From Lewinellaceae bacterium SD302 (lineage in GTDB: Bacteria; Bacteroidota; Bacteroidia; Chitinophagales; Saprospiraceae), in the NCBI GenBank assembly GCA_002591745.1, contig PDLQ01000009.1, positions 1 through 64,000 on the forward strand: a stretch of DNA of 64,000 bases, in the 5' to 3' direction. Below the pieces are notes generated by a model. That model was not told where the DNA came from and did not search any database. It worked only from the letters and a program-made list of their open reading frames with translations. Numbering within the stretch: position 1 is the stretch's first letter; each line of letters begins with the position of its first letter. Position numbers and translations under genes: made by a program. Shown here one piece after another: positions 1-64,000 of the stretch.

Positions 1-3000
1 ACGTAGGTCGTGCCATTGCCGCCGGCGATCAGGCGAGCCCGCAGCAGCGGGTTCATGCTACCGTTCAAGGTCGCAGCACTGGTGCCCGATTGGGTCCAAC
101 AGCGGGATACGTTTGCAGGAAGCTCGTTGATATTCACCAGGCTGATGTCTTCGCAGAACAGCTCAGCCGCAGGCGTAGGCAGCATGGTGTCGACCGGGCT
201 GGTTTTGTCCTCGGCGTTCACGAAACCCCAGCAGCCCTCGAAATTCTCCAGGACCATCTCATCCGGACCGGGGTTGGCCGCCGGAGCGATGGTGTAAGTG
301 AACTGACCACAGCCGTCGATGATCGGGCCGTTGCTCGGGTCGTTGTCTTCCACCACGATGTCGAAGGCGAATTGCTCCAGACAGATCGTGTTGCCGGCCA
401 GCACCATCTGGGGCGTCAGCTCTTCCTGACAGTTCTCGTCCAGCGTCACGTTGATCTCCGTGATACAGCCCAGTTCGGGTTCTTCGAAGAGAACTTCTAC
501 GTTCACCGTCGCCGTAGCTTCGTTGCCGTTGACGTCGATGGCCGTGATCAGCAGTTCGTTGTCACCGATGTCCTCACAGTCGAAGATCAGTTCGCGGTCG
601 GCGAAAAGCTCAGCTACTCCACAGGCGTCGGTGGCCGTGGCCAGGTCATCGATGCTCAGTTGGGCCAGGCCCTGGCCGTTGAGCGTGATCGTCTGGTCGG
701 TGGTTGTGATCACCGGCGGGGTCGTGTCGCGCACCGTCACGATGGCTACACAGGTCGTATCGTTACCGCTGTCGTCCGTGGCCGTCAGCGTCACCATGTT
801 GTCGCCCACGTTGTCACAGCCAAAATCAGTCATGCTGGCCATCAACTCGGGATCGGCGTCGCAGTTGTCCGTCGTACCACCGTCCAGATCGTCGGCCGTG
901 ATGCTGCCCATGCCCATATCGTCCAGGATCACTTCAGCGTCCTGGCAAATGATGACCGGAGGTAAAGTGTCCAGGATAGTAGCCAAAAAGCTGGTCGTAT
1001 CCATATTACCGCTCTGGTCGGTGGCCACTACCAGAATCTCGATCGGGGAATCGTCCAGATCGTCGCAGTCGAAAAGAATCTGCTCGTCCAGGAAGTTATT
1101 GCCACCGGCGAACGTAGACATTGCTACTTCGTCAGCCCGGAAAATCTCAACGTTGGTCACCGTACAGTTCTCGACCGTGTCGAAGGTCATCTCGGCTACC
1201 ACCAGCTGGGCCATACCGTTTTGATCCAGGTACAGCGTCGTGTCCGGATGAGTGACCACCGGGGCGATGGTGTCCAGCACCATGATCGTTACCGTACAAG
1301 TATCGGATTCGTTACCGGCATCGTCGCGCACAAAGAAGCGGCGGGTCGTCATCGGAATATCCGCACAGTCGAAGCGGCGGGCAGTCGGACCACCGAAGGG
1401 AGGTCCTTCGCCCTCAGGAAAGAGATAGAAAGGTCCGGCGGGGGTCGGGTCGCAGTTGTCCATTTCCACGAAACCAAAGGCCAGATCCTCGGCGGCGGTA
1501 ACACTGTCCTGGCCGTTTTCGTCCAGGAAGATCGTGATCACGCCGGGACATTCCAGGGTCGGAGCGGTGTTGTCTTCTACCGTGATTGTGGCCATACAGT
1601 CGTCTGACTCCGTTCCGTTGGAAACTGTCAGCGTAACCGTGGTCATGCCTAAACCAAACGGACCAGTGGGATCGATGGTGAAAGTTAGCGGCATATCGTT
1701 TGGATCAGTAGACCCTCCATCGAAATCTTCAGCGGCGGGGTTTGCCATACAGTCGGCGTCAGCATCGACCGTAATATCCTGGCAAACAGCGGTAGGTGGG
1801 CCGTTACAGATATTATCCAGGCAATCGACGGAACTAATGTGACTTTGTATTCTGCTAATGTTGCCCGCCGTAAATGTTGTAGCAGAGCAATTGATGATCG
1901 GTGTCATAATTGATCCCGCTTCAGACTGGCCATGCACACCATTCCATACGTGGCCAAACTCGTGAGCACTCAGTGTCCGCAAGCAGTTCGTATTGCCATT
2001 CCAATTCTCACATACATTGTAACGGGCACTTCCACAAGTACCACCGATGGACTCTGCACAACCGATCAATCCAAAGTTATCGGGGTCAGGACCTACATAG
2101 CAGCCGCGGATATTACGACCTACCCAAATCTGCCCTTGATCGTGAGTAGGAAAATTTAGCTCGGCATAAGCGGAAAAACTCTCTATGATCTCTTCCGCAA
2201 TGTCAGAAGCCGTAAACGGGTCAGCGGCCTGAGTAGCAGGAGCAAAAATATTTATTATGCTATAGCTGACATCAAGCGGAGAATATAAACCGTCTACCAA
2301 GTTTGTGATCTCAATTAAACGGGCCTCCGTCTGTGTGACGTCACCTTGTATTTCAACAAAATCAAAAGATGCTGCTAATGAGACTTCAAGCTCCACACAA
2401 CCGGCCATTGCCGATGATTCTGGAGAGTCATGCCCATCTTCGTGTGGATCAGGTTCATTAAATTCCTCTTCAGCCTGAGAACTGGCACATACGCCTTCCT
2501 CGTCGCCGATTACGGCAGATGGCTGGTAGAGTACATATAGATTATCCGGAGCACCTTCCTGCATCCTGGCTAATGGTTCGAAGTACCATTCTTCTACACC
2601 ATTTGACACATAAGCGATAAAGTATTCGGGCCAGATGGTCAATCGAACTTCCGTACGTCCGTCTCCATTCACTTGCCCGCGGTAAGCCGGATTGTAAGTC
2701 AACGGGCGCTCCTCGATACCATTAGCCGTAGCCACCTGCAGACGATAGTTTTCAGCAAAGATGTCAGCGTCTACCAGTTTGAAATCCCAGTCTTTGGCAG
2801 CGCCAATTTTCAATCGAAAATCAAGTTGCCCACCCCGAGAATTCTCAGCTGCCAATTCTCCAATTGGCGCGTCATCAAGTTGAAAGATACTTGCTTCGGC
2901 GAAGGTTCGCTCCAGAAAATTGGATCGATAAGCAAATTCGCTGGCCTCAAAGGTCTGGCCTTGAGCATAGACTGGAATAACTATTGCGGTTACCAATAGT

Positions 3001-3044
3001 AAAGTCAAGAGAACACGTAGTTCTCCAGGTAGAAATTTCATCAT
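1..3044 (-). CDS. Secreted metzincin metallopeptidase with HYR-like repeats (3' end beyond window)
   Basis: The frame runs open from the double ATG at 3044/3041 to the left edge, giving about 1014 residues without a stop. Residues 1-27 form a signal peptide ending VYA. The zinc motif HEFGHVWNGVH is at residues 361-371 (bases 1932-1964), followed by a Met-turn SIMTP near residue 380. This is the metzincin layout, but position 8 is Asn where Gly is usual. After residue 410 at least five HYR/immunoglobulin-like repeats follow, each opening with a pattern such as APTLECP or PPVIICQD. It is probably an exported protease carrying adhesive repeats. A C-terminal sorting domain is expected outside the window. 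The exact peptidase family (M12B-like versus M43-like) cannot be fixed by eye. Confidence 0.85.
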   Translation of the reverse strand, partial: MMKFLPGELRVLLTLLLVTAIVIPVYAQGQTFEASEFAYRSNFLERTFAEASIFQLDDAPIGELAAENSRGGQLDFRLKIGAAKDWDFKLVDADIFAENYRLQVATANGIEERPLTYNPAYRGQVNGDGRTEVRLTIWPEYFIAYVSNGVEEWYFEPLARMQEGAPDNLYVLYQPSAVIGDEEGVCASSQAEEEFNEPDPHEDGHDSPESSAMAGCVELEVSLAASFDFVEIQGDVTQTEARLIEITNLVDGLYSPLDVSYSIINIFAPATQAADPFTASDIAEEIIESFSAYAELNFPTHDQGQIWVGRNIRGCYVGPDPDNFGLIGCAESIGGTCGSARYNVCENWNGNTNCLRTLSAHEFGHVWNGVHGQSEAGSIMTPIINCSATTFTAGNISRIQSHISSVDCLDNICNGPPTAVCQDITVDADADCMANPAAEDFDGGSTDPNDMPLTFTIDPTGPFGLGMTTVTLTVSNGTESDDCMATITVEDNTAPTLECPGVITIFLDENGQDSVTAAEDLAFGFVEMDNCDPTPAGPFYLFPEGEGPPFGGPTARRFDCADIPMTTRRFFVRDDAGNESDTCTVTIMVLDTIAPVVTHPDTTLYLDQNGMAQLVVAEMTFDTVENCTVTNVEIFRADEVAMSTFAGGNNFLDEQILFDCDDLDDSPIEILVVATDQSGNMDTTSFLATILDTLPPVIICQDAEVILDDMGMGSITADDLDGGTTDNCDADPELMASMTDFGCDNVGDNMVTLTATDDSGNDTTCVAIVTVRDTTPPVITTTDQTITLNGQGLAQLSIDDLATATDACGVAELFADRELIFDCEDIGDNELLITAIDVNGNEATATVNVEVLFEEPELGCITEINVTLDENCQEELTPQMVLAGNTICLEQFAFDIVVEDNDPSNGPIIDGCGQFTYTIAPAANPGPDEMVLENFEGCWGFVNAEDKTSPVDTMLPTPAAELFCEDISLVNINELPANVSRCWTQSGTSAATLNGSMNPLLRARLIAGGNGTTY

Positions 3045-3239
3045 CAGGTCGTCAATTAAAACAGGTCCAGGTAACTAAAGGTCACCTCAAATACTTATTC
3101 GTCGTAATATTATGGAGAATACATATGTGCGAAAGGTCGCTTACAGAGATCAAATATAGCAATTTAATGGTTGCCCTTAAGCGCATCTCATTGGTAACCA
3201 CCCGGCTAAATGGATAAAGTATGATTATAATATAAAGTA

Positions 3240-3266
3240 GCCCCGTACGATCTACACGTACGGGGC
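3240..3266 (-). terminator. Hairpin terminator after the giant adhesin gene
   Basis: A perfect 10-bp stem (GCCCCGTACG / CGTACGGGGC) encloses a 7-nt loop and lies 113 bp past the adhesin stop codon. On the minus strand the bases after the stem are T/A rich. The rest of the gap 3045-3378 shows nothing else recognisable. Confidence 0.6.
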
Positions 3267-3378
3267 CAATTTACCTCAATTGGTTAATGACTAGATGCAA
3301 GGTTGATTACACTGGCCGCGCAGCCAATTATCACATTCTTACAACTCGACTATACATTCTTGCAAGTCATTAAACTCA

Positions 3379-6300
3379 CTACTTCAAAATTGTCACGTTC
3401 CCTTTCTGAATCAGTTCTTCACCGTCCGGACAGACCACCCGCAGGTAGTAGCCATAAACATCAGGCTCCAGCTCATCGCCCTGGAAGGTACCATCCCAGC
3501 GACCCAGAGGATCGAAGCTTCGGTACATTTCCTGCCCCCAACGGTTGAAGATCATCAACTCAAACACTTCGATCTGGTTGATGAATTCCGAGCGGACGCG
3601 CAAGAAATCGTTCTGGCCGTCGTCGTTCGGACTGAAAGCATTGGGCAGGTAAACGCGATCGGGCACGCACATCACGTCGATGACGAAGACGTCGATCTCC
3701 ACGGTTTCCATACACACGCTGCTACTAACGTCTACCAAGTAAGTTTGCAGACCTGGCTCACTCGGCGTAGCAACGGCCGTGGAACCATTGGGATCAATGG
3801 TACCATTAGGCTCGATCCAGATGTAGTCACAGTCACCTTCGCAACCGAAGACCTCCAGCGTAGTGCTTTCATCCAGCACGATAGTATCAGGAGTGGCGGT
3901 TCCGAATAGACCGGTTAGATCCGTGATGTCAATCATCACCTCGGTGGTCACTGAGCAACCAGTTTCCGGGTTAAGCGCCGTTACGTTAATCGTAGTGGAC
4001 TCATCACCCACATAGACGGGGTTGTTCGGGTCACTCAGATCAACCTGATCGGCCGGATCGTAGGTGTAAATGTAATTCGGGTTGATGCCATTCGGGAAGA
4101 GTGATACGGGATCACCACCAAAACAGCCCTGCGGATTCTCGTCGGGCAATCCGTCGTCCAGAATATCCAGGGTGGCAGTTATTGCCAGAGTGTCCATACA
4201 ACCGAATTCGGGTTCGGTAGCCTTGGCGTAGATGGTAACAGTACCTTCCTCGTCTACGGTGAGATCAAAGCTAGGGCCGCTACCGATCTGATTGGTTAGT
4301 TCGGGATCATCAAACCAGGTGATCGTAGCGTTGGCGCTGTTCGTCGTTGTCACCGTGAAAGTACCTGGCTCACAAAGGATCGTATCCTGGGGAGTTGCTT
4401 CCAGATCGATGAACTCGGAGGTAGAGACGAAGATGGTATCGCTAAACTCACATTCAGTGGATGGATCGAAAATCGTTACGACGTAAGTCCCGTCTTCCGT
4501 TGGTACGATAGCCGGGCTGGCACCATTACCAATATCCGGCATCCACTGGTAGACGTAATCAGGATTGGTCGGCCCGCCGGGGAAGGTAAAGTCCTCGCCG
4601 AAACAGGCGAATACCGTATCCGGATACATGTTTGGATCGAACTCGATCAGCTCCACGTTGAAGATTAAAGTATCCATACAGCCAGTTTCCGGATCGGTAG
4701 CCTTGGCGTAGATGGTGGTGATGCCTACTTCGTCAACGAAGATGGTAATCTCGTCGCCGCTGCCGATTTGATTCATCAGCGGGGCATCGTCAAACCAGGT
4801 CACCTCAGCCATAATGGCGTTAGTGGTAGTAAAGGTGATACTATTCGGCAAACAGATCGTAGTGTCCTGGGGCGTGCCCTCAAACGCAATGTCCTCGGAG
4901 ACATCAATGTAAATACTATCGGTGGCCGAACAGCCGGTCGCTGGATCGGTGATCACGACGACAATCAGGGTATCGTTCTCAAATGCCGCGGTGGGGTTAG
5001 CATCGTCGCCAATATCCGGGGTGTAGTCGTAAATATAGGTCGGGTCGGTCACTGCGCCGGGGTTCAACTCGAAGTCTTCTCCAAAACAGGCGCGGATGGT
5101 ATCCGGGTAAGCCGGCGGATCGAAGTTCAGTAGCTCGGCGCGGAACTCCAGAGTATCCCGGCAACCGGTGATCGTGTCTACCGCTTCGGCGTAAACAATG
5201 ATCACATCGCCGTCGTTGACCAGCGTTACGGTATAGTCATCCATCTCCACAGCCAGGGTATCATCAGAAAAAGGAACATCATCGAACCAATTAACTACTA
5301 CATTAGGGCCATGACTGGTCTGAAACTGTACGGTATCCGGGAAACACAAGCTGGTATCCTGGGTACTTTCAGGCTCAAACATCAGATCCGGGGCTACGAT
5401 GACTGCTACGCTATCGGTTTCGAAGCAGTTTGTCACCGGGTCGGTGATGGTCACCGAGTAGGTTTCGTTCTGGCTCAGGGTCACCACGGGGTTGGCCGGG
5501 TTACTAAAATCACCGATCATGGGCGACCAAGTGTAGATATAACCTTCAATCGGCTCGGCGCCGGGATTCAAGGGCGTCGGTAGTTCAAAGCAGGCATTGA
5601 CCGTATCCGGATATGGCGTACTAATAAACGGCTGAACGTCGATGGTGAATACAATGACTGTATCACAGCCAAATTGGTTGGTCACAGTCACGTTCAGTTC
5701 CACGACTCCCTCGTCCTGGGTCATAATGATGACGAACGCACTGTCGAGTGCACTTACAATGATGGGATTATCCTCCCACATAAAGGTCAGGGTGTCGTTC
5801 GGGTCGTTGTTCACTACACCCACGAAAGTGTCCTGGGTTGCGCAAACCGTAACGGTAGCGCTAGGCGGAACGGCTTCAGCATCCACCTGCTGATTAACGA
5901 TCACGAGGGTATCGAAGGTCATACAACCGAACTCGTCGGTAGCTCCGGCAATTACTGTATCACGTAGAATAGGATCGAACATCGCGGGGTTCATCGTACT
6001 GATCACGTTGCCGTCGAAGTCCGTCCAGATTATGTCCACGCCATCATCCACCACGGCGGTGATGGTGGCCGGGTCGCCACAGGTAAACACCTCGGGAAGT
6101 ATATCACTACCGTCGGCGTTGATTTCGTTATCTACCGTTTCGGGGATTACGCCCCCCATAGTATCCAGCAGGAACATGTCGATAGAATCGGCGATAATCA
6201 CCGTAGTAGAACCGGTGGCCGGGCACTTCACATCTCCGTCGAAAGAGTTTACCGTCACGGAGTAAGTACCCGCCTCAAAGACCGTGGGGTTAGGATCATT

Positions 6301-9300
6301 GGGATCAAAACCAATGGCCGGAGACCACAAGTAACTGTAAGCGGGGTTGAAGTCGGGGTTCAGTTCGATACTGTCTCCCGGACAGATAGTTACCTCGGTT
6401 GGAATATCGATCTCCGCCAGTTGGATGTCCAGCGTGCTATCGATGGAGGACATACAGCCGTCTTCACTGACGACTGTCAAAGTGACGGTCAATTCGCCAC
6501 TTTCGTTCATCGTTACTGTGTGAACGCCGGGTCCGGTAGCCATAGCTGGCGTTGCATTCAGCCCATCAAAAGTCCAGTCGTAAATCAGGGTATCACCCGT
6601 GAGATTGAGCACTGCTTCTATGAAGTCCAACTCCACACTTCCATCTTCCTGACAGCGATTGGCGAGTAACTGAATATCCGCAACCAGAACAGTTTCCGCG
6701 ACCGTTACTTCCTTGCTTATACACTCGATACAGTCATCCGGGTAGATCGTGCAAAGAGTAACATCGTAGACCCCCACGGCAGGGAAAGAAAAGCTTGGAT
6801 TAGCTTCGTTGCTCGTCCCAAGTCCGTCGAAATCCCACACGAAGCCGAAATCAACGGTGCTCGTATTGGTGAAAAAGATGGTGGAGCCGGAGCAGTCGGG
6901 TTCCCACTCGAAGTCCAGGATGCCATTGTCGTCCTGAACGACGAGGGTGATCTCGAAGGTATCGGCGCAGCCAAACTGGTTGGTGGCTATAAGGGTCACA
7001 TTGTACTCCCCAAAGTCACCGACAAAAACCGGTTCAGGGTCATTGATTGTCGTTGGATCAAAGATACTGTCCGGGCTCCAGACGTAGGTCAGCGTGTCAT
7101 TGGGGTCATTGTTGGTGATGCCGAATACAATCTCATCGACTCCACAAGCCAGCACGGTATCCGGGGCGCTCACGTCCACGGGGCCACCAATGATGGTAAC
7201 CGTTTGTTCTTCGGTACAGCCGTCGGCGTCGGTAGCCACTACGGTAATAACCTGCACGCCGGAGTTATCCAGGGTAATGGAAGGTCCACTACCAATTTCC
7301 GTACCAAAGGCATCGAAGTAAGTATAGGTGACTACCAAAGTAGCAGTGGGGGTAATCGTAACCGAAGCCTCACAGCTCGTGATGAGCGAATCTACCATGA
7401 GTCCGATCTGGTTCGCTACGTCCACCGTGATATCCTGTACCAAAGTATCGCTACAGCCATTCGCGTTCGTAGCAACGAAAGTAACTGTATAGATACCCGG
7501 CCCGGGAAAGGTGTAAGTCGTATTAGCCAAGTCTGAGGTATCGGAGTCCAGATCCGTTACCCCGAAGTCATAGAAATAAGTATCGGCGTTAGTCGATGTA
7601 TTATTAAAGACGTAAGTAATACCACCACATTCCGGAACGGCATCATAGGAAGCTTCCGGAGAATCCAGCAAGGTGATAGTGGTTTCCAGAACGGTCTCAC
7701 AGTCATCTACTCCATTGGTGATGGTCACACTGAAGGTGGTCGACTCATCGATCATTGCGATCGGATTCTGGGCCGTCGGGTCGTCCAGCAGATCGGCCGG
7801 TGCCCAGAGATACTCGAAATTGAGGCTGTCCGGCGCAAAAGGATTTAACTGTATCGTATCCCCGAAACAAACATCCCGTTCGGCCAGAATGAAGTCAGTA
7901 GGGTTATCCGATGTTGTATCAAATTCTCTGGAGAACGTCTGCTCACAGTTATTTTCATTGAAAACCGTGAGAGTTATCGTGCCCGTTACGTCACTCGGCA
8001 GGGTGATGCAGGGGTTGGGCCCGCTGGCGGTTGCGATAATGATATTGTTGATCTCAACTTCCCATAAAAAGCTGTCGATCGTAGATATGGTATCGATGCT
8101 CAGATCACTCAAGCAGAGAATTGTGCTGTCCACACAATTCAGGGCGGCAATGAAGAAATCCGGTACGATAGAATTGTTGACCAGGTTCAGGGTCTGTGAG
8201 AAAGTATCGGCACAAAAGGTATTTGGCACGGCAACCAACTCGATGTTGAAACTACCTGTATCAATAAAATCCTGTAATAAGAAAGAATCAGAATTACTGA
8301 TCAGCTGGCCGTCGATGAACCAGTCGAAAAAGGGCGGGCTGGTACTGATGTTGTCGAATAAGACCGTCAGGTCATCACACTGCACTTCCGGTGCTTCGAA
8401 TTCCGCCGTGATATTCTCACAGGGGTTGACGTTATATTGGAAGTCGCGGCGGTTAACGGAAAGCAGTTCACCGGTTTCCCGATCGTATTCTCTAATACAA
8501 ACGCCGATCACAAACTGCCCCTGCAAGGTCGGGAAGGCAGTCATCAGACCGGTCTCGGAGTCAATCGTGAGCGGATCTCCGTTGCCGCCAAGCAGGTTTT
8601 GCAGACTGAACCCAGGCGCAAAAACTACCGTATCGTAGGGTGGCGGAAAAGTTGGTACCGGCTGGGGCGTATTGATTGTCCCTCCCTCAAAAGGTGTGCA
8701 CAACTCGTAGACGAGCGAGTCTCCGTCAATGTCAGTAGCCGTATTCTCAAACACGAAAGGTTCGTTGGCACAAACGTAGATCGGCGGGAAATTATCAAAT
8801 TTCGGGCTGTTGTTTGCCCGGGCGATCGCCGCATCGTTTACCCTGATGAGGAAGGTAGCTCCCGTCTGAAGCGGATCAACGATATTGTTGATTGTCTGGT
8901 TGCGGCAGCAACGCTGGTAAGCGAAAGTGTAGCCCCCTTCTACGATGGGCAAAGTAATAGTTCCCTCGTAAAAAGTTGTATGCACACAAACCGGGGAAAG
9001 ATTGACCAGACAGAAAGTGTCTAGCCCCTGGTCCAGCGTATCGTCGGTACCACTGAAATCCAGTTGTAAGCCATCAATTAGAAAATTATTCTGATCGAAG
9101 ACTCCAATGTAGGCCGGGTCGTCAAAGTAGACATCCGGATCACCGAAGAAGCAATCCCGGTAGACGGCCAGTTTGACCTGAATGGTCACCGTATTATCGG
9201 TGGTTTCCAGAATATTGTATTCCATGTTACCGCCCACGATGTGGGTGGCTTGAGCTTGCTGGGGCAGCAGGGAGAGGAAAGCCACTGCCAAACAAACGCG

Positions 9301-9324
9301 AATGAGTGTTTTCAAATAATTCAC
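3379..9324 (-). CDS. Giant PKD-type adhesin with gliding motility-associated C-terminal domain
   Basis: This 1981-residue protein has a signal peptide (residues 1-26, ending QAQA), a Cys-containing N-terminal region, then more than ten Ig/PKD-like modules with recurring DTxxFTWSP-type and FGCxDTxxxTV signatures. Two clear intragenic copies of a YPDTxxACFGEDF module lie near residues 1440-1650. The last 90 residues match the CHU_C/gliding-associated C-terminal domain: LPNAFSPNDDGQND, FNRWGQ, WDGTFQG, and a final Gly-Asn-Val-Thr-Ile-Leu-Lys. That domain directs export by T9SS. The gene is third in an operon behind a PorP/SprF protein and a PorE-like protein, which resembles SprB-type adhesin clusters. 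The likely role is a cell-surface adhesin or mobile filament; the ligand is unknown. Confidence 0.9.
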   Translation of the reverse strand: MNYLKTLIRVCLAVAFLSLLPQQAQATHIVGGNMEYNILETTDNTVTIQVKLAVYRDCFFGDPDVYFDDPAYIGVFDQNNFLIDGLQLDFSGTDDTLDQGLDTFCLVNLSPVCVHTTFYEGTITLPIVEGGYTFAYQRCCRNQTINNIVDPLQTGATFLIRVNDAAIARANNSPKFDNFPPIYVCANEPFVFENTATDIDGDSLVYELCTPFEGGTINTPQPVPTFPPPYDTVVFAPGFSLQNLLGGNGDPLTIDSETGLMTAFPTLQGQFVIGVCIREYDRETGELLSVNRRDFQYNVNPCENITAEFEAPEVQCDDLTVLFDNISTSPPFFDWFIDGQLISNSDSFLLQDFIDTGSFNIELVAVPNTFCADTFSQTLNLVNNSIVPDFFIAALNCVDSTILCLSDLSIDTISTIDSFLWEVEINNIIIATASGPNPCITLPSDVTGTITLTVFNENNCEQTFSREFDTTSDNPTDFILAERDVCFGDTIQLNPFAPDSLNFEYLWAPADLLDDPTAQNPIAMIDESTTFSVTITNGVDDCETVLETTITLLDSPEASYDAVPECGGITYVFNNTSTNADTYFYDFGVTDLDSDTSDLANTTYTFPGPGIYTVTFVATNANGCSDTLVQDITVDVANQIGLMVDSLITSCEASVTITPTATLVVTYTYFDAFGTEIGSGPSITLDNSGVQVITVVATDADGCTEEQTVTIIGGPVDVSAPDTVLACGVDEIVFGITNNDPNDTLTYVWSPDSIFDPTTINDPEPVFVGDFGEYNVTLIATNQFGCADTFEITLVVQDDNGILDFEWEPDCSGSTIFFTNTSTVDFGFVWDFDGLGTSNEANPSFSFPAVGVYDVTLCTIYPDDCIECISKEVTVAETVLVADIQLLANRCQEDGSVELDFIEAVLNLTGDTLIYDWTFDGLNATPAMATGPGVHTVTMNESGELTVTLTVVSEDGCMSSIDSTLDIQLAEIDIPTEVTICPGDSIELNPDFNPAYSYLWSPAIGFDPNDPNPTVFEAGTYSVTVNSFDGDVKCPATGSTTVIIADSIDMFLLDTMGGVIPETVDNEINADGSDILPEVFTCGDPATITAVVDDGVDIIWTDFDGNVISTMNPAMFDPILRDTVIAGATDEFGCMTFDTLVIVNQQVDAEAVPPSATVTVCATQDTFVGVVNNDPNDTLTFMWEDNPIIVSALDSAFVIIMTQDEGVVELNVTVTNQFGCDTVIVFTIDVQPFISTPYPDTVNACFELPTPLNPGAEPIEGYIYTWSPMIGDFSNPANPVVTLSQNETYSVTITDPVTNCFETDSVAVIVAPDLMFEPESTQDTSLCFPDTVQFQTSHGPNVVVNWFDDVPFSDDTLAVEMDDYTVTLVNDGDVIIVYAEAVDTITGCRDTLEFRAELLNFDPPAYPDTIRACFGEDFELNPGAVTDPTYIYDYTPDIGDDANPTAAFENDTLIVVVITDPATGCSATDSIYIDVSEDIAFEGTPQDTTICLPNSITFTTTNAIMAEVTWFDDAPLMNQIGSGDEITIFVDEVGITTIYAKATDPETGCMDTLIFNVELIEFDPNMYPDTVFACFGEDFTFPGGPTNPDYVYQWMPDIGNGASPAIVPTEDGTYVVTIFDPSTECEFSDTIFVSTSEFIDLEATPQDTILCEPGTFTVTTTNSANATITWFDDPELTNQIGSGPSFDLTVDEEGTVTIYAKATEPEFGCMDTLAITATLDILDDGLPDENPQGCFGGDPVSLFPNGINPNYIYTYDPADQVDLSDPNNPVYVGDESTTINVTALNPETGCSVTTEVMIDITDLTGLFGTATPDTIVLDESTTLEVFGCEGDCDYIWIEPNGTIDPNGSTAVATPSEPGLQTYLVDVSSSVCMETVEIDVFVIDVMCVPDRVYLPNAFSPNDDGQNDFLRVRSEFINQIEVFELMIFNRWGQEMYRSFDPLGRWDGTFQGDELEPDVYGYYLRVVCPDGEELIQKGNVTILK

Positions 9325-9355
9325 TTGCTATTCATTTATCGATTCGGACAATGGA

Positions 9356-12091
9356 TTATTTCTTACGCTTTTGGTTCGCAGCGTTGACGATTTGGACTCG
9401 CCGTTGCTGAGATGCCAAAAGGCCAAAGACTGACTCCCGGGGTTCGTCGAGCCGGTCACTGATATTTTCTACCGTAGGTCGGCTTTCCCCGAAGGACTCA
9501 CCAGACATATTGAGTTTTCCGGAATTGATGTAAGACATCAGCGCACCGTTATTGTACCGTCGGAAATAATTTCGCACGGCATCATTTCGGCGATCACTCA
9601 ACCGCAGGTTGTAGTCTTCCCCGGCCCTCGGACTGGCGAATCCACGTAGTTCAATTTCAAAGCTACCACCGTTACGCAGGTGTTGTTCCAGCGCTTGGGT
9701 GAAAGCTTCCAATTTATCTCGGCCACCTTTCACTTGCAGGTCAAAGAAGTCCATAAATCTGGCGGCCAACGGAAATGCTTCTGCGGGTGGCTTCCCTTCG
9801 GTGTACGTATCGATGAACTCCTTACGGCGGCTGTAGTAGGGCTCGTAAGTCTCCGTATAAGAGAGGCTCGTCGTCCGCTGATAGGTCCGCGGGTTGGGGT
9901 TATCATTATCGAAGTAGACTTCCAGTGGCAACAGCAAATCCAGGTTATTGGGGAAGAGTGGAATCACGTAACGCAGTCTACCGTCTTTAAGCCTCAGTTC
10001 TTCGGGGTCGATCAGCAAAGTATCGGTCCGGCTGATATAATCCGGCCGACTGGTCTTAACTACGAACGAGCGATTGAGATTAACGGTGAAGTTGAAGTCG
10101 TTACCATCGTTATTGGTTTTGATTCCAACCCGGTCTCCGCCCACTCGTGACAGATCTACGGTCGCTCCGGTCAGCGGATCGTCGGTAATACCGTCTACCA
10201 CCAGAATTTCCAGTAGTTGCCCCAGGTAAAGATCTTTGCGAATCGATTGTCCGTCGGGTACGTATTCCCTGAGATCCAGGGGCTCGATCGCCTCTCCAAA
10301 GCCATCTCGTTGGCCAACGATCACGTAATTTTTCCCGGCATCCAGAGAAAAGGTTACGTCATTTCCGTCGGGGTTTATCTGCTCCGCTACGGGAATCCGA
10401 TTACCCTCGGCGTCTAATTCGTAAAGATTTACGGTTACCCCATTCAAAGCGCTATCATCGTTACCATTAAAAGTAAACACATTCAATTCCACCGCCGGAG
10501 CCAGATAGAGATCGCGGCGGATCAGTCCTTGGTTAGCCAGTTCGGGGTCGTTCAGGTCGATGACGTCCACCACACTGCTGAACCCGGGCTTGGTGGCCCG
10601 CAACTCATATTTCTGACCAGGCTCCAACTTAAAGGCAAAATCGTTGCCTTCCAGATTAATGATCTCATCAACCAGTTCAGGGCCGTTAGGTGTCATCAGG
10701 TAAAGGCCTACGGTGGCTCCCAGCAACTCCTGATCAGTCAGTAAATTAAACGTTCTGGCCAGCAGATCGATTCGATTATCCGGGGTGAAGGAGTAGATGT
10801 CGTAGCAACAGACTTCCTTATCCTCGGAGTAGAAAATAGCGTCGGGTACCTGGCGAGTACTACTTAGGAAAGCCTTATCGTCATCGTTGGGTGATTGGCT
10901 GTAGTAGGCATCATCGAAAGATGAATTGACCGGCAGCCCCAGGTTAAGCGGGGTGGTAAATTCATCCCCTTCCAGGTAAGACTTATAAATATCCAGTCCA
11001 CCGAAAGTAAACCGGCCGTCGGTGGCGAAGTAAAGTGACTGACGCTCGCTATGGTAAAAAGGTGTCACATCATTACGGCTGGTATTCAAATCCGTAAGCG
11101 GTTTAATTGTCCCGGGTTCCCCATCACTATTTAGTGGAGCCATATAAAGGTCCATTCCCCCTACCCCACCGGGGCGATTGGAGGCAAAGAAAAGTGCTTC
11201 GGTACCGTCGGCCAGGGTGGCCACATTAGGCATGGTCGTACTGAAACCGGCTTCGTTCAGTGCGTCGATGGGGCGCACATTACTGAAAGTACCGTCGGCA
11301 GCCGCGTCGGCTCGGTGCAGGTTACAGATCATTTTGTCCCTTACCGTATAATCACAGATGGTAAAAAACACTTCTTTGCCGTCGGCGCTAAAGGTCGTGT
11401 GGGTAACGAGCTGGCGCTCCCGGTTCATTACTCCTTCCAGTGCTTTAGGATCCTCGCTGCCACTTCCACGCATAATCTTGGAGAGGTAACGCGGTGGATT
11501 CAACGTGTCTTTGTCAAAAACGAAACGGAGGCTGGATAAGTAACGGTCTCCGTTCGTCCGCTCCAGGTAGGCGTAATCGGAATTCTCCGAATTGATCGGT
11601 GCCCCCAAGTGATTCATGTCGATATCTCTGGCGTCGGGAGCTTCGTCGATAGAAGTGTTGGCGTTATCAACATTCAGCTGGGCTCTTTCCCTCAGTTCTT
11701 CGTCGGCACCGGTTTGCTCATCCAGGAAGGTTTGGTAGTTCAGTGCCGCCAGATCGTAATTGCCCGTAAAGAAATAATCTTCGGCCAGGTAGTAGCGGGC
11801 GTTCGGGTACTCGCCTGCTTCGGGCAACGTCAGTAATTTCAGCAAAGCTTCGGCCGAAACGCGGTAAGCGCGGGCGTGATAAGCAGACTCCCCCAGTTTC
11901 GCCAGTGCCACCGGGTCGTTCTCCTTGTTCGGAAACTCCATGGCAATCCGATAAAAGCGGTAGGCGCTATAATGATCTTCCATCATCGCCGCCTCATCAC
12001 CCGCCTCCAGGTAGCCCGAGTAAGATTGTCGTTGCCCAATCAGCAGTTGACAACTCATCACCAAGGCGAGTAGTAGTACTATTTTTTTCAT
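9356..12091 (-). CDS. PorE-like TPR / PD40 / carboxypeptidase-regulatory / OmpA protein
   Basis: The 911-residue protein has an N-terminal signal sequence, then TPR-like helices (about 25-150). PD40/WD40-like blades follow at about 230-440 (FFASNRPGGVGGMDLY, LYFATDGRFTFGGLDIY), then three carboxypeptidase-regulatory-like repeats (about 445-720), and an OmpA-like domain in the last 150 residues. The peptidoglycan-binding signature is seen as YNLRLSDRRNDAVRNYF. This domain order is that of PorE, the T9SS component that anchors the machinery to peptidoglycan. It sits 23 bp after the PorP/SprF gene and 31 bp before the adhesin gene, so it is probably co-transcribed with both. Whether it is core PorE or an adhesin-dedicated paralogue cannot be decided here. 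Confidence 0.85.
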   Translation of the reverse strand: MKKIVLLLALVMSCQLLIGQRQSYSGYLEAGDEAAMMEDHYSAYRFYRIAMEFPNKENDPVALAKLGESAYHARAYRVSAEALLKLLTLPEAGEYPNARYYLAEDYFFTGNYDLAALNYQTFLDEQTGADEELRERAQLNVDNANTSIDEAPDARDIDMNHLGAPINSENSDYAYLERTNGDRYLSSLRFVFDKDTLNPPRYLSKIMRGSGSEDPKALEGVMNRERQLVTHTTFSADGKEVFFTICDYTVRDKMICNLHRADAAADGTFSNVRPIDALNEAGFSTTMPNVATLADGTEALFFASNRPGGVGGMDLYMAPLNSDGEPGTIKPLTDLNTSRNDVTPFYHSERQSLYFATDGRFTFGGLDIYKSYLEGDEFTTPLNLGLPVNSSFDDAYYSQSPNDDDKAFLSSTRQVPDAIFYSEDKEVCCYDIYSFTPDNRIDLLARTFNLLTDQELLGATVGLYLMTPNGPELVDEIINLEGNDFAFKLEPGQKYELRATKPGFSSVVDVIDLNDPELANQGLIRRDLYLAPAVELNVFTFNGNDDSALNGVTVNLYELDAEGNRIPVAEQINPDGNDVTFSLDAGKNYVIVGQRDGFGEAIEPLDLREYVPDGQSIRKDLYLGQLLEILVVDGITDDPLTGATVDLSRVGGDRVGIKTNNDGNDFNFTVNLNRSFVVKTSRPDYISRTDTLLIDPEELRLKDGRLRYVIPLFPNNLDLLLPLEVYFDNDNPNPRTYQRTTSLSYTETYEPYYSRRKEFIDTYTEGKPPAEAFPLAARFMDFFDLQVKGGRDKLEAFTQALEQHLRNGGSFEIELRGFASPRAGEDYNLRLSDRRNDAVRNYFRRYNNGALMSYINSGKLNMSGESFGESRPTVENISDRLDEPRESVFGLLASQQRRVQIVNAANQKRKK

Positions 12092-12114
12092 TGCTTGTTA
12101 GTTCTTGGGAAGAT

Positions 12115-13161
12115 TTAAATCAGCGGACAACTCTTAAAAGAAAGCGGTTTCCTTACGTTTCGGATCAGGTAGCGTAAACTGATCTCCAGCCCGCCCCGGT
12201 TCTCGGTGGCAATATCGAAGCGGCTGACGTTTAAATCGTAATTCAGGGCAATTTCGATGTTATTCAGCCCCAGTTCCATGGTCGGCCACCAGGAATCCTG
12301 GATTTCATTGCGGCGCATCCCCATCCCTACAAGAATGTTGAATTGACGCCCCAGTTTATTATTAAGGTGTAAGCGAACTCCACCCATCGCCAAAAATTCT
12401 TCGTATTCACCTTGGTTCTGGAAAGTCAGGTTACCTACCAAGTCAATGGGCTTGGCAATTTGCAATGTACCCATTGCATAAGGACTCAGGCGGCGTTCCA
12501 GTGGAACTTCAGTATCTTCAATGAAGGATTGTTCTGGCTCGAAGAGGTGAAAAAGTGCTACCCCTACATCGATCTTGGTCCGACGGTCATTCCGGTGCAC
12601 CAGATTGGACGTTTGCTTGGCCTGGAAACGCAGGTTGATCCCGGCACCGAAGTCGGGAAAAAGCCGGCTGTCGTTGGCGAAATTCTCACCGGAATTCAGA
12701 TTTTCATCGAAGATCTGACCATTGAACTGGTTATCAAAACGTAGATTATCCTCATCAAAGGCCCTGGAAACCAGCCCGGCCTGCCCGCCCACAGTCAGGA
12801 AGAACTGCTGAGAAAGCCCGAAGGTATAGGATAGATTGAGGTCCACGTCTCCCCAGGTCAGTTTACTGTCGCCGGCCCGATCGTAATTGAGGGCAATGCC
12901 CCCTGAGAAAAAGCCCTTGGCATCACTGCGCCCCAGAAACTTACGGTCATAGGCCGCGGTGAAAGTCTTATAATCGACCGGTACATCCGTCCATTGGGAC
13001 TTATAGTTCCCCATCAGCCGGCCATCGCCTTCGAAAATTCCCGTCAGAGCGGGGTTCAGGTGGTGGGGAGCATGGTAGAACTGACTGTAATGGAAATCCT
13101 GAGCGCCAAGCACTCCACAGATCAGCCAGCCAAGCAGCAAAAGCGTAGATGTTCTTTTCAT
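12115..13161 (-). CDS. PorP/SprF family type IX secretion outer-membrane protein
   Basis: The 348-residue protein has a signal peptide (residues 1-20, ending VLGA) followed by the family hallmark QDFHYSQFYHAPHHLNPALTG. It continues with alternating strands typical of a beta-barrel outer-membrane protein, and its length is normal for the family. PorP/SprF proteins are needed for secretion or surface retention of a neighbouring CHU_C adhesin, as SprF is for SprB. Here it is the first gene of a three-gene operon ending in such an adhesin. A TGCTACTTTG box with a TTTG 23 bp upstream lies about 90 bp before the start and could be its promoter. Confidence 0.92.
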   Translation of the reverse strand: MKRTSTLLLLGWLICGVLGAQDFHYSQFYHAPHHLNPALTGIFEGDGRLMGNYKSQWTDVPVDYKTFTAAYDRKFLGRSDAKGFFSGGIALNYDRAGDSKLTWGDVDLNLSYTFGLSQQFFLTVGGQAGLVSRAFDEDNLRFDNQFNGQIFDENLNSGENFANDSRLFPDFGAGINLRFQAKQTSNLVHRNDRRTKIDVGVALFHLFEPEQSFIEDTEVPLERRLSPYAMGTLQIAKPIDLVGNLTFQNQGEYEEFLAMGGVRLHLNNKLGRQFNILVGMGMRRNEIQDSWWPTMELGLNNIEIALNYDLNVSRFDIATENRGGLEISLRYLIRNVRKPLSFKSCPLI

Positions 13162-13245
13162 CGGACGTTTTTGGGTAATGATTGAATACTTAGTTTCATA
13201 ATAAAATTCAGAAGTCGCTACACTTCCGGATCGCGGAATTGCTAT

Positions 13246-13263
13246 GACTTCAAAGTAGCAGTG
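13246..13263 (-). repeat. TGCTACTTTG box upstream of the PorP/SprF operon
   Basis: On the minus strand this reads CACTGCTACTTTGAAGTC, and it shares 18 bp with the copy at 58211. A TTTG lies 23 bp upstream of TACTTTG, so it may act as a promoter for the operon starting at 13161. Confidence 0.6.
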
Positions 13264-13625
13264 CTGATATAATCTAGTCGCAAATCTTTTTTCCGACCAA
13301 CGCTATCAACGGTACAACTCACCGGGATCGAAAAGCGATCTCAGTGGATAGTATTATGGTGTGTAGACCTCATTCGGTAGAAAAGGCAAATCAAAAAGCT
13401 CACCGAATTCGGCCCCTGATCCAAATCCTTTAGCGTAGGTACGTAATAACCGCCTCAAAGCGATTTAGCGCGGCAGGGGAAAATCACGCGCTCGGCCAAA
13501 ACTAATACTAAAAAATCATATATCAAAAGACCGCTGCTTTTAATTTTGACACCGTTTTCTAATCGAATCGTACATTTTTGACCGGAATTGCAATTTTCGA
13601 CCTCTTTTTCCTATTTTACGTTCGA

Positions 13626-13690
13626 TTTAGTTTGACACTGTTTAGTTTGACACATTTTCACACACCATTTACACCCTATAATTAGGTTTG
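13626..13690 (+). promoter_or_regulatory. Tandem 13-bp direct repeats and -7-like element before the beta-helix gene
   Basis: TTTAGTTTGACAC occurs twice, at 13626-13638 and 13641-13653 (15-bp period), and is followed by TAGGTTTG (13683-13690), which fits the TAnnTTTG -7 consensus. No TTG stands at the usual 19-21 bp before it. The direct repeats could be an operator. The rest of the 13162-13717 gap is AT-rich with no gene seen. Confidence 0.3.
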
Positions 13691-13825
13691 ATTAAGATAC
13701 TTTAAATTCTCTATGGGTTGGGTTTCCGCCTGACCGCTTTCCAATTTTTGCTTTCGTTGGCACTTGCCTCAGCACTATTTCCCCCCGTGTGTTGTGGCCA
13801 TTTTCTAATTGCCAATGGATTGAAC

Positions 13826-14824
13826 GTGAAGCAGCTATTAATTTCCCTCTTTTTAATTTGCAGTGTATCACTCACCGCGAATAACATCATCTACGTCAGT
13901 ACGTCAGGTACGACTTCAGGCTCGGGTTCCGATTGGAGCACTGCTACTTCGTTAGTCAACGCCTGTAACACAGCAACTGCTGGCGACGAGATCTGGGTAG
14001 CCCAAGGCACCTACCTTCCCGGCGATAGCCGTACTTCTTCCTTTAATATCCCCGCCGGCGTACGAGTTTACGGTGGCTTCTCCGGTCAGGAGACTACGCT
14101 CGACCAGCGTCAGCCAGCCAGCTACATCACTACCCTGAGCGGCAACATTGGCGATCGCAACGATCAGGAAGACAACGTATATACCGTAGTAACTATGAAT
14201 AACGCCGGAGGGAAAACGGTACTTGACGGCTTCGTGCTCACGGGAGGGAAAGCGACTGAGTTCATTCATGACTTCACCATGGCTACTACCGGTGGCGCCC
14301 TTTACATCAGCGGCGGCAACAACGGACAGGGTCCATTGATTAAGAACTGTACTTTCACCGGCAACATGGCCAATAACGGTGGCGCGGTTTTCATCAACGG
14401 CAGCAACGGATACGTGAAGCCTCAATTCGTAAGCTGTACTTTCAATGACAACAAAGCCGTACTGAAAGGTGGCGCTATCTTCAACGACGCCACTAACGGC
14501 AAAGTGGAAGCCATCTTCGAAAACTGTTCTTTCAACCACAACGGTGCTACCAACGGCGGCTGCATCCTCAACAATGGCGACAACGGAGAAAGCAAGCCTC
14601 TCGTCATCAACAGCGAGTTTACCGGCAATACCGCCGCTTCCGCCGGATCGGTCATCTACAACCTTGTAAAGAACGGCGGCACTGCCAACCAAACGATGAA
14701 CAATTGTAAGCTGGAAGATAATGTCAGTCACCTGGGAGGCGCCATTGGTTCCAACAGCAATATTCAACAAAGCGCTTCATCCTCACCAAACAACAACGGC
14801 GGTACACTACGTCCCGTCAACTAA
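13826..14824 (+). CDS. Secreted right-handed beta-helix (pectate-lyase-like) surface protein
   Basis: I chose the GTG start because it gives a classical signal peptide (KQLLISLFLICSVSLTA). An in-frame ATG at 13718 adds 36 hydrophobic residues and TTG 13820 is also possible. The protein opens with IYVSTSGTTSGSGSDW, then TAGDEIWVAQGTYLPGD and a VYGGFSGQET strand. Repeating NCTFTGNMANNGGAVF-like coils follow, typical of choice-of-anchor/parallel beta-helix proteins (PbH1 repeats). At about 332 residues it is short. It ends in a Ser/Asn-rich tail with no T9SS sorting domain, so the C-terminus may have been lost or it may be exported another way. No catalytic residues can be assigned. Confidence 0.75.
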   Translation: MKQLLISLFLICSVSLTANNIIYVSTSGTTSGSGSDWSTATSLVNACNTATAGDEIWVAQGTYLPGDSRTSSFNIPAGVRVYGGFSGQETTLDQRQPASYITTLSGNIGDRNDQEDNVYTVVTMNNAGGKTVLDGFVLTGGKATEFIHDFTMATTGGALYISGGNNGQGPLIKNCTFTGNMANNGGAVFINGSNGYVKPQFVSCTFNDNKAVLKGGAIFNDATNGKVEAIFENCSFNHNGATNGGCILNNGDNGESKPLVINSEFTGNTAASAGSVIYNLVKNGGTANQTMNNCKLEDNVSHLGGAIGSNSNIQQSASSSPNNNGGTLRPVN

Positions 14825-14888
14825 GAGCTACGTTCCTGATTCAAATCATTTTTTAGGAAAAGAACTTTTGTTTTTCTATCTACATACA

Positions 14889-16865
14889 TTACCTATTAGG
14901 GCTGCCGATAATCGGTGGCCCTTTTTTAGAGCTATACCTACCTAGCTGCATATCCACTACCGGTATCAAAACAGTCACCCGCGTACCAGCCGCCTCTCCA
15001 TGTTCATCATAGAGGTCAGTGATCGTCACGGGCGAAAGACTTTCTTCTTCCGTTTCGGTATTCAGCAGCCGTAATCGGCTGAGGGTAATGTCCGTACCCC
15101 TGGAACGGTGTTCGGAGCGGCGGGGGTCCTTGGCCTGAATTTCAGCCACTTTGGATCGCCCTACCCCGTTGTCTTCCACCGTAGCCAGAATGGTACTTTC
15201 GTCGTGAACAACGAAGCTAATGTCAATCCGGCCGGGTTTTTGTCCGCGCAGGCCATGCTCGATCGAATTTTCTACGTAAGGCTGAATGATCATTGTCGGC
15301 ACGCCCAGGATGTCTTCTTCCAGTTCTTCATCTACGGTCAGAGTATATTGGAGCCGGCCTTCGAAACGCAAGTGGCAGTTAATCTCCAGGTAATTGGTCA
15401 AAAAGACAATCTCGTCTTCCAGGCTGATGTATTCAAGGTTGGTGTACTCCAGACTTTGGCGCATCAACATGGCGAACTGGGCGAGGTACTTGCTGGCCGT
15501 ACTGGCCTTGTTGGTGGTAATAAAGGACTGGATGGAATTCAGACAATTGTACAGAAAGTGGGGGTTCATCTGTGCCCGCAAAGCCCGCAACTGTAGCTGT
15601 ACAGCCTTGAGTTTTAGCCGCTCCGCTTCCTTTTCACGGGCCTCGGATTCGTATTTGGCCTCCAGCTCCCGTTGCTGTTGCAGATTGAGCCGGTCCCGGT
15701 ATTCGAGTTGGTGGTCATCGTAATGCAACTGGGCCAGGTAGGCGGAGCGATAATCGCCGGTTGTGGCGTAAAGACGGCCCAGTTCGTAATACGTCTCGGC
15801 CAGGACCTGGGGGCTATCCGCTAATTCCGCCAGGTTAGCCGCTCGCTTTAGTTGCTTGATTGCTTCGTCGAAATCGGACTGCCCTTCCCGAATTTTGGCT
15901 CGAAAAATGGCCATAGTGGCCGCATTTACGTAATCCTCGTTGTCCAGTGCCTGGTAGGCGGCTTCGGCACGATCAATGTATTGCTCGGCCACGGTAAAAT
16001 CTTCGCAGTCAATATAATAGCTCCCCAGATTCCCCAGCGCTGCGGCGCGGGCCTTGGTACTATCATCGGCGCGACTTTCCAAGACTTTATTGAAATAGTA
16101 AGCAGCTTTGGAGGTTTCTTCCGCCAACCAGTAAGCATTACCCATATTCAGGTAATTCCAGGCTTGGCGGCCACTAAGACCGATGGCTTCGCTACGTTCG
16201 ATCGTTCGCTGATATGCTTCGATAGCTTTGAGGGGGTAGCCAGTCCGTTCGTAAACGTTTCCGAGTCCGGTATTAATCAGTGTATGAAAGTAGTGCCCCT
16301 TCAGGCTGAGTTCCCGCTGACGATTCCCGATCACGGTCAGGGCCTGCAGGTAATACTGAATAGCCTTGGGGTAATTACTGAGGCCCAGGTGCATGGCGGC
16401 GTAACGACAATCAGCCCGGGCGGCCAGTTCGTCGTCGGGAAAATTCTCCAGTAACTTTACGGCCATTTCCAGGAAATACTCCGCCCGTTCCATGGCCTCC
16501 TGATTAATCAGGTTTCCGGCCAGGTCGATATAAAGATCGATACGTTGAGAGATAGAGCCATACTCATCCACCAGCTCCCTGGCTTCGTTTAAAGCTGCTT
16601 CTGCTGCGGTATAATCGTAACGTTGATTGAGGAAGGTAGCAAGATGACCGAGGTAAACAAGTCGCTCGTCGGGCAGTTCGTTTCCCTCCAGCAACCGTGC
16701 TTGTTCTTTGAGTAATTCCTCGGCCCGGGCCGGTTTGGTATAGACGTATAAAGCAAGGACCTGATTGATCAGGTCCACTCGAGGTTCTCGGCTGGAAACG
16801 GTAGTTAATTCCGCTTCGAGTTGCAATAATGTGGCTTGCTTTCGCTTCAGGTCCGTTGTAATCAT
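14889..16865 (-). CDS. Soluble TPR-domain histidine kinase of the LytS/His_kinase family
   Basis: The 658-residue protein has TPR repeats over about residues 30-390, a coiled coil (390-430), the His_kinase core QMNPHFLYNCLNSIQSF with phospho-acceptor His436, and an ATPase domain with PYVENSIEHGL (529-539) and DNGVG. No signal peptide or membrane helix is visible, so it is predicted cytoplasmic, unlike classical LytS. It is the last gene of an operon with a LytTR response regulator and a double-glycine peptide, 42 bp after the peptide gene. The pairing with the regulator is inferred from the operon. The TPR array may sense a peptide or a protein partner, as in RRNPP regulators, but this is inference. 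Confidence 0.88.
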   Translation of the reverse strand: MITTDLKRKQATLLQLEAELTTVSSREPRVDLINQVLALYVYTKPARAEELLKEQARLLEGNELPDERLVYLGHLATFLNQRYDYTAAEAALNEARELVDEYGSISQRIDLYIDLAGNLINQEAMERAEYFLEMAVKLLENFPDDELAARADCRYAAMHLGLSNYPKAIQYYLQALTVIGNRQRELSLKGHYFHTLINTGLGNVYERTGYPLKAIEAYQRTIERSEAIGLSGRQAWNYLNMGNAYWLAEETSKAAYYFNKVLESRADDSTKARAAALGNLGSYYIDCEDFTVAEQYIDRAEAAYQALDNEDYVNAATMAIFRAKIREGQSDFDEAIKQLKRAANLAELADSPQVLAETYYELGRLYATTGDYRSAYLAQLHYDDHQLEYRDRLNLQQQRELEAKYESEAREKEAERLKLKAVQLQLRALRAQMNPHFLYNCLNSIQSFITTNKASTASKYLAQFAMLMRQSLEYTNLEYISLEDEIVFLTNYLEINCHLRFEGRLQYTLTVDEELEEDILGVPTMIIQPYVENSIEHGLRGQKPGRIDISFVVHDESTILATVEDNGVGRSKVAEIQAKDPRRSEHRSRGTDITLSRLRLLNTETEEESLSPVTITDLYDEHGEAAGTRVTVLIPVVDMQLGRYSSKKGPPIIGSPNR

Positions 16866-16907
16866 TTCATGTGACGGGCGAGGAAAGCAAAACTAACGGC
16901 AATTCGA

Positions 16908-17120
16908 CTACTGAGGGGTGATGTCGCCGCAGATCCGGCGTAACCACCAGCTGCTTCGCTTACCCCCCTTAATGTTGGCCATATCTTTCTTATCGAAAGT
17001 AGGGTTGTTTTTACGTAGTTCGTCAATCGTTTTCTTCCCTTTATTAGACATTTGCTTAAAATTGGGTGTAGTTTTCTCAGGGACTAAATTATGCTTTTTC
17101 CCCGACATAGCCGGGGCCAT
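16908..17120 (-). CDS. Double-glycine-leader peptide, putative pheromone or bacteriocin precursor
   Basis: This 70-residue gene starts 3 bp after the LytTR regulator's stop codon and ends 42 bp before the kinase. Residues 42-53 (FDKKDMANIKGG) fit the double-glycine leader consensus: hydrophobic at -12 (Phe), acidic at -8 (Asp), hydrophobic at -7 (Met) and -4 (Ile), Gly-Gly at -2/-1. Cleavage after Gly53 would release a 17-residue cationic peptide with adjacent tryptophans and a single cysteine (KRSSWWLRRICGDITPQ). An internal ATG at 17108 is an alternative start. Known precursors of this type are cut and exported by C39-peptidase ABC transporters; none is in the window. Its place between regulator and kinase suggests an autoinducer, although a bacteriocin or modified natural product is possible. 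Confidence 0.7.
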   Translation of the reverse strand: MAPAMSGKKHNLVPEKTTPNFKQMSNKGKKTIDELRKNNPTFDKKDMANIKGGKRSSWWLRRICGDITPQ

Positions 17121-17123
17121 AAA

Positions 17124-17885
17124 TTAGATGCCTTCCTGTAAACGGCGTAATTGCTCCATAAATGCGGGCCTGCGGCGGCGAGAAACTTCGATCTTTATAT
17201 CATCGTCCATGATCAGGTACCCACCATCACCCTTAACAAATCTTCGCATGTAATTGAGGTTGATTACGTGCCTTTTATGGACTCGATAGAAGTTAAAGGG
17301 GGTCAGCATGTCCTCGTAAGCCTTAATGGTCTTGGAGGCGGTAATCCGCTGCCCACCCTGCATAAAAATGTGGGTATAATTGTCTTCGGCTTCGAAGCGG
17401 ATAATTTCCCGAATTTTAACAAAATGAATACCATCCAGGGCGGCAATCGACATCTTTTCGAAAGCGTTGGGGTGGTTGTTGTAGTTCTGCATTACCTGCA
17501 ACCGTTCCTCCGTTCGGCTCTGAATGCGTGGCTGTATCCGGGATACGGCCGTAACCAGCTGCTCAGGATTAATGGGCTTGAGGATGTAACCGATGGAAGC
17601 GTACTCGCAAGCTTTTACGGCAAACTGATCATAAGCAGTTACAAAAATGATGTCGAAGGTGATCGGCCGCAGTCGGTTCAACAACTGAAAAACCTGACCA
17701 TCGTGTAGGTTGATGTCTAAAAAAGCTACGTCGACCTGAAGTGTCGGATCACTGAACAACTCATAGCCGCTCTGTACTCCGTCGGCTACGCCGATTACTT
17801 CCACATCGTCGCAGTGCTCGCCGAGCATATGCTTTAAATTGACGAGTCCTTTCTGCTCGTCTTCTACGATTACGGCATTCAACAT
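17124..17885 (-). CDS. LytTR-family response regulator
   Basis: From the ATG at 17885 the protein has a receiver domain (MLNAVIVEDEQKG; phospho-acceptor Asp in VAFLDINL; conserved Lys in ILKPI). A LytTR DNA-binding domain follows (IIRFEAEDNYTHIF, FYRVHKRHVINLNYM). An ATG at 17927 would add 14 residues not typical of receivers, so I chose the inner start. Such regulators bind direct repeats and are activated by His_kinase-family sensors. The gene heads an operon with the small double-glycine peptide and the TPR kinase, and a -7 element lies upstream at 17978-17985. Confidence 0.92.
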   Translation of the reverse strand: MLNAVIVEDEQKGLVNLKHMLGEHCDDVEVIGVADGVQSGYELFSDPTLQVDVAFLDINLHDGQVFQLLNRLRPITFDIIFVTAYDQFAVKACEYASIGYILKPINPEQLVTAVSRIQPRIQSRTEERLQVMQNYNNHPNAFEKMSIAALDGIHFVKIREIIRFEAEDNYTHIFMQGGQRITASKTIKAYEDMLTPFNFYRVHKRHVINLNYMRRFVKGDGGYLIMDDDIKIEVSRRRRPAFMEQLRRLQEGI

Positions 17886-17977
17886 CTTTTGTCCTGATTT
17901 TTTCACATCCATGTTTTTTAAGAACATAGACTTCTCTCAAAAAAGCTCTTTCTGTCGGCCCTTCAACTGGGGGCCTA

Positions 17978-17985
17978 CAAATGTA
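17978..17985 (-). promoter_or_regulatory. -7 promoter element (TACATTTG) of the LytTR-peptide-kinase operon
   Basis: TACATTTG on the minus strand matches the Bacteroidota TAnnTTTG consensus. It lies 50-100 bp before the possible starts of the regulator. No clear -33 TTG is seen. A short GGCCC/GGGCC hairpin lies just downstream in the leader. Confidence 0.5.
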
Positions 17986-18025
17986 CAAAATTTAAATATA
18001 GTTGATGTAGGCGTGCCGCTCTTGC

Positions 18026-18530
18026 GTGCCGCCGGCGGCTTCTTTTTTGCATTGCCAAAAAAAGAAGCAAAAAACGCTAGAACTCAATAACTCTGAGGAG
18101 CTTGTGACGATCACCGAAGGTAAACTCGCTTCGCTCAAACAGTATTGAGTTCGTTCCCTGCTCCGGTCATCAACTTCTAGCAAGCGTGAAAGCTGCTCAT
18201 AGCGACATGCTCGGGCTCCGTACTCAAAGACCTTTAGGATTACCCAGAACGATTAAGCTAGCGTAGGACCGGCCATTCAGCACGGTAGTGGAGTAAGCCA
18301 CCCGAGACCGTTAAGAACGCTGAACTGTTTGAGCTAACTCAAAGGCATTGACGCGAAAACTAAGCGTGTTACAAATCAGGAATACTTGGTCGGTTCCTAA
18401 ATTTTTATGCGAGTTTTCAGCGTTTAGGTTTCGGGTGGTTTGCGCAGCGTTAAGCCGGGATGATAGGCCTAGACTTTTTTTGCTTCGTTTTTTGGGGCGA
18501 TGCCAAAAAATGAAGTCGCCGATGGCGCAC
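18026..18530. repeat. Non-coding element with inverted, hairpin-forming ends
   Basis: The left end (18026-18074) and the reverse complement of the right end (18472-18530) align over about 50 bp. Each end is itself a hairpin of the form CTTCTTTTTT...AAAAAAAGAAG next to a GCCGCCGGCGGC-like palindrome. The interior has further inverted pairs, such as GAACTCAATA with TATTGAGTTC, and no convincing gene. It fills the gap between the LytTR operon and the VPS10 gene. It is probably a MITE-like or structured repeat. Confidence 0.55.
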
Positions 18531-18580
18531 GTGAGCGCAGCGTTTCATGCGCGCATGCCGGAGGTGAATGTATGGCAGCG

Positions 18581-21448
18581 CTACTTCACCACCAACTCAA
18601 CCACTTTCTCCTGCCCATTCAGCTCCACCTTTAAAGTGTAAGTACCCGGCCGCAAGTAAAAAGACTCACTGTCTCCGGCCTCGATCCTCACCGGCCGTTC
18701 ACTTTCGTCACGGTCCTTGTTCAAGGCTTTTTCTAACTCATCCACACGACTTTTTTCAATGGTCAGATCATAGCTCAGTCGGTTCAGTCCCTTGGTCATT
18801 GCTACTTTGAAGTCCCTTACCTTAGGGCCATCCTTCAGACTAACCGTTACCGTTGCCGTACCAGCCCGGGGAGCAAAAGCTTCCATCGTCACCTTTGGGT
18901 CAACGGCAATACGGGGCCACCAGCGGCGACTTCCCCAGCGGCCCGAATAGCGAATCGATTTCGGTGCCAGTACCATCAAATCAGTACCCGCCGGATCAAA
19001 GGACTGAATACCCTCGATGTCTAAACGATAAAAAGAGCGACCGTGGGTCCCCACCACCAGATCCTTTTCCTCTACCTGGATAGCCAAATCGTGGACGGCC
19101 ACCCGTGGCATACCTGTAGCTACTTCGTAACTCAGCCCCCGGTCCAGGCTGATGTAAAGTCCGTGATCAGTGCCGACGTACAGTACATTTTCGTTCACTG
19201 GGTCCTCGCGAATTACATTCACTGGTTCGTGGGATAAATTCGCGCTGATGTCCCGCCAGCCGGTGCCGTAATTTTCGCTGACGTAAACGTAAGGTGCAAA
19301 ATTGTCGTTACGGTAGCCATTCAGGCTCAGGTAGACCCGACTTTCTTCGTGGGCACTGGCCTGGATGCGACTGACCCAAAGACCAGTAGTTTCGGGGGTG
19401 CAGTTTTCCCAGCTGTTGCCTCCGTCTTTGCTGACGTGTATCAGCCCGTCGTCGCTACCGGTGTACAGCAAGCCAAACCGCAATGGACTTTCGTGGATAC
19501 TACTTAGAGTACCGAAAGGCACATCACCCGGCTTGCCCCCCATGGTGAGGTCTTCGCTGATGGTTGCCCAGTCATCTCCCTGGTTGTAGCTGCGGTGCAG
19601 GTGGTTACTGCCAAAATATACCACGTCCGGCAAATGAATGGACAGATGAATCGGTGCCTGCCAGTTCCAGCGATAGGGGCGTTGGCCCAACTCATGCTTG
19701 GGCGTGATGTACTTCCGCTCTTCGTTCTTGGGGTTGATTCTAAAGTAGTTGCCGAATTGATAGCCGGTGTAGAGGGTTTCATTATCGCGGGGGTCGACCT
19801 GCACCTGCATACCGTCTCCGCCCATTACGGACTGGTAGGGATACTTGCCATACTGGTGCCAGCCCTCGGAAGGCTCGTAATCGTGGGGGCCACGCCAGAC
19901 ACCGTTGTCCTGTAAGCCGCCGTAGACCCGGTAGCCGTCCGGGTGGTTATCCACGGCAACGGAGTAGAATTGCCCTACGGCGGGGGTATTGGCCTTGAGC
20001 CAGTGCTCGCCGGCGTCGTAGCTGATGTTTACGCCACCGTCGTTTCCGTTGATCAGATGATTGGGGTTCTTGGGGTTGATCCACAAGGCGTGGTGATCCG
20101 CGTGGACGTTATCACCATTGATACTCTTCCAGGTTTTGCCACCGTCGTCGCTGCGAATGATCGGCACGCCCATCGCATATAGTTGCTGGCAATCGTTGGG
20201 ATTTACGGCCAGTTGACCGAAATAGTAGCCGTAGCTGTTGTACACGCCATCCAGATAGTCCGAGTGCGTTCGGTTCCAGCTTTTGCCTTCGTTGCTACTT
20301 TGGTAGACCTCCAAACCCACCACCGGGGTATCGAAAAGCTGACGATTCGCATCCTCCAGGTAATCGACCATTTGGGCCGTGGTCAAGCTGCCGTCTTCCA
20401 GCTTTTTGCGCAGGGATTTGCTGTCCAGGTCGCGTGGAAAACCGTTGCCGCGCAGGAAGCCGTCCAGCAGATAATCTTTCAACCTCAGTACGTCTTCGAG
20501 GGGCATGGATTTGAGCTGATTTTTGGTCAGCACTTCCGGATCAGCCGCTTCTTCGGGCCGGCGGTTGTAGTTGTCCAGGCTAACAAAGTAGCAAGGCTGG
20601 TTATCGGCACCCACCCCGATGGCCAGGCCGATGCGGCCGGTTCCTTCCCCGAGCGGGAAGCCACTTCCGGGCTTAATGAAGGGTGCCCAGGTGGCGCCGC
20701 CGTCGGTACTTTTATAAACCCCGGAACCAGGACCTGCCTCCGTAAAATCCCAGGCACTGCGCCGACGCTGCCAAGTGGCGGCAAGGAGTTCATTCGGTCT
20801 TTGGGGATTACGAACCATATCTACCGCGCCGGTCATTTCATTAACAAAGAGGGTTTTGCTCCAACTTTTACCCCCGTCGGTCGTGCGGTAAACGCCACGT
20901 TCGGGATTATCTCCGTAGAGGTGGCCCAGTGCGGCTACGGTAACGTCATTCACATTGCCGGGATTAATGAGTACGCGACCGATATGGTGGGTTTCGTCCA
21001 ACCCGAGGTGGGTCCAGGTCTTGCCCCAGTCGGTACTTTTGTAGATACCGTTGCCCGCGTAGCTGCTGCGGCTACTGTTTACTTCACCACTACCTAAATA
21101 AATGGTTCCGCTGGCCCAGTGGACATCGATATCACCGATGGTCATCACCGATTCGTGCTGGAAGAGAGGCTCGAAACTGAGGCCGTTATTTTCGGTGAGC
21201 CAAAGTCCGCCACTGGCGTAGGCTACGTAGAAGCGGCTGGGGTTGGCGGGGTCCACGGCCAGGTCGGTCACCCGTCCGCTCATGACGGTGGGGCCGATAT
21301 TGGTAAACTCCAGTCCGCCAATCATCGTGCTTGCTTCCATTTGGTTACGAGCGTCCATTCCTTTAGCACGTTCAGCGGCGGAAGTTGGGGTTTGGCCGCT
21401 GAGGACAGAGGCCATAATCAGTAAAAACAGGGAAGCTAAATGACGCAT
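18581..21448 (-). CDS. Secreted VPS10/sortilin-like BNR-repeat protein
   Basis: From the ATG at 21448 (signal peptide MRHLASLFLLIMASVLSGQ) the protein has 955 residues. It contains many Asp-box/BNR motifs (KSTDWGKTW, RTTDGGKSW, KSTDGGATW, RSDDGGKTW) that mark a ten-bladed VPS10 or sialidase-like propeller. The C-terminal 130 residues form a beta-rich domain ending QEKVVELVVK. There is no T9SS sorting domain. The open frame extends upstream to 21679 but would overlap the Gly-rich gene and its terminator, so the inner start is preferred. A paralogue lies at 27089. Such proteins are often labelled glycosyl hydrolase, but no catalytic evidence is visible, so the function is unknown. Confidence 0.85.
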   Translation of the reverse strand: MRHLASLFLLIMASVLSGQTPTSAAERAKGMDARNQMEASTMIGGLEFTNIGPTVMSGRVTDLAVDPANPSRFYVAYASGGLWLTENNGLSFEPLFQHESVMTIGDIDVHWASGTIYLGSGEVNSSRSSYAGNGIYKSTDWGKTWTHLGLDETHHIGRVLINPGNVNDVTVAALGHLYGDNPERGVYRTTDGGKSWSKTLFVNEMTGAVDMVRNPQRPNELLAATWQRRRSAWDFTEAGPGSGVYKSTDGGATWAPFIKPGSGFPLGEGTGRIGLAIGVGADNQPCYFVSLDNYNRRPEEAADPEVLTKNQLKSMPLEDVLRLKDYLLDGFLRGNGFPRDLDSKSLRKKLEDGSLTTAQMVDYLEDANRQLFDTPVVGLEVYQSSNEGKSWNRTHSDYLDGVYNSYGYYFGQLAVNPNDCQQLYAMGVPIIRSDDGGKTWKSINGDNVHADHHALWINPKNPNHLINGNDGGVNISYDAGEHWLKANTPAVGQFYSVAVDNHPDGYRVYGGLQDNGVWRGPHDYEPSEGWHQYGKYPYQSVMGGDGMQVQVDPRDNETLYTGYQFGNYFRINPKNEERKYITPKHELGQRPYRWNWQAPIHLSIHLPDVVYFGSNHLHRSYNQGDDWATISEDLTMGGKPGDVPFGTLSSIHESPLRFGLLYTGSDDGLIHVSKDGGNSWENCTPETTGLWVSRIQASAHEESRVYLSLNGYRNDNFAPYVYVSENYGTGWRDISANLSHEPVNVIREDPVNENVLYVGTDHGLYISLDRGLSYEVATGMPRVAVHDLAIQVEEKDLVVGTHGRSFYRLDIEGIQSFDPAGTDLMVLAPKSIRYSGRWGSRRWWPRIAVDPKVTMEAFAPRAGTATVTVSLKDGPKVRDFKVAMTKGLNRLSYDLTIEKSRVDELEKALNKDRDESERPVRIEAGDSESFYLRPGTYTLKVELNGQEKVVELVVK

Positions 21449-21495
21449 AGAATAGATGGGTTTAGAGGGGTAAGATAAGCAACTGGTAAAAATCA

Positions 21496-21529
21496 AAAAT
21501 CCCCGGCCAAATGAATGACCGGGGATTTT
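21496..21529 (-). terminator. Hairpin terminator after the Gly-rich small protein gene
   Basis: The stem AAAATCCCCGG / CCGGGGATTTT has a short loop and is followed on the minus strand by a T-rich tail. It lies about 20 bp past the stop at 21549, separating this gene from the VPS10 gene. Confidence 0.75.
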
Positions 21530-21548
21530 CTTATCGATTGCCAGCTTG

Positions 21549-21845
21549 TTACTTGGCCATCGCATTCTTGATTGCGCTGACGATGCCCAGCAAAGCTCCG
21601 CCACCAACGCCGCCACCGGCAACGCTGCCAAGGATGCTGGCGATGTCCATGGAAGAAGAAGCGTTGGCTGCCTCGGCACCTTCCATGCCCAGCATACCTA
21701 GTAACTGGCCACCCAAACCGCCTCCTACAATACCGAGGATGCTGTTCACGACCGTCCCCATATCGAGGCTTTTGACGATGTTAGCGATGATGTTGCCCCC
21801 AGCGGCACCGCTTATGAGCTGAATAATGAGTGGTAACCAATCCAT
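21549..21845 (-). CDS. Small Gly/Ala-rich hydrophobic protein of unknown function
   Basis: This 98-residue protein has hydrophobic glycine-zipper-like stretches (IISGAAGGNIIANIV-type, GIVGGGLGGQLLGMLGM, GSVAGGGVGGGALLGIV) and no signal peptide. I do not recognise a named family. It may insert into membranes or self-assemble. It has its own terminator at 21496-21529. A (GT)14 tract sits 25 bp upstream of the start, which could make expression variable by slippage. Confidence 0.7.
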   Translation of the reverse strand: MDWLPLIIQLISGAAGGNIIANIVKSLDMGTVVNSILGIVGGGLGGQLLGMLGMEGAEAANASSSMDIASILGSVAGGGVGGGALLGIVSAIKNAMAK

Positions 21846-21870
21846 AATTCGTGTGTGTTTAGATTAAATA

Positions 21871-21902
<32 letters not shown>

Positions 21903-22174
21903 GCAATAGCTCTTACTTTAATTCAACTCAATGTAAATAATATTTTACCAAATATCATTTTACAGAATGTTTATCTAATAAAAATACACCTTGCAGAATA
22001 AACAACTCGAAAAGACTGCCGCCTATTACGAATTCGAGGGCACCTCATAAAGGTGAGAGAATAATTCTCAGTCTCACTATTCGTAATTGACGAGCTGGTT
22101 AAAAGACTCAAAGCCGGAACCACCAGAAATCACCACTACGACCAGAAAAAATTGCTATAAATAGATAGGACTAA

Positions 22175-22212
22175 GAGTTTGTTTGGATTTATATTTCCTG
22201 AAAAACAAGCTC
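22175..22212. mobile_element. 38-bp deletion copy of a MITE, flanked by TAA
   Basis: The element begins GAGTTTGTTTGG and ends CAAGCTC, with TAA on both sides (22172-22174 and 22213-22215). The segment matches the left end of the element at 36949 in about 38 of 41 bases. It abuts the stop codon of the amidase gene. Confidence 0.6.
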
Positions 22213-22215
22213 TAA

Positions 22216-23460
22216 TTAATATAACCCTTCGTACAACCAGTCCGCCAGCAACTGCCGGTTCCGGTCCGAGACGATTCGTTTCTGGTCCGCACTGTTGGTG
22301 ATATTGGCCAGTTCGATATAAACGCCGCTGGGTAAGGTTTCGCGCAGCATGTGCAAATCCCGGTGAGTAACGGTTCCCTGATATTCCCGTCCTTTCTGGT
22401 AGATGGCGTACTTACTGCGGATAACTTCCTGCATCCGGTTGGCGCGGGCTTTGCCGACAAAATCGGTATCGTGGTAATAGAAGAACAGGTCGATCCGTTT
22501 CTTACTGCTGCGGCTATCAACGTGAAAACAGACCATCGTCTGCTGGGTGAGCCCCTTAGCGAGATTTTCCTGGTACAGGGCATTGACAATATCCGAACGC
22601 TGGGTGAGTCGTTCCTTTTGCCCCCGCACCATCGGGACGCCACCCCAGAGCACCTCGTCCTGGTCGCAATCCAGCCAGTTGCCATCACGGATGCCGTCGT
22701 TGGGGTCGCGGCTGATCATGTAAGCCGTACCGCCGTGCTGGATGATGTTGCGGCAAAAGCGCAGAGCTACGTCATAGGCGTACTCGTCCTCGCAGAGCTG
22801 GTGACCGGAGCGTTTGCCCACCGCTCCCGGGTCGGGACCGCCGTGGCCAGCACAGATGTAGAAGATTTGCCCGGCCAGTTTATCATCCAGCAGTGGCGTC
22901 TTGGCCAGGGCTGGTCCAAAGATATCGAAGGTTCGGTGGCCACTGGTCGTAGTCTGCTCCTGTAATTCGATGGGGTTGACCTGAACCTGGCTTTCGCCCA
23001 ACTGGGCTGCAGCCTCAGCCGGTGCCAGCAGTTTTTTGCCGTAGATACTCAACTCATTCGGGCAGTTAATCAGGTAGTAAGGGACCAGCAAGAGTTTGTC
23101 CTGGCGAAAATCCTCGGCACGGAGCCGGGCGGCCAGTAATCCTTCGTTATAGTGTTGAATCGCCAGTGCCAGGGCATAATCGGTAATGCCCACTGAAGCG
23201 CGGATGGTCTTACCGTTAAAAGCGTATCGCTGCAGAGGCAATTTATAACTCTTGCCCACGTAAAGGCCTTTGTTGGCCCTTAACCCGTTAAGGGTATAAA
23301 ATTGATCGATATTGCACTGGTGGCGTTCGAGTTGAAAGCGGCGCAACAGGGAAATCACCCCGTCGCCACGCTCGGCGGTCACTTCGATGTAATCCTGGGC
23401 GACCAGACCAGAACCGAGGCTCAGACAGGCCAGTAAGAATAGATATTTGATAATCTGCAA
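22216..23460 (-). CDS. N-acetylmuramoyl-L-alanine amidase (Amidase_3), exported
   Basis: Translation appears to begin at TTG 23460, because the next residues form the signal peptide QIIKYLFLLACLSLGSGLVA. An N-terminal region of about 190 residues follows (LysM-like strands near YVGKSYKLP). The zinc amidase domain then begins near residue 200 with ICAGHGGPDPGAVG (zinc His), CEDEYAYDVALR (zinc Glu), CFHVDSR (zinc His) and GVYIELANITN (catalytic Glu). These are the Amidase_3 signatures. It would cleave the amide between MurNAc and the peptide stem in periplasmic peptidoglycan. The gene is divergent from ccmB with only 45 bp between, and a -7 TATATTTG lies at 23484-23491. Confidence 0.9.
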   Translation of the reverse strand: MQIIKYLFLLACLSLGSGLVAQDYIEVTAERGDGVISLLRRFQLERHQCNIDQFYTLNGLRANKGLYVGKSYKLPLQRYAFNGKTIRASVGITDYALALAIQHYNEGLLAARLRAEDFRQDKLLLVPYYLINCPNELSIYGKKLLAPAEAAAQLGESQVQVNPIELQEQTTTSGHRTFDIFGPALAKTPLLDDKLAGQIFYICAGHGGPDPGAVGKRSGHQLCEDEYAYDVALRFCRNIIQHGGTAYMISRDPNDGIRDGNWLDCDQDEVLWGGVPMVRGQKERLTQRSDIVNALYQENLAKGLTQQTMVCFHVDSRSSKKRIDLFFYYHDTDFVGKARANRMQEVIRSKYAIYQKGREYQGTVTHRDLHMLRETLPSGVYIELANITNSADQKRIVSDRNRQLLADWLYEGLY

Positions 23461-23483
23461 ATGCTAGGGAATTAACTGGGAGG

Positions 23484-23500
23484 CAAATATAGTACCTTTA
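23484..23500. promoter_or_regulatory. Back-to-back -7 elements between the amidase gene and ccmB
   Basis: On the minus strand TATATTTG (23484-23491) matches TAnnTTTG for the amidase gene. On the plus strand TACCTTTA (23493-23500) is a near match immediately upstream of the ccmB ATG at 23506. Neither has an obvious -33 TTG. Confidence 0.45.
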
Positions 23501-23505
23501 CCGCC

Positions 23506-24213
23506 ATGAGTTTCATTGGGCAAACGTCCGCCCTGCTGCGGCAGGAATTTCGGGCCGAATTTCGCAATCCTTACCAACTGGCGGGCATCCTTTTGTACGT
23601 TCTGGCGGCGGTCATTATTGTATACGTGGCGCTCACTCGCTTTTCCATCATGGTCTGGAACCCCATTTTCTGGGTATTACTTTTTTTCGCGGCGGTCAGT
23701 GCGGCCGGCCGCAGTTTCGTACTCGAGCAAGGCCGGCGGCAACTGTACTACTACTCACTGGTCAGCCCCGAAGCCATTCTGGCGGCAAAATTTCTATACA
23801 ACACCTTACTCCTCTTTGGACTGGGCATCTTTCTTTGGGGACTACTGATACTTTTCAACGGTGGCGACGTAGGCATCGACGCAGCCGGTAACCCCGTCAG
23901 CTCTGCCGGAGGAAACCCCATTGACGACAACGGACTCTTCCTCCTGGCCATTCTAGGTGGCAGCATCGGTCTCAGCGCAGCTTTCAGTTTTGTGGCGGCG
24001 CTTGCGACGCGGGCCGGCGGCACGGCTACTTTGTTAGCCATCCTGGCATTTCCCCTGGTGATCCCCCTGCTGTTGGTGCTGGTGAGATTGGGCGGCTACG
24101 CCATTGGACTAATCAGCGGGGACTTCTCTACCCCACTTTACCTCTTGCTGGCCATCGACCTGTTGCTGATCTCCGCGGGGATGCTGTTGTTTCCCTTTGT
24201 CTGGCGAGATTAG
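23506..24213 (+). CDS. ccmB: Heme exporter protein CcmB
   Basis: The 235-residue polytopic membrane protein has about six hydrophobic segments. It shows the family start LLRQEFRAEFRNPYQLAGILLY and the conserved FVLEQGRRQLYYYSLVSPEAILAAKFLYN region. CcmB is the membrane subunit of the CcmAB transporter used in system I cytochrome c maturation. No other ccm gene is adjacent in the window. The 3' end overlaps the convergent gltX by 4 bp. A copy of the GCTACTTTG motif lies in the coding sequence at 24021-24040. Confidence 0.9.
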   Translation: MSFIGQTSALLRQEFRAEFRNPYQLAGILLYVLAAVIIVYVALTRFSIMVWNPIFWVLLFFAAVSAAGRSFVLEQGRRQLYYYSLVSPEAILAAKFLYNTLLLFGLGIFLWGLLILFNGGDVGIDAAGNPVSSAGGNPIDDNGLFLLAILGGSIGLSAAFSFVAALATRAGGTATLLAILAFPLVIPLLLVLVRLGGYAIGLISGDFSTPLYLLLAIDLLLISAGMLLFPFVWRD

Positions 24214-25736
24214 CCCGCTTTAATCGCATCAAACCTATCGTAGCCCTCACCAAGTCTTTTTACTACGGCATCCTTGCCCAACACTTCCATCATCGCGAAG
24301 GCATCCGGTCCTTTGGTCGTACCGCTCATGGCCACGCGCAGGATAGGCAGCACGGCACCGAAACCGAGTTCGTTTGCTTCCATGAAGGCCACAATGGCCT
24401 CCTTTAGTGGACCGGCAGTCCAGTCGTCTACCTGGCCCAACTGATTTTGTAACTGCTCGAATTTAGCGCGTTGCTCGGGTTTCCATTTTTTGCGAATGAT
24501 CTTCTCTTCCAGCTCGGTGACCGGCCCAAAGAAGTACTGACTTTGCTCCACGAAATCGGGGTAGACCGTTACGCGCTCACGCAATAGCCCAATGACTTTC
24601 AGTAGATGGTCGTCGGTGGTATCCACGCCGGCCCGAACGAAAAAGGGTTTTACCTTCGGCAGCAGTTCCTCCGGGCTATCGGCCAGAATGTATTGCTGAT
24701 TGTACCACTTGGCCTTGTCGTAATCGAAGCGGGCACCGGATTTACCGATGTTATCGAGGGTGAAGGCTTCCACCAGTTCATCCAGGCTGAAAATTTCCTG
24801 CTCCGTTCCGGGGTTCCAACCCAAAAAGGCGAGGAAATTGACTACGGCGCGGGGGTCGAAGCCAGCTTCCCGAAAACCAATCAGGTCTTCGGCTTCCCAA
24901 GCCAACGGGAATACGGGCATGCCCAGTTTCTGGCCATCTCGCTTACTAAGTTTGCCTTTGCCGGTGGGTTTAAGGATCAGCGGTAAATGAGCGAAAGCGG
25001 GCATCTCGTCTTCCCAGCCAAAAGCTCGGTACAACAGGACGTGGTGAGCGGTGCTGGACAACCACTCTTCCCCGCGAATGACGTGGGTGATCTTCATACT
25101 GCGATCGTCCACGATATTGGCCAGGTGATAGGTAGGTAGCCCGTCGGCTTTCATCATCACTTTATCGTCCAGTTCCTCGGAGGCGAAACTAACCTGCCCG
25201 CGCACAATATCACTGAAGCTGACGGTGTGGCCGGGCTCGATCCGCAGGCGTACCACATAGGGCGTACCGGCCTCGATGAGTTCTTTGGTTTTAGCCGCTC
25301 CCAGACTAAGGCTATTGCGCATTTGCATCCGGCTGCCAGCGTCGTATTTGAAACTGTGCTTTCCAGCAGCCTCGGCGGCACTACGGGCTTCTGTCAGTTC
25401 CTCGGGAGTATCGAAAGCATAGTAAGCTTTATCATTATCCAGTAACTGCTGGGTATACTTCTGATAAATATCTCGCCTTTCACTCTGGCGGTAAGGACCG
25501 TACTCACCACCCTGTTCTGGTCCTTCCATCGGATCGAGTCCACACCAATTCAGGGCTTCACGAATGTAGCTTTCCGCTCCTTCCACGTAGCGCTTCTGGT
25601 CGGTATCCTCGATGCGCAACACGAAGCTGCCGCCGGTCTTCTTAGCCAGCAGGTAATTATAAAGCGCCGTGCGCACTCCCCCGATGTGGAGAGCGCCAGT
25701 AGGCGAAGGAGCAAAACGTACACGAACCGGTAACAT
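24210..25736 (-). CDS. gltX: Glutamate--tRNA ligase
   Basis: The 508-residue class I synthetase has the HIGH-type motif in FAPSPTGALHIGGVRTALYNYL (His17-Gly20), the RIEDTD motif, and the KMSKS-type loop KLSKRDG near residue 260. The length is normal for bacterial GltX. It charges tRNA-Glu with glutamate in the cytoplasm. The gene converges on ccmB (4-bp overlap). Upstream on the minus strand a CTTTG, a 19-bp spacer and TAACGTTTG resemble a promoter. Confidence 0.97.
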   Translation of the reverse strand: MLPVRVRFAPSPTGALHIGGVRTALYNYLLAKKTGGSFVLRIEDTDQKRYVEGAESYIREALNWCGLDPMEGPEQGGEYGPYRQSERRDIYQKYTQQLLDNDKAYYAFDTPEELTEARSAAEAAGKHSFKYDAGSRMQMRNSLSLGAAKTKELIEAGTPYVVRLRIEPGHTVSFSDIVRGQVSFASEELDDKVMMKADGLPTYHLANIVDDRSMKITHVIRGEEWLSSTAHHVLLYRAFGWEDEMPAFAHLPLILKPTGKGKLSKRDGQKLGMPVFPLAWEAEDLIGFREAGFDPRAVVNFLAFLGWNPGTEQEIFSLDELVEAFTLDNIGKSGARFDYDKAKWYNQQYILADSPEELLPKVKPFFVRAGVDTTDDHLLKVIGLLRERVTVYPDFVEQSQYFFGPVTELEEKIIRKKWKPEQRAKFEQLQNQLGQVDDWTAGPLKEAIVAFMEANELGFGAVLPILRVAMSGTTKGPDAFAMMEVLGKDAVVKRLGEGYDRFDAIKAG

Positions 25737-26084
25737 AGAAGAAAATTAAGGCGATAAAAAAAATTAAAAAACATTGTACGGTCAGGCAGCACTTTGCCCA
25801 AGCAAACGTTATTAATGTGACAAAACAAACCAAAGGTCTGTTAACGGGTTGCAAACTTAAGACCTGGCGATTAAAAATCGCTTAGTTTTGTTAGATTATA
25901 GATTAAGATTTGCGCGCCCCGATCGGGCAACCTTTTTACAACTGGGATTCGAACTATAAAGCACAAGTCAGGTAGTAAAGAAATCAGGCCTTCGGAACTT
26001 CTCCGAATGTCAAACCCATTTTTATAACCAACAACGAACATTCTCTCTCCGTTCTATTCAGTCACCCTTTTTAATCCCATCTAA

Positions 26085-26750
26085 ATGTATTTAGTCAAAA
26101 CACCCAAGATCATTCAAAAAATGTTTCCCAACTTTCACTGGAAAGTGGAAACCGATCAACCCACCATTTACCTGACCTTCGATGATGGCCCCATCCCTGG
26201 CGTCACCCCCTGGGTACTCGAACAACTGAGCTACCACGAAGCGAAAGCTACTTTCTTCTGTGTAGGCAGTAACGTCCAGCGCCACCCTAACCTGTTGCGC
26301 CAGGTACAGGCCGCAGGACATACCGTGGGCAATCATACTATGACCCACAAGGACGGATGGCTAACCGATAACCTCCCTTACTTTCACGACATCCGACACG
26401 CGGGCGAACTGGTCGATTCCAGCCTCTTTCGCCCACCCTATGGTCGGATGAAGCCCCGTCAGGCTCAGTTTCTGCAGCGTCACTATAACGTGGTGATGTG
26501 GGATGTCCTCAGTGGTGATTTCGATCCTAAGCTGCGGCCCGAAGATTGCTACCAAAACGTAATTCGTAACGCAGGGCCCGGCAGCATCGTTGTTTTTCAC
26601 GACAGCATTAAAGCACGGGAAAATCTGGAGTACGCCCTCCCCCGCGTCCTCACTTATTTTGCCGAACGTGGCTACAGCTTCGGTGCCCTGACACCGGACC
26701 TGCTACACAATACGCGCAGTCTGCCCACGCCAGCACTTCGTACCGCCTAG
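26085..26750 (+). CDS. Polysaccharide deacetylase (NodB homology domain)
   Basis: The 221-residue single-domain protein has YLTFDDGPIPGVTPWVL (metal and catalytic Asp pair), NHTMTHKDG (metal-binding HxxxH), FRPPYGRMKP and MWDVLSGDFDP. These are the NodB motifs in the usual order. No signal peptide is visible. The family removes N-acetyl or related acyl groups from cell-wall or capsular sugars; the substrate here is not known. It is followed by a hairpin terminator. The 348-bp region before it, shared with gltX, contains a TAGTTTTG at 25883-25890 that could be a -7 element and nothing else recognisable. Confidence 0.9.
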   Translation: MYLVKTPKIIQKMFPNFHWKVETDQPTIYLTFDDGPIPGVTPWVLEQLSYHEAKATFFCVGSNVQRHPNLLRQVQAAGHTVGNHTMTHKDGWLTDNLPYFHDIRHAGELVDSSLFRPPYGRMKPRQAQFLQRHYNVVMWDVLSGDFDPKLRPEDCYQNVIRNAGPGSIVVFHDSIKARENLEYALPRVLTYFAERGYSFGALTPDLLHNTRSLPTPALRTA

Positions 26751-26780
26751 CAGTTGCCAAGAACATTACTTTTTCTTCCT

Positions 26781-26818
26781 TACCCGGTCGCCCTTCATCA
26801 GGCGGTCGGGTATTTTCG
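26781..26818 (+). terminator. Hairpin terminator after the polysaccharide deacetylase gene
   Basis: TACCCGGTCGCC and GGCGGTCGGGTA pair around an 8-nt loop, with a 2-nt internal mismatch, and TTTTCG follows. Confidence 0.6.
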
Positions 26819-26876
26819 TCTAAGAGTTAACTGGATTTTCTGATTGTCTTAGTTGCTTTATATTAAATTCTATACT

Positions 26877-26898
26877 TTGGCTAACAAAGTAGCAATGT
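26877..26898 (-). repeat. TGCTACTTTG box, intergenic
   Basis: On the minus strand it reads ACATTGCTACTTTGTTAGCC followed by AA. It is nearly identical to the copy at 34881. It lies between the deacetylase gene and a VPS10 gene and points at no start codon. Confidence 0.6.
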
Positions 26899-27088
26899 TC
26901 GTTTAGTCCCGGAGCTTAAAGCATTCGGACGAGCCCAAGAACAAGGGCCTCCAGTTCGAGTATTGCTCAGACCTACGACATCTGGTTTCCAATCGCATGA
27001 TGGCGTCTAACGATTACCGCCCTTACGAGTACCTCGGACAGGAGGTCCTCGACCCAGGGTCTCCTTAATTTTCTATCAACTAATACAA

Positions 27089-30000
27089 ATGACTACCCGC
27101 TTTTACCCATTGCTTCTCTTACTCTCCATTTTGGCCCTACCCAACACAGCTAGCGCCCAAAAAGAATTCAAGACCACCAATGCTATGTTCGGTGATCTGG
27201 AAGCCCGCCAGATCGGGCCGGCCGTCATGAGTGGCAGAGTCAGTTGTATTACATCCCCCAAAGGTCAGCCGGAGGTAGCCTACATTGGCTCGGCCAGCGG
27301 CGGGGTCTGGAAAACCAATTCCAGTGGCGGTGACATGGTTCCGATTTTCGATGACCATACCATGAGTATCGGCGATATTGCCGTAGCCGCTTCCAATACC
27401 GACCATGTTTGGGTAGGAACCGGAGAGCCCTGGCCGCGCAACAGCGTCAGTATCGGTACGGGCGTATACAAATCGACCAATGCTGGTAATCGCTGGGTAC
27501 AGATGGGCCTGGAAAAAACGGAGCGTATCGCGGACGTTATCATCCACCCTACCGACGAAAACACCGTTTACGTAGCCGCCCTGGGCGCGCTATGGGGCCC
27601 GAATGAGGAACGAGGTGTTTTCAAAACCACCGACGGTGGACAGAATTGGACTAAAATACTTTACGTTGACGAAAACACCGGGGCGGCCGATCTTAGCCTG
27701 GACGTGAATAACCCCGATATACTTTATGCCGCTATGTGGTCTTTCCGTCGCCGGCCCTATACATTCGATTCTGGCTTTACCGGTACCAGTGCCCTTTACA
27801 AAACCACTGATGGTGGCGCCAACTGGAATAAATTAACTGGTCTGCCCGACGAAAAACTAGGCCGGATGGCCATTGCCGTAGCGCCTTCCAACTCCAATGT
27901 GGTTTATGCCTCCATTGAGACCGGCAACAAGGAAACGAAAGGCTTTTATCGCAGCGTCGATGCCGGCCAAAGTTGGGAGTTGAGCGACCAGAGTTTCAAC
28001 TCTTACGTCCGTCCTTTTTACTTCAGTGAGATCGAGATCGACCCTTCCAACGACAGCATCGTCGCTAAAGCCGGTTATACGGGCATTATCAGCAAGGACG
28101 CCGGCAACAGTTTCCGGATGATGGATGGCAGCGCCCACCCGGACTATCACGATATCTGGATCAACCCCGAAAATGGCAAACACATCCGCGTAGCCACCGA
28201 CGGGGGTGTCTTCGAAAGCTTTGATCGCGGCAGCAATCTGAAAATGTACCAGAATTTGCCCGTTTCTCAGTTCTACCACGTCAGTGTCGACCACCAGACG
28301 CCTTACCGCGTCTATGGAGGTTTGCAGGATAACGGCAGTTGGTTCGGCCCCAGCCGCGAAGCAGGTGGCATTAGCAACGCCAGCTGGAAGAAGACCTATG
28401 GCGGCGACGGTTTCTACAGTTTCCGTCATCCTACGATCGAACACATCGTATTCAGTGAATACCAGGGCGGTATGCTGGTTCGTTTCGACGAACGCACCCG
28501 CCAGGCCAAGAACATTGCTCCTTACGCAAGTGAGGGCGAGGAAAAATTACGCTGGAACTGGAATAGCCCGCTCCACATCAGCGAAAATGGTGACCGGCTT
28601 TATTTCGGCTCTCAATACCTATATCTCTCCAAAGACAACGGGGATAGCTGGACAAGAATCAGCCCTGACCTGACCACCGACCAGGAAGATCAGCAACAAC
28701 AGCAACTCAGCGGCGGTCTCAGTATCGACAATTCGACGGCCGAGAACTATAACACCATCTACAGTATCGCTGAAAGCCCGCTGGACAAAAACACACTTTG
28801 GGTCGGCTCCGACGATGGCCTGATCCACTTCAGTGCAAACGGTGGCAAAGACTGGGCTGAAGTAAGTAAGAACATCACTGACTACCCCAGCCCGGCTCCC
28901 TGGATCACTTTTGTTGAGCCCAGTCCACACGATAAAATGACGGCTTTTGTTACGGCTGATGGCCACCGCAACAGCGATATGGGCACCTACGTTTACAAAA
29001 CCACTGATGGCGGAAAGAACTGGACCCAGATTGCCACCGAGGATGTGGAAGGCTACGCCCTGAGTATTCGCCAGGACCTGGTCAATCCGAACTTGATCTT
29101 TCTGGGTACCGAATTTGGTCTTTACATCAGCCTTGATGGTGGCAGCACCTGGGCCAGGTTCCGCAACGGTGTCCCTAAAGTGGGCGTCAGAGACATGGTG
29201 ATCCAACCCGAAGCCAGTGACCTGGTAATGGGCACTCACGGCCGGGGCGTCATCATCCTGGATGACCTGGAAGCCATTCGCCAGCTCACCCCGGAAGTAA
29301 CCAGTGAAAAATTGGTATTTCTGGAGGTCCCAAACAATTATCTCTCCGACGGAAACGGTGCCTCTTCGGGCGACTACAGCGGGTCAGGTAATTTCTCCGG
29401 GCCAAATCCTTCCACTCAGGCACGGATCATGTACTACGCCGGTCGTCGCCACACTTTTGGGAAGATGTACATCGAGGTTTATAAGGATGGAGAATTGATC
29501 AAATCACTGCCCGCCGGCAAGAGTATGGGATTGAATGTAGTCACTATGCCGGTACGCCTGCCAAAACCTAAGACCGCCCCGACCAAGGCACGTATGGCCT
29601 TATTTGGCACCGCCCAGGGCCCGGCCGTCCCCCTCGGCAAATACGATGTCAAGCTGGTAAAGGGAAAAAGTACCTATGAGAGTGATTTCACCCTCATTGC
29701 CGACCCCAATAGTCCCTACGGCGCGGAGGACAGGGAAGCTCAGCGCTCCACTATGCTCAAACTTTACGACGCCCACGAGGACCTGGCCTGGTACTACGAC
29801 TTCCTGAAGACGGTAGAATCACAACTGGACTCCATTGCCGACCAGAAACTGCCCCGGAAACTGTTTTCTCAGGTCAACACCCTTAATGATCGCGTTGGTC
29901 AATTGAAAGGCACCTTACTTTCGCTGGACGGAGACGGTTATACGGACGAAACTACCTTCCTGCGGGAAGAGTTAGGCAACATTTACTTTGCTATTGCTTC

Positions 30001-30292
30001 CTTCCCGGGCCGTCCCTCTGGCTCTCAGATTGATGAGACCGACCGGCTGGTAGGCGAGATCAATCGGGTTGGTCGCGAAGTAGATGAAATCATTGCTAAC
30101 TCGGTGAGCCAAATAAACTCGGGTCTGGAAAAGAAAAAACTTCCTTTGATCACCTGGACCAATAAGGAAGCTTTTCTCGATAACGATGAAGAAGGTGAAA
30201 GCGGAAGTGGCCCGCAGCGCTTGGGACAGAAAATCCCCCGTCGATACCAGGGAATGCTTGACCTAATGCGCTTGAGTACACTGGGGCTGTAA
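27089..30292 (+). CDS. Secreted VPS10/sortilin-like BNR-repeat protein (paralogue)
   Basis: The 1067-residue protein has a signal peptide (residues 1-23, ending ASA). A VPS10/BNR propeller follows with KSTNAGNRW, KTTDGGQNW, KTTDGGANW, RSVDAGQSW and KTTDGGKNW boxes, then a flexible Ser/Gly-rich linker near residue 755 and a C-terminal helical region. It shares a common N-terminal motif (ARQIGPAVMSGRV versus FTNIGPTVMSGRV) and overall layout with the gene at 18581, so the two are paralogues. No T9SS sorting domain is present. The function is not assignable beyond a probable exported propeller protein. Confidence 0.87.
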   Translation: MTTRFYPLLLLLSILALPNTASAQKEFKTTNAMFGDLEARQIGPAVMSGRVSCITSPKGQPEVAYIGSASGGVWKTNSSGGDMVPIFDDHTMSIGDIAVAASNTDHVWVGTGEPWPRNSVSIGTGVYKSTNAGNRWVQMGLEKTERIADVIIHPTDENTVYVAALGALWGPNEERGVFKTTDGGQNWTKILYVDENTGAADLSLDVNNPDILYAAMWSFRRRPYTFDSGFTGTSALYKTTDGGANWNKLTGLPDEKLGRMAIAVAPSNSNVVYASIETGNKETKGFYRSVDAGQSWELSDQSFNSYVRPFYFSEIEIDPSNDSIVAKAGYTGIISKDAGNSFRMMDGSAHPDYHDIWINPENGKHIRVATDGGVFESFDRGSNLKMYQNLPVSQFYHVSVDHQTPYRVYGGLQDNGSWFGPSREAGGISNASWKKTYGGDGFYSFRHPTIEHIVFSEYQGGMLVRFDERTRQAKNIAPYASEGEEKLRWNWNSPLHISENGDRLYFGSQYLYLSKDNGDSWTRISPDLTTDQEDQQQQQLSGGLSIDNSTAENYNTIYSIAESPLDKNTLWVGSDDGLIHFSANGGKDWAEVSKNITDYPSPAPWITFVEPSPHDKMTAFVTADGHRNSDMGTYVYKTTDGGKNWTQIATEDVEGYALSIRQDLVNPNLIFLGTEFGLYISLDGGSTWARFRNGVPKVGVRDMVIQPEASDLVMGTHGRGVIILDDLEAIRQLTPEVTSEKLVFLEVPNNYLSDGNGASSGDYSGSGNFSGPNPSTQARIMYYAGRRHTFGKMYIEVYKDGELIKSLPAGKSMGLNVVTMPVRLPKPKTAPTKARMALFGTAQGPAVPLGKYDVKLVKGKSTYESDFTLIADPNSPYGAEDREAQRSTMLKLYDAHEDLAWYYDFLKTVESQLDSIADQKLPRKLFSQVNTLNDRVGQLKGTLLSLDGDGYTDETTFLREELGNIYFAIASFPGRPSGSQIDETDRLVGEINRVGREVDEIIANSVSQINSGLEKKKLPLITWTNKEAFLDNDEEGESGSGPQRLGQKIPRRYQGMLDLMRLSTLGL

Positions 30293-30550
30293 ATATTTCA
30301 CGGTATCTATAGAGAAATATAGTTACCGTAGGCACTCCGTTTCTTGTTGTAAACCATGAATGCTGTCTGGCTAACGCTGGACAATCGTGGACTATTCATA
30401 CGGCGGTATTCTTCCTGTGGATCTCCCTCAGGTGATCAGTGCCCGGTTATTACCGTGTCCACTGGGGTACTGCTCGTTCAAATCAGTAATCTGACGCCCG
30501 CCACAAACCTTGAAGGCCAGGAGTGGTTATGACGGAAACGATATCTAGCC

Positions 30551-31042
30551 ATGCTCTTCCAAAAGACCGACGACAAACCCGTACTCACCGAAAGTCAACG
30601 TCAAATCCCTCAACTCGCCTGGGTAGACGGATTTAGCCGATTACTGGATACCAAATTCAGAATTCCGGGCACCAGCGTTCGGTTCGGGCTTGATTTTCTG
30701 ATGGGACTGGTCCCCGGAGTCGGTAGTGTGGCCAGTCTCGGTTTTTCGGGGCTGCTCATCATTACTATGGCCCGCCACGGTGCCAGTGGGATGTTGGCCG
30801 CCCGAATGATCTTCAACGTACTGCTGGATACCATTGTAGGTTTCGTGCCAATACTTGGCAACCTCTTCGATTTGTTCTACAAAGCCAATTACCGCAACCT
30901 GGAACTGATGCGGGAGTTTTACGGAGAAGGTAAGCACAGAGGCAGTGCCTGGCCCGTGATCATTGGGGTAGCCGTAGCGATACTGCTGGTGGTAGTCGGA
31001 ACGATCTGGCTGATGATCAGTTTATTGCAGTGGATATTCTAG
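30551..31042 (+). CDS. DUF4112 family membrane protein
   Basis: The 163-residue protein has the conserved core LLDTKFRIPGTSVRFGLDFL, LMGLVPGVGS, NVLLDTIVGFVPILGNLFD and KANYRN, then a C-terminal membrane helix (VIIGVAVAILLVVVGTIWLM). This matches DUF4112, a small membrane family without known biochemical activity. It is convergent with the XRE regulator gene. The preceding 258 bp hold nothing recognisable. Confidence 0.85.
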   Translation: MLFQKTDDKPVLTESQRQIPQLAWVDGFSRLLDTKFRIPGTSVRFGLDFLMGLVPGVGSVASLGFSGLLIITMARHGASGMLAARMIFNVLLDTIVGFVPILGNLFDLFYKANYRNLELMREFYGEGKHRGSAWPVIIGVAVAILLVVVGTIWLMISLLQWIF

Positions 31043-31078
31043 CAGCGTGATTTTTATAATCCGTGGCATCTTCTGACG

Positions 31079-31096
31079 GACTTCAAAGTAGCAGGG
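31079..31096 (-). repeat. TGCTACTTTG box between convergent genes
   Basis: On the minus strand it reads CCCTGCTACTTTGAAGTC. It sits between two convergent stop codons, where a promoter is not expected. Confidence 0.55.
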
Positions 31097-31127
31097 TCAG
31101 TGCTTACGGGACGGATACTTACATCAC

Positions 31128-31664
31128 TTACTTTTCACAGTGGCACCGTAATTCATTAACCAAAGCCCGGTGCTCCCCCAGCAGCGTTTCGGCTACACTG
31201 TACATCTGCTCGTAATAGTGAGACATCGCCTTTACGTCGGGGTGAGCTAGATCGAGATCCTTAGCGCGAAAATTATAAAGGTTTTTCACACTGGACATCA
31301 CTACTTCAATCTCATCGATGCGTGTGAGCAGCAGATCCATCCGCGTACGATTAACTTGTTGGCTTTCGTGAAAGGCCCGCATGGCGCTTTCCAGACGACC
31401 GGTTTCGGCTAAATCATAGCGGGTAAGATCATGGGTACTGACGCCAAACAGATTACTTATCCTAAGCAACTTACAGATCTTGGGCTCTGCCGTTGCGCTC
31501 TCGTAACTGGCTATATTCCCCCGATTCAGACCGACTTTTTCCGCCAGATCCTGTTGAGAAAGCCCCATTCGCTTACGTAGCAAGCGTAAATTCCGGGCGA
31601 TAAAGTTCGGTAGAGGGGCTACAGAATCGGCAACTTTGGCAGTAGTAGTGGTAGAATCGGTCAT
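31128..31664 (-). CDS. XRE-family helix-turn-helix regulator
   Basis: The 178-residue protein has an N-terminal XRE domain (residues 22-80: LRLLRKRMGLSQQDLAEKVG, LNRGNIASYESATAEP). The remaining 100 residues form a helical, partly coiled-coil domain, probably for dimerisation or ligand sensing. It is divergent from an ECF sigma gene with a 220-bp shared region, so it may control that gene or itself; this is inference. Confidence 0.88.
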   Translation of the reverse strand: MTDSTTTTAKVADSVAPLPNFIARNLRLLRKRMGLSQQDLAEKVGLNRGNIASYESATAEPKICKLLRISNLFGVSTHDLTRYDLAETGRLESAMRAFHESQQVNRTRMDLLLTRIDEIEVVMSSVKNLYNFRAKDLDLAHPDVKAMSHYYEQMYSVAETLLGEHRALVNELRCHCEK

Positions 31665-31813
31665 AATGCAGCTCTTAGCGGAAAGTAATACGTCATATTT
31701 ACAGTTGAGCAGCTAGGAAGGTTGAAAGATGTCAATATTTTTTTCATTTTTCAGCAAACTGTCATAAATGGCACGAATCTTGCAAATATCAAGTTATAAA
31801 GTGCGTTCTACAC

Positions 31814-31844
31814 TTGACTTTTAACATCGCGGGGCTTAGTTTTG
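31814..31844 (+). promoter_or_regulatory. Bacteroidota-type promoter of the ECF sigma gene
   Basis: A -33 TTGAC (31814-31818) and a -7 TAGTTTTG (31837-31844, matching TAnnTTTG) are separated by 20 bp from TTG to TA. They lie about 40 bp before the start codon. This is the best promoter match in the window. Confidence 0.75.
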
Positions 31845-31884
31845 TAAACATATTTTACAATTCACCCGCAAAAACTATTTGAAT

Positions 31885-32418
31885 ATGACACTCGCTGCCG
31901 TCGAAAGACAGAAAGATATACAAGAACTTCTCGCCAAGATTACCAGCAGCCTCCGTGCCTTCAGTCTAAAACTGACCGGCAACATGGATGATGCCGAAGA
32001 TCTCTATCAGGATACTGCCCTGCGGATCATGACTAATGCTGAGAAGTACCGGCCCGGTACTAATTTTAAAGCCTGGGCGGTGACAATTATGCGTAACATC
32101 TTTATTAACAACTACCGTAAGAAGGTACGTCGTAATCTGATTATCGATCAAACTCCTAACAACTATTACATTAATTCCGGTAACCGTACTGTAGCTAATG
32201 ATGGTGAAAGTGTAGTTACTTTCAATGAGTTACAAGAACTTGTTGACAAGCTGCCCGATGATTTCCGCGTGCCTTTTTTGATGGCCTACCAAGGTTATAA
32301 GTACGATGAGATTGCCGAGCAATTGGGAAGCCCACTGGGTACCATCAAGAGTCGGATCTTCTTCGCCCGTAAGAAATTACAGAAGATGTACGAAAACGCC
32401 ATGCGCGAGCGCGCGTAA
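31885..32418 (+). CDS. RNA polymerase sigma factor, ECF/sigma-70 family
   Basis: The 178-residue protein has region 2 (LRAFSLKLTGNMDDAEDLYQ, NFKAWAVTIMRNIFINNYRK) and region 4 (LPDDFRVPFLMAYQGYKYDE, LGSPLGTIKSRIFFARKKLQ), the two-domain ECF layout. A TTG at 31879 is an alternative start, but I prefer the ATG. No anti-sigma gene is adjacent, so control may be transcriptional, possibly by the divergent XRE regulator (inference). It has a well-formed promoter and its own terminator. Confidence 0.95.
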   Translation: MTLAAVERQKDIQELLAKITSSLRAFSLKLTGNMDDAEDLYQDTALRIMTNAEKYRPGTNFKAWAVTIMRNIFINNYRKKVRRNLIIDQTPNNYYINSGNRTVANDGESVVTFNELQELVDKLPDDFRVPFLMAYQGYKYDEIAEQLGSPLGTIKSRIFFARKKLQKMYENAMRERA

Positions 32419-32466
32419 CATTCGTGGATCAATAATTCTGATTCAGCTTATTAGGCAGCGAAAGAA

Positions 32467-32497
32467 AACCCGGGTCGACATTAAGTCGATCCGGGTT
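32467..32497 (+). terminator. Hairpin terminator after the ECF sigma gene
   Basis: AACCCGGGTCGAC pairs with GTCGATCCGGGTT (12 of 13) around ATTAA, and CTTGCGTTTGG follows. Confidence 0.65.
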
Positions 32498-32592
32498 CTT
32501 GCGTTTGGTCTGCCCCCCAAGAAAAACACTTTCGTTTTACGCTTTTCTCACTCGTTGCAGTAGCTTTATGATCTTCCCAAAAGCTATTTCCC

Positions 32593-34656
32593 GTGAAAAA
32601 CCACCTGATCGTCTTCGTAGTAGTCGTTACCGCCATCCTGGCTCAGAATGACCTGCACACCCAACAAAGCGCTATCCTTTACGGACATGATCGTAGCAGT
32701 GACAATGAAGATCCGACGAATACTATCCCTGGCCTGGCTCCCTTTTATCACGGTGTAGCTAGTGGCGACCCATTAGCCGACCGGGTCGTGATCTGGACCA
32801 GGGTGACCCCGGACACCTTAAATGCTGCCCCAATTGACGTAAACTGGCGCGTTGCCACGGATCCGGACCTGGAAAACGTAGTGAACAATGGAACGGTGAT
32901 GACCAACGCCGAACGAGATTACACCGTAAAAGTAGACGTCACCGGCCTGAATAGCGGCACCACCTATTACTATGGATTCAGTGCCCTGCAGACGCACTCC
33001 CTGACTGGTCGGACCAAAACAACCCCGACCACGGATGCAAGTGATCATCTCAAATTCGGCGTTGTAAGTTGCAGCAACTTCCAGGCTGGTTACTTCAATG
33101 CCTACGGTCGACTGGCCGAAAGAAACGACCTGGACGCCGTGATTCATCTGGGCGACTACATTTACGAATATCCTAACTTTTTCTACGGCTCAGAAGTCGT
33201 CTGGGACGACCGACTGGTGAATCCACCCACCGAGATCATCGATCTTTTCGACTACCGTACCCGCTACGCTACTTACCGCCAAGACACTAACCTACTGAGA
33301 TTACACCAACAACATCCCATGATCGCCGTCTGGGACGATCACGAAAGTGCCAACGACAGCCACGAAAACGGTGCCAACAATCATACCCCCGCCACCGAGG
33401 GTTCCTGGGCAGACCGGAAAGCTGCTTCCCGCCAAGCCTATTTTGAGTGGATGCCGATTCGTGACAAGGCCGACACCTCCGTCTACCGGGCCATTAGCTA
33501 CGGGAACCTGGCCGATCTTATCCTCCTGGACACCCGACTGGAAGGACGTGACCAACAGATTAATGACATCAATGACCCAGCTCTCTACGCCGAAGAGCGA
33601 ACTATCCTCGGCGAAGAACAACGTAGCTGGTTTTTCGATCAACTCACCAGCTCTACTGCCAAGTGGAAACTGGTGGGTCAGCAAGTCCTCTTTTCCGCTT
33701 TTCACGTCGGATGGGCCGGAGGTTTTCTAGGACAGACATATGAAGAAACCGAAAGCAGCTTCCTGGACATCTGGGATGGCTACCCCGCCGAACGCCAGCG
33801 GGTAATTGATGAATTGATCGATAACCAGATCGACAACGTCGTTATTCTAACCGGCGACTTTCACAGTTCCTTTGCCTTCGACGTGGCTGAGCCGCCCGTT
33901 TCCGTCGAACTCGTCGACATTCCCGGAGCGGGCATTTTCCCCTCTTACTCGCCCACCGTTTATGATTCACTGACCGGTGCTGGTTCCGTAGCCGTAGAAT
34001 TTGCTACTCCGAGCATCACTTCCGCTAATTTCGACGAGAATGCGACCGTGGAGTTATCTAACGCCTTCGAAGCTCAAATCAACCAGACTATTCTGGCTGG
34101 AGGTGGAACGGTCGACCTCGGCAATCCCAATCCACACCTCAAGTTGGTAGACCTGGACCGTCATGGTTATTTCATCCTCGATGTCAGGGAAGACAGTGTT
34201 CAGGCCGATTATTTTTACGTTCCCATCTTATTTGAATCCCACGACCAGGAATTTGGAGGCGCACGTTATACCAATGATGGTGACAATCACCTTAGCAAAG
34301 CCGACGGCCCTACTCCGCCCAAAGCCGAGCAAGACGAACCGGCTCCTCCAAACCCGCCCGGCACTAGTACTTTTACCAGAGATATCAGGACCTCAGCCCG
34401 GGTACTATCTATTTCCCCCAACCCGGCTTCAACAGAAAGCAACCTTCACTTCTCACTGAGTAAGACAAGTACGATCAAAGTAGACATTACTGATCAGGGT
34501 GGTCGCTCATTACGGTCACTTTATCAGGGCGAACTTAGGCCAGGTCTATACACGCTTAAGCAATCAGTAGCGGGCCTACCCGCGGGTAATTATTTCTACC
34601 GGATTATACTTAACGGTGAGTTGCCGGTCATACAACCATTGATGATCGTTCATTAA
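32593..34656 (+). CDS. PhoD-like alkaline phosphatase with T9SS sorting domain
   Basis: Translation starts at GTG 32593, giving 687 residues with an N-terminal export signal. The PhoD signatures are FYHGVASGDPLADRVVIWTR (N-terminal fibronectin-like domain), HLGDYIYEY, WDDHESANDS and LTGDFHSSF, which supply the metal ligands of a Ca/Fe-dependent phosphodiesterase/phosphatase. After a Pro-rich linker near residue 595 a type A sorting domain begins at ISPNPAS and ends near QPLMIVH, so export through T9SS to the surface is expected. It probably releases phosphate from organic phosphoesters outside the cell. Confidence 0.92.
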   Translation: MKNHLIVFVVVVTAILAQNDLHTQQSAILYGHDRSSDNEDPTNTIPGLAPFYHGVASGDPLADRVVIWTRVTPDTLNAAPIDVNWRVATDPDLENVVNNGTVMTNAERDYTVKVDVTGLNSGTTYYYGFSALQTHSLTGRTKTTPTTDASDHLKFGVVSCSNFQAGYFNAYGRLAERNDLDAVIHLGDYIYEYPNFFYGSEVVWDDRLVNPPTEIIDLFDYRTRYATYRQDTNLLRLHQQHPMIAVWDDHESANDSHENGANNHTPATEGSWADRKAASRQAYFEWMPIRDKADTSVYRAISYGNLADLILLDTRLEGRDQQINDINDPALYAEERTILGEEQRSWFFDQLTSSTAKWKLVGQQVLFSAFHVGWAGGFLGQTYEETESSFLDIWDGYPAERQRVIDELIDNQIDNVVILTGDFHSSFAFDVAEPPVSVELVDIPGAGIFPSYSPTVYDSLTGAGSVAVEFATPSITSANFDENATVELSNAFEAQINQTILAGGGTVDLGNPNPHLKLVDLDRHGYFILDVREDSVQADYFYVPILFESHDQEFGGARYTNDGDNHLSKADGPTPPKAEQDEPAPPNPPGTSTFTRDIRTSARVLSISPNPASTESNLHFSLSKTSTIKVDITDQGGRSLRSLYQGELRPGLYTLKQSVAGLPAGNYFYRIILNGELPVIQPLMIVH

Positions 34657-34666
34657 GGTAAATATC

Positions 34667-34688
34667 TTGGCTAACAATGTAGCAATGT
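34667..34688 (-). repeat. Variant TGCTACATTG box, left arm of an inverted pair
   Basis: On the minus strand it reads ACATTGCTACATTGTTAGCC plus AA, one mismatch from the standard motif. It forms an inverted pair with the copy at 34881-34902. Confidence 0.55.
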
Positions 34689-34831
34689 TTTCGTGAGCTA
34701 AGCACCCAAGCAACCTGAGATCACCGCAGGTTAAATTAATAATCCTGATTAAAGATTTATGTCAGCAAGTCATGAACTGACCATTGTGAGGGCATTTCGT
34801 GTCAAACGGACCAAACTTACTCCGGGCTGCT

Positions 34832-34865
34832 CTTTTTTGCCGGCGCTTGCCCCCTGGCAAAAAAG
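34832..34865. other. Hairpin between the two inverted motif copies
   Basis: CTTTTTTGCC and GGCAAAAAAG form a perfect 10-bp stem around a 14-nt loop, within the 34657-34942 gap between the PhoD and subtilisin genes. Confidence 0.5.
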
Positions 34866-34880
34866 GGAAGCATTGCAATT

Positions 34881-34902
34881 ACATTGCTACTTTGTTAGCC
34901 AA
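34881..34902 (+). repeat. TGCTACTTTG box upstream of the subtilisin-SPOR gene
   Basis: It reads ACATTGCTACTTTGTTAGCC plus AA, 40 bp before the chosen ATG at 34943. It could supply a -7 element, although no TTG lies at the right distance. Confidence 0.6.
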
Positions 34903-34942
34903 AAGACTTAATTTACGTGCCGACCCACACCTCAATCTAATA

Positions 34943-36928
34943 ATGAAAGAATTTAAAGTCCGCAGCGAGCAAGGAGAACTGGTGCTGCAAAAGTCCAGTA
35001 AACTTGTTGGTCTGAAAACCAATACAGAATCCAACCCCGACGAGGTAGCCAGCCAGGTGATTCCAAACCTGGGTGGCTTCGAGGTGGTCACCTTACAGGA
35101 CAAAGCGGACATAGATGCCGCCCTGGACCAGGTGAGGAGCAATAGTAAAGTAGATGTGGGTACCCACGTTTATTTCGCTAAAGGAGATAATCGGCCGGTC
35201 GTCCCAACGGGTATCCTCTACATCAATTTTGTAGATGAGGTGAGTGATGAAGAGAGTCAGGTTGCGTTGGACGCCTATGCCTTGGAAGTACTTGAAAGAA
35301 GAGCTGGCAACCTTGTTGTCGCTCAGGTTACGGCCGGAAGCCCGAACCCCCTGAAGACCGCGGCACTGCTTCAGGAACTGAGTATGGTAGAAAATGCCAT
35401 TCCCGATCTTGACGTTCCGTTGGACCAGTATTTCACTATTCCCCGGGATGGTTTATTAAGCCACCAATGGCACCTGGCCAACGACGGACGTATAGATGAT
35501 GCCAACTTCCCAACCCGCCCCGGAGCAGATGCCAGGGTAACGGCTGCCTGGCGTAAGTTGGGTAGCCTGGGTTCCAGTAACATCAAAATTGCGGTCATTG
35601 ATAACGGCTTCGATCTCCAGCATCCGGACTTACGAAATAAAGCCGTCAGCCAGTTGAATGTACTGTCTAACGTGCCTCAGGTACCCACCGGAGCAGCACA
35701 CGGCAACCACGCTACTCCCTGTGCCAGTGTAGCCCTGGCTTCGGCCAACGGTTCCGGCATTGTGGGCGCAGCACCAATGTCACGGCTTATTCCCGTTCAT
35801 GGGTTGAGCTATAGCCGCTGGATTACCGAACGAATGTTTAACCACTGTATTACCAGTGGCGCTGACATCATTAGTTGTAGTTGGGGCACTATTCAATCCG
35901 CCTACCGCCCCAGCAACCTACACCTGGATGCCATTCGTAAGGCCGCAAGTCAGGGCCGTAACGGTAAGGGCTGCGTAGTTCTTTTTGCGGCCGGCAACGA
36001 AAACGCGGACCTGCTCAATTACTATGCTACCATACCGGAGGTGATTTGTGTGGGTGCATCCACTAGTAACGATACCCATGCATTTTACAGCAACCGCGGT
36101 GCACAAATCAGCGTAGTAGCACCCAGCGACGGTGGATGGCCCATACTGGCTGCCCGGGCCAGCTGGGATGCGGGGATGGGCGGAAACAACCCGTACTACG
36201 TGGACGGGCGCGACCGAGGGCCTTATTACAAACACTTTGGTGGCACCAGCAGCGCTACACCCTTGGTAGCCGGTGTATGTGCTCTGATCCTCTCGGCTAA
36301 TCCTAACTTAACGGCAGCGCAGGTCAAACAAATCCTGGAGAAAACAGCTGATAAGATCGGCAGTGCCAGCGAATACGACTTTCGGGGGCATAGCCGCAAA
36401 TTTGGCTTCGGTCGGGTCAACGCAGAAAAGGCCGTAGCAGAGGCCATTAGAATGGGGAGTACCAGTAGCGGAGGCGGTACCATCCCTCTTCCCGATCTAC
36501 CTACGCCTGATCCAACGCCTACCCCCAATCCAACGCCTACTCCTAATCCTACGCCAGCCCCTAATCCTACGCCTACTCCCGATCCTACGCCTACGCCCGA
36601 CCCCCCGACTACAACACCACCGATTACCGGGGGCGTGGACGCGGGCCTGGGTGTTTTCCGCTTCAGTGTAAAGCGGCAAGCGGCAACTGGATTCGGGCTG
36701 CAGATCGGCGTGTACCGTGACTACGCTACTGTCCTGAAGGAAGCGGAGAAATTAGAGCGTCTCTTTAATTTACCCGTTATCGTGAGCATAAATAAAGTAA
36801 ACGGTGCATTGGCTTACAAAGTCGTCTTGGGCGCCTTCAATACGGCCGATGAGGCCCGGGCTCAAATTGGACGGGCCAAGGCTGCCGGTTATGCCCCCTT
36901 TGTTAGGAATATCCGGGATCTAGGCTAG
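34943..36928 (+). CDS. S8 subtilisin-family peptidase fused to a C-terminal SPOR domain
   Basis: From ATG 34943 the protein has 661 residues. An open frame from 34799 would run through a repeat and a hairpin, so I rejected that start. An N-terminal domain (1-165) precedes the subtilisin domain, which has Asp220 in IAVIDNG, His253 in AHGNH, the oxyanion Asn352 in AAGNEN and Ser436 in GGTSSATPLVAG. A Pro-Thr-rich linker (PTPNPTP-type repeats, about 505-550) leads to a SPOR-like domain at the end (FGLQIGVYRDYATVLKEAEKL, YKVVLGAFNTADEAR). SPOR domains bind denuded septal peptidoglycan. No signal peptide is visible at this start, which is odd for such a domain. Confidence 0.85.
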   Translation: MKEFKVRSEQGELVLQKSSKLVGLKTNTESNPDEVASQVIPNLGGFEVVTLQDKADIDAALDQVRSNSKVDVGTHVYFAKGDNRPVVPTGILYINFVDEVSDEESQVALDAYALEVLERRAGNLVVAQVTAGSPNPLKTAALLQELSMVENAIPDLDVPLDQYFTIPRDGLLSHQWHLANDGRIDDANFPTRPGADARVTAAWRKLGSLGSSNIKIAVIDNGFDLQHPDLRNKAVSQLNVLSNVPQVPTGAAHGNHATPCASVALASANGSGIVGAAPMSRLIPVHGLSYSRWITERMFNHCITSGADIISCSWGTIQSAYRPSNLHLDAIRKAASQGRNGKGCVVLFAAGNENADLLNYYATIPEVICVGASTSNDTHAFYSNRGAQISVVAPSDGGWPILAARASWDAGMGGNNPYYVDGRDRGPYYKHFGGTSSATPLVAGVCALILSANPNLTAAQVKQILEKTADKIGSASEYDFRGHSRKFGFGRVNAEKAVAEAIRMGSTSSGGGTIPLPDLPTPDPTPTPNPTPTPNPTPAPNPTPTPDPTPTPDPPTTTPPITGGVDAGLGVFRFSVKRQAATGFGLQIGVYRDYATVLKEAEKLERLFNLPVIVSINKVNGALAYKVVLGAFNTADEARAQIGRAKAAGYAPFVRNIRDLG

Positions 36929-36948
36929 TGGATTCTTCTAGTGACTAA

Positions 36949-37103
36949 GAGCTTGTTTGGATTTCTATTTCCTGAAAAACAAGCATTTATGAACCTGGCG
37001 TCACCAAAAATAGATCGCTTGACCCGCCAAGCTCACAATTTTATGGTATAGTCAGAACCATTAATCATTGTTTTTCAGTTCATAGCAATTCCCAAACAAG
37101 CTC
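36949..37103. mobile_element. 155-bp MITE with GAGCTTGTTTGG ends and TAA target duplication
   Basis: The ends GAGCTTGTTTGG and CCAAACAAGCTC are inverted, and similarity continues about 36 bp inward (TGAAAAACAA on each arm). TAA flanks both sides (36946-36948 and 37104-37106). It encodes nothing. The TIR and 3-bp duplication would fit an IS5/IS427-type transposase acting in trans (inference). Confidence 0.75.
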
Positions 37104-37109
37104 TAAATA

Positions 37110-37147
37110 AAAAGCCGCGCTGGTCATAGTGATTAGTGCGGCTTTTT
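37110..37147 (-). terminator. Hairpin terminator after the first M4 peptidase gene
   Basis: AAAAGCCGC and GCGGCTTTT pair around a 19-nt loop, with A/T runs on both sides. It would stop minus-strand transcription from 37173 and probably works in both directions. Confidence 0.65.
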
Positions 37148-37172
37148 AATGCCATTAGTCCGTATGCTTTTG

Positions 37173-40100
37173 CTACTGCTTCACGAAGCGGCGTACGGCC
37201 AATTGACGGCCATCCTCAGCATTGAATGCCTTAAGGATATAAGTAGCGGCGGGCAGCCCCGTCAGGTCAAGTTGAGAGGTGCTTCCATCAGCGGTTTGGC
37301 TACTAGCCCGGATGGAGCGAACCCTATGGCCTAGCAAGTCGGTGATCTCATAGGTAACCTCCATTAGCTCGGCGGTAGCTAGATCTACGTTCAGGCGGTT
37401 TGTGGCCGGATTGGGAAACAGCTTCAAGTTACTGATAACGACGTCATTCTGGTCATTGGTACTGCTTGGGTCCTCAGCGCAAGTGTAAGAAAACAGAAAC
37501 CCTCCGGCGGAAGTACCAATGTCCGAAATCAACACCAGGTATACACTACTTCCGGTCGAAGTCAATTGGTCGCCGGGAAGAAGATCTGTGCCGGAATAAG
37601 CGCCGATCTGAGGAGCACCAGGGTTGTTTCCATCGTAAATGTTGAGAAAATCCTGGCCAGCTTCCAATTCGAATTGGTCAATGGTCAGGGTAAATGGTGT
37701 CTCATCCGGTGAGTTCAGCAGAATGCCTCCCTGAAAATTATTTGGGTAGTTGCCAGGATAGCCGGGTGACTGGACCAGCCCAGAACAAAGATTCAGTTCC
37801 TGAATGGTCAACTGCTCGAAGATAACGGCCTCACACAGTTGGCCGCTAAAATCCACGATAACGAAATCCTCAAAGACCATGGTGTTACAGCCCTGCTCGT
37901 TACAACTGGTCAGGCTTACGTCGTAAGTACCCTCCTCAGCATAAGTGTGAACAGGATTTTGCTCCGTCGACGTATTTCCGTCTCCAAAATTCCACTCCCA
38001 GCTATCTGGCTGTTGGATACTGTTATCCAGGAAACTGATCATACCGTCACAACTGATGCGATTTTCGGCTCCGATGGCCACCGTGGGTGCCGCCGGATCA
38101 GCGCATGACCACCGGAACAAAAACCCATCTCTCGTGTCGGACAAGTTGGACGTAAAGTGTACGGTAATTACGTTTCCAGTACTTTCGTAGCTCAGATTTT
38201 CAGCATCTCCGGTGAGTGACGTAATTAAGGGAGCGCTAATATTGTCTCCATCGTAAAGGTGAATAAAATCTCCGCCGGGCTCAAGCTCCAATTCCAGCAC
38301 CTCAAAGATAATTGGGCGGTCCTCAGAGCTGATAATGGTATAAGTGAGTTCTTGATTGAGTTCGTACTCACCATCCGGACCACCACTATCGTAAAGGGCA
38401 CCTTCGCAGGATTCGATTACCTGATTCTGGCTAAAAATTCCGGCACTACATACGATGTTCTCCGGATCGACAAGTACGGCGTTCTCAACAGTGTTCACCA
38501 ACGTATCTCCACTACCGCAACTGCTATAGGTGGTCAGGGTTACGGTATAGCTACCTTCAGCACCGTAAACATGGATCGGGTTCTGTTCCGAGGAAGTACT
38601 ACCATCTCCGAAGTCCCAAAAGATGTAGTCGGCAAAACTAAAACTGGTAAATTCCACCAGCGCGTTTTCATTGCAGACAAATGTTTCCACGATAAAATCA
38701 GCGGTCGCCTCGGCCGGTGAGTCAAAAATGACGCCAACGGCCTGCCAGGCAGCGTGTACTTTAAGCGGATATGGACCACAGCTGCCGTACAGGTCTCCCG
38801 CCGCCATCGCGGAATTAAAGCCGGAATCGTGGTAATTCGAAGAAGGAGTCAAATAGAAGGCCAGATTATGAAAAGCGATCTCGAGGGCCGTGTCCATGGA
38901 CATTGGGTCAAGGTCATAGGCAAAGCCCAGGTCATTCACTCCGGTTTCTCCTTCTACAAGCATTTGATACCAGTGATTTTGTACGCCGCTGTTGGTGTGT
39001 ACGCCGGCACCATCCGTCCAGTAATCTCCGTCGTAGGTATCTGGATTATTATGGATATTAGGATCAGCCATATTGCGAATACCTGACCCGTTTGCGGTGA
39101 AAGGGCCACCGATCGTCCAGTTTCCCGGGTCATTGTTTTCGATGATATTCATCGTAGCTCCAAAGATGTCGCTAAAGGACTCGTTGAGTGCCCCGGACTC
39201 GTCGTTGTAGATCAGACCGGCGGTTCGCTCGGTCAAACCGTGGGTTAATTCGTGGGCCACCACGTCAGAGGTGACCAGTGGAGCGATTAAAGTACCGTTG
39301 GGGCTTCCGTCGCCATAGGTCATTCGGCTCCCATCCCAGAAGGCATTTTGAAAATTATTTCCGTAGTGCAAGTGGCTTTCCAGTAACTCGCCGTTTCCAT
39401 CAATACTGTTACGGCCCAGCGTGGTCAGGAGGTCATAGTAAGCCTGGGTGCCCCAGTGTACATCGGTAGCCACTTCATCTTGGTCGGGATTGACATTGTT
39501 CCAGTAATTGTCAGGGTCAGCGAAATTGGTGTAAGGATAATCACTCTGGCCTTCCGAATTATAAGTTTCGATCCCATTCCCCCGGCTGTTATCGTGTAGG
39601 ATATATTTCAGCGTTTCATCCTCCTCGGTCATGAATTCGCGAATGCCGGAATAACGGGTTTCAGCAGTCCCCTCGATCAAATTGCCGGGGGGATGTACGT
39701 GGTCGTGCTCCCGATTAGTATGAATGTGTTCTTCACGGGCTATCTCGTCACCCGTGGCCACGTCCAGATATATCGTTTTATGGCTTATCGGGTCTGCGGA
39801 GTAAATTTTAACCGCGTAAGCTAACTGGAAATCCCGGTTATTAAAATCCATTTCAGCGGGCACCCACAGTATCTCTGCATTCGGGTAATCAGATAGCGTC
39901 GGGCTGGCTTCCCAGCCGTATTTTTTGGCGGGGAGTAAATCCAGTGCTGCGGCGATGGCCTGGGAAGGTGTCAGTAAAACCGGCGCGGCGGTTTGCTGGT
40001 CTACGAAATACAGATCGCCGGTGGCGTGGGTCCACAGATCTCCCCGACCGTGCAGGATTATCTGGCTGGCTCGTATCTGTTTCCCATCCACGAAATGTTG

Positions 40101-40391
40101 TAAACGTAAGTGTCGATTTCCGTGGCGATCCGTATCGTCGGCAACCACCTTCAGGCTGGAGCCGGCTGGTAATTCAAGTTGACGGATGATCCACTCGGCA
40201 CCTCGGAAAAACGATTGTTGATTGGCCGATTGCAGGCGAATGTATTGGGGGTATTGCTGATTGTCGTCGTAGCGCAGTACGCTGGTCCCGGGAATAAGAT
40301 CATCAGCCGCGATCCCTTCAACCAATTTAGCGGAAACAGCATTCATCGCTAGAAGCATGGAAAGGAAAAACAGCACGAAAGAACGCAGCAT
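37173..40391 (-). CDS. Secreted M4 (thermolysin-like) metallopeptidase with PKD and CUB domains
   Basis: The 1072-residue protein has a signal peptide (1-21), an FTP/PepSY propeptide and the M4 domain. Zinc ligands are His380 and His384 with catalytic Glu381 (VVAHELTHGLTERTAG), the third ligand is Glu404 (GALNESFSD), and the C-terminal half shows GVHTNSGVQNHW. After residue 580 come a PKD domain (DYIFWDFGDGSTSSEQNPIH), a CUB-like domain, a second PKD (WNFGDGNTSTEQNP), a second CUB and a type A sorting domain (LFPNPATNRLNVDL to RRFVKQ). It probably digests extracellular protein while tethered at the surface. It is closely related to the neighbour at 40585. Confidence 0.93.
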   Translation of the reverse strand: MLRSFVLFFLSMLLAMNAVSAKLVEGIAADDLIPGTSVLRYDDNQQYPQYIRLQSANQQSFFRGAEWIIRQLELPAGSSLKVVADDTDRHGNRHLRLQHFVDGKQIRASQIILHGRGDLWTHATGDLYFVDQQTAAPVLLTPSQAIAAALDLLPAKKYGWEASPTLSDYPNAEILWVPAEMDFNNRDFQLAYAVKIYSADPISHKTIYLDVATGDEIAREEHIHTNREHDHVHPPGNLIEGTAETRYSGIREFMTEEDETLKYILHDNSRGNGIETYNSEGQSDYPYTNFADPDNYWNNVNPDQDEVATDVHWGTQAYYDLLTTLGRNSIDGNGELLESHLHYGNNFQNAFWDGSRMTYGDGSPNGTLIAPLVTSDVVAHELTHGLTERTAGLIYNDESGALNESFSDIFGATMNIIENNDPGNWTIGGPFTANGSGIRNMADPNIHNNPDTYDGDYWTDGAGVHTNSGVQNHWYQMLVEGETGVNDLGFAYDLDPMSMDTALEIAFHNLAFYLTPSSNYHDSGFNSAMAAGDLYGSCGPYPLKVHAAWQAVGVIFDSPAEATADFIVETFVCNENALVEFTSFSFADYIFWDFGDGSTSSEQNPIHVYGAEGSYTVTLTTYSSCGSGDTLVNTVENAVLVDPENIVCSAGIFSQNQVIESCEGALYDSGGPDGEYELNQELTYTIISSEDRPIIFEVLELELEPGGDFIHLYDGDNISAPLITSLTGDAENLSYESTGNVITVHFTSNLSDTRDGFLFRWSCADPAAPTVAIGAENRISCDGMISFLDNSIQQPDSWEWNFGDGNTSTEQNPVHTYAEEGTYDVSLTSCNEQGCNTMVFEDFVIVDFSGQLCEAVIFEQLTIQELNLCSGLVQSPGYPGNYPNNFQGGILLNSPDETPFTLTIDQFELEAGQDFLNIYDGNNPGAPQIGAYSGTDLLPGDQLTSTGSSVYLVLISDIGTSAGGFLFSYTCAEDPSSTNDQNDVVISNLKLFPNPATNRLNVDLATAELMEVTYEITDLLGHRVRSIRASSQTADGSTSQLDLTGLPAATYILKAFNAEDGRQLAVRRFVKQ

Positions 40392-40523
40392 AATCAGTGG
40401 ATTTTACGGACGGACAAATTAACCCTTATCCCGGCATTATTTGATTGAAACCATTCGGACTATACAAATACGACATTAAAGAGACTTTAGGGTTCCAGAA
40501 AGCTCTTAACCCACAAATAATAA

Positions 40524-40552
40524 GGCCGCCCCGACTATATATCGGGGCGGCC
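40524..40552 (-). terminator. Hairpin terminator after the second M4 peptidase gene
   Basis: GGCCGCCCCGA pairs perfectly with TCGGGGCGGCC around a 7-nt loop, about 33 bp past the stop at 40585, with an AT-rich tail on the minus strand. Confidence 0.8.
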
Positions 40553-40584
40553 ATTATTAAAATCGTTTTATCGAATCGTTGAAT

Positions 40585-43500
40585 CTACTGCTTAACGAAG
40601 CGACGTACTGCCAACTGACGACCGTCTTCGGTGCTGATGGCTTTAAGGATGTAAGTAGCGGATGGTAGTCCCGCCAGGTCGAGTTGGAAATTACCAGCGG
40701 CCTGACTGCCGGCCCGGACATTACGCAGGTCCCGGCCTAATAAATCGGTAATCACGTAAGTCACTTCCATAACTTCGTTAGTCATCAGGCTTACGTTCAG
40801 GCGGTTCGTGGCCGGGTTGGGAAACAGCGTCAGACTACTGATCGCGGCGGCGTCATTATCGCGTACGTTAATGACTTCCACGACCTCCACTTCGATGGTG
40901 GCGGCGGCGGCACACACCTCGGTAGAATTGGCGTCCAGGCGCAGTTCATAAAGACCGAGGTCGTTCCAGGTATAGTCCAGTATTTCACCGGTCGCTACGG
41001 CTGCTCCATCGATACTCCAACTAAATTCATTCAGCAGGTCAGTTCCATCGTAGGTATACTCAACCTGGCTGCCCTGCTCAACCAGGATCGGACCATCAAT
41101 AGCCAGGGGCAGACTTAGGCTATTTACGTTTACCGTCGTTTCCAGATCGGCATTATTGCCGTCGTCCTGGACTAACAAAGTAGCAGTGTATGCTCCCGTT
41201 GCCGCATAAGTATGGGCGTGTGGGCCGGGGCCTTCCGCAGTGGTTCCGTCACCGAAGTCCCAGTCGTACTGGAAATTGGCGGCACCCTGAAGTGCTTCGA
41301 ATACATAAGTACCCGGGCAACCTTGTTCCTGGGTTGCACCAATGGATACTTGGTCGATACTACCAACTCCACAGTCGTAAGCGAGTTCGAATCCTCCTTC
41401 CGTAACACTGCCGTCAGTCAGGAATACCACGTAAAGACTTCCGCTGGTGGACGTAATTACGTCTCCGGGGCTCAGGTCAGGGTTAGAATAAGTTCCAATC
41501 AATGGTGCGCCAAGGTTTTCTCCGTCGTAGATACTGAGGAAGTCGAAACCCGCCTCTACATCAAATTGAACAACGGTCAGGGTATAAGGATTTCCACTGG
41601 GTGAGGTAAGTAGTACCGCTCCCTGAAAATTATCCGGGTATTCTGAAGGAAAATTAGGCGACTGAAGGAATCCGGTACAGAAATCAACTTCAACAATATT
41701 TCCTTCTTCAAAGACGATGGTCTGGCACAGTACGCCGGTGAAATCGACTTCGACAAAATTTTCAAATACCTGGGTATTACAACCCAATTCGTTGCAGGCC
41801 GTAAGACTTACGTTGTAAATGCCGCTTTCCGTATAAGTGTGGGTCGGATTTTGCTCAGTCGAAGAGTTCCCATCACCGAAATTCCATTCCCAGCTGGTGG
41901 GAAGGCTGCCTGACAGGTCATTAAAATTTACTACGCCATCACAAACACTCTGATCGTCGGCACCGATGTTTACAACCGGGGCGGTGAGTTCAGCACAGGA
42001 CCATTCGATCAGAAAGCCGCCGTCCGTAACGGTAAAGTCAGAGTCAAAACGAATCGTTATCGCCCCTCCGGTACTTTCGTAGGTCAGGTTTTGATCCGAT
42101 CCCGTCAGGGTGGCAATCAACGGTGCGTTGGCATTATTACCATCATAAATGTAAATGAAGTCATAGGTGGCTTCAATGTTCAACTCTACAATGTCCAGGA
42201 TCACCGCTGTTCCCTCCGTACTGATGATCGTGAACGTATAGTCTTCAAGGTCCTGATAATTACCGTTCGGGCCACCACTATCGAATAGAGCACCGGAGCA
42301 AGATTCAACGGTTTGACTCTCAGTCAAAAAGCTAGCCGTACAGAGAATATCTTCCGGATCGATAATTACGGCGTTTTCCACGACGTTAACCACGGTATCG
42401 TTGCTACACTCTCCTCCGAACGAGGTTAGGGTAACCGTGTAACTACCGACGTCACCATAGATGTGAACAGGGTCTTCTTCCGTGGAGGTATTACCATCGC
42501 CAAAATCCCACAAATATTCGTTAGCGAAGCTAACGTTATTGAACTGAATCGCTTCATCAGGGTCGCAGAATACGGTGGACTCTAGCGTGAAGTTGGCCGT
42601 CAATACAGCTGGGGAACCAAAGATCACCCCTACCGCTTGCCATGCTTCCCATACGCGAATAGTATAACTACTACAGGTGCCGTGCAGATCGGCAGCAGCC
42701 AGCGTGGAATTAAAGCCGGCATCCTGATAATTGGAAGAAGGCGTCAGGTAAAAGGCCAGATTATTGAAAGCAATCTCGAGAGCACTGTCCAGGGCCATGG
42801 GGGCCAGGTCGTAAGCGTATCCTAATTCATTAACGCCCGTCTCACCATCTACCAGTAACTGGAACCAGTGGTTTTGGACGCCCGAGTTGGTATGTACCCC
42901 AGCTCCGTCGGTCCAGAAGTCACCATCGTAAGTGTCCGGATTGTTGTGAACATTCGGATCGGACATGCTGCGAATACCCAGGCCATCAGCCGTTAATGGG
43001 CCCCCGATGGTCCAGGAGCCATCCATAGGATTTTCGATAAAATTCATACTGGCTCCGAAGATGTCGCTGAAAGACTCGTTGAGTGCACCCGATTCGTCGT
43101 TATAAATCAGTCCGGCGGTCCGTTCGGTCAGGCCGTGGGTCAGTTCGTGAGCGACTACTTCCGAGGTGACCAATGGTGAGATCAGGAAGCCTCCGGGGTT
43201 TCCGTCACCATAAGTCATACGGTTTCCGTCCCAAAAAGCATTTTGGAAATTGTTACCATAGTGTAAATGACTCTCCAGTAGTTCTCCATCTCCATCGATA
43301 CTATTACGGCCGAGGGTTTGTAGCAAATCGTAGTAGGCTTGGGTGCCCCAGTGGACATCGGTAGCTACTTCGTCTTGGTCGGCATTGACGTTATCCCAAT
43401 AATTGTCCGGATCGGCGAAATCAATGTATAGGTAAGCATCCTGGGTTTGGGAGTTGTAGGTCTCCACGCCATCTCCACGAGTGTAATCGCGGAGAATGAA

Positions 43501-44310
43501 TTTCAGGTCTTCATCTTCTTCTGTTTCCAGCGTCCGAATGCCGGAGTAGCGGGTTTCTGCCGTTCCCGGAATCACCGTTGTTGCGGGTTCGTGGTGGTGA
43601 CCGTCAGCGCAGTTGTGCTTGTCTCCATTTCCGTCTCGGGTATGAATATGTTCTACACGGGCAATTTCGTTACCCGTCGCCACGTCCAGGTAGACCGTTT
43701 TATGGCTCAATGGATCAACGGAATAAACCTTTACAGCGTAAGTCAGCTGGAAGGCCTGCCCCTCGAAATCCAAGTTGGTCGGCACCCAGATCAGGTCGGC
43801 AGTGGGGTAATCAGAAAGTGCCGGGGTTACTTCCCACCCGTAGTCTTTGGCGGGCAGGATATCCAGAGCCGTAGCAATAGCCTGTGAGGATGTCAGCAAT
43901 ACCGGGGAGGCCGTTTGAACATTTACCGGATAAAGATCGCCGGTAGCGTGGGTCCAGTGATCTCCCCTACCGTGCAGGATGATTTGGCTGGCCAATACAA
44001 TTTTACCGTCCAGGTGCTGCTGTAATCGCAGGTGACGCATTCCATTTCGATCCGTGTCATCGGCCAGAACTTCCAGCGTGGTGCCGGCTGGCAGTCCAAA
44101 TTGGCGAATAATCCATTCTGCACCATACTCGAAAGACTGCTCGTGACCGGGCTGCAGGCGAATGTATTGAGGATATTTTTGTCCATCGGCGTAGCGCAGA
44201 ACACTGGCACCGGAAATGAGATCGTCGGCCGCCTGGCCTTCGATCAGTTTAGCGGACAGGCCGCTGGTTGCTAACAGGATGGTTAGCATTAGTAAGGTAA
44301 AAGAACGCAT
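40585..44310 (-). CDS. Secreted M4 (thermolysin-like) metallopeptidase with PKD and CUB domains (paralogue)
   Basis: From ATG 44310 (signal peptide MRSFTLLMLTILLATSGLSA) the protein has 1241 residues. An upstream ATG at 44397 would bury the signal peptide. The FTP propeptide is followed by the M4 domain with HELTH at 388-392 and Glu in GALNESFSD. It contains a His-rich insertion near residue 230-245 (DKHNCADGHHHEP). Then come PKD, CUB, PKD, CUB, a further PKD (FQYDWDFGDGTTAEGPGPH), an Ig-like module and a type A sorting domain ending RRFVKQ. It differs from the 37173 copy mainly by about 170 extra residues of Ig/PKD sequence. The tandem pair suggests recent duplication. Confidence 0.93.
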   Translation of the reverse strand: MRSFTLLMLTILLATSGLSAKLIEGQAADDLISGASVLRYADGQKYPQYIRLQPGHEQSFEYGAEWIIRQFGLPAGTTLEVLADDTDRNGMRHLRLQQHLDGKIVLASQIILHGRGDHWTHATGDLYPVNVQTASPVLLTSSQAIATALDILPAKDYGWEVTPALSDYPTADLIWVPTNLDFEGQAFQLTYAVKVYSVDPLSHKTVYLDVATGNEIARVEHIHTRDGNGDKHNCADGHHHEPATTVIPGTAETRYSGIRTLETEEDEDLKFILRDYTRGDGVETYNSQTQDAYLYIDFADPDNYWDNVNADQDEVATDVHWGTQAYYDLLQTLGRNSIDGDGELLESHLHYGNNFQNAFWDGNRMTYGDGNPGGFLISPLVTSEVVAHELTHGLTERTAGLIYNDESGALNESFSDIFGASMNFIENPMDGSWTIGGPLTADGLGIRSMSDPNVHNNPDTYDGDFWTDGAGVHTNSGVQNHWFQLLVDGETGVNELGYAYDLAPMALDSALEIAFNNLAFYLTPSSNYQDAGFNSTLAAADLHGTCSSYTIRVWEAWQAVGVIFGSPAVLTANFTLESTVFCDPDEAIQFNNVSFANEYLWDFGDGNTSTEEDPVHIYGDVGSYTVTLTSFGGECSNDTVVNVVENAVIIDPEDILCTASFLTESQTVESCSGALFDSGGPNGNYQDLEDYTFTIISTEGTAVILDIVELNIEATYDFIYIYDGNNANAPLIATLTGSDQNLTYESTGGAITIRFDSDFTVTDGGFLIEWSCAELTAPVVNIGADDQSVCDGVVNFNDLSGSLPTSWEWNFGDGNSSTEQNPTHTYTESGIYNVSLTACNELGCNTQVFENFVEVDFTGVLCQTIVFEEGNIVEVDFCTGFLQSPNFPSEYPDNFQGAVLLTSPSGNPYTLTVVQFDVEAGFDFLSIYDGENLGAPLIGTYSNPDLSPGDVITSTSGSLYVVFLTDGSVTEGGFELAYDCGVGSIDQVSIGATQEQGCPGTYVFEALQGAANFQYDWDFGDGTTAEGPGPHAHTYAATGAYTATLLVQDDGNNADLETTVNVNSLSLPLAIDGPILVEQGSQVEYTYDGTDLLNEFSWSIDGAAVATGEILDYTWNDLGLYELRLDANSTEVCAAAATIEVEVVEVINVRDNDAAAISSLTLFPNPATNRLNVSLMTNEVMEVTYVITDLLGRDLRNVRAGSQAAGNFQLDLAGLPSATYILKAISTEDGRQLAVRRFVKQ

Positions 44311-44455
44311 AATACAGATGGGGTTTATGCTGGTGACAAGGTAGTGCAGGAGAAAAATTCGTTCACAAAACTTATTGAGATTCAAAAACTCAGACACTAA
44401 GATAATTTTTTCGCGCGTAAAAGTTAGGTCTGAACTCAGAGAGCAGTTGTATAAG

Positions 44456-47400
44456 TTATCGTTTCACGAAACGGGTAGCGGCGATCCGCTGACCTTGCAA
44501 GCTTATAATCTCCAGCACATAGGGAGCGGCCGGTAACTGAGAAATATCGATTTGTGCTTTGGTCGCTAAATCTCCAATGGCTTCTACCCGGCCCGATTGA
44601 AGGCTGCGGCCCAATTGATCAGTGATGCGGTATTCGTAAGCTCCCCGTGACCAGTCCTGTAGCAAAAACTGAAGTTCGCTACCCACGGGATTCGGATAAA
44701 CAACGAGTCCCGAATTAGCGGAGGCCCGTTGATCTTTCGTTCCGGTATCCAGTAAAACCGTTACCTCCTTGATCGTCGCTGCGTCACAAATTTTTGAGGA
44801 TGTGGCATCAAGTCGCACTTGGAAAGTTCCTTCGTCGGGATAATCCACCGTAAAGCTTTCTCCCGTGCCGACGGCCCCATTCGTTTCTATCCAGTCAAAG
44901 GTTTCCAGCAAATCGCTGCCATTTTTGGTCCAGGTGACGGAAGTACCCGGCGAGATGGTATCCGGTCCGACAATCTGTAAAAATAAACTGAGCACATTGA
45001 TCGTAACCTCCTCCTGGAGAAAGACGGTATCGCCCTGGTAACTGGCCACCAGAGTCGTTTGGTAAGTACCGGTTGCCGGATAAGTATGGAAATGCGGCCC
45101 TTCACCAGTGGCGGTAAAGCCGTCGCCGAAATCCCAGGCATAGTCGTAAATACCCAAGCCAAAACCGGGCTTGAAGATGATGGTGGAAGGGCAAAACATT
45201 TCGGGCTCAGCCACCAGTTCAACGAAGGAGATGTCATTGACGCATTGCCAGGAAATGTCAAAACCGGGTGCCTCGCCGAATCCGCTAGTGGTGAATTCCA
45301 GGAACATGCGGTTGCTCGTTGACTCTACCTCATCCCCGGCTTCCAGATCGGTGGTCGAATATTCTCCGATCAATGGTGCTGTATTATCCGGCCCATCGTA
45401 GACCCGCAAGAAATCACAGCAGGTACCCAGGTCAAAGTCGTTGACGATCAGCTTTAGTGGCCCCTCATTCGCCGAACTGATAACGATACTCGAATTGACG
45501 TTATTCGGGTAATTTTCCGGATAGTTAGTACTCAAGATTCTGCCGCCGCAGCCGGCAATACTCTGGTCTTCATCATCTTCAAAAACCAAGACCATACATG
45601 CATCACCGCTGAAATCAATGAGGACGAATGCTTCGAAGGTCAGGGTGTTACAGCCGAGTTCGTTACATGCGGTCAGTGTTACATCGTAATTGCCATCGGT
45701 TTCGTAAACGTGGGTCGGGTTTTGTTCAGTTGAGGTTCCTCCGTCGCCGAATTCCCAACTCCAGCTCGTTGGGCCTTGGGTAGACCGGTCCAGAAAGTTG
45801 ACCACTCCGTCACAACTCACCGTACTCTCCGCGTCGATAATAATGGCCGGAGGAGCAATGGCCGTATTGGCACACTGCCAGTCAATTTCGAATCCAGGCC
45901 TCGAGACCGAACCATCCGAGGTGAACCGCAAAAACATGGTCGGGCCGGTACTCAGGATCAGTTCACCGGGCAGCAGATCCGTTCCATTCCACTCACCGAT
46001 CAAAGGGGCGCTATCGTCCGCTCCATCGTAGACGCGCAGGAAGTCACAACAGCCTTCCAATTCAAAACTCTGTACTGTCAGTAAGATCGGCCCACCGTCG
46101 TCTCCGGTGATCTGAATGTCGGAAGAAACTCCGTTCGGATAGTTTTCCGGGAAGTTGGTACTAAAAATGGCACCGCCACAGCCGCTGATGTTCTGACTTT
46201 CTCCGTCTTCAAAAACGACGACTTCACAGGCCAGCCCCGTCAAGTCAACGGTAACGGCTGCGGGAAACACTTCGGTATTGCAGCCCAGATCATTACAAGC
46301 AGTGAGGCTCACGTTGAAAGTGCCGTTATCGGTGTAAGTATGCGTCGGGTTTTGCTCGGTCGACGTGTTACCATCGCCGAAATCCCACTCCCAGCTACTT
46401 GGCCCCTGGGTAGAAAGATCGGTAAAGTTGACCACCCCGTCGCAGCTTACGTCCACGTCCGATTCGTAAATGACCGTCGGTGGTGCAATGGCCGTATTAG
46501 CGCACTGCCAATCGATCTCGAAACCAGGTCTCGAAACCGAACCATCCGAGGTAAAACGCAAAAACATTACCGGACCGGTGCTCTGGATAAGGTCATTTGG
46601 CAAAAGGTCCGTTCCGTTCCACTCTCCGATCAGTGGGGCAGAAGCGTCCGGCCCGTCGTAGGCGCGTAAGAAATCACAGCAACCTTCCAACTCGAATTCC
46701 AGAACGGTCAGTAATACCGGTCCCCCGTCATCGGCGGTAATCTGAATGCTGGAGTTAACGCTATTCGGATAATTTCCCGGAAAATCAGTACTGATGATCG
46801 AACCTCCACAACCGCTGATGGCCAAGTCTTCACCATCTTCAAACATGGTCACTTCACAGGCAAGACCACTCAGGTCTACAAGGATAAACTCAGAGAAGGT
46901 TTCCGTGTTGCAGCCAAGATCATTACAGGCGGTCAGGCTGACATCGAAGGTGCCGTTGTCCACGTAGGTATGCGTTGGGTTTTGCTCGGTTGAGGTGTTG
47001 CCATCGCCAAAATCCCAGGTCCAGCTGGTCGGCCCCTGGGTAGATAGATCCATAAAGTTAACTAGCCCGTCGCAGGTGATGTCAACGTCCGAACCGGCGA
47101 TAACGGCAGGAGGCGCAACGGACGTATTGGCGCACTGCCAATCGATGATAAAGCCAGGACGGGTAACTGATCCATCCGAAGTAAAACGTAAAAACATCAC
47201 CGGCCCGGTACTCTGGATCAGGTCGTTGGGCAGCAGGTCCGTACCGTTCCATTCGCCAATCAGAGTAGCCGTAGCGTCCTCCCCGTCGTAAACCCTTAAA
47301 AAGTCGCAGCAGCCTTCCAGTTCGAATTCCTGAATGGTAAGCAATACCGGCCCGCCATCATCGGCGGTAATCTGAATGCTGGAAGAAACACTGTTCGGGT

Positions 47401-47581
47401 AATTGGCCGGATGGTCAGTGCTCAGCAATGTGCCTTCGCAACCGGAAATCTGTTGGTCTTCTCCGTTCAAAAAGACGGTTTCCATCAACACTTTTTCCGG
47501 TGTCGGGCAATTGTTGCCGACTAGCAGACTGGTAGAGAAAAATAGAGTAGCAATGAAAACGAATGTAGTAGATATGCGCAT
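44456..47581 (-). CDS. Secreted protein of four CUB-PKD repeats with T9SS sorting domain
   Basis: The 1041-residue protein has a signal peptide (1-22) and four tandem CUB-like domains. Each carries ISGCxGxxxSTxxPxNYPN, FELEGCCDFLRVYDG-like and PGFxIDWQC segments, and each is followed by a PKD domain (WxWDFGDGNTSTEQNPTHTY). A last PKD and Ig-like module and a type A sorting domain (VVYPNPVGSELQFL to TRFVKR) follow. No catalytic domain is present. The CUB and PKD modules resemble those at the C-termini of the two adjacent M4 peptidases, which suggests module exchange. A role in binding glycans, proteins or surfaces is likely but unproven. The repeat units are very similar at DNA level. Confidence 0.9.
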   Translation of the reverse strand: MRISTTFVFIATLFFSTSLLVGNNCPTPEKVLMETVFLNGEDQQISGCEGTLLSTDHPANYPNSVSSSIQITADDGGPVLLTIQEFELEGCCDFLRVYDGEDATATLIGEWNGTDLLPNDLIQSTGPVMFLRFTSDGSVTRPGFIIDWQCANTSVAPPAVIAGSDVDITCDGLVNFMDLSTQGPTSWTWDFGDGNTSTEQNPTHTYVDNGTFDVSLTACNDLGCNTETFSEFILVDLSGLACEVTMFEDGEDLAISGCGGSIISTDFPGNYPNSVNSSIQITADDGGPVLLTVLEFELEGCCDFLRAYDGPDASAPLIGEWNGTDLLPNDLIQSTGPVMFLRFTSDGSVSRPGFEIDWQCANTAIAPPTVIYESDVDVSCDGVVNFTDLSTQGPSSWEWDFGDGNTSTEQNPTHTYTDNGTFNVSLTACNDLGCNTEVFPAAVTVDLTGLACEVVVFEDGESQNISGCGGAIFSTNFPENYPNGVSSDIQITGDDGGPILLTVQSFELEGCCDFLRVYDGADDSAPLIGEWNGTDLLPGELILSTGPTMFLRFTSDGSVSRPGFEIDWQCANTAIAPPAIIIDAESTVSCDGVVNFLDRSTQGPTSWSWEFGDGGTSTEQNPTHVYETDGNYDVTLTACNELGCNTLTFEAFVLIDFSGDACMVLVFEDDEDQSIAGCGGRILSTNYPENYPNNVNSSIVISSANEGPLKLIVNDFDLGTCCDFLRVYDGPDNTAPLIGEYSTTDLEAGDEVESTSNRMFLEFTTSGFGEAPGFDISWQCVNDISFVELVAEPEMFCPSTIIFKPGFGLGIYDYAWDFGDGFTATGEGPHFHTYPATGTYQTTLVASYQGDTVFLQEEVTINVLSLFLQIVGPDTISPGTSVTWTKNGSDLLETFDWIETNGAVGTGESFTVDYPDEGTFQVRLDATSSKICDAATIKEVTVLLDTGTKDQRASANSGLVVYPNPVGSELQFLLQDWSRGAYEYRITDQLGRSLQSGRVEAIGDLATKAQIDISQLPAAPYVLEIISLQGQRIAATRFVKR

Positions 47582-47654
47582 CGGCCGTGGAGTTCAGGTT
47601 CTTAAACAGAGCCTAAAGATACAAAGCATCGTTCGTTCATCTAAAAACGAGAAA

Positions 47655-47700
47655 TGCCTTCAGTTTTACCAGGCAGCAAGCGCCGGTAAAACTGAAGGCA
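47655..47700 (-). terminator. Long hairpin terminator after ilvE
   Basis: A perfect 16-bp stem (TGCCTTCAGTTTTACC / GGTAAAACTGAAGGCA) encloses a 14-nt loop. On the minus strand a T-rich stretch follows. It lies between the ilvE stop (47830) and the start of the CUB/PKD gene (47581). Confidence 0.8.
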
Positions 47701-47712
47701 TGATTCACTAAC

Positions 47713-47730
47713 TGTGCTACTTTGAAGCCA
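47713..47730 (+). repeat. TGCTACTTTG box downstream of ilvE
   Basis: It reads TGTGCTACTTTGAAGCCA on the plus strand, next to the terminator. No plus-strand gene follows, so a promoter role is unlikely here. Confidence 0.55.
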
Positions 47731-47829
47731 GAACACATTTTAAAGTCCGTATTCAACATTTATCGTTTGCCACCCTCATCCGCTAAATACGCGTGCACAT
47801 CTCGTGGCCAAAATATTGAATGTCAGATC

Positions 47830-48906
47830 TTATGCCGTCACTTCAGCGCTCACCGCCGGTACCATCCACCCGTGTGGATCTGCCGCCTTACCGCTACGCA
47901 AGGCATTAAGGTGAGCCTTCAGCATATTACCGATCTTGCGATCTGCTACCGGGGGCAGCACCATGGATTTGTCACCGTACTGAAGTTTGGCCACGTGGGA
48001 GACGACCGCAGCAGTGCCGGCCCCGAATATTTCTTTGAGTTCCCCTTTGTCATAAGCCTCAGCAACCTCGTCGATAGTGATGGTACGACTAGTAGCTTTG
48101 ATGCCTTTGTCTTTAAGGATCGTGAGGAAGCAATCGCGGGTAATCCCCTTCAGGATAGCGCCGTCGGTTTGGGGGGTGATCACCTCGTCGCCGATGACGA
48201 AGAAAATATTCATGGTGCCCACTTCGTTGACCTCCATCATATCCTTTCCGCCCATCCACATTACCTGGTCGAAACCCTTCTGCTGGGCTTCGTAGGCCGG
48301 GCGTAGGGAGCCGGCGTAGTTTCCGGCGGCTTTAGCTTCTCCGGTACCACCCGGCACGGCGCGTACGTAATTTTGCTCCACCAGCAAGCTAACCGGCTCT
48401 GCGTAATAAGGGCCGACGGGGCCGGTGAAGATGCAAAAACGATAGGTCTGGCTGGGGCGTACGCCGATAAATTCGTCGGTGGCGTACATGTAGGGGCGGA
48501 TGTAAAGCGCCCAGCCTTCGGCGGGTGGAATCCAGCCGGCGTCCATGGCCACCAACTCATTGACGGCTCGCAGGAAACGTTCTTCCGGAAAGGCCGGCAT
48601 CATCATCCGCTCGGCGCTGCGGTTGAGACGTTGGGCGTGTTGTTCGGGGCGCATCAGCAGTGGCGTTCCATCCTGGTGCTTGCTGGCCTTCATACCCTCG
48701 AAAATAGCCTGGCCGTAATGAAGGACCATACTGGCCGGGTGCATGGTGAAATGGCCGAAAGGTTCGATACGGTCGTTCTTCCATTCCCCGTCACTATATT
48801 CACTTACGAACATGTGGTCGCTGAAAGTCCGGCCAAAGGGAAGGTTATCGAAGTCGATGCTGTCCAAACGGCTTTGCTGTACGCGGGTAACAGAAATAGA
48901 ACTCAT
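47830..48906 (-). CDS. ilvE: Branched-chain amino acid aminotransferase
   Basis: The 358-residue fold-type IV PLP enzyme has the PLP lysine Lys192 in GGTGEAKAAGNYAGS. Other conserved parts are GQAIFEGMKA, LYIRPYMYATDEFIGV, VNEVGTMNIFFV and FGAGTAAVVSHV. These identify the type II branched-chain aminotransferase. It catalyses the last step of leucine, isoleucine and valine synthesis, or the first of their breakdown. The gene stands alone with its own terminator, and a TGCTACTTTG box lies about 100 bp upstream. Confidence 0.96.
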   Translation of the reverse strand: MSSISVTRVQQSRLDSIDFDNLPFGRTFSDHMFVSEYSDGEWKNDRIEPFGHFTMHPASMVLHYGQAIFEGMKASKHQDGTPLLMRPEQHAQRLNRSAERMMMPAFPEERFLRAVNELVAMDAGWIPPAEGWALYIRPYMYATDEFIGVRPSQTYRFCIFTGPVGPYYAEPVSLLVEQNYVRAVPGGTGEAKAAGNYAGSLRPAYEAQQKGFDQVMWMGGKDMMEVNEVGTMNIFFVIGDEVITPQTDGAILKGITRDCFLTILKDKGIKATSRTITIDEVAEAYDKGELKEIFGAGTAAVVSHVAKLQYGDKSMVLPPVADRKIGNMLKAHLNALRSGKAADPHGWMVPAVSAEVTA

Positions 48907-49002
48907 GGATCTAGAATTTATGATTTAAAATTTATGATTTAGAACTTGCCCGACACGGCGTCTACGCAAAAGCAATAATCTACGAGCGCAATATGGTCTT
49001 TA

Positions 49003-49020
49003 TGGCTTCAAAGTAGCAAA
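49003..49020 (-). repeat. TGCTACTTTG box upstream of ilvE
   Basis: On the minus strand it reads TTTGCTACTTTGAAGCCA, directly preceded by another TACTTTG. A TTTG lies 22 bp before the first TACTTTG. It is a plausible ilvE promoter. The rest of the 48907-49223 gap holds a 14-bp AT-rich direct repeat (48915-48945) and nothing else seen. Confidence 0.6.
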
Positions 49021-49203
49021 GTATAACGGCCAGACTGCCCCCTTGCAAAGATACGTCATTGTCAGAACTTGCGAATAAATTTTGGTGCCAGAAGACTTAT
49101 CCGACGATTGTTTTGAGGGGCCGTACCATACGGCCGTATCTTCGGAATTATTAATGGCTTGAAAAATATATCGAATTTCGAAACTTCCTTGATTTCAAAA
49201 CTG

Positions 49204-49211
49204 TATTTTTG
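49204..49211 (+). promoter_or_regulatory. -7 promoter element (TATTTTTG) of tRNA-Arg
   Basis: TATTTTTG matches TAnnTTTG and ends 12 bp before the first base of the tRNA, which fits initiation just upstream of the mature 5' end. Confidence 0.55.
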
Positions 49212-49223
49212 CCGAAAGGTTTT

Positions 49224-49299
49224 GGTCCAGTAGCTCAGGGGATAGAGCATCTGCCTTCTAAGCAGACGGTCCTAGGTTCGATTCCTAGCTGGATCACCA
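49224..49299 (+). tRNA. tRNA-Arg (anticodon TCT)
   Basis: The 76-nt sequence folds as a full cloverleaf. The acceptor is GGTCCAG/CTGGATC (one G-U), the D-arm is GCTC/GAGC, and the anticodon stem TCTGC/GCAGA holds loop CTTCTAA, giving anticodon TCT (codon AGA). The T-arm is CTAGG-TTCGATT-CCTAG. The CCA end is encoded. A perfect terminator hairpin follows within 6 bases. The 3' half is the probable insertion site of an old integrative element, since an integrase remnant and a second copy of the 3' end lie downstream. Confidence 0.97.
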
Positions 49300-49345
49300 A
49301 GCAAAAGCCCCGATTTTTCTGCGAAAAATCGGGGCTTGCTCGTTT
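49281..49345 (+). repeat. Left attachment-site-like repeat: tRNA 3' end plus terminator
   Basis: From the T-loop through CCTAGCTGGATCAC and the terminator stem to TTGCTCGTTTTAC, this stretch is repeated in degenerate form at 51321-51387. It is the presumed attL side. Confidence 0.65.
49305..49337 (+). terminator. Terminator of tRNA-Arg
   Basis: A perfect 15-bp stem, AAGCCCCGATTTTTC with its complement, encloses a 3-nt TGC loop. Confidence 0.85.
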
Positions 49346-49362
49346 TACCAGATTTTGCGCAC

Positions 49363-49503
49363 TTTAGTATAAGGCCAGTGATACACAACGTAGCAAGAGA
49401 AGACGGTACCAAGTTGATCCGGATATACATCTACCACAACGGCAAAAAGCGATACCCAGGCACCGGGCATCACGTTTTATCATCGGACTGGGAGCACTGT
49501 TAA
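49363..49503 (+). pseudogene. Remnant: N-terminal arm-binding domain of a tyrosine integrase
   Basis: The 46 codons before a TAA read FSIRPVIHNVAREDG, then LIRIYIYHNGKKRYPGTG and LSSDWEH. This is the N-terminal arm DNA-binding pattern of Bacteroidota tyrosine recombinases (beta-strands, HNGKK-type turn, DW). There is no start codon in a sensible place, no core-binding domain and no catalytic domain. It lies 64 bp after the tRNA-Arg CCA, the standard position for an integrase next to its attachment site. The sequence that follows belongs to an unrelated gene on the other strand. Confidence 0.65.
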
Positions 49504-49511
49504 TAAACATC

Positions 49512-50969
49512 TTATTGAACAACAAATGTAGCCGTCTTTCTTTCTTCACCAATTTGCAACTCAATAAGATAAGTTCCCGGGTTCAAAGAGCTGATATCAA
49601 TTGGTAAAATTTGTTGCCCCCTTGCGATCAACTCGCTTTGCTGCCGTAGCAGAGCACCATTTAAGTTGTACACTTTTATGGTAGCCTCACCCATTTCTAC
49701 TGCGTTGTACGGTATGAAAAGGGTTGAGGATGTGGAAGGGTTTGGATAGGGTAAGAATTCAAGGTCGCATGCAGTATTTAATTCAGCTGTTGTAGAAAAG
49801 CTCCCATCATTGATGTACAGTTTTGCAATTCGCTGATGTATATCCCATCTCTCCCCCGCAATGAGGACATCTTGGTGACCATCGCCGTTGACATCCGAAA
49901 AGACGATAGAACTATACCAAACCCTGTCGAAAGGCATCCCCGTCATCTCGGTGAAATTGCCCGAACCGTCGTTGGTGTACAGTTTCGCAACACTCCCCGT
50001 AATGAGGACATCCTCGTAGCAATCGCCGTTGATATCCGAAAAGGCGATGGAACCACTACTAATCCCTTCGAAAGGCGTGACCGTTCTTCTGGTAAAATTA
50101 CGCGCCCCGCCGTTGGTGTATAGTTTTGAGATTTGCACATATTCATCGTTCCTCCCAGTAATAAGAACGTCCTCGTGACCATTTCCGTCGACATCCGAAA
50201 AGGCGATGGAACTAAACTTGACCCCTTCGAAAGGCGCGCCCGTCACTTCGGTGAAATTACCCCAACCGTCGTTGGTGTATAGTTTTGCAATTCCCTCCGA
50301 TACCGTATTCAGCCCCGTAATTAGGACATCTTGGAAACCATCGCTATTAACATCCGAAAAGGCGATAGAACCTTTTCTAACCCCTTCGAAAGGCGTGTCT
50401 GTCATTTCAGTAAAATTGCCCGAACCGTCGTTAGTGTACAGTTTCGCAATTTCATCTTGTACATTGTTCCTCCCCGTAATGAGGACATCTTGGTAACCAT
50501 CCCCGTTCACATCCGAAAAGGCGATGGAACTCGTCGCAACCCCTTCGAAAGGCGTGTCCGTCATTTCAGTAAAATTGCCCGAACCGTCGTTGGTATACAG
50601 TTTTGCAATTCGCTCATTTCCATGGTTCTCCCCCGTAATGAGGACATCCTCATAACTATCCCCGTTGACATCCGAAAAGGCGATGGAACTAACCCAAACC
50701 CCTTCGAAAGGCGTGTCCGTCATTTCAGTAAAATTGCCCGAACCGTCGTTGGTGTACAGTTTTGCAATTGGCTCAACTTCAAGTTCAAGTACATCTACAA
50801 TGCTATTCCCTGTAATGAGAACATCCTCGTGACCATCGCCGTTGACATCCGAAAAGGCGATGGAACCTCTACTAACCCCTTTGAAAGGCGTGCCCGTCAT
50901 TTCAGTAAAGGTTTGTGCAGCAAGGATTTGTGTTGACAAAAGAAACAAGATTAGTAATTGCGCTTTCAT
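49512..50969 (-). CDS. FG-GAP/VCBS repeat protein with T9SS sorting domain
   Basis: The 485-residue protein has a signal peptide (1-18, ending LAAQ) and seven tandem repeats of about 53 residues. Each has the Ca-binding FG-GAP-like core SIAFSDVNGDGHEDVLITG and a KLYTNDGSGNFTEMT strand. A type A sorting domain follows (FLPYPNPSTSSTLFI to ERKTATFVVQ). It is expected to fold as a beta-propeller displayed on the surface. The gene lies between a degenerate integrase and a duplicated tRNA 3' end, so it is probably cargo of an old island. It looks more AT-rich than its neighbours. Confidence 0.88.
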   Translation of the reverse strand: MKAQLLILFLLSTQILAAQTFTEMTGTPFKGVSRGSIAFSDVNGDGHEDVLITGNSIVDVLELEVEPIAKLYTNDGSGNFTEMTDTPFEGVWVSSIAFSDVNGDSYEDVLITGENHGNERIAKLYTNDGSGNFTEMTDTPFEGVATSSIAFSDVNGDGYQDVLITGRNNVQDEIAKLYTNDGSGNFTEMTDTPFEGVRKGSIAFSDVNSDGFQDVLITGLNTVSEGIAKLYTNDGWGNFTEVTGAPFEGVKFSSIAFSDVDGNGHEDVLITGRNDEYVQISKLYTNGGARNFTRRTVTPFEGISSGSIAFSDINGDCYEDVLITGSVAKLYTNDGSGNFTEMTGMPFDRVWYSSIVFSDVNGDGHQDVLIAGERWDIHQRIAKLYINDGSFSTTAELNTACDLEFLPYPNPSTSSTLFIPYNAVEMGEATIKVYNLNGALLRQQSELIARGQQILPIDISSLNPGTYLIELQIGEERKTATFVVQ

Positions 50970-51320
50970 TTTTTGAATAAATTATTTTTTGGGTTGCCGC
51001 TAACTTTCTTTACACACAACCTTAATATCTCACAACTGTATATCAAAAATTAATATCGGAGTAATTATGCACTTTACCGAAATGTGAACAATACGCTAGA
51101 AACCATATAAGAAAAGACAGCGATTAGAGAAGTCGAGCAGTTCCCGGCGATTGTTTCGGCAACCTAAGATAGCGGATAAAGTAAATAAGTGCAAATATTC
51201 GCACTAGAAATATGATCTTCTCACGCGGCTCCTAAGGCTACTGATTAATGTGTGATTTTCAAATTTTTCTTCACACAATCATTGCACGCCTTTGTTAATC
51301 AATGACTTACAACGGATTTT

Positions 51321-51387
51321 TCAATCCTAGCTGAATCACAATGAAAAAGCCCCGATTCCTCTGCGAAGAATCGGGGCTTGCTTGTTT
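51321..51387 (+). repeat. Right attachment-site-like repeat: degraded tRNA-Arg 3' end plus terminator
   Basis: TCAATCCTAGCTGAATCACA followed by AAAGCCCCGATTC, a loop and GAATCGGGGCTTGCTTG aligns with 49281-49345 at roughly 85 percent by eye. The 5' half of the tRNA is absent. The hairpin here also serves as terminator of the DUF2147 gene. The rest of the 50970-51403 gap is AT-rich with no gene seen. Confidence 0.65.
51347..51379 (-). terminator. Hairpin terminator after the DUF2147 gene
   Basis: AAGCCCCGATTC and GAATCGGGGCTT form a 12-bp stem with a 9-nt loop. On the minus strand a run of T follows (TTTTTCATTG). Confidence 0.8.
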
Positions 51388-51403
51388 ACTACGGCCGGAG
51401 CAC

Positions 51404-51838
51404 TTATTCTGCCCGCTGCCACTCTTGCGTCCGGTACAAACCCGTCCAGTGCTTACCGCGTACGAAAAGGACATCGGGGTTGTCGTCTTCGTACCATACA
51501 CTCAGTTTGTACTCTGCCCCTTTTTGTGGATCCATGATGCTGCCGCCGGCCCAGTGATCATCTTTTGCTTTCAAATCTTTGATGATAACCAAACCGAGCA
51601 TAGGGGCGTTTTTTTGCTTACCGCTGCACTTTTCGCAAACTGCATCATCGTTACCGGTCAGTATTTCGGCGATGTGCCCCGTAAACTCACCGTTTGCGCC
51701 CTTGATCTCAATGACGCTTTTGGCTTCCCCGGTCTCATCATCAATGGTTTTCCAGCGGCCCGCCGGACTGTCCAGGGATTGGGCGTTGAGGCCGAAACCC
51801 ATCAAGGTGATTACGGTCAGGAGAATGAAGTTCTTCAT
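51404..51838 (-). CDS. DUF2147 family exported protein
   Basis: The 144-residue protein has a signal peptide (1-19, ending LNAQ) and the DUF2147 pattern: SPAGRWKTIDDETGEAKSVI, EFTGHIAEIL, CEKCSGKQKNAPMLGLVIIK, WAGGSIMDPQKGAEYKLSVW and LFVRGKHWTGLYRTQEW. The family is a periplasmic beta-barrel-like fold of unknown function. It lies just outside the degraded attachment site and uses its hairpin as terminator. Confidence 0.9.
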   Translation of the reverse strand: MKNFILLTVITLMGFGLNAQSLDSPAGRWKTIDDETGEAKSVIEIKGANGEFTGHIAEILTGNDDAVCEKCSGKQKNAPMLGLVIIKDLKAKDDHWAGGSIMDPQKGAEYKLSVWYEDDNPDVLFVRGKHWTGLYRTQEWQRAE

Positions 51839-51890
51839 TGGTTACATTTTGTGGTACGCTCTATTAAACGTTCCTGAATGAGATTTCCTT

Positions 51891-53573
51891 TTATCGGTTG
51901 ATCACATTCTTGAACCGGGGTCGCTTCGGCGTCACATCACCCATTTTTTCCTTCTTCATAGCCTCGTACTGTTGGTAGTTTCCTTCGTAGAAAACAACTT
52001 CGGCCTCGTCCTCAAAACTGAGAATGTGGGTAGCCAGGCGGTCGATGAACCAACGGTCGTGACTGATCACCAACACACAGCCGGCAAAGGCATCCAAAGC
52101 ATCTTCGAGGGCACGAAGGGTATTGATGTCGATATCGTTGGTCGGCTCATCCAGCAGCAGTACGTTGCCGCCTTCCCGCAGGGTCATGGCCAGCTGGAGG
52201 CGGTTGCGTTCCCCACCAGACAGCATTTCGATCTTCTTCTGCTGGTCGCCACCGGCAAAATTGAACCGGCTGAGATAAGCCCGGGCATTAATCGTCTGGG
52301 TACCGACTTCGATGTTATCATGCCCCTGGGAGACGACGTCATAAACGGTCTTGCTGCCGTCGCTGAGTTGCTCGTGACTCTGGTCGACGTAGCTGACCTT
52401 GACCGTCTCCCCAACGTCGATCTGGCCACCGTCCGGTGTCTCCTCTCCCATGATCATCCGGAAAAGGGTCGATTTACCAACACCGTTGGGACCAATGATG
52501 CCGACGATGGCGTTCTTCGGGATGGTGAAACTGACGTCTTCGTAGAGAATACGGTCACCGTAAGATTTGGCGACGTTCTTGATCTCAATGACGTTATCGC
52601 CGAGTCGCGGTCCCTGAGGAATAAAGATCTCCAGTGTTTTCTCGCGTTCACGACCTTCTTCGCCGACCATTTTATCGTAGGCATTCAGGCGCGCTTTACC
52701 CTTGGACTGGCGGGCCTTGGGGGCCATTTTGATCCACTCCAATTCCCGTTTGAGGGTTTTGCGACGCTTGCTCTCTTCTTTTTCTTCCTGGGCCAATCGG
52801 TTGGCTTTTTGTTCCAGCCAACTGGAGTAGTTGCCTTCCCAGGGAATACCTTCTCCACGATCGAGTTCGAGGATCCAGCCGGCTACGTTATCGAGGAAAT
52901 AACGATCGTGAGTTACGGCGATCACGGTGCCGGGGAAGTTTTGCAGGTATTGTTCCAACCAATGAACGCTGTCGGCGTCGAGGTGGTTGGTGGGCTCGTC
53001 CAGCAACAGAATATCGGGGTTGCTCAACAACAGGCGGGCCAAGGCGACACGGCGACGCTCACCACCGGAGAGCACGCTCACTTTGGCATCATCTGGCGGG
53101 CAGCGCAGGGCATCCATAGCGGTATTGAGCTTATTGTCCAGTTCCCAGGCGTTCAGGTTTTCGAGTTGTTCCATCAGTTCCCCCTGGCGTTCGATGAGTT
53201 TATTCATCTCGTCGTCGCTCATCGGTTCGCTGAACTTGAGGTTTACTTCATCGTATTCTTTTTGCAGGTCCACGATGTCCTGAACGGCTTCTTCCACGAC
53301 TTCGCGAACTGTTTTTTCCGGGTCCAGTTCCGGTTCTTGCTCCAGATAGCCGATCTTATAATCTTCGTTGAAGACTACGTTGCCCTGGAAATTCTTATCC
53401 ACCCCGGCAATGATTTTTAGCAAGGTCGATTTACCGGAACCGTTTAGACCGAGTACACCGATCTTGGCACCGTAGTAGAAACTCAGCCAGATATTATTGA
53501 GTACTTTTTTCTGGGCTCCGGGAAAGGTCTTGGAGACGCGCTCCATGGAAAAGATGATCTTGTGATCAGCCAT
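51891..53573 (-). CDS. ettA: Energy-dependent translational throttle protein EttA (ABC-F)
   Basis: The 560-residue soluble protein has two ABC domains: Walker A GLNGSGKST with LSGGERRRVALARLLL and LLLDEPTNHLD, then GPNGVGKST with LSGGERNRLQLAMTL and LLLDEPTNDID. They are joined by a Lys/Glu-rich P-site tRNA interaction linker (KRRKTLKRELEWIKM). No membrane helices are present. Length and the arm motif in the first domain match EttA, which binds the ribosomal E site and gates entry into elongation by energy state. Confidence 0.95.
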   Translation of the reverse strand: MADHKIIFSMERVSKTFPGAQKKVLNNIWLSFYYGAKIGVLGLNGSGKSTLLKIIAGVDKNFQGNVVFNEDYKIGYLEQEPELDPEKTVREVVEEAVQDIVDLQKEYDEVNLKFSEPMSDDEMNKLIERQGELMEQLENLNAWELDNKLNTAMDALRCPPDDAKVSVLSGGERRRVALARLLLSNPDILLLDEPTNHLDADSVHWLEQYLQNFPGTVIAVTHDRYFLDNVAGWILELDRGEGIPWEGNYSSWLEQKANRLAQEEKEESKRRKTLKRELEWIKMAPKARQSKGKARLNAYDKMVGEEGREREKTLEIFIPQGPRLGDNVIEIKNVAKSYGDRILYEDVSFTIPKNAIVGIIGPNGVGKSTLFRMIMGEETPDGGQIDVGETVKVSYVDQSHEQLSDGSKTVYDVVSQGHDNIEVGTQTINARAYLSRFNFAGGDQQKKIEMLSGGERNRLQLAMTLREGGNVLLLDEPTNDIDINTLRALEDALDAFAGCVLVISHDRWFIDRLATHILSFEDEAEVVFYEGNYQQYEAMKKEKMGDVTPKRPRFKNVINR

Positions 53574-53622
53574 ATTCAGGGTTGTTTTTTAAGAGTTGCG
53601 CAAGATAAGGTTTTGGATACAA

Positions 53623-54315
53623 CTACAATTCCAATTCTTCCCCAATGGCTTCCCGCAACGCTTTTATTTTTCCTTCTATCTCCGCGTAGCCACTCATCGC
53701 AAAATGACGGTTAGCACGAATTTTCCATAAATAGCTGCTCAACATATTCTTTTCCCGCTCGGTAAAATCGGTTGGTAGCTTTATGCCCGTAATGCTACCT
53801 TTTTCATCAAACGTGAGTATTGGGGCAATGTATTCGTTCAGTTTCTCAAAGTAACTTTCATGAAACTGCCCTTCCTGATATTGCTCTTCCAATTTCAATA
53901 GGGTCTTGTAATCGTACTCGTACAGGGATACGATATCCTTCCTGAGTACGTCATTGGCAATTAATTCTAATCCCCTTGATTTGAGTGTCTCATAGCCGGA
54001 AGTATTCTGAATGGAGATAAAATCTCTGGTCAGGGTGAAATAATACATTTGCAGTGAATCTGTTGCGGGCGTTTTTCCGGCGAATACCTCCTGCCAAAAC
54101 ACGCAGGTACGTAACCCGGCTTTATGGCCGTAGATATTTTCCTTTACGTCATTTAAATCCTCCGTGAGTCCGCTGTGGATTTCAGCCAGAATTTTAGATG
54201 CCGCCCGGTTTTCCCGGCGATCTTCATTCCAGCGATTGAGTCCGAAAGCCAGGATCACCGCAAAAAAGATCGAGAGAAATTCGTAAGCGTATTTTTTCCA
54301 GTTTTGCTTTTTCAT
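53623..54315 (-). CDS. DUF6090-like membrane-anchored protein
   Basis: From ATG 54315 the protein has 230 residues. A single N-terminal membrane helix (YAYEFLSIFFAVILAFGLNRW) is followed by RREN, and a helical domain with LAEIHSGLTEDLNDVKENI and YETLKSRGLELIAN continues to the end. This pattern corresponds to the DUF6090 family of Bacteroidota; its function is unknown. An ATG at 54333 lies almost at the edge of the 54336 palindromic repeat and is less likely. Confidence 0.75.
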   Translation of the reverse strand: MKKQNWKKYAYEFLSIFFAVILAFGLNRWNEDRRENRAASKILAEIHSGLTEDLNDVKENIYGHKAGLRTCVFWQEVFAGKTPATDSLQMYYFTLTRDFISIQNTSGYETLKSRGLELIANDVLRKDIVSLYEYDYKTLLKLEEQYQEGQFHESYFEKLNEYIAPILTFDEKGSITGIKLPTDFTEREKNMLSSYLWKIRANRHFAMSGYAEIEGKIKALREAIGEELEL

Positions 54316-54335
54316 GTCCCGGTTTTTAAGCAATC

Positions 54336-54479
54336 AGCGCCCTCAGGCGCAACACATTGAGGATAGAATAAACTTCCGCTCTTCTACGCGCGCATGAAAT
54401 TTGGTGCGAAGGTTTCATGCGGAGTTCGCAGAAGAGCAGAGTTAAAATCTCATCTTTGTAAGACGCGCCGAAGGGCGCT
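54336..54479. repeat. 144-bp imperfect palindromic repeat, copy A
   Basis: It runs from AGCGCCCTCAGGCGC to GCGCCGAAGGGCGCT. Its two arms are inverted copies (GCTCTTCT and AGAAGAGC, GCATGAAA and TTTCATGC). It matches copy B at 54921-55067 in the same orientation. Confidence 0.85.
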
Positions 54480-54498
54480 TGTAAAGTAGGTTCCCCTT

Positions 54499-54896
54499 TC
54501 AACTCTCGTCTTCGATTCCGTTTACGATGCGATGAACTCCTCCATACAGAATGCGATCTTCATTGAAATTGATTAGTAAGCCTAATTTATACCAGTTAGT
54601 TTAAGGTAGGTCCTCAATTGCTTGAAGTGAACTTTATTTAGTTTTTCAACTGATTTGAGCTCTAATATAACTTTGTCTTCAACTAACAAATCAATTTTAA
54701 ATAATTCTACACCTCGTAGACCATCTTCATCAATACTGACCGGAAACTGTCTCTTTACATCAAACCCCTCCTGCTTCAGCCGATTAAAAAGAATATGTTC
54801 ATAGGCATTCTCTAATAATCCAGGACCATATTCCGTATGTATATCTAACAAAATACCGCGGACCGCATAGCTGATTTGATTTTCTGATAATTCCAT
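54499..54896 (-). pseudogene. GxxExxY-family (PDDEXK_3-like) protein, frameshifted near the C-terminus
   Basis: From ATG 54896 the frame reads MELSENQISYAVRGILLDIH, GPGLLENAYEHILFNRL (the GxxExxY motif), FKIDLLVEDKVILELKSVEK (the nuclease-like D and ExK) and LRTYLKLTGIN, then stops at 54582. Directly after, another frame continues the family sequence: LGLLINFNEDRILYGGVHRI and VNGIEDES, with a stop at 54499-54501. One missing A in ATAAATTAG (54583-54591) explains the break. The gene lies exactly between two direct palindromic repeats. It may be a true pseudogene, a sequencing error or a shifty site. Confidence 0.8.
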
Positions 54897-54920
54897 AATT
54901 TCTTGACTTCCATATAAAGA

Positions 54921-55067
54921 AGCGCCCTTCGGCGCGGTACATCGAAGATAAAATAAACTTCTGCTCTTCTGCCTACACTGCATGAAATTTGGCACGAAGG
55001 ACTCATGCGGAGTTCGCAGAAGAGCAGAGGTAAAATCTCATCTTCGTAAGACGCGCCGAAGGGCGCT
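54921..55067. repeat. 147-bp imperfect palindromic repeat, copy B
   Basis: It runs from AGCGCCCTTCGGCGC to GCGCCGAAGGGCGCT. It has the same orientation and inner arms as copy A (CTGCTCTTCTGC and GCAGAAGAGCAG, GCATGAAA). The two copies bracket the GxxExxY gene. Confidence 0.85.
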
Positions 55068-55090
55068 CCATCACCCCCCAAATCAAGCTA

Positions 55091-56662
55091 TCAAAAATTC
55101 ACGTAATTTTTCACTGCCCGGGCAACATTCGCCCCGTCCATCGCTGCGCTCAGAATTCCACCGGCGTAGCCGGCTCCCTCGCCACAGGGAAATAAGCCGG
55201 GCACTTCGGCGTGCATATAAGTCTGCCGGTCGCGGGGAATCCTGACGGGGGAAGAGGTGCGGCTTTCCGTACCGATCACGTTGGCATCATCGGTATAATA
55301 CCCGCTCATCTTACGGCCAAAATCCTGAACGCCCTGCCGCAAACGCTGGTAAATACCAGTGGGCAAAAGATCGTGCATTGGTGCGGCGTGCAACCCCGGG
55401 ATGTAGCTGGTGTCATTCAACTCACTGGAAACTTTCCCCGCTACAAAATCGGTCAGTTTCTGGGCCGGGGCGGCCTGGCTACCGTCACCCGACTGAAACA
55501 TCGTTTTTTCCACTTCCCGCTGAAAAGCTAGTCCGGCAAATACGCCATGCTCGGCGTAAGGCTTCAGGTCTTCCAGTTCCACGGCTACTACGGTGCCAGA
55601 ATTGGCGTAGGGACTGTCGCGCCGGCTCAGGCTCATACCGTTAACGACCAATTCACCGGGAGCCGTAGCCGCCGGCACCACCAGCCCTCCAGGGCACATA
55701 CAGAAGCTGAATACCCCCCGATCCTTAACCTGGGTGACCAGCTTGTAGCTACTGGCCGGCAAGTTTTCTTCCCGTTCCCGCTGGCGATATTGAATCTCGT
55801 CGATCAACGGTTGCGGGTGTTCGATGCGGACGCCCAGAGCGAAAGGCTTAGCTTCCAGACGGATTGCTTTGGAACGAAGTAATTCATAAATATCACGGGC
55901 AGAGTGGCCGGTAGCGAAAACGTAGGCTGCGGCCCTTAGCTCAGTTCGGTTTCCTTCGTGCTCGACGAGCAATGAAGTAATTCCTCCTCCCTTTTCCTGC
56001 CCCAGGTCCACCACCCGGTGGCCGAAACGGATTTCCCCGCCGTACCTGATGATCGTTTCCCGTAAGTTTGCCACTACTTTGGGGAGTTTATTCGAACCAA
56101 TATGGGGGTGGGCATCAATCAATATCTCCGGCTGGGCGCCGTGCTCCACCAACACCTGTAAACTCTTCAGGTAATTTCCTCTTTTCAGGCTGCGCGTATA
56201 AAGCTTGCCATCCGAATAAGTGCCAGCACCGCCTTCTCCAAAACAATAGTTGGAATCCGGATCGACCCTCCCAAACTGCTGGATAGCGCGTAGATCGCGG
56301 CGGCGTTGCTGTACATCTTTCCCCCTTTCCAAAATGATTGGCTTCAGTCCAATTTCCAGCATTTCCAGGGCGCAAAACATCCCGGCCGGTCCGCAGCCGA
56401 CGATTATTACTTCCGGGGCATCACTCACGTCGCGATAGCTGGCGGAGACGGGAGCCTCTGCTTCGATCGTATCTTCGGGTGTATAAACGTCTACCCGGAG
56501 GCGGTACACTGGCTGGCGGCCCCGGGCATCGATACTACGTCGATTGACGATGATCTCCCCAATTTCCTGTTTGGCAATCTTGCCACTTCTTACCACGGCC
56601 TGGCGGATGGCGGCGGCGTCCTCAACGGCTTTGGGTCGGAGGGCTATTTCTATGGTTTGCAT
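55091..56662 (-). CDS. FAD-dependent oxidoreductase (COG2509-like dehydrogenase)
   Basis: The 523-residue protein has an N-terminal ferredoxin-like region (1-85) and a Rossmann FAD site VIIVGCGPAGMFCALEMLE (near 88-106). It also has YCFGEGGAGTYSDGKLYTR, ASSYKLVTQVKDRGVFSFCM, CPGGLVVPA and a C-terminal FAD-contacting segment GLFPCGEGAGYAGGILSAAMDG. This is the uncharacterised FAD-dependent dehydrogenase family often annotated from COG2509. The substrate is unknown. A long hairpin lies directly upstream of its start. Confidence 0.9.
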   Translation of the reverse strand: MQTIEIALRPKAVEDAAAIRQAVVRSGKIAKQEIGEIIVNRRSIDARGRQPVYRLRVDVYTPEDTIEAEAPVSASYRDVSDAPEVIIVGCGPAGMFCALEMLEIGLKPIILERGKDVQQRRRDLRAIQQFGRVDPDSNYCFGEGGAGTYSDGKLYTRSLKRGNYLKSLQVLVEHGAQPEILIDAHPHIGSNKLPKVVANLRETIIRYGGEIRFGHRVVDLGQEKGGGITSLLVEHEGNRTELRAAAYVFATGHSARDIYELLRSKAIRLEAKPFALGVRIEHPQPLIDEIQYRQREREENLPASSYKLVTQVKDRGVFSFCMCPGGLVVPAATAPGELVVNGMSLSRRDSPYANSGTVVAVELEDLKPYAEHGVFAGLAFQREVEKTMFQSGDGSQAAPAQKLTDFVAGKVSSELNDTSYIPGLHAAPMHDLLPTGIYQRLRQGVQDFGRKMSGYYTDDANVIGTESRTSSPVRIPRDRQTYMHAEVPGLFPCGEGAGYAGGILSAAMDGANVARAVKNYVNF

Positions 56663-56699
56663 GTTGTCCGGTATTTATCCAGAATTTGGGGCAAATTAA

Positions 56700-56842
56700 C
56701 CATTTAGCGCATTTAGTTTGTCATTCAGCCAATAGAGCGAGATTCATAAGCAGTGTGTTCCATCATGTGTACACGTCTCGGAACGCACTGCGCTCGAAAC
56801 CTCGCTCTACTGGCTGAATGAAGACCTTAACGAGCTAAATGG
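56700..56842. repeat. 143-bp long hairpin element
   Basis: The outer arms CCATTTAGC...TCATTCAGCCAATAGAGCG and the inverted right arm (CTCGCTCTACTGGCTGAAT...GCTAAATGG) match over about 42 bp. An inner pair, GCAGTGTGTTCC with GGAACGCACTGC, extends the stem. It is non-coding and lies between the FAD oxidoreductase start and the upstream gene's stop. Confidence 0.8.
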
Positions 56843-56894
56843 TAAATCCACATCTTGTGCCCTCATGTGCTTCTTGGTACACTTGTGTTTTTCA

Positions 56895-57308
56895 TTAATC
56901 AGGTCTAGCATAAGAAGTCCCACTCCCTTCAAAACCCTCGGGTAAATAAATCACCACAGTTACCTCGTCTTCGGTCAGGCCGCGCTTGGTTTTCATGACG
57001 GGCCGTAATTTTTCTACGCTCGTCAGCGTCAGGGCGGAACCGGACAGAGCGGGTTCGATGTCCCAGCGACCTTCCTCTTTTAGCGTCCGCATCAGGTTTT
57101 TTTGGCCGTTGTACATCAGTACGGAAGTCTCGATCAGAATATAATTGCCAGGCCAGTTGACCACGGAAAGTTCGTCCGTTTCCGCAATATCCAGGGTTAC
57201 GGATTTGATACTATCGGCGGGAATGGTTTTATGAAAAATGTCGGCGGGGTCCTGGGCAAAAAGGCCTGCGGTAAGGAATACGAAAAGTAGCGTGAATAGT
57301 GGCTTCAT
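56895..57308 (-). CDS. Hypothetical exported protein
   Basis: The 137-residue protein has a clear signal peptide (MKPLFTLLFVFLTAGLFAQ) and a beta-rich remainder (IKSVTLDIAETDELSVVNWP, NYILIETSVLMYNG, EVTVVIYLPEGFEG). I do not recognise a named family with confidence; the strand pattern faintly recalls DUF4097-type adhesin domains. It has a TGCTACTTTG box with TTTTG upstream, about 60 bp before the start. Confidence 0.7.
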   Translation of the reverse strand: MKPLFTLLFVFLTAGLFAQDPADIFHKTIPADSIKSVTLDIAETDELSVVNWPGNYILIETSVLMYNGQKNLMRTLKEEGRWDIEPALSGSALTLTSVEKLRPVMKTKRGLTEDEVTVVIYLPEGFEGSGTSYARPD

Positions 57309-57365
57309 GGAAGTAGTTTAGCGTTGCTGCATTTTATAACGCTCTGGTCCGGGGCAGTGTTATAC

Positions 57366-57387
57366 GTTGACTGACAAAGTAGCAAGG
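57366..57387 (-). repeat. TGCTACTTTG box upstream of a hypothetical exported protein gene
   Basis: On the minus strand it reads CCTTGCTACTTTGTCAGTCA plus AC. A TTTTG lies 24 bp before TACTTTG, and the start codon is 58 bp downstream, so a promoter role is plausible. Confidence 0.6.
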
Positions 57388-57477
57388 TTTATAAATCCAC
57401 GAGTGCAAAAGCTGCCTAATAGCCATTAACAAGACCGCAGAGACGCGAGCCTTTACTTCTTATGATTCCCGTTTTTT

Positions 57478-57485
57478 TACCTTCG
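57478..57485 (+). promoter_or_regulatory. -7-like element directly before the methyltransferase start
   Basis: TACCTTCG ends 4 bp before the ATG at 57490. It resembles the TACCTTTA arrangement before ccmB, suggesting a very short or leaderless transcript. Confidence 0.3.
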
Positions 57486-57489
57486 GTGA

Positions 57490-58095
57490 ATGTCTCTGCG
57501 TTTCGCAGACTTACCTACTAAACAGAGAGCCTTGCCGAATCATCCTCCAAAATACTATTCCGAACTCCTGCAAAAGTCGGATGAACTCGGCTTCACCATG
57601 CCTTCGGAAATGCCGGAAGGCCAGTTATTGAAAACTTTGGTTGCCGCAAAACCCGGTGGAAATTTTCTCGAACTCGGAACGGGCATGGGCCTATCACTGG
57701 CCTGGATGCTGGATGGCATGAATCAGCAATCTAATGTACTATCGCTGGATAACGACGAGAAGTTGACGGCCGTTGTCAAAAGCATCATCGACGATGAACG
57801 GGTCACGATTCTTTGTACCGACGGTGACGAGTGGATCAAAACCAATGCTCACCAACAATACGACCTGATCTTTGCGGATACCTGGCCCGGAAAATATCGA
57901 CTACTGCAAGAGACCATCGAACTGCTTAAACCGGGTGGTTTCTACGTTATCGACGATATGACCCCTCAAGATCACTGGCCGGAGGAGCACTTCCCCAAGG
58001 CTTCGGCCCTGAAAGAGGTCCTGCATAACCATCCACAGTTGACCGTGGTGGAAATGAATTGGTCTACGGGAGTCTTTGTCTGTACGAAGTTATAA
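57490..58095 (+). CDS. Class I SAM-dependent methyltransferase (O-methyltransferase-like)
   Basis: The 201-residue protein has motif I FLELGTGMGLSLAWML, an acidic residue after strand 2 (VLSLDNDEKL), DLIFADTWPGKY and LLKPGGFYVIDDM. This is the O-methyltransferase-like Rossmann fold (related to Methyltransf_24 or Methyltransf_3). The substrate is unknown and no pathway genes are adjacent. No signal peptide is seen, so it is cytoplasmic. Confidence 0.85.
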   Translation: MSLRFADLPTKQRALPNHPPKYYSELLQKSDELGFTMPSEMPEGQLLKTLVAAKPGGNFLELGTGMGLSLAWMLDGMNQQSNVLSLDNDEKLTAVVKSIIDDERVTILCTDGDEWIKTNAHQQYDLIFADTWPGKYRLLQETIELLKPGGFYVIDDMTPQDHWPEEHFPKASALKEVLHNHPQLTVVEMNWSTGVFVCTKL

Positions 58096-58210
58096 ATCCG
58101 ACCGGACTGAAATAGCGCGTTAATTTTGGCCGGCTACTTACCTTTACGATTCAGGGCTTCTAAGGAAGTCGGTCTGAAAGCCGATCCCTTGAGAAGTTCT
58201 TCACTTAAAA

Positions 58211-58228
58211 CACTGCTACTTTGAAGTC
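58211..58228 (+). repeat. TGCTACTTTG box overlapping the dihydroorotase start
   Basis: It reads CACTGCTACTTTGAAGTC. The TTG within it (58221) is the first in-frame start of the dihydroorotase gene. If this box were a promoter -7 element, the transcript could not contain that start. Confidence 0.6.
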
Positions 58229-59564
58229 CTCCTCTACCCTACTCATTAAAGGCGGTACCATCGTTAACCGCGGCAAGCGTTTCGTGGGCGACATCTACGT
58301 CAAAAACGGTTTTATCGAGAAGATCGCCCCCAGCATCGACCGGACCTGCGACCGCGAGATCGATGCCACTGGTCTCTACGTGCTGCCTGGCATCATTGAC
58401 GATCAGGTCCACTTTCGCGAACCCGGTATGCCCCATAAGGCCAACATCGGTAGCGAAGCCAGGGCAGCCGTAGCGGGAGGAACGACCAGTTTCATGGAAA
58501 TGCCTAACGTGAAGCCCCCCACCCTGACCCAGGAACTGCTGCAAGCAAAATATGACATCGGCGCAGCCACCAGTATTGCTAATTACAGTTTCTACATGGG
58601 CGCCAGTAACGACAACCTGGATGAGGTAATGCGCACTGACCCTAGAACTGTCTGTGGTCTCAAGATTTTCATGGGCTCCAGCACCGGCAATATGCTGGTG
58701 GACTCCGAAAAAGCTCTGGAAAACCTGTTTAGCCAGGTGCCCATGCTCATCGCCACTCACTGCGAAGACGAGCAGACGATCCGCGCCAATACAGAACGCC
58801 TCAAAGCCATCTACGGCGAGCGGGCCACGGCCATGCTACACCCCATCGTACGCAATCCGGAGGGTTGTTACCTGAGTTCTTCCAAGGCCGTAGGTATGGC
58901 CAAGCGATTCAATACCCGCCTGCACATCCTGCACATCAGTACGGCCGATGAGATCGCGCTGTTCCGCAACGACATCCCCCTGGAGGAAAAGCGAATTACC
59001 GCGGAGGTTTGTGTCCACCACATGACCTTTAACAGCGATGACTACCACCGCCTGGGTAACCAGATCAAATGCAATCCCGCCATTAAGGGTGAGGAACACC
59101 GTAGTCACCTGCTGCCGGCGCTGCTAGACGACCGCATCGATGTGATCGCCACCGACCACGCGCCCCACACCTGGGAAGAAAAATCCGGCCACTACTGGAA
59201 CGCTCCCGGCGGTCTTCCGCTGGTGCAACACAGTCTGGACATGATGATGCGCTTCGAGCAACGGGGCGAAATCAGCCTGGAAAAGATCGTAGAAAAAATG
59301 TGCCACGCCGTGGCCACCTGCTATCAGGTCGATCGCCGGGGCTACCTCGACGAGGGCTACTGGGCCGACATCGTTCTCTACGACCCCAAGGAAGAATGGA
59401 CGGTGGCCAAAGACAATATTCATTATCACGTGGGCTGGTCGCCGCTGGAAGGCACCAAATTCAAAGGCCGGGTGAAGGAGACGATCGTCAGTGGTCGTTC
59501 TTCTTACCGGAATGGAAAATTTGATGACTCTTTGCGGGGGGAGCGGGTTTTGTTTGACCGGTAA
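58221..59564 (+). CDS. pyrC: Dihydroorotase (pyrimidine biosynthesis)
   Basis: The 447-residue amidohydrolase begins at TTG 58221, since no ATG lies near the expected N-terminus (STLLIKGGTIVNRGKRFVGD). It shows PGIIDDQVHFREPG, the carboxylated Lys in GLKIFMGSSTGNM, metal-binding His in ATHCEDE and LHILHIS, and the catalytic Asp in IATDHAPHTWEEK. In the first metal motif the usual HxH is QxH, with Gln replacing the first His. It would cyclise carbamoyl aspartate to dihydroorotate. A related amidohydrolase activity cannot be excluded because of the Gln. It is flanked by an unrelated methyltransferase gene. Confidence 0.9.
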   Translation: MKSSSTLLIKGGTIVNRGKRFVGDIYVKNGFIEKIAPSIDRTCDREIDATGLYVLPGIIDDQVHFREPGMPHKANIGSEARAAVAGGTTSFMEMPNVKPPTLTQELLQAKYDIGAATSIANYSFYMGASNDNLDEVMRTDPRTVCGLKIFMGSSTGNMLVDSEKALENLFSQVPMLIATHCEDEQTIRANTERLKAIYGERATAMLHPIVRNPEGCYLSSSKAVGMAKRFNTRLHILHISTADEIALFRNDIPLEEKRITAEVCVHHMTFNSDDYHRLGNQIKCNPAIKGEEHRSHLLPALLDDRIDVIATDHAPHTWEEKSGHYWNAPGGLPLVQHSLDMMMRFEQRGEISLEKIVEKMCHAVATCYQVDRRGYLDEGYWADIVLYDPKEEWTVAKDNIHYHVGWSPLEGTKFKGRVKETIVSGRSSYRNGKFDDSLRGERVLFDR

Positions 59565-59807
59565 TTTTGAAATAGGAGATAGGAACGCTGCGCTTTTGGA
59601 AATAGGGGCGCTCGTGACAGTCAGACCGCTTTGCGGACCGACCTTGAATGGGAATACAGCCTAGGAGCGAGTACACATCCGTGGAGCGCAGTACATTGTC
59701 ATCTATTTCTCAAAGCAGAGGCAGCGCACACGGCGGTCCTGTTTATAATATTCAAATACTGGATTTAATGAGATCGTGATGAGCAATTCGGTCGCTTTAG
59801 CTCTTCC

Positions 59808-60677
59808 TTAAAAACTAACTTTCTGCCGCACCTCTTCGTAATAGGTGACTAATCCATAGCCTCCTTCAACATTACCAGGGCTGGTTAGGTCTACCAATGG
59901 AAGTTCGTTAGACCCCGGGAGCGGCCCTCGGATAGTGTTAGTGTATTCCTGGTAAGCACGCGTGATGTCGTTGAGGCGGTAAGCAACGAATTCCAGGGCG
60001 GAGAGCTCTACGACCGTAAATTCCGGGACTAAGGGGGGTACCAATTCAATAGTTTTTCCAAGAGTAAATTCAGTAGATAGGTCACCTCCTCGCTGAAAGG
60101 GGTTTCTAAGACCGAAACCGATGAATAAGCTATCAAGTGGTTCAGCAAGAGTAATAATACTGTCTTCAGTGTCATAAGGGTAAAAACCCAGTAGATAATC
60201 TTCCGTCAATAGCCAGGATTCGGCGGTGAAGGTGATTTCTTCTTCATTTTGGCTCACCGTATTAACGAGTTGAGTGGATGGAACTGTTGGCGATGGAAAT
60301 GTAAGGGTGGCGCTGGCGGGTGGAAAATCCGGGTGGGTGACGCGGACTTCGTACTCGACTTCGGGGAGGAGTACAGAAGCAGTTGTGCTAACATAACGGC
60401 CTTTATCGAAACGCAGGCTATCGACTTGTTCGCCGTTGCCGTAAAGCAACACTTCGGCGTTAGGTAAATAAGTCAGTTCCCCGGCTTCTGCTGTGCGTAG
60501 GCTATTACCTACGAATAGTTCGTAAGGGCGGTCCAACGACCAGAATCCGTAAAGCGTCATTCCCGCGTCGTACGGAAATTCTAGGTCTATTTCCTGGGTG
60601 GGCGGCAGGCAGGCCGTCGTACACAATAGCAGGAAGAAAGTGATTGAGCGAAGCATATTACTTTGTTTTTTGAGCAT
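59808..60677 (-). CDS. DUF4249 family lipoprotein
   Basis: From ATG 60677, which overlaps the TonB-receptor stop as TGATG, the protein has 289 residues. Its N-terminus MLRSITFFLLLCTTACLPP carries a lipobox-like TTAC, so it is probably a lipoprotein. The beta-rich body has the DUF4249 pattern (YELFVGNSLRTAEAGELTYL, PNAEVLLYGNGE, YEVRVTHPDFPPASATLTFP). In Bacteroidota this family is regularly encoded just after a TonB-dependent receptor, as here, and is thought to be its outer-membrane partner. The substrate is unknown. The gap 59565-59807 holds only a weak palindrome. Confidence 0.88.
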   Translation of the reverse strand: MLKKQSNMLRSITFFLLLCTTACLPPTQEIDLEFPYDAGMTLYGFWSLDRPYELFVGNSLRTAEAGELTYLPNAEVLLYGNGEQVDSLRFDKGRYVSTTASVLLPEVEYEVRVTHPDFPPASATLTFPSPTVPSTQLVNTVSQNEEEITFTAESWLLTEDYLLGFYPYDTEDSIITLAEPLDSLFIGFGLRNPFQRGGDLSTEFTLGKTIELVPPLVPEFTVVELSALEFVAYRLNDITRAYQEYTNTIRGPLPGSNELPLVDLTSPGNVEGGYGLVTYYEEVRQKVSF

Positions 60678-63043
60678 CAACGTTTGGCAAACTCTTTACG
60701 AAACGATACGTACGGATAGATGCCAAAGACCCCCTCTACCTGTGCCTGTCTTGCCGGCTGAGCGATTGGAAATTTACCTTCCCTATCAAGCCCGCGAACT
60801 CGCTGAAATTGGAAATAGGAGGCATTGGCTTGGTTCAACAAATTGTAGACTCCGAAGCTGACGGTATTGCGGTGGCCGTTACGCCCGATCCAGTTACGGT
60901 CGACTCCCAGGTCGAGACGATGTACGGCGGGAAAGCGGGCGTTATTGATACCATCGTAAATGGGTATTATTACTTCCCCGCTAGGGTCGGGAATTTGAGC
61001 GACCGGAGCGGTATAGGCAATACCGGACTGATAAATGAACTGGGTATTGATTCGCCAGCCGTCATTACGCAGTGATTTACTGAGCCAAAAATTTACGGAA
61101 TGGCGACGATCGAAGCGGGGAGAGAACGGGCGGCCACCATTGATTCGTTCAAAAGTGTGTCGACTACGAGCAATGGTGTAATTTAGACCTATTTCCAAAG
61201 TCGATCGGCGGTAGGTCAGTGATGTCTCCAGTCCGTAGTTCGTACCGCGCCCGCCGGCAACGCAGCAATCCGTCACGTTGGGTGTATCGTCGTCCAGAAG
61301 CTGGATAAAGTCTTCAGAGGTCGTGCGTACCAAGTCGTAGGCCTCCCGGTAGTAGGCGGCCTGACTCACTTCAATAAAACTACCCAAGGAATAATTGACA
61401 CTCAGTTCAGCTTTATTAGCAGCCGACGCTGGCGCGACCTCAGAGGCCAACAGCCAGGTATTGAGTTGCCAGGCACCTCCGAATGACGGTAGGGCGTGCT
61501 CGAATTGAGCAATTCGTTCGACCGTCAGCTTGGTCGTCAGCTCATTGGTCATTTTATTTTCCAAGCTGAGATAACCGGTCGGCAGGTAGGCCGCGTAGCC
61601 ATCCGACCAGTAGTTGTTGAGTTGGCCACCAAGGCTTAAACGGGTCCTATTGCCTAGTTTTCGATCCCAGCTCACGAATAGGTTTAATCTTTGACTACGG
61701 CGAATGTCGGAAAGAACAGGAAAGGGGGTCTCGGCGTCCTCCACGGTTGCGGGAGTGCTGGTCAGTTGCTTGGCGTTTAGACCAAAGACGAGCCGTCCCC
61801 CAGTGGAGATACGTTCCGACCAGAGTCGGATTCCAAAGTCATTAATACCTCCGGAAACATTAAAATTGGCGGTTGGGAAGAAAAAAGTGAATTCGTCACG
61901 CTCTTCGGAAAATTCATTCCAGAAATAATTAAATCGAGCACCGTGCAGCAAGGTGTTAAGTGACCAGCTATTCTTTAGCGGGTGAACGTAATTCAGGGAG
62001 TGGCCCTGGTTGTTCCAACCGACGGTAAAGCGCTCACGGAACTGAGTCGTGCCCCAATCAGCAGCGGCAATTCCTTCCTGTGCGCTAACTAGTGCGTCAT
62101 GAGTCCAAAAGGCTCTTGCGATGATTTCCGCACCAGAGGGCAATTGATGGCGTAGAGATAGATTAACATCAGCTAGTTCCGGCAGGATACCATTTTTTAA
62201 ATTGTTTTTACTAAACAGACTGATTAGGCTTAAGGGCGCCGCCCGTAATCCAATGGCAACCGCCGTGCGCTCGCTTTTCCTCCACGGACCATTCATGTAA
62301 AAGCCGGTGTTGATGGGGCCGATGCTCAATTTTTTATCCCTTTCCGTAAAGCTGGGCAATTTCGTCGTCGCATCCAGCAAGGCACTGATGCCACTGCCTT
62401 TTTCCAAAGGGGCGGCAATTTTATGTACAGTGAAGCTTTTGAGTACATCGGCGTTGAATACGGAGAATAGCGGACCGACGTGGGTTTCATTATAAATGGG
62501 TACGCCGTCTAACAGCGTCAGGTTTTCTCCAGGTAAGCCTCCTCTAATGTGAAGACGGCTGTTGGCTTCTCCCCCGCTTTCTACGCCTGCGATGCGTAAT
62601 GCAGCCCGCAAAGGATCTGCTTCTCCAAAAAGTGCCGGAACTGATTTTATGTCACTTTCATCTAATGTGGCAATCGAACCACTCGTGCGACGCCGTTTGG
62701 CCGTCACCGAAATAGTGGAAATGGCGTTGTTGGATGGAGCTAGATTAACCTCCCCATTTAACGGCAAGTCCTGTGCGAAGATAGTATCCTCTACGTAGGC
62801 TACATGGCTAGTGATCCAATACCGTGATGTGTTTTCGGCCAGTTTAATTACACCTTGCTCATTGCTGAGGGAGACGATATTATTTTTCGCATCAAAAACA
62901 TATACGTCAATTACTGGCAACAGCGTAACACTGTCCAATAGCTTCAATGTAATACTATCTGATTTTTGAGTTTGTAAGCTATTACAAACCAACAGAACTA
63001 AAACTAAAAAACAGAACTTCTTAAGAAAAGAATTCCTCTTCAT
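60677..63043 (-). CDS. TonB-dependent outer-membrane receptor with carboxypeptidase-regulatory N-terminal domain
   Basis: From ATG 63043 (signal MKRNSFLKKFCFLVLVLLVC) the protein has 788 residues. A CarboxypepD_reg-like domain (ITLKLLDSVTLLPVIDVYVF) is followed by a plug (ISVTAKRRRTSGSIA, ALRIAGVESGGEANSRLHIR, LTLLDGVPIYNETHVGPLFS) and a 22-strand-type barrel ending VFGIYPYVSFRKEFAKR. It is translationally coupled to the DUF4249 gene (TGATG). The pair may import an unidentified nutrient or peptide. An upstream ATG at 63109 would start within the hairpin at 63060-63116 and is less likely. Confidence 0.92.
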   Translation of the reverse strand: MKRNSFLKKFCFLVLVLLVCNSLQTQKSDSITLKLLDSVTLLPVIDVYVFDAKNNIVSLSNEQGVIKLAENTSRYWITSHVAYVEDTIFAQDLPLNGEVNLAPSNNAISTISVTAKRRRTSGSIATLDESDIKSVPALFGEADPLRAALRIAGVESGGEANSRLHIRGGLPGENLTLLDGVPIYNETHVGPLFSVFNADVLKSFTVHKIAAPLEKGSGISALLDATTKLPSFTERDKKLSIGPINTGFYMNGPWRKSERTAVAIGLRAAPLSLISLFSKNNLKNGILPELADVNLSLRHQLPSGAEIIARAFWTHDALVSAQEGIAAADWGTTQFRERFTVGWNNQGHSLNYVHPLKNSWSLNTLLHGARFNYFWNEFSEERDEFTFFFPTANFNVSGGINDFGIRLWSERISTGGRLVFGLNAKQLTSTPATVEDAETPFPVLSDIRRSQRLNLFVSWDRKLGNRTRLSLGGQLNNYWSDGYAAYLPTGYLSLENKMTNELTTKLTVERIAQFEHALPSFGGAWQLNTWLLASEVAPASAANKAELSVNYSLGSFIEVSQAAYYREAYDLVRTTSEDFIQLLDDDTPNVTDCCVAGGRGTNYGLETSLTYRRSTLEIGLNYTIARSRHTFERINGGRPFSPRFDRRHSVNFWLSKSLRNDGWRINTQFIYQSGIAYTAPVAQIPDPSGEVIIPIYDGINNARFPAVHRLDLGVDRNWIGRNGHRNTVSFGVYNLLNQANASYFQFQRVRGLDREGKFPIAQPARQAQVEGVFGIYPYVSFRKEFAKR

Positions 63044-63059
63044 CCAATAAATATTAAAC

Positions 63060-63116
63060 GGATTCTTTGCACAAGAAAGAAATTGACTTCCTATTATTTC
63101 TTCACGCAAAGAATCC
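63060..63116 (-). terminator. Hairpin between the partial gene and the TonB receptor gene
   Basis: GGATTCTTTGC and GCAAAGAATCC form an 11-bp stem, with AAGAAA/TTTCTT inside, and the minus strand continues into TTTAATATTT. It lies 18 bp past the stop at 63134 and ends 17 bp before the receptor start. Confidence 0.55.
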
Positions 63117-63133
63117 GAAACTATTAAAAAGAT

Positions 63134-64000
63134 TTAAAAATCGTTATAGCCCAAACTCGAACAAGTATATGGACAACAGGCAAATACAAACATGCCGGAA
63201 AATTCGTCACTTCTCACTCCGCTAGTAATATATTCAGCGTCATAATCATAAATAGCATCAAGTGCACCAGATTGATAAAAACTCATGTAGAAGTAAGTAG
63301 TATTATATGGATTTGTAGTACTAGTTATAGTTCTAACATTATTACTACTCCAGCCAGTACCTCCAGTTGCATTTGCAATCTGTGATTGAATCCCCCAGCC
63401 AAAAGTAAAAGTCATATCGGTTTTCGCTCTGGTGCCTTGCCTCCAATTATTTCCAATACTTGCACGGGCCCATGATCTTTGTTCGCAGTGAGCACGATAC
63501 CAGTATTGATAATTTGTGGGTTGGCCAGTAACTTGATCAAAAAGTAATTTCACACCAACTCTAACACCACCAAGAGTTGTAACCTTATGGTCACTGATCT
63601 CCACGCTTTCGGCAAACCTTTGAATAGCATTTGGCTGACCCGAAGGACGCGAGCAAATAGATCGACCGGATCCTAGCTGCAGACTATTATAATTAATGAC
63701 AATTACGCCAGCTTCTTCGTCAGTTTCAATTGGAAGATTTAAATAGTCGACCTGAATACTTGACAAATAATGTATTTCACGGTCGGGTCTGTATACTATC
63801 TTATCATTTCCAATTACTACCGTCCCTCGCTCATTTAAGAGGGCTCTTTGAGTTCTATCAGCCAACTTAAAAAATGGAAGTTCGTTATCAAGATATAACC
63901 ATTCACTATTCTCCGTAACAATAACCCGAAGCGCTTCGTAGTTTATGCTTCCATCATGATATGGAACAAGTAATTCATTCAGTGAGCGTCTCAGGGAAAC
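63134..64000 (-). CDS. Hypothetical protein, N-terminus beyond window
   Basis: The frame is open from the right edge to the stop at 63134, at least 288 residues. The first TTG inside (63865) is not the true start, since in-frame sequence such as SLRRSLNELLVPYHDG and VIVTENSEWLYLDNELPFF lies upstream. The C-terminal half is rich in Tyr, Trp, Ser and Thr (YQYWYRAHCEQRSWARASIG, FTFGWGIQSQIANATGG) and ends with a Cys pair and CPYTC. The composition suggests an exported beta-rich protein. I do not recognise a family. Confidence 0.65.
   Translation of the reverse strand, partial: VSLRRSLNELLVPYHDGSINYEALRVIVTENSEWLYLDNELPFFKLADRTQRALLNERGTVVIGNDKIVYRPDREIHYLSSIQVDYLNLPIETDEEAGVIVINYNSLQLGSGRSICSRPSGQPNAIQRFAESVEISDHKVTTLGGVRVGVKLLFDQVTGQPTNYQYWYRAHCEQRSWARASIGNNWRQGTRAKTDMTFTFGWGIQSQIANATGGTGWSSNNVRTITSTTNPYNTTYFYMSFYQSGALDAIYDYDAEYITSGVRSDEFSGMFVFACCPYTCSSLGYNDF

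Follow-up and report, generated by a model that had tools for sequence, protein, structure and literature searches.

A short gene for a double-glycine peptide lies between the genes of a LytTR response regulator and a TPR histidine kinase in the window, the 64,000-nucleotide stretch of DNA analysed here. This raises the question of whether the three genes form one signalling system and, if they do, where the cell would read the peptide. On the minus strand, the order is LytTR response regulator, double-glycine peptide, TPR-His_kinase, with the following features:

17978..17985, minus strand: -7-like box TACATTTG preceding the regulator gene, from sequence only
17124..17927, minus strand: LytTR response regulator (REC + LytTR, by Pfam)
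16908..17051, minus strand: double-glycine peptide precursor, most likely 47 aa, from the inner ATG at 17051; start and C-terminus conserved among 20 aligned peptides
16962..17051, minus strand: leader, 30 aa, MSNKGKKTIDELRKNNPTFDKKDMANIKGG
16911..16961, minus strand: predicted mature core KRSSWWLRRICGDITPQ, with tail CGDITPQ
14889..16865, minus strand: soluble TPR histidine kinase, nine TPR hairpins plus LytS-type His_kinase/HATPase

The locus and its peptide gene

The three open reading frames were found where the original prediction had placed them, and both the gene order and the 42 bp from the peptide stop to the kinase ATG agree with the sequence. The regulator matches PF00072 (Response_reg, 45.7 bits) and PF04397 (LytTR, 69 bits) over the cut-offs and shares 52-71% identity with 15 aligned orthologues; its conserved start is probably nearer 17885 (an inner Met) than 17927. 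The TACATTTG box resembles the Bacteroidota -7 consensus, and we take it to be a candidate promoter element. The peptide had been predicted to have 70 residues, starting from the first ATG at 17120, 3 bp after the regulator. As similarity among relatives starts at the inner ATG, we dropped the upstream one: the double-glycine peptide is real, but its precursor most likely has 47 residues, a 30-residue leader followed by KRSSWWLRRICGDITPQ. The distance to the regulator gene thereby grows from 3 to 72 bp.

All the leader residues named in the prediction are present in the sequence (F-12, D-8, M-7, I-4, G-2 and G-1), and this -12/-8/-7/-4/GG pattern fits substrates of C39 peptidases. It recurs over 78 peptides of relatives as L/I/M/V at -12, M at -7, I/V/F at -4 and Gly-Gly. 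The same peptides, a set chosen by a pattern that requires a P near the C-terminus, end in the consensus C-G-G-I-x-P-Q (C in 66, I in 66, P in 77 and Q in 74). The expected variation of the core among relatives was seen in its middle, but not in the last seven residues, which are largely kept.

Loss of the small gene or of its Gly-Gly was mostly not seen in close relatives. Among 20 genomes of the same genus, 16 have a peptide match at E ≤ 1.1e-6, and Gly-Gly is present in all 16 of these peptides as read; the four without a convincing match are G013 (E 0.66 only) and G010, G018 and G019 (none), G010 being 55% complete. When loci were selected by similarity of the LytTR regulator alone, a Gly-Gly ORF ending in P-x was found just downstream in 78/80, compared with 0/80 on the reverse strand and 0/78 in upstream windows on either strand. 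The predicted regulator-peptide-kinase module is thus conserved, and the two regulator loci that lack the peptide (L152 and L159) also lack the kinase there. The median dN/dS in the genus was 0.086, from 40 usable pairs out of 105 and with dS near saturation, which suggests that the peptide gene is under purifying selection. The homologues in relatives, the dN/dS values and the 78/80 loci against none in the controls rule out a chance ORF.

Outside the family, the peptide gave two weak matches among the 295 class genomes sampled. No known peptide family matched the window peptide over its cut-off (bacteriocin_sig, 13 bits vs 15.7; TIGR04149, 14 bits vs 25), although the Gly-Gly leader is shared with TIGR04149 and other class II leader peptides; its assignment as a class II bacteriocin or RiPP precursor is not supported. 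TIGR04149 matched 3 of 20 peptide members, with a best E of 0.00098. The idea of a bacteriocin-regulating circuit found no support either, as no bacteriocin-, immunity- or modification-like gene was recognised by eye among the ORFs listed between 10 and 23 kb of the window. A broader alternative is that the gene encodes an exported effector, such as a bacteriocin or RiPP, and that the neighbouring two-component system only regulates it, with the kinase TPRs sensing some other cue. Its short cationic core would fit (K+R minus D+E is at least 0 in 78/78 peptides, with a median of +4), as would the weak matches of some members to Gly-Gly-leader RiPP and bacteriocin models. Against it stand the purifying selection, the failure to recognise by eye any modification or immunity gene near the trio in the window and, as described below, a kinase partner that occurs in single copy throughout the family and the peptides of lineages in which export is missing; we consider it improbable.

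Distribution of the module and of C39 exporters

A kinase with this TPR domain was found in 101/199 Saprospiraceae genomes. In this survey, which scored six candidates per genome, each of the 101 had one match at E ≤ 1e-100, except G152, where it is split over two contigs. A single-copy kinase so widespread in the family suggests that it serves basic physiology and not a single competition cluster. In 149 class genomes, full-length matches were limited to the genome studied here and G070, both of the same family; the other matches, among those listed, begin at profile position 197 or later. Over the 199 genomes, 82 had both kinase and peptide matches, 2 the peptide only, 19 the kinase only and 96 neither. 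Reading 18 of the 19 kinase-only genomes (all but G162) gave ten divergent Gly-Gly peptides ending in P-x, one Gly-Gly peptide ending in QP, four leaderless peptides and three genomes with none found (G029, G105 and G173). Conversely, the peptide profile matches of G070 and G034, which are counted as positive, and of G169 fail on reading. Together these data suggest that the module is a signalling system of Saprospiraceae, a family that includes the marine genus Neolewinella.

The proposed search for C39-peptidase ABC transporters elsewhere in the genome was successful: there are two C39-ABC + HlyD pairs, both outside the trio locus. A C39 peptidase is present in 82/84 peptide-positive genomes and in 42/115 others (raw counts that ignore kinship). 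Since 28 genomes have C39 but no kinase, C39 is not dedicated to the module. Of the two exporters, the one on C67 clusters with the C39 proteins that peptide-bearing genomes carry, whereas C104 falls among those from genomes lacking a peptide match. One pattern match to a Gly-Gly peptide beside C39 genes, in 22 loci, was judged to be due to chance.

The kinase as a putative intracellular receptor

The kinase has 658 residues and matches TPR_12 and His_kinase of Pfam over the cut-offs. In agreement with the predicted soluble kinase, no 19-residue stretch with a mean hydropathy above 1.71 was found in 48 kinases, pointing to a cytoplasmic location. Its AF2 model is helical, with nine TPR hairpins and a kinase domain (mean pLDDT 87.7). 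Structure matches of the TPR model were LGN (1.5e-9), the Rap protein of phi3T with its pheromone (9.3e-9) and NprR (7.7e-7); these fold matches are generic for TPR proteins, the best being the eukaryotic LGN. The kinase domain matched GanS (4.3e-7). With a helix register set by hand, conservation was higher at the assigned concave TPR positions than at the remaining helix positions taken together (1.65 vs 2.08 bits, p=0.009). However, the non-groove positions 1, 3, 6, 10 and 14 of helix A average about 1.56 bits, so that helix A as a whole is conserved, and the comparison separates helix A from helix B and not groove from non-groove. We therefore do not claim groove-specific conservation. Individual residues are nearly invariant: N121, R233 and W236 occur in 62, 63 and 63 of 63 aligned kinases, respectively.

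Two genera have peptides that lack the leader. In g48, C39 was found in 0/5 genomes, and all four kinase-bearing genomes encode a peptide without the Gly-Gly leader that ends in CGxxTPQ. In g101 (2/2 genomes) the peptide also lacks Gly-Gly and keeps the tail, although C39 is retained from the peptide-positive part of the tree. G029 (87% complete), a single case, has neither C39 nor peptide that we could find, and its kinase carries N121F, R233Q and W236I. There are counter-examples: G070 and G173 retain the three residues despite no confirmed peptide, and G153, G117 and G207 differ at position 236 yet have the peptide. The cases of g48, g101 and G029 suggest that the peptide C-terminus is an intracellular ligand, and the leaderless variants favour the intracellular detection that had been proposed from the window. 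For an exported effector they are awkward, as the tail survives where export is missing and the leader does not, and as the absence of the peptide in G029 coincides with changed kinase residues.

We give roughly even chances to a model in which the peptide is exported by C39 and its tail docks into the TPR superhelix of the cytoplasmic LytS-type kinase. A C39-peptidase ABC transporter with HlyD would cut the precursor after Gly-Gly and export the core. The conserved tail C-G-G-I-x-P-Q would be the recognised part and would bind to the TPR superhelix in the cytoplasm. Binding would alter the activity of the kinase and, through it, how far the LytTR regulator is phosphorylated; in some species the targets of this regulator would include the peptide promoter. 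In the most economical version the kinase would read peptide not yet exported and C39 export would remove the ligand, comparable to the draining of FlgM through the flagellum, so that the output would report peptide production against export; lineages without C39 would have kept the tail and dropped the leader. Cleavage, export, binding, the sign of the effect and the targets are the parts that we infer. Against the model count G226, whose Gly-Gly peptide comes with no C39 found, the C39 kept by g101, the kinases for which no peptide was found and the C39 of genomes without the kinase. To the fuller reading, in which the kinase senses the tail inside the cell and export acts as a drain, we give somewhat less than an even chance.

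A cell-cell signal with re-import, which we regard as unlikely, would also place binding in the cytoplasm. The released core would accumulate and then re-enter by way of a receptor in the outer membrane and a peptide importer in the inner one, and its C-terminus would bind the TPR kinase, as Phr, PapR and NprX do with RRNPP receptors. The co-occurrence of Gly-Gly leader and C39, the fold matches of the soluble TPR receptor to Rap and NprR, and a C-terminus that is short and conserved like that of RRNPP signals are consistent with this. Against it, tail and kinase persist in g48 and g101 although the Gly-Gly leader is missing, no C39 was found in g48, and the tail has diverged little between species, unlike in pherotype systems. 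Least probable, and in our view distinctly so, is a small protein that regulates the kinase entirely within the cell, with an unprocessed Gly-Gly leader that is regulatory or structural. The leaderless forms, the soluble kinase and G226 (97% complete), in which a Gly-Gly peptide is present and no C39 was found, would suit it; the leader, however, fits C39 substrates and recurs over the 78 peptides, and C39 co-occurrence is strong.

Known peptide systems and LytTR repeats

Peptide signalling has mainly been described from Bacillota, where membrane kinases sense peptides outside the cell and RRNPP proteins sense them inside. As in ComC/ComD/ComE and BlpC/BlpH/BlpR of streptococci, a Gly-Gly peptide, a histidine kinase and a LytTR regulator share a locus, with a C39 exporter in the genome and, in one clade here, a peptide promoter that carries 21-bp-period repeats. 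In contrast to these systems, the receptor is a soluble TPR protein instead of a membrane kinase, the exporter lies outside the cluster, the tail is conserved family-wide and the host is Gram-negative. Membership of ComC-ComD-ComE fails because the receptor is not membranous. With RRNPP(A) receptors and Phr, PapR or NprX of Bacillota the system shares a cytoplasmic TPR superhelix adjoining a small peptide gene with a conserved C-terminus, whereas its histidine kinase output and C39-type leader are different; we treat this as a resemblance only. FimS-type TPR kinases of Bacteroidota, for which we know of no partner peptide, likewise combine TPRs with a LytS-type kinase, but the NCBIfam FimS model matches ours far below its cut-off (28.4 bits vs 600). 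RRNPP receptors are defined at 250-500 aa in PMC10075063, as opposed to 658 aa with a His_kinase output here. The module is undescribed in those parts of the openly licensed PMC literature that were covered, preprints aside (including PMC8895600, PMC10075063, PMC9765709, PMC6193735, PMC11347149 and PMC7595303).

A Gram-negative family thus appears to combine an RRNPP-like TPR superhelix kinase with a double-glycine peptide. If the drain reading is true, Bacteroidota would have a two-component system that senses a peptide inside the cell, and some of its lineages would have dropped export while keeping the tail. The leaderless lineages make the site of peptide reading directly testable, and the conserved tail offers an immediate synthetic ligand.

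LytTR proteins use direct repeats of 21-bp period, and a search for such sites had been proposed. We saw none in the window, but in seven relatives (persica clade) the peptide promoter contains three direct repeats with this period. The repeat motif gave 23 pattern matches in 21 genus genomes, of which 7 are the triple-repeat peptide promoters and 16 lack a triple repeat, compared with 8 matches for a backward control pattern; no repeat-bearing targets beyond the peptide promoter were found, and the repeats were found in the one clade only. At 63 other loci we observed a weak 21-bp signal, with z of 3.3, 2.5, 3.0 and 1.6 in four settings.

The double-glycine peptide between regulator and kinase

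The window begins contig C137 of the 5.5 Mb Lewinellaceae bacterium SD302 genome (NCBI places Neolewinella under Lewinellaceae). The trio is arranged as follows:

17927-17124, minus strand, LytTR response regulator (Pfam)
end at 16908, minus strand, small peptide ORF (sequence, relatives)
16865-14889, minus strand, TPR histidine kinase (Pfam)

The original prediction was of a 70-residue peptide, and an ATG does exist at 17120, but in the alignment with relatives conservation starts at 17051. Read from there, the precursor has 47 residues, consisting of a 30-residue leader ending in Gly-Gly (GG) and the core KRSSWWLRRICGDITPQ. A peptide search of 60 relatives gave a match at E <= 1 in 30. Within the genus, 16 of 20 genomes matched at E <= 1.1e-6 and G013 at 0.66 only, while nothing was found in G010 (55% complete), G018 and G019. 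A 20-row peptide profile had hits at E <= 0.1 in 84 of 199 family genomes and matched 3 of 295 genomes across the class, including SD302 itself. On reading, the family hits in G070, G034 and G169 were unlike the trio's peptide. One G169 locus (L294) encodes a different GG-leader peptide with a longer core and without the P-Q tail; no regulator or kinase was recognised in the 4 kb fetched.

As a peptide-independent test, loci were fetched by the regulator only (named loci, best 80 of 195 relatives). A GG peptide was present in 78 of these 80, 75 through a first pattern and three more by eye; the other two (L152 and L159) had neither a GG peptide nor a kinase at the locus. A second pattern was matched downstream in 78/80 loci, as against 0/80 on the reverse strand and 0/78 in upstream DNA on either strand, confirming that a GG ORF is kept at the trio locus in relatives.

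Since both patterns require GG and a near-C-terminal P, position counts over the 78 peptides (72 distinct) are partly so by construction: P is found at -2 in 77, Q at -1 in 74, and C at -7 and I at -4 in 66 each, and the leader has M at -7 in 70. Cores span 15-29 residues (16-20 in 65/78). Median dN/dS within the genus was 0.086 for the peptide (40/105 pairs computable) and 0.124 for the regulator (49 pairs). One subfamily (L180, L181, L187, L189, L192, L196, L198) is marked by extended cores and by tails like CLGDLPQ and CQGELPQ, and genome G108 carries two peptide copies with the tail CGGIMPS, one beside the kinase and one elsewhere (L271, L292). Where kinase and regulator lie apart, the peptide accompanies the regulator in G135, G166 and G093 and the kinase in G065, G073 and G197, so it is not tied to either one.

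The TPR kinase and its association with the peptide

The protein combines nine TPR hairpins with a LytS-type kinase (Pfam; AlphaFold2 model from a 63-sequence input, mean pLDDT 87.7, pTM 0.66). A hydropathy scan of 48 kinases revealed no 19-residue stretch with a mean above 1.71, and seven of the ten highest stretches belong to the ATPase domain, around residue 542-544. The best Foldseek matches of the model were LGN TPR complexes (1.5e-9), phage phi3T Rap with its pheromone (9.3e-9), RapJ together with its peptide (3.0e-7), the GanS kinase domain (4.3e-7) and NprR (7.7e-7). Such matches are a likeness between TPRs, not proof of kinship, and a profile search of PDB sequences placed generic TPRs on top with Rap proteins lower down.

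Helix A forms the inner lining of TPR superhelices. Positions assigned to the concave face, among which the polar residues N80, Q81, E/D110, N121, R150 and W236 are conspicuous, showed stronger conservation than the rest of the helix positions (1.65 vs 2.08 bits, one-sided p=0.009). As the remaining helix-A positions (1, 3, 6, 10 and 14) are equally conserved, at about 1.56 bits in the same table, this comparison shows that helix A is conserved and no more.

The kinase occurs in 101 of 199 family genomes with a single match apiece, except in G152, where it is divided between two contigs; the other 11 kinase-search hits in SD302 span the kinase domain only. Kinase and peptide occurred together in 82 genomes (counting the doubtful peptide hits of G070 and G034), a peptide hit alone in 2, the kinase alone in 19 and neither in 96. 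We read the locus in 18 of the 19 kinase-only genomes (all except G162). Ten (G091, G101, G103, G114, G117, G163, G195, G197, G207, G237) encode a divergent GG peptide ending P-x that the profile had missed, the GG peptide of G153 ends in QP, four (G068, G172, G121, G210) have a leaderless peptide, and in G029, G105 and G173 no peptide was found.

Proposed export and intracellular reading

Looking beyond the window for the C39 transporter, as originally suggested, we found two C39-ABC genes in SD302, each beside an HlyD-like gene; no convincing GG peptide adjoins them. C39 was present in 82/84 peptide-positive vs 42/115 other family genomes (Fisher 1.6e-21, uncorrected for kinship), the two exceptions being G202 (71% complete) and G226 (97% complete). 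A tree was built from 21 of 22 C39 proteins, hand-chosen among the matches listed (one fragment was left out for length). In it, the SD302 protein on contig C67 grouped with those of six peptide-positive genomes and the one on C104 with proteins from G118, G119, G188 and G217, genomes that yielded no peptide; both have long branches, and several forks are weak. An HGxxE-type alpha/beta-hydrolase-like ORF lies 5' of the C39 gene in six (L326, L333, L334, L336, L337, L344) of 20 fetched loci, some of the 20 ended by contig edges, and HlyD-like ORFs with the motif EVQEILG come after the C39 gene in several.

In genus g48 the kinase is present in 4/5 genomes, all four with a peptide that lacks GG and ends [YF]CGxxTPQ, and C39 was found in none of the five (one 79% complete). 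Both genomes of genus g101 likewise have a GG-less peptide (..KWNSRCGDLLPH), despite which the C39 of G121 is placed in the tree among proteins of peptide-positive genomes. In G029 (87% complete), where no C39 was found and no peptide lies between regulator and kinase, the kinase has F, Q and I at 121, 233 and 236, positions occupied in aligned kinases by N (62/63), R (63/63) and W (63/63). However, the kinases of G153, G117 and G207 also deviate at 236 and yet have a peptide, whereas those of G070 and G173 retain N121, R233 and W236 with no peptide found beside them. On balance, it seems that the partner depends on the tail and that export is separable from it.

The best account is that of a C39-exported peptide whose tail is a putative intracellular ligand of the TPR kinase. 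Reading from inside is favoured because the kinase has no membrane segments, because the tail is retained even in the absence of leader and exporter, and because the one clear peptide loss coincides with changed TPR residues. The kinase might sense exported peptide after re-import, as a signal; we lean towards reading before export, with C39 draining the ligand. The system resembles RRNPP in the way the peptide would be read and ComCDE in its wiring, but differs from each in a defining feature that was tested.

Upstream elements and neighbouring ORFs

Within the 130 nt preceding the peptide ATG, 37/77 loci (one locus entered twice, genus members being related) contain a TAnnTTTG box, compared with a mean of 5.65 and at most 17 in base shuffles; in the window it is absent from this position. 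Candidate LytTR direct repeats were seen in seven relatives belonging to the N. persica clade: after the box come three CGGT/CGGC/TGGT repeats at intervals of exactly 21 bp. The 21-bp signal was weak in 63 other loci (z 3.3, 2.5, 3.0 and 1.6 in four settings), and none of 16 further pattern hits within the genus had the triple repeat. LytTR proteins recognise 9-bp repeats, in most cases separated by 12-bp spacers, and triplet arrangements have also been described (PMC6193735, PMC11347149).

Elsewhere in the window, a plus-strand ORF of 368 aa (13718-14824), possibly shortened, has by eye the look of a repeat-rich surface protein and ends near the opposite-strand kinase gene. A minus-strand ORF of 98 aa (21549-21845) is rich in Gly/Ala/Ile and had no Pfam match over cut-off. 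Tandem OmpA-like and PorP/SprF-like ORFs (9356-13161, minus strand) resemble the arrangement of type IX secretion loci.
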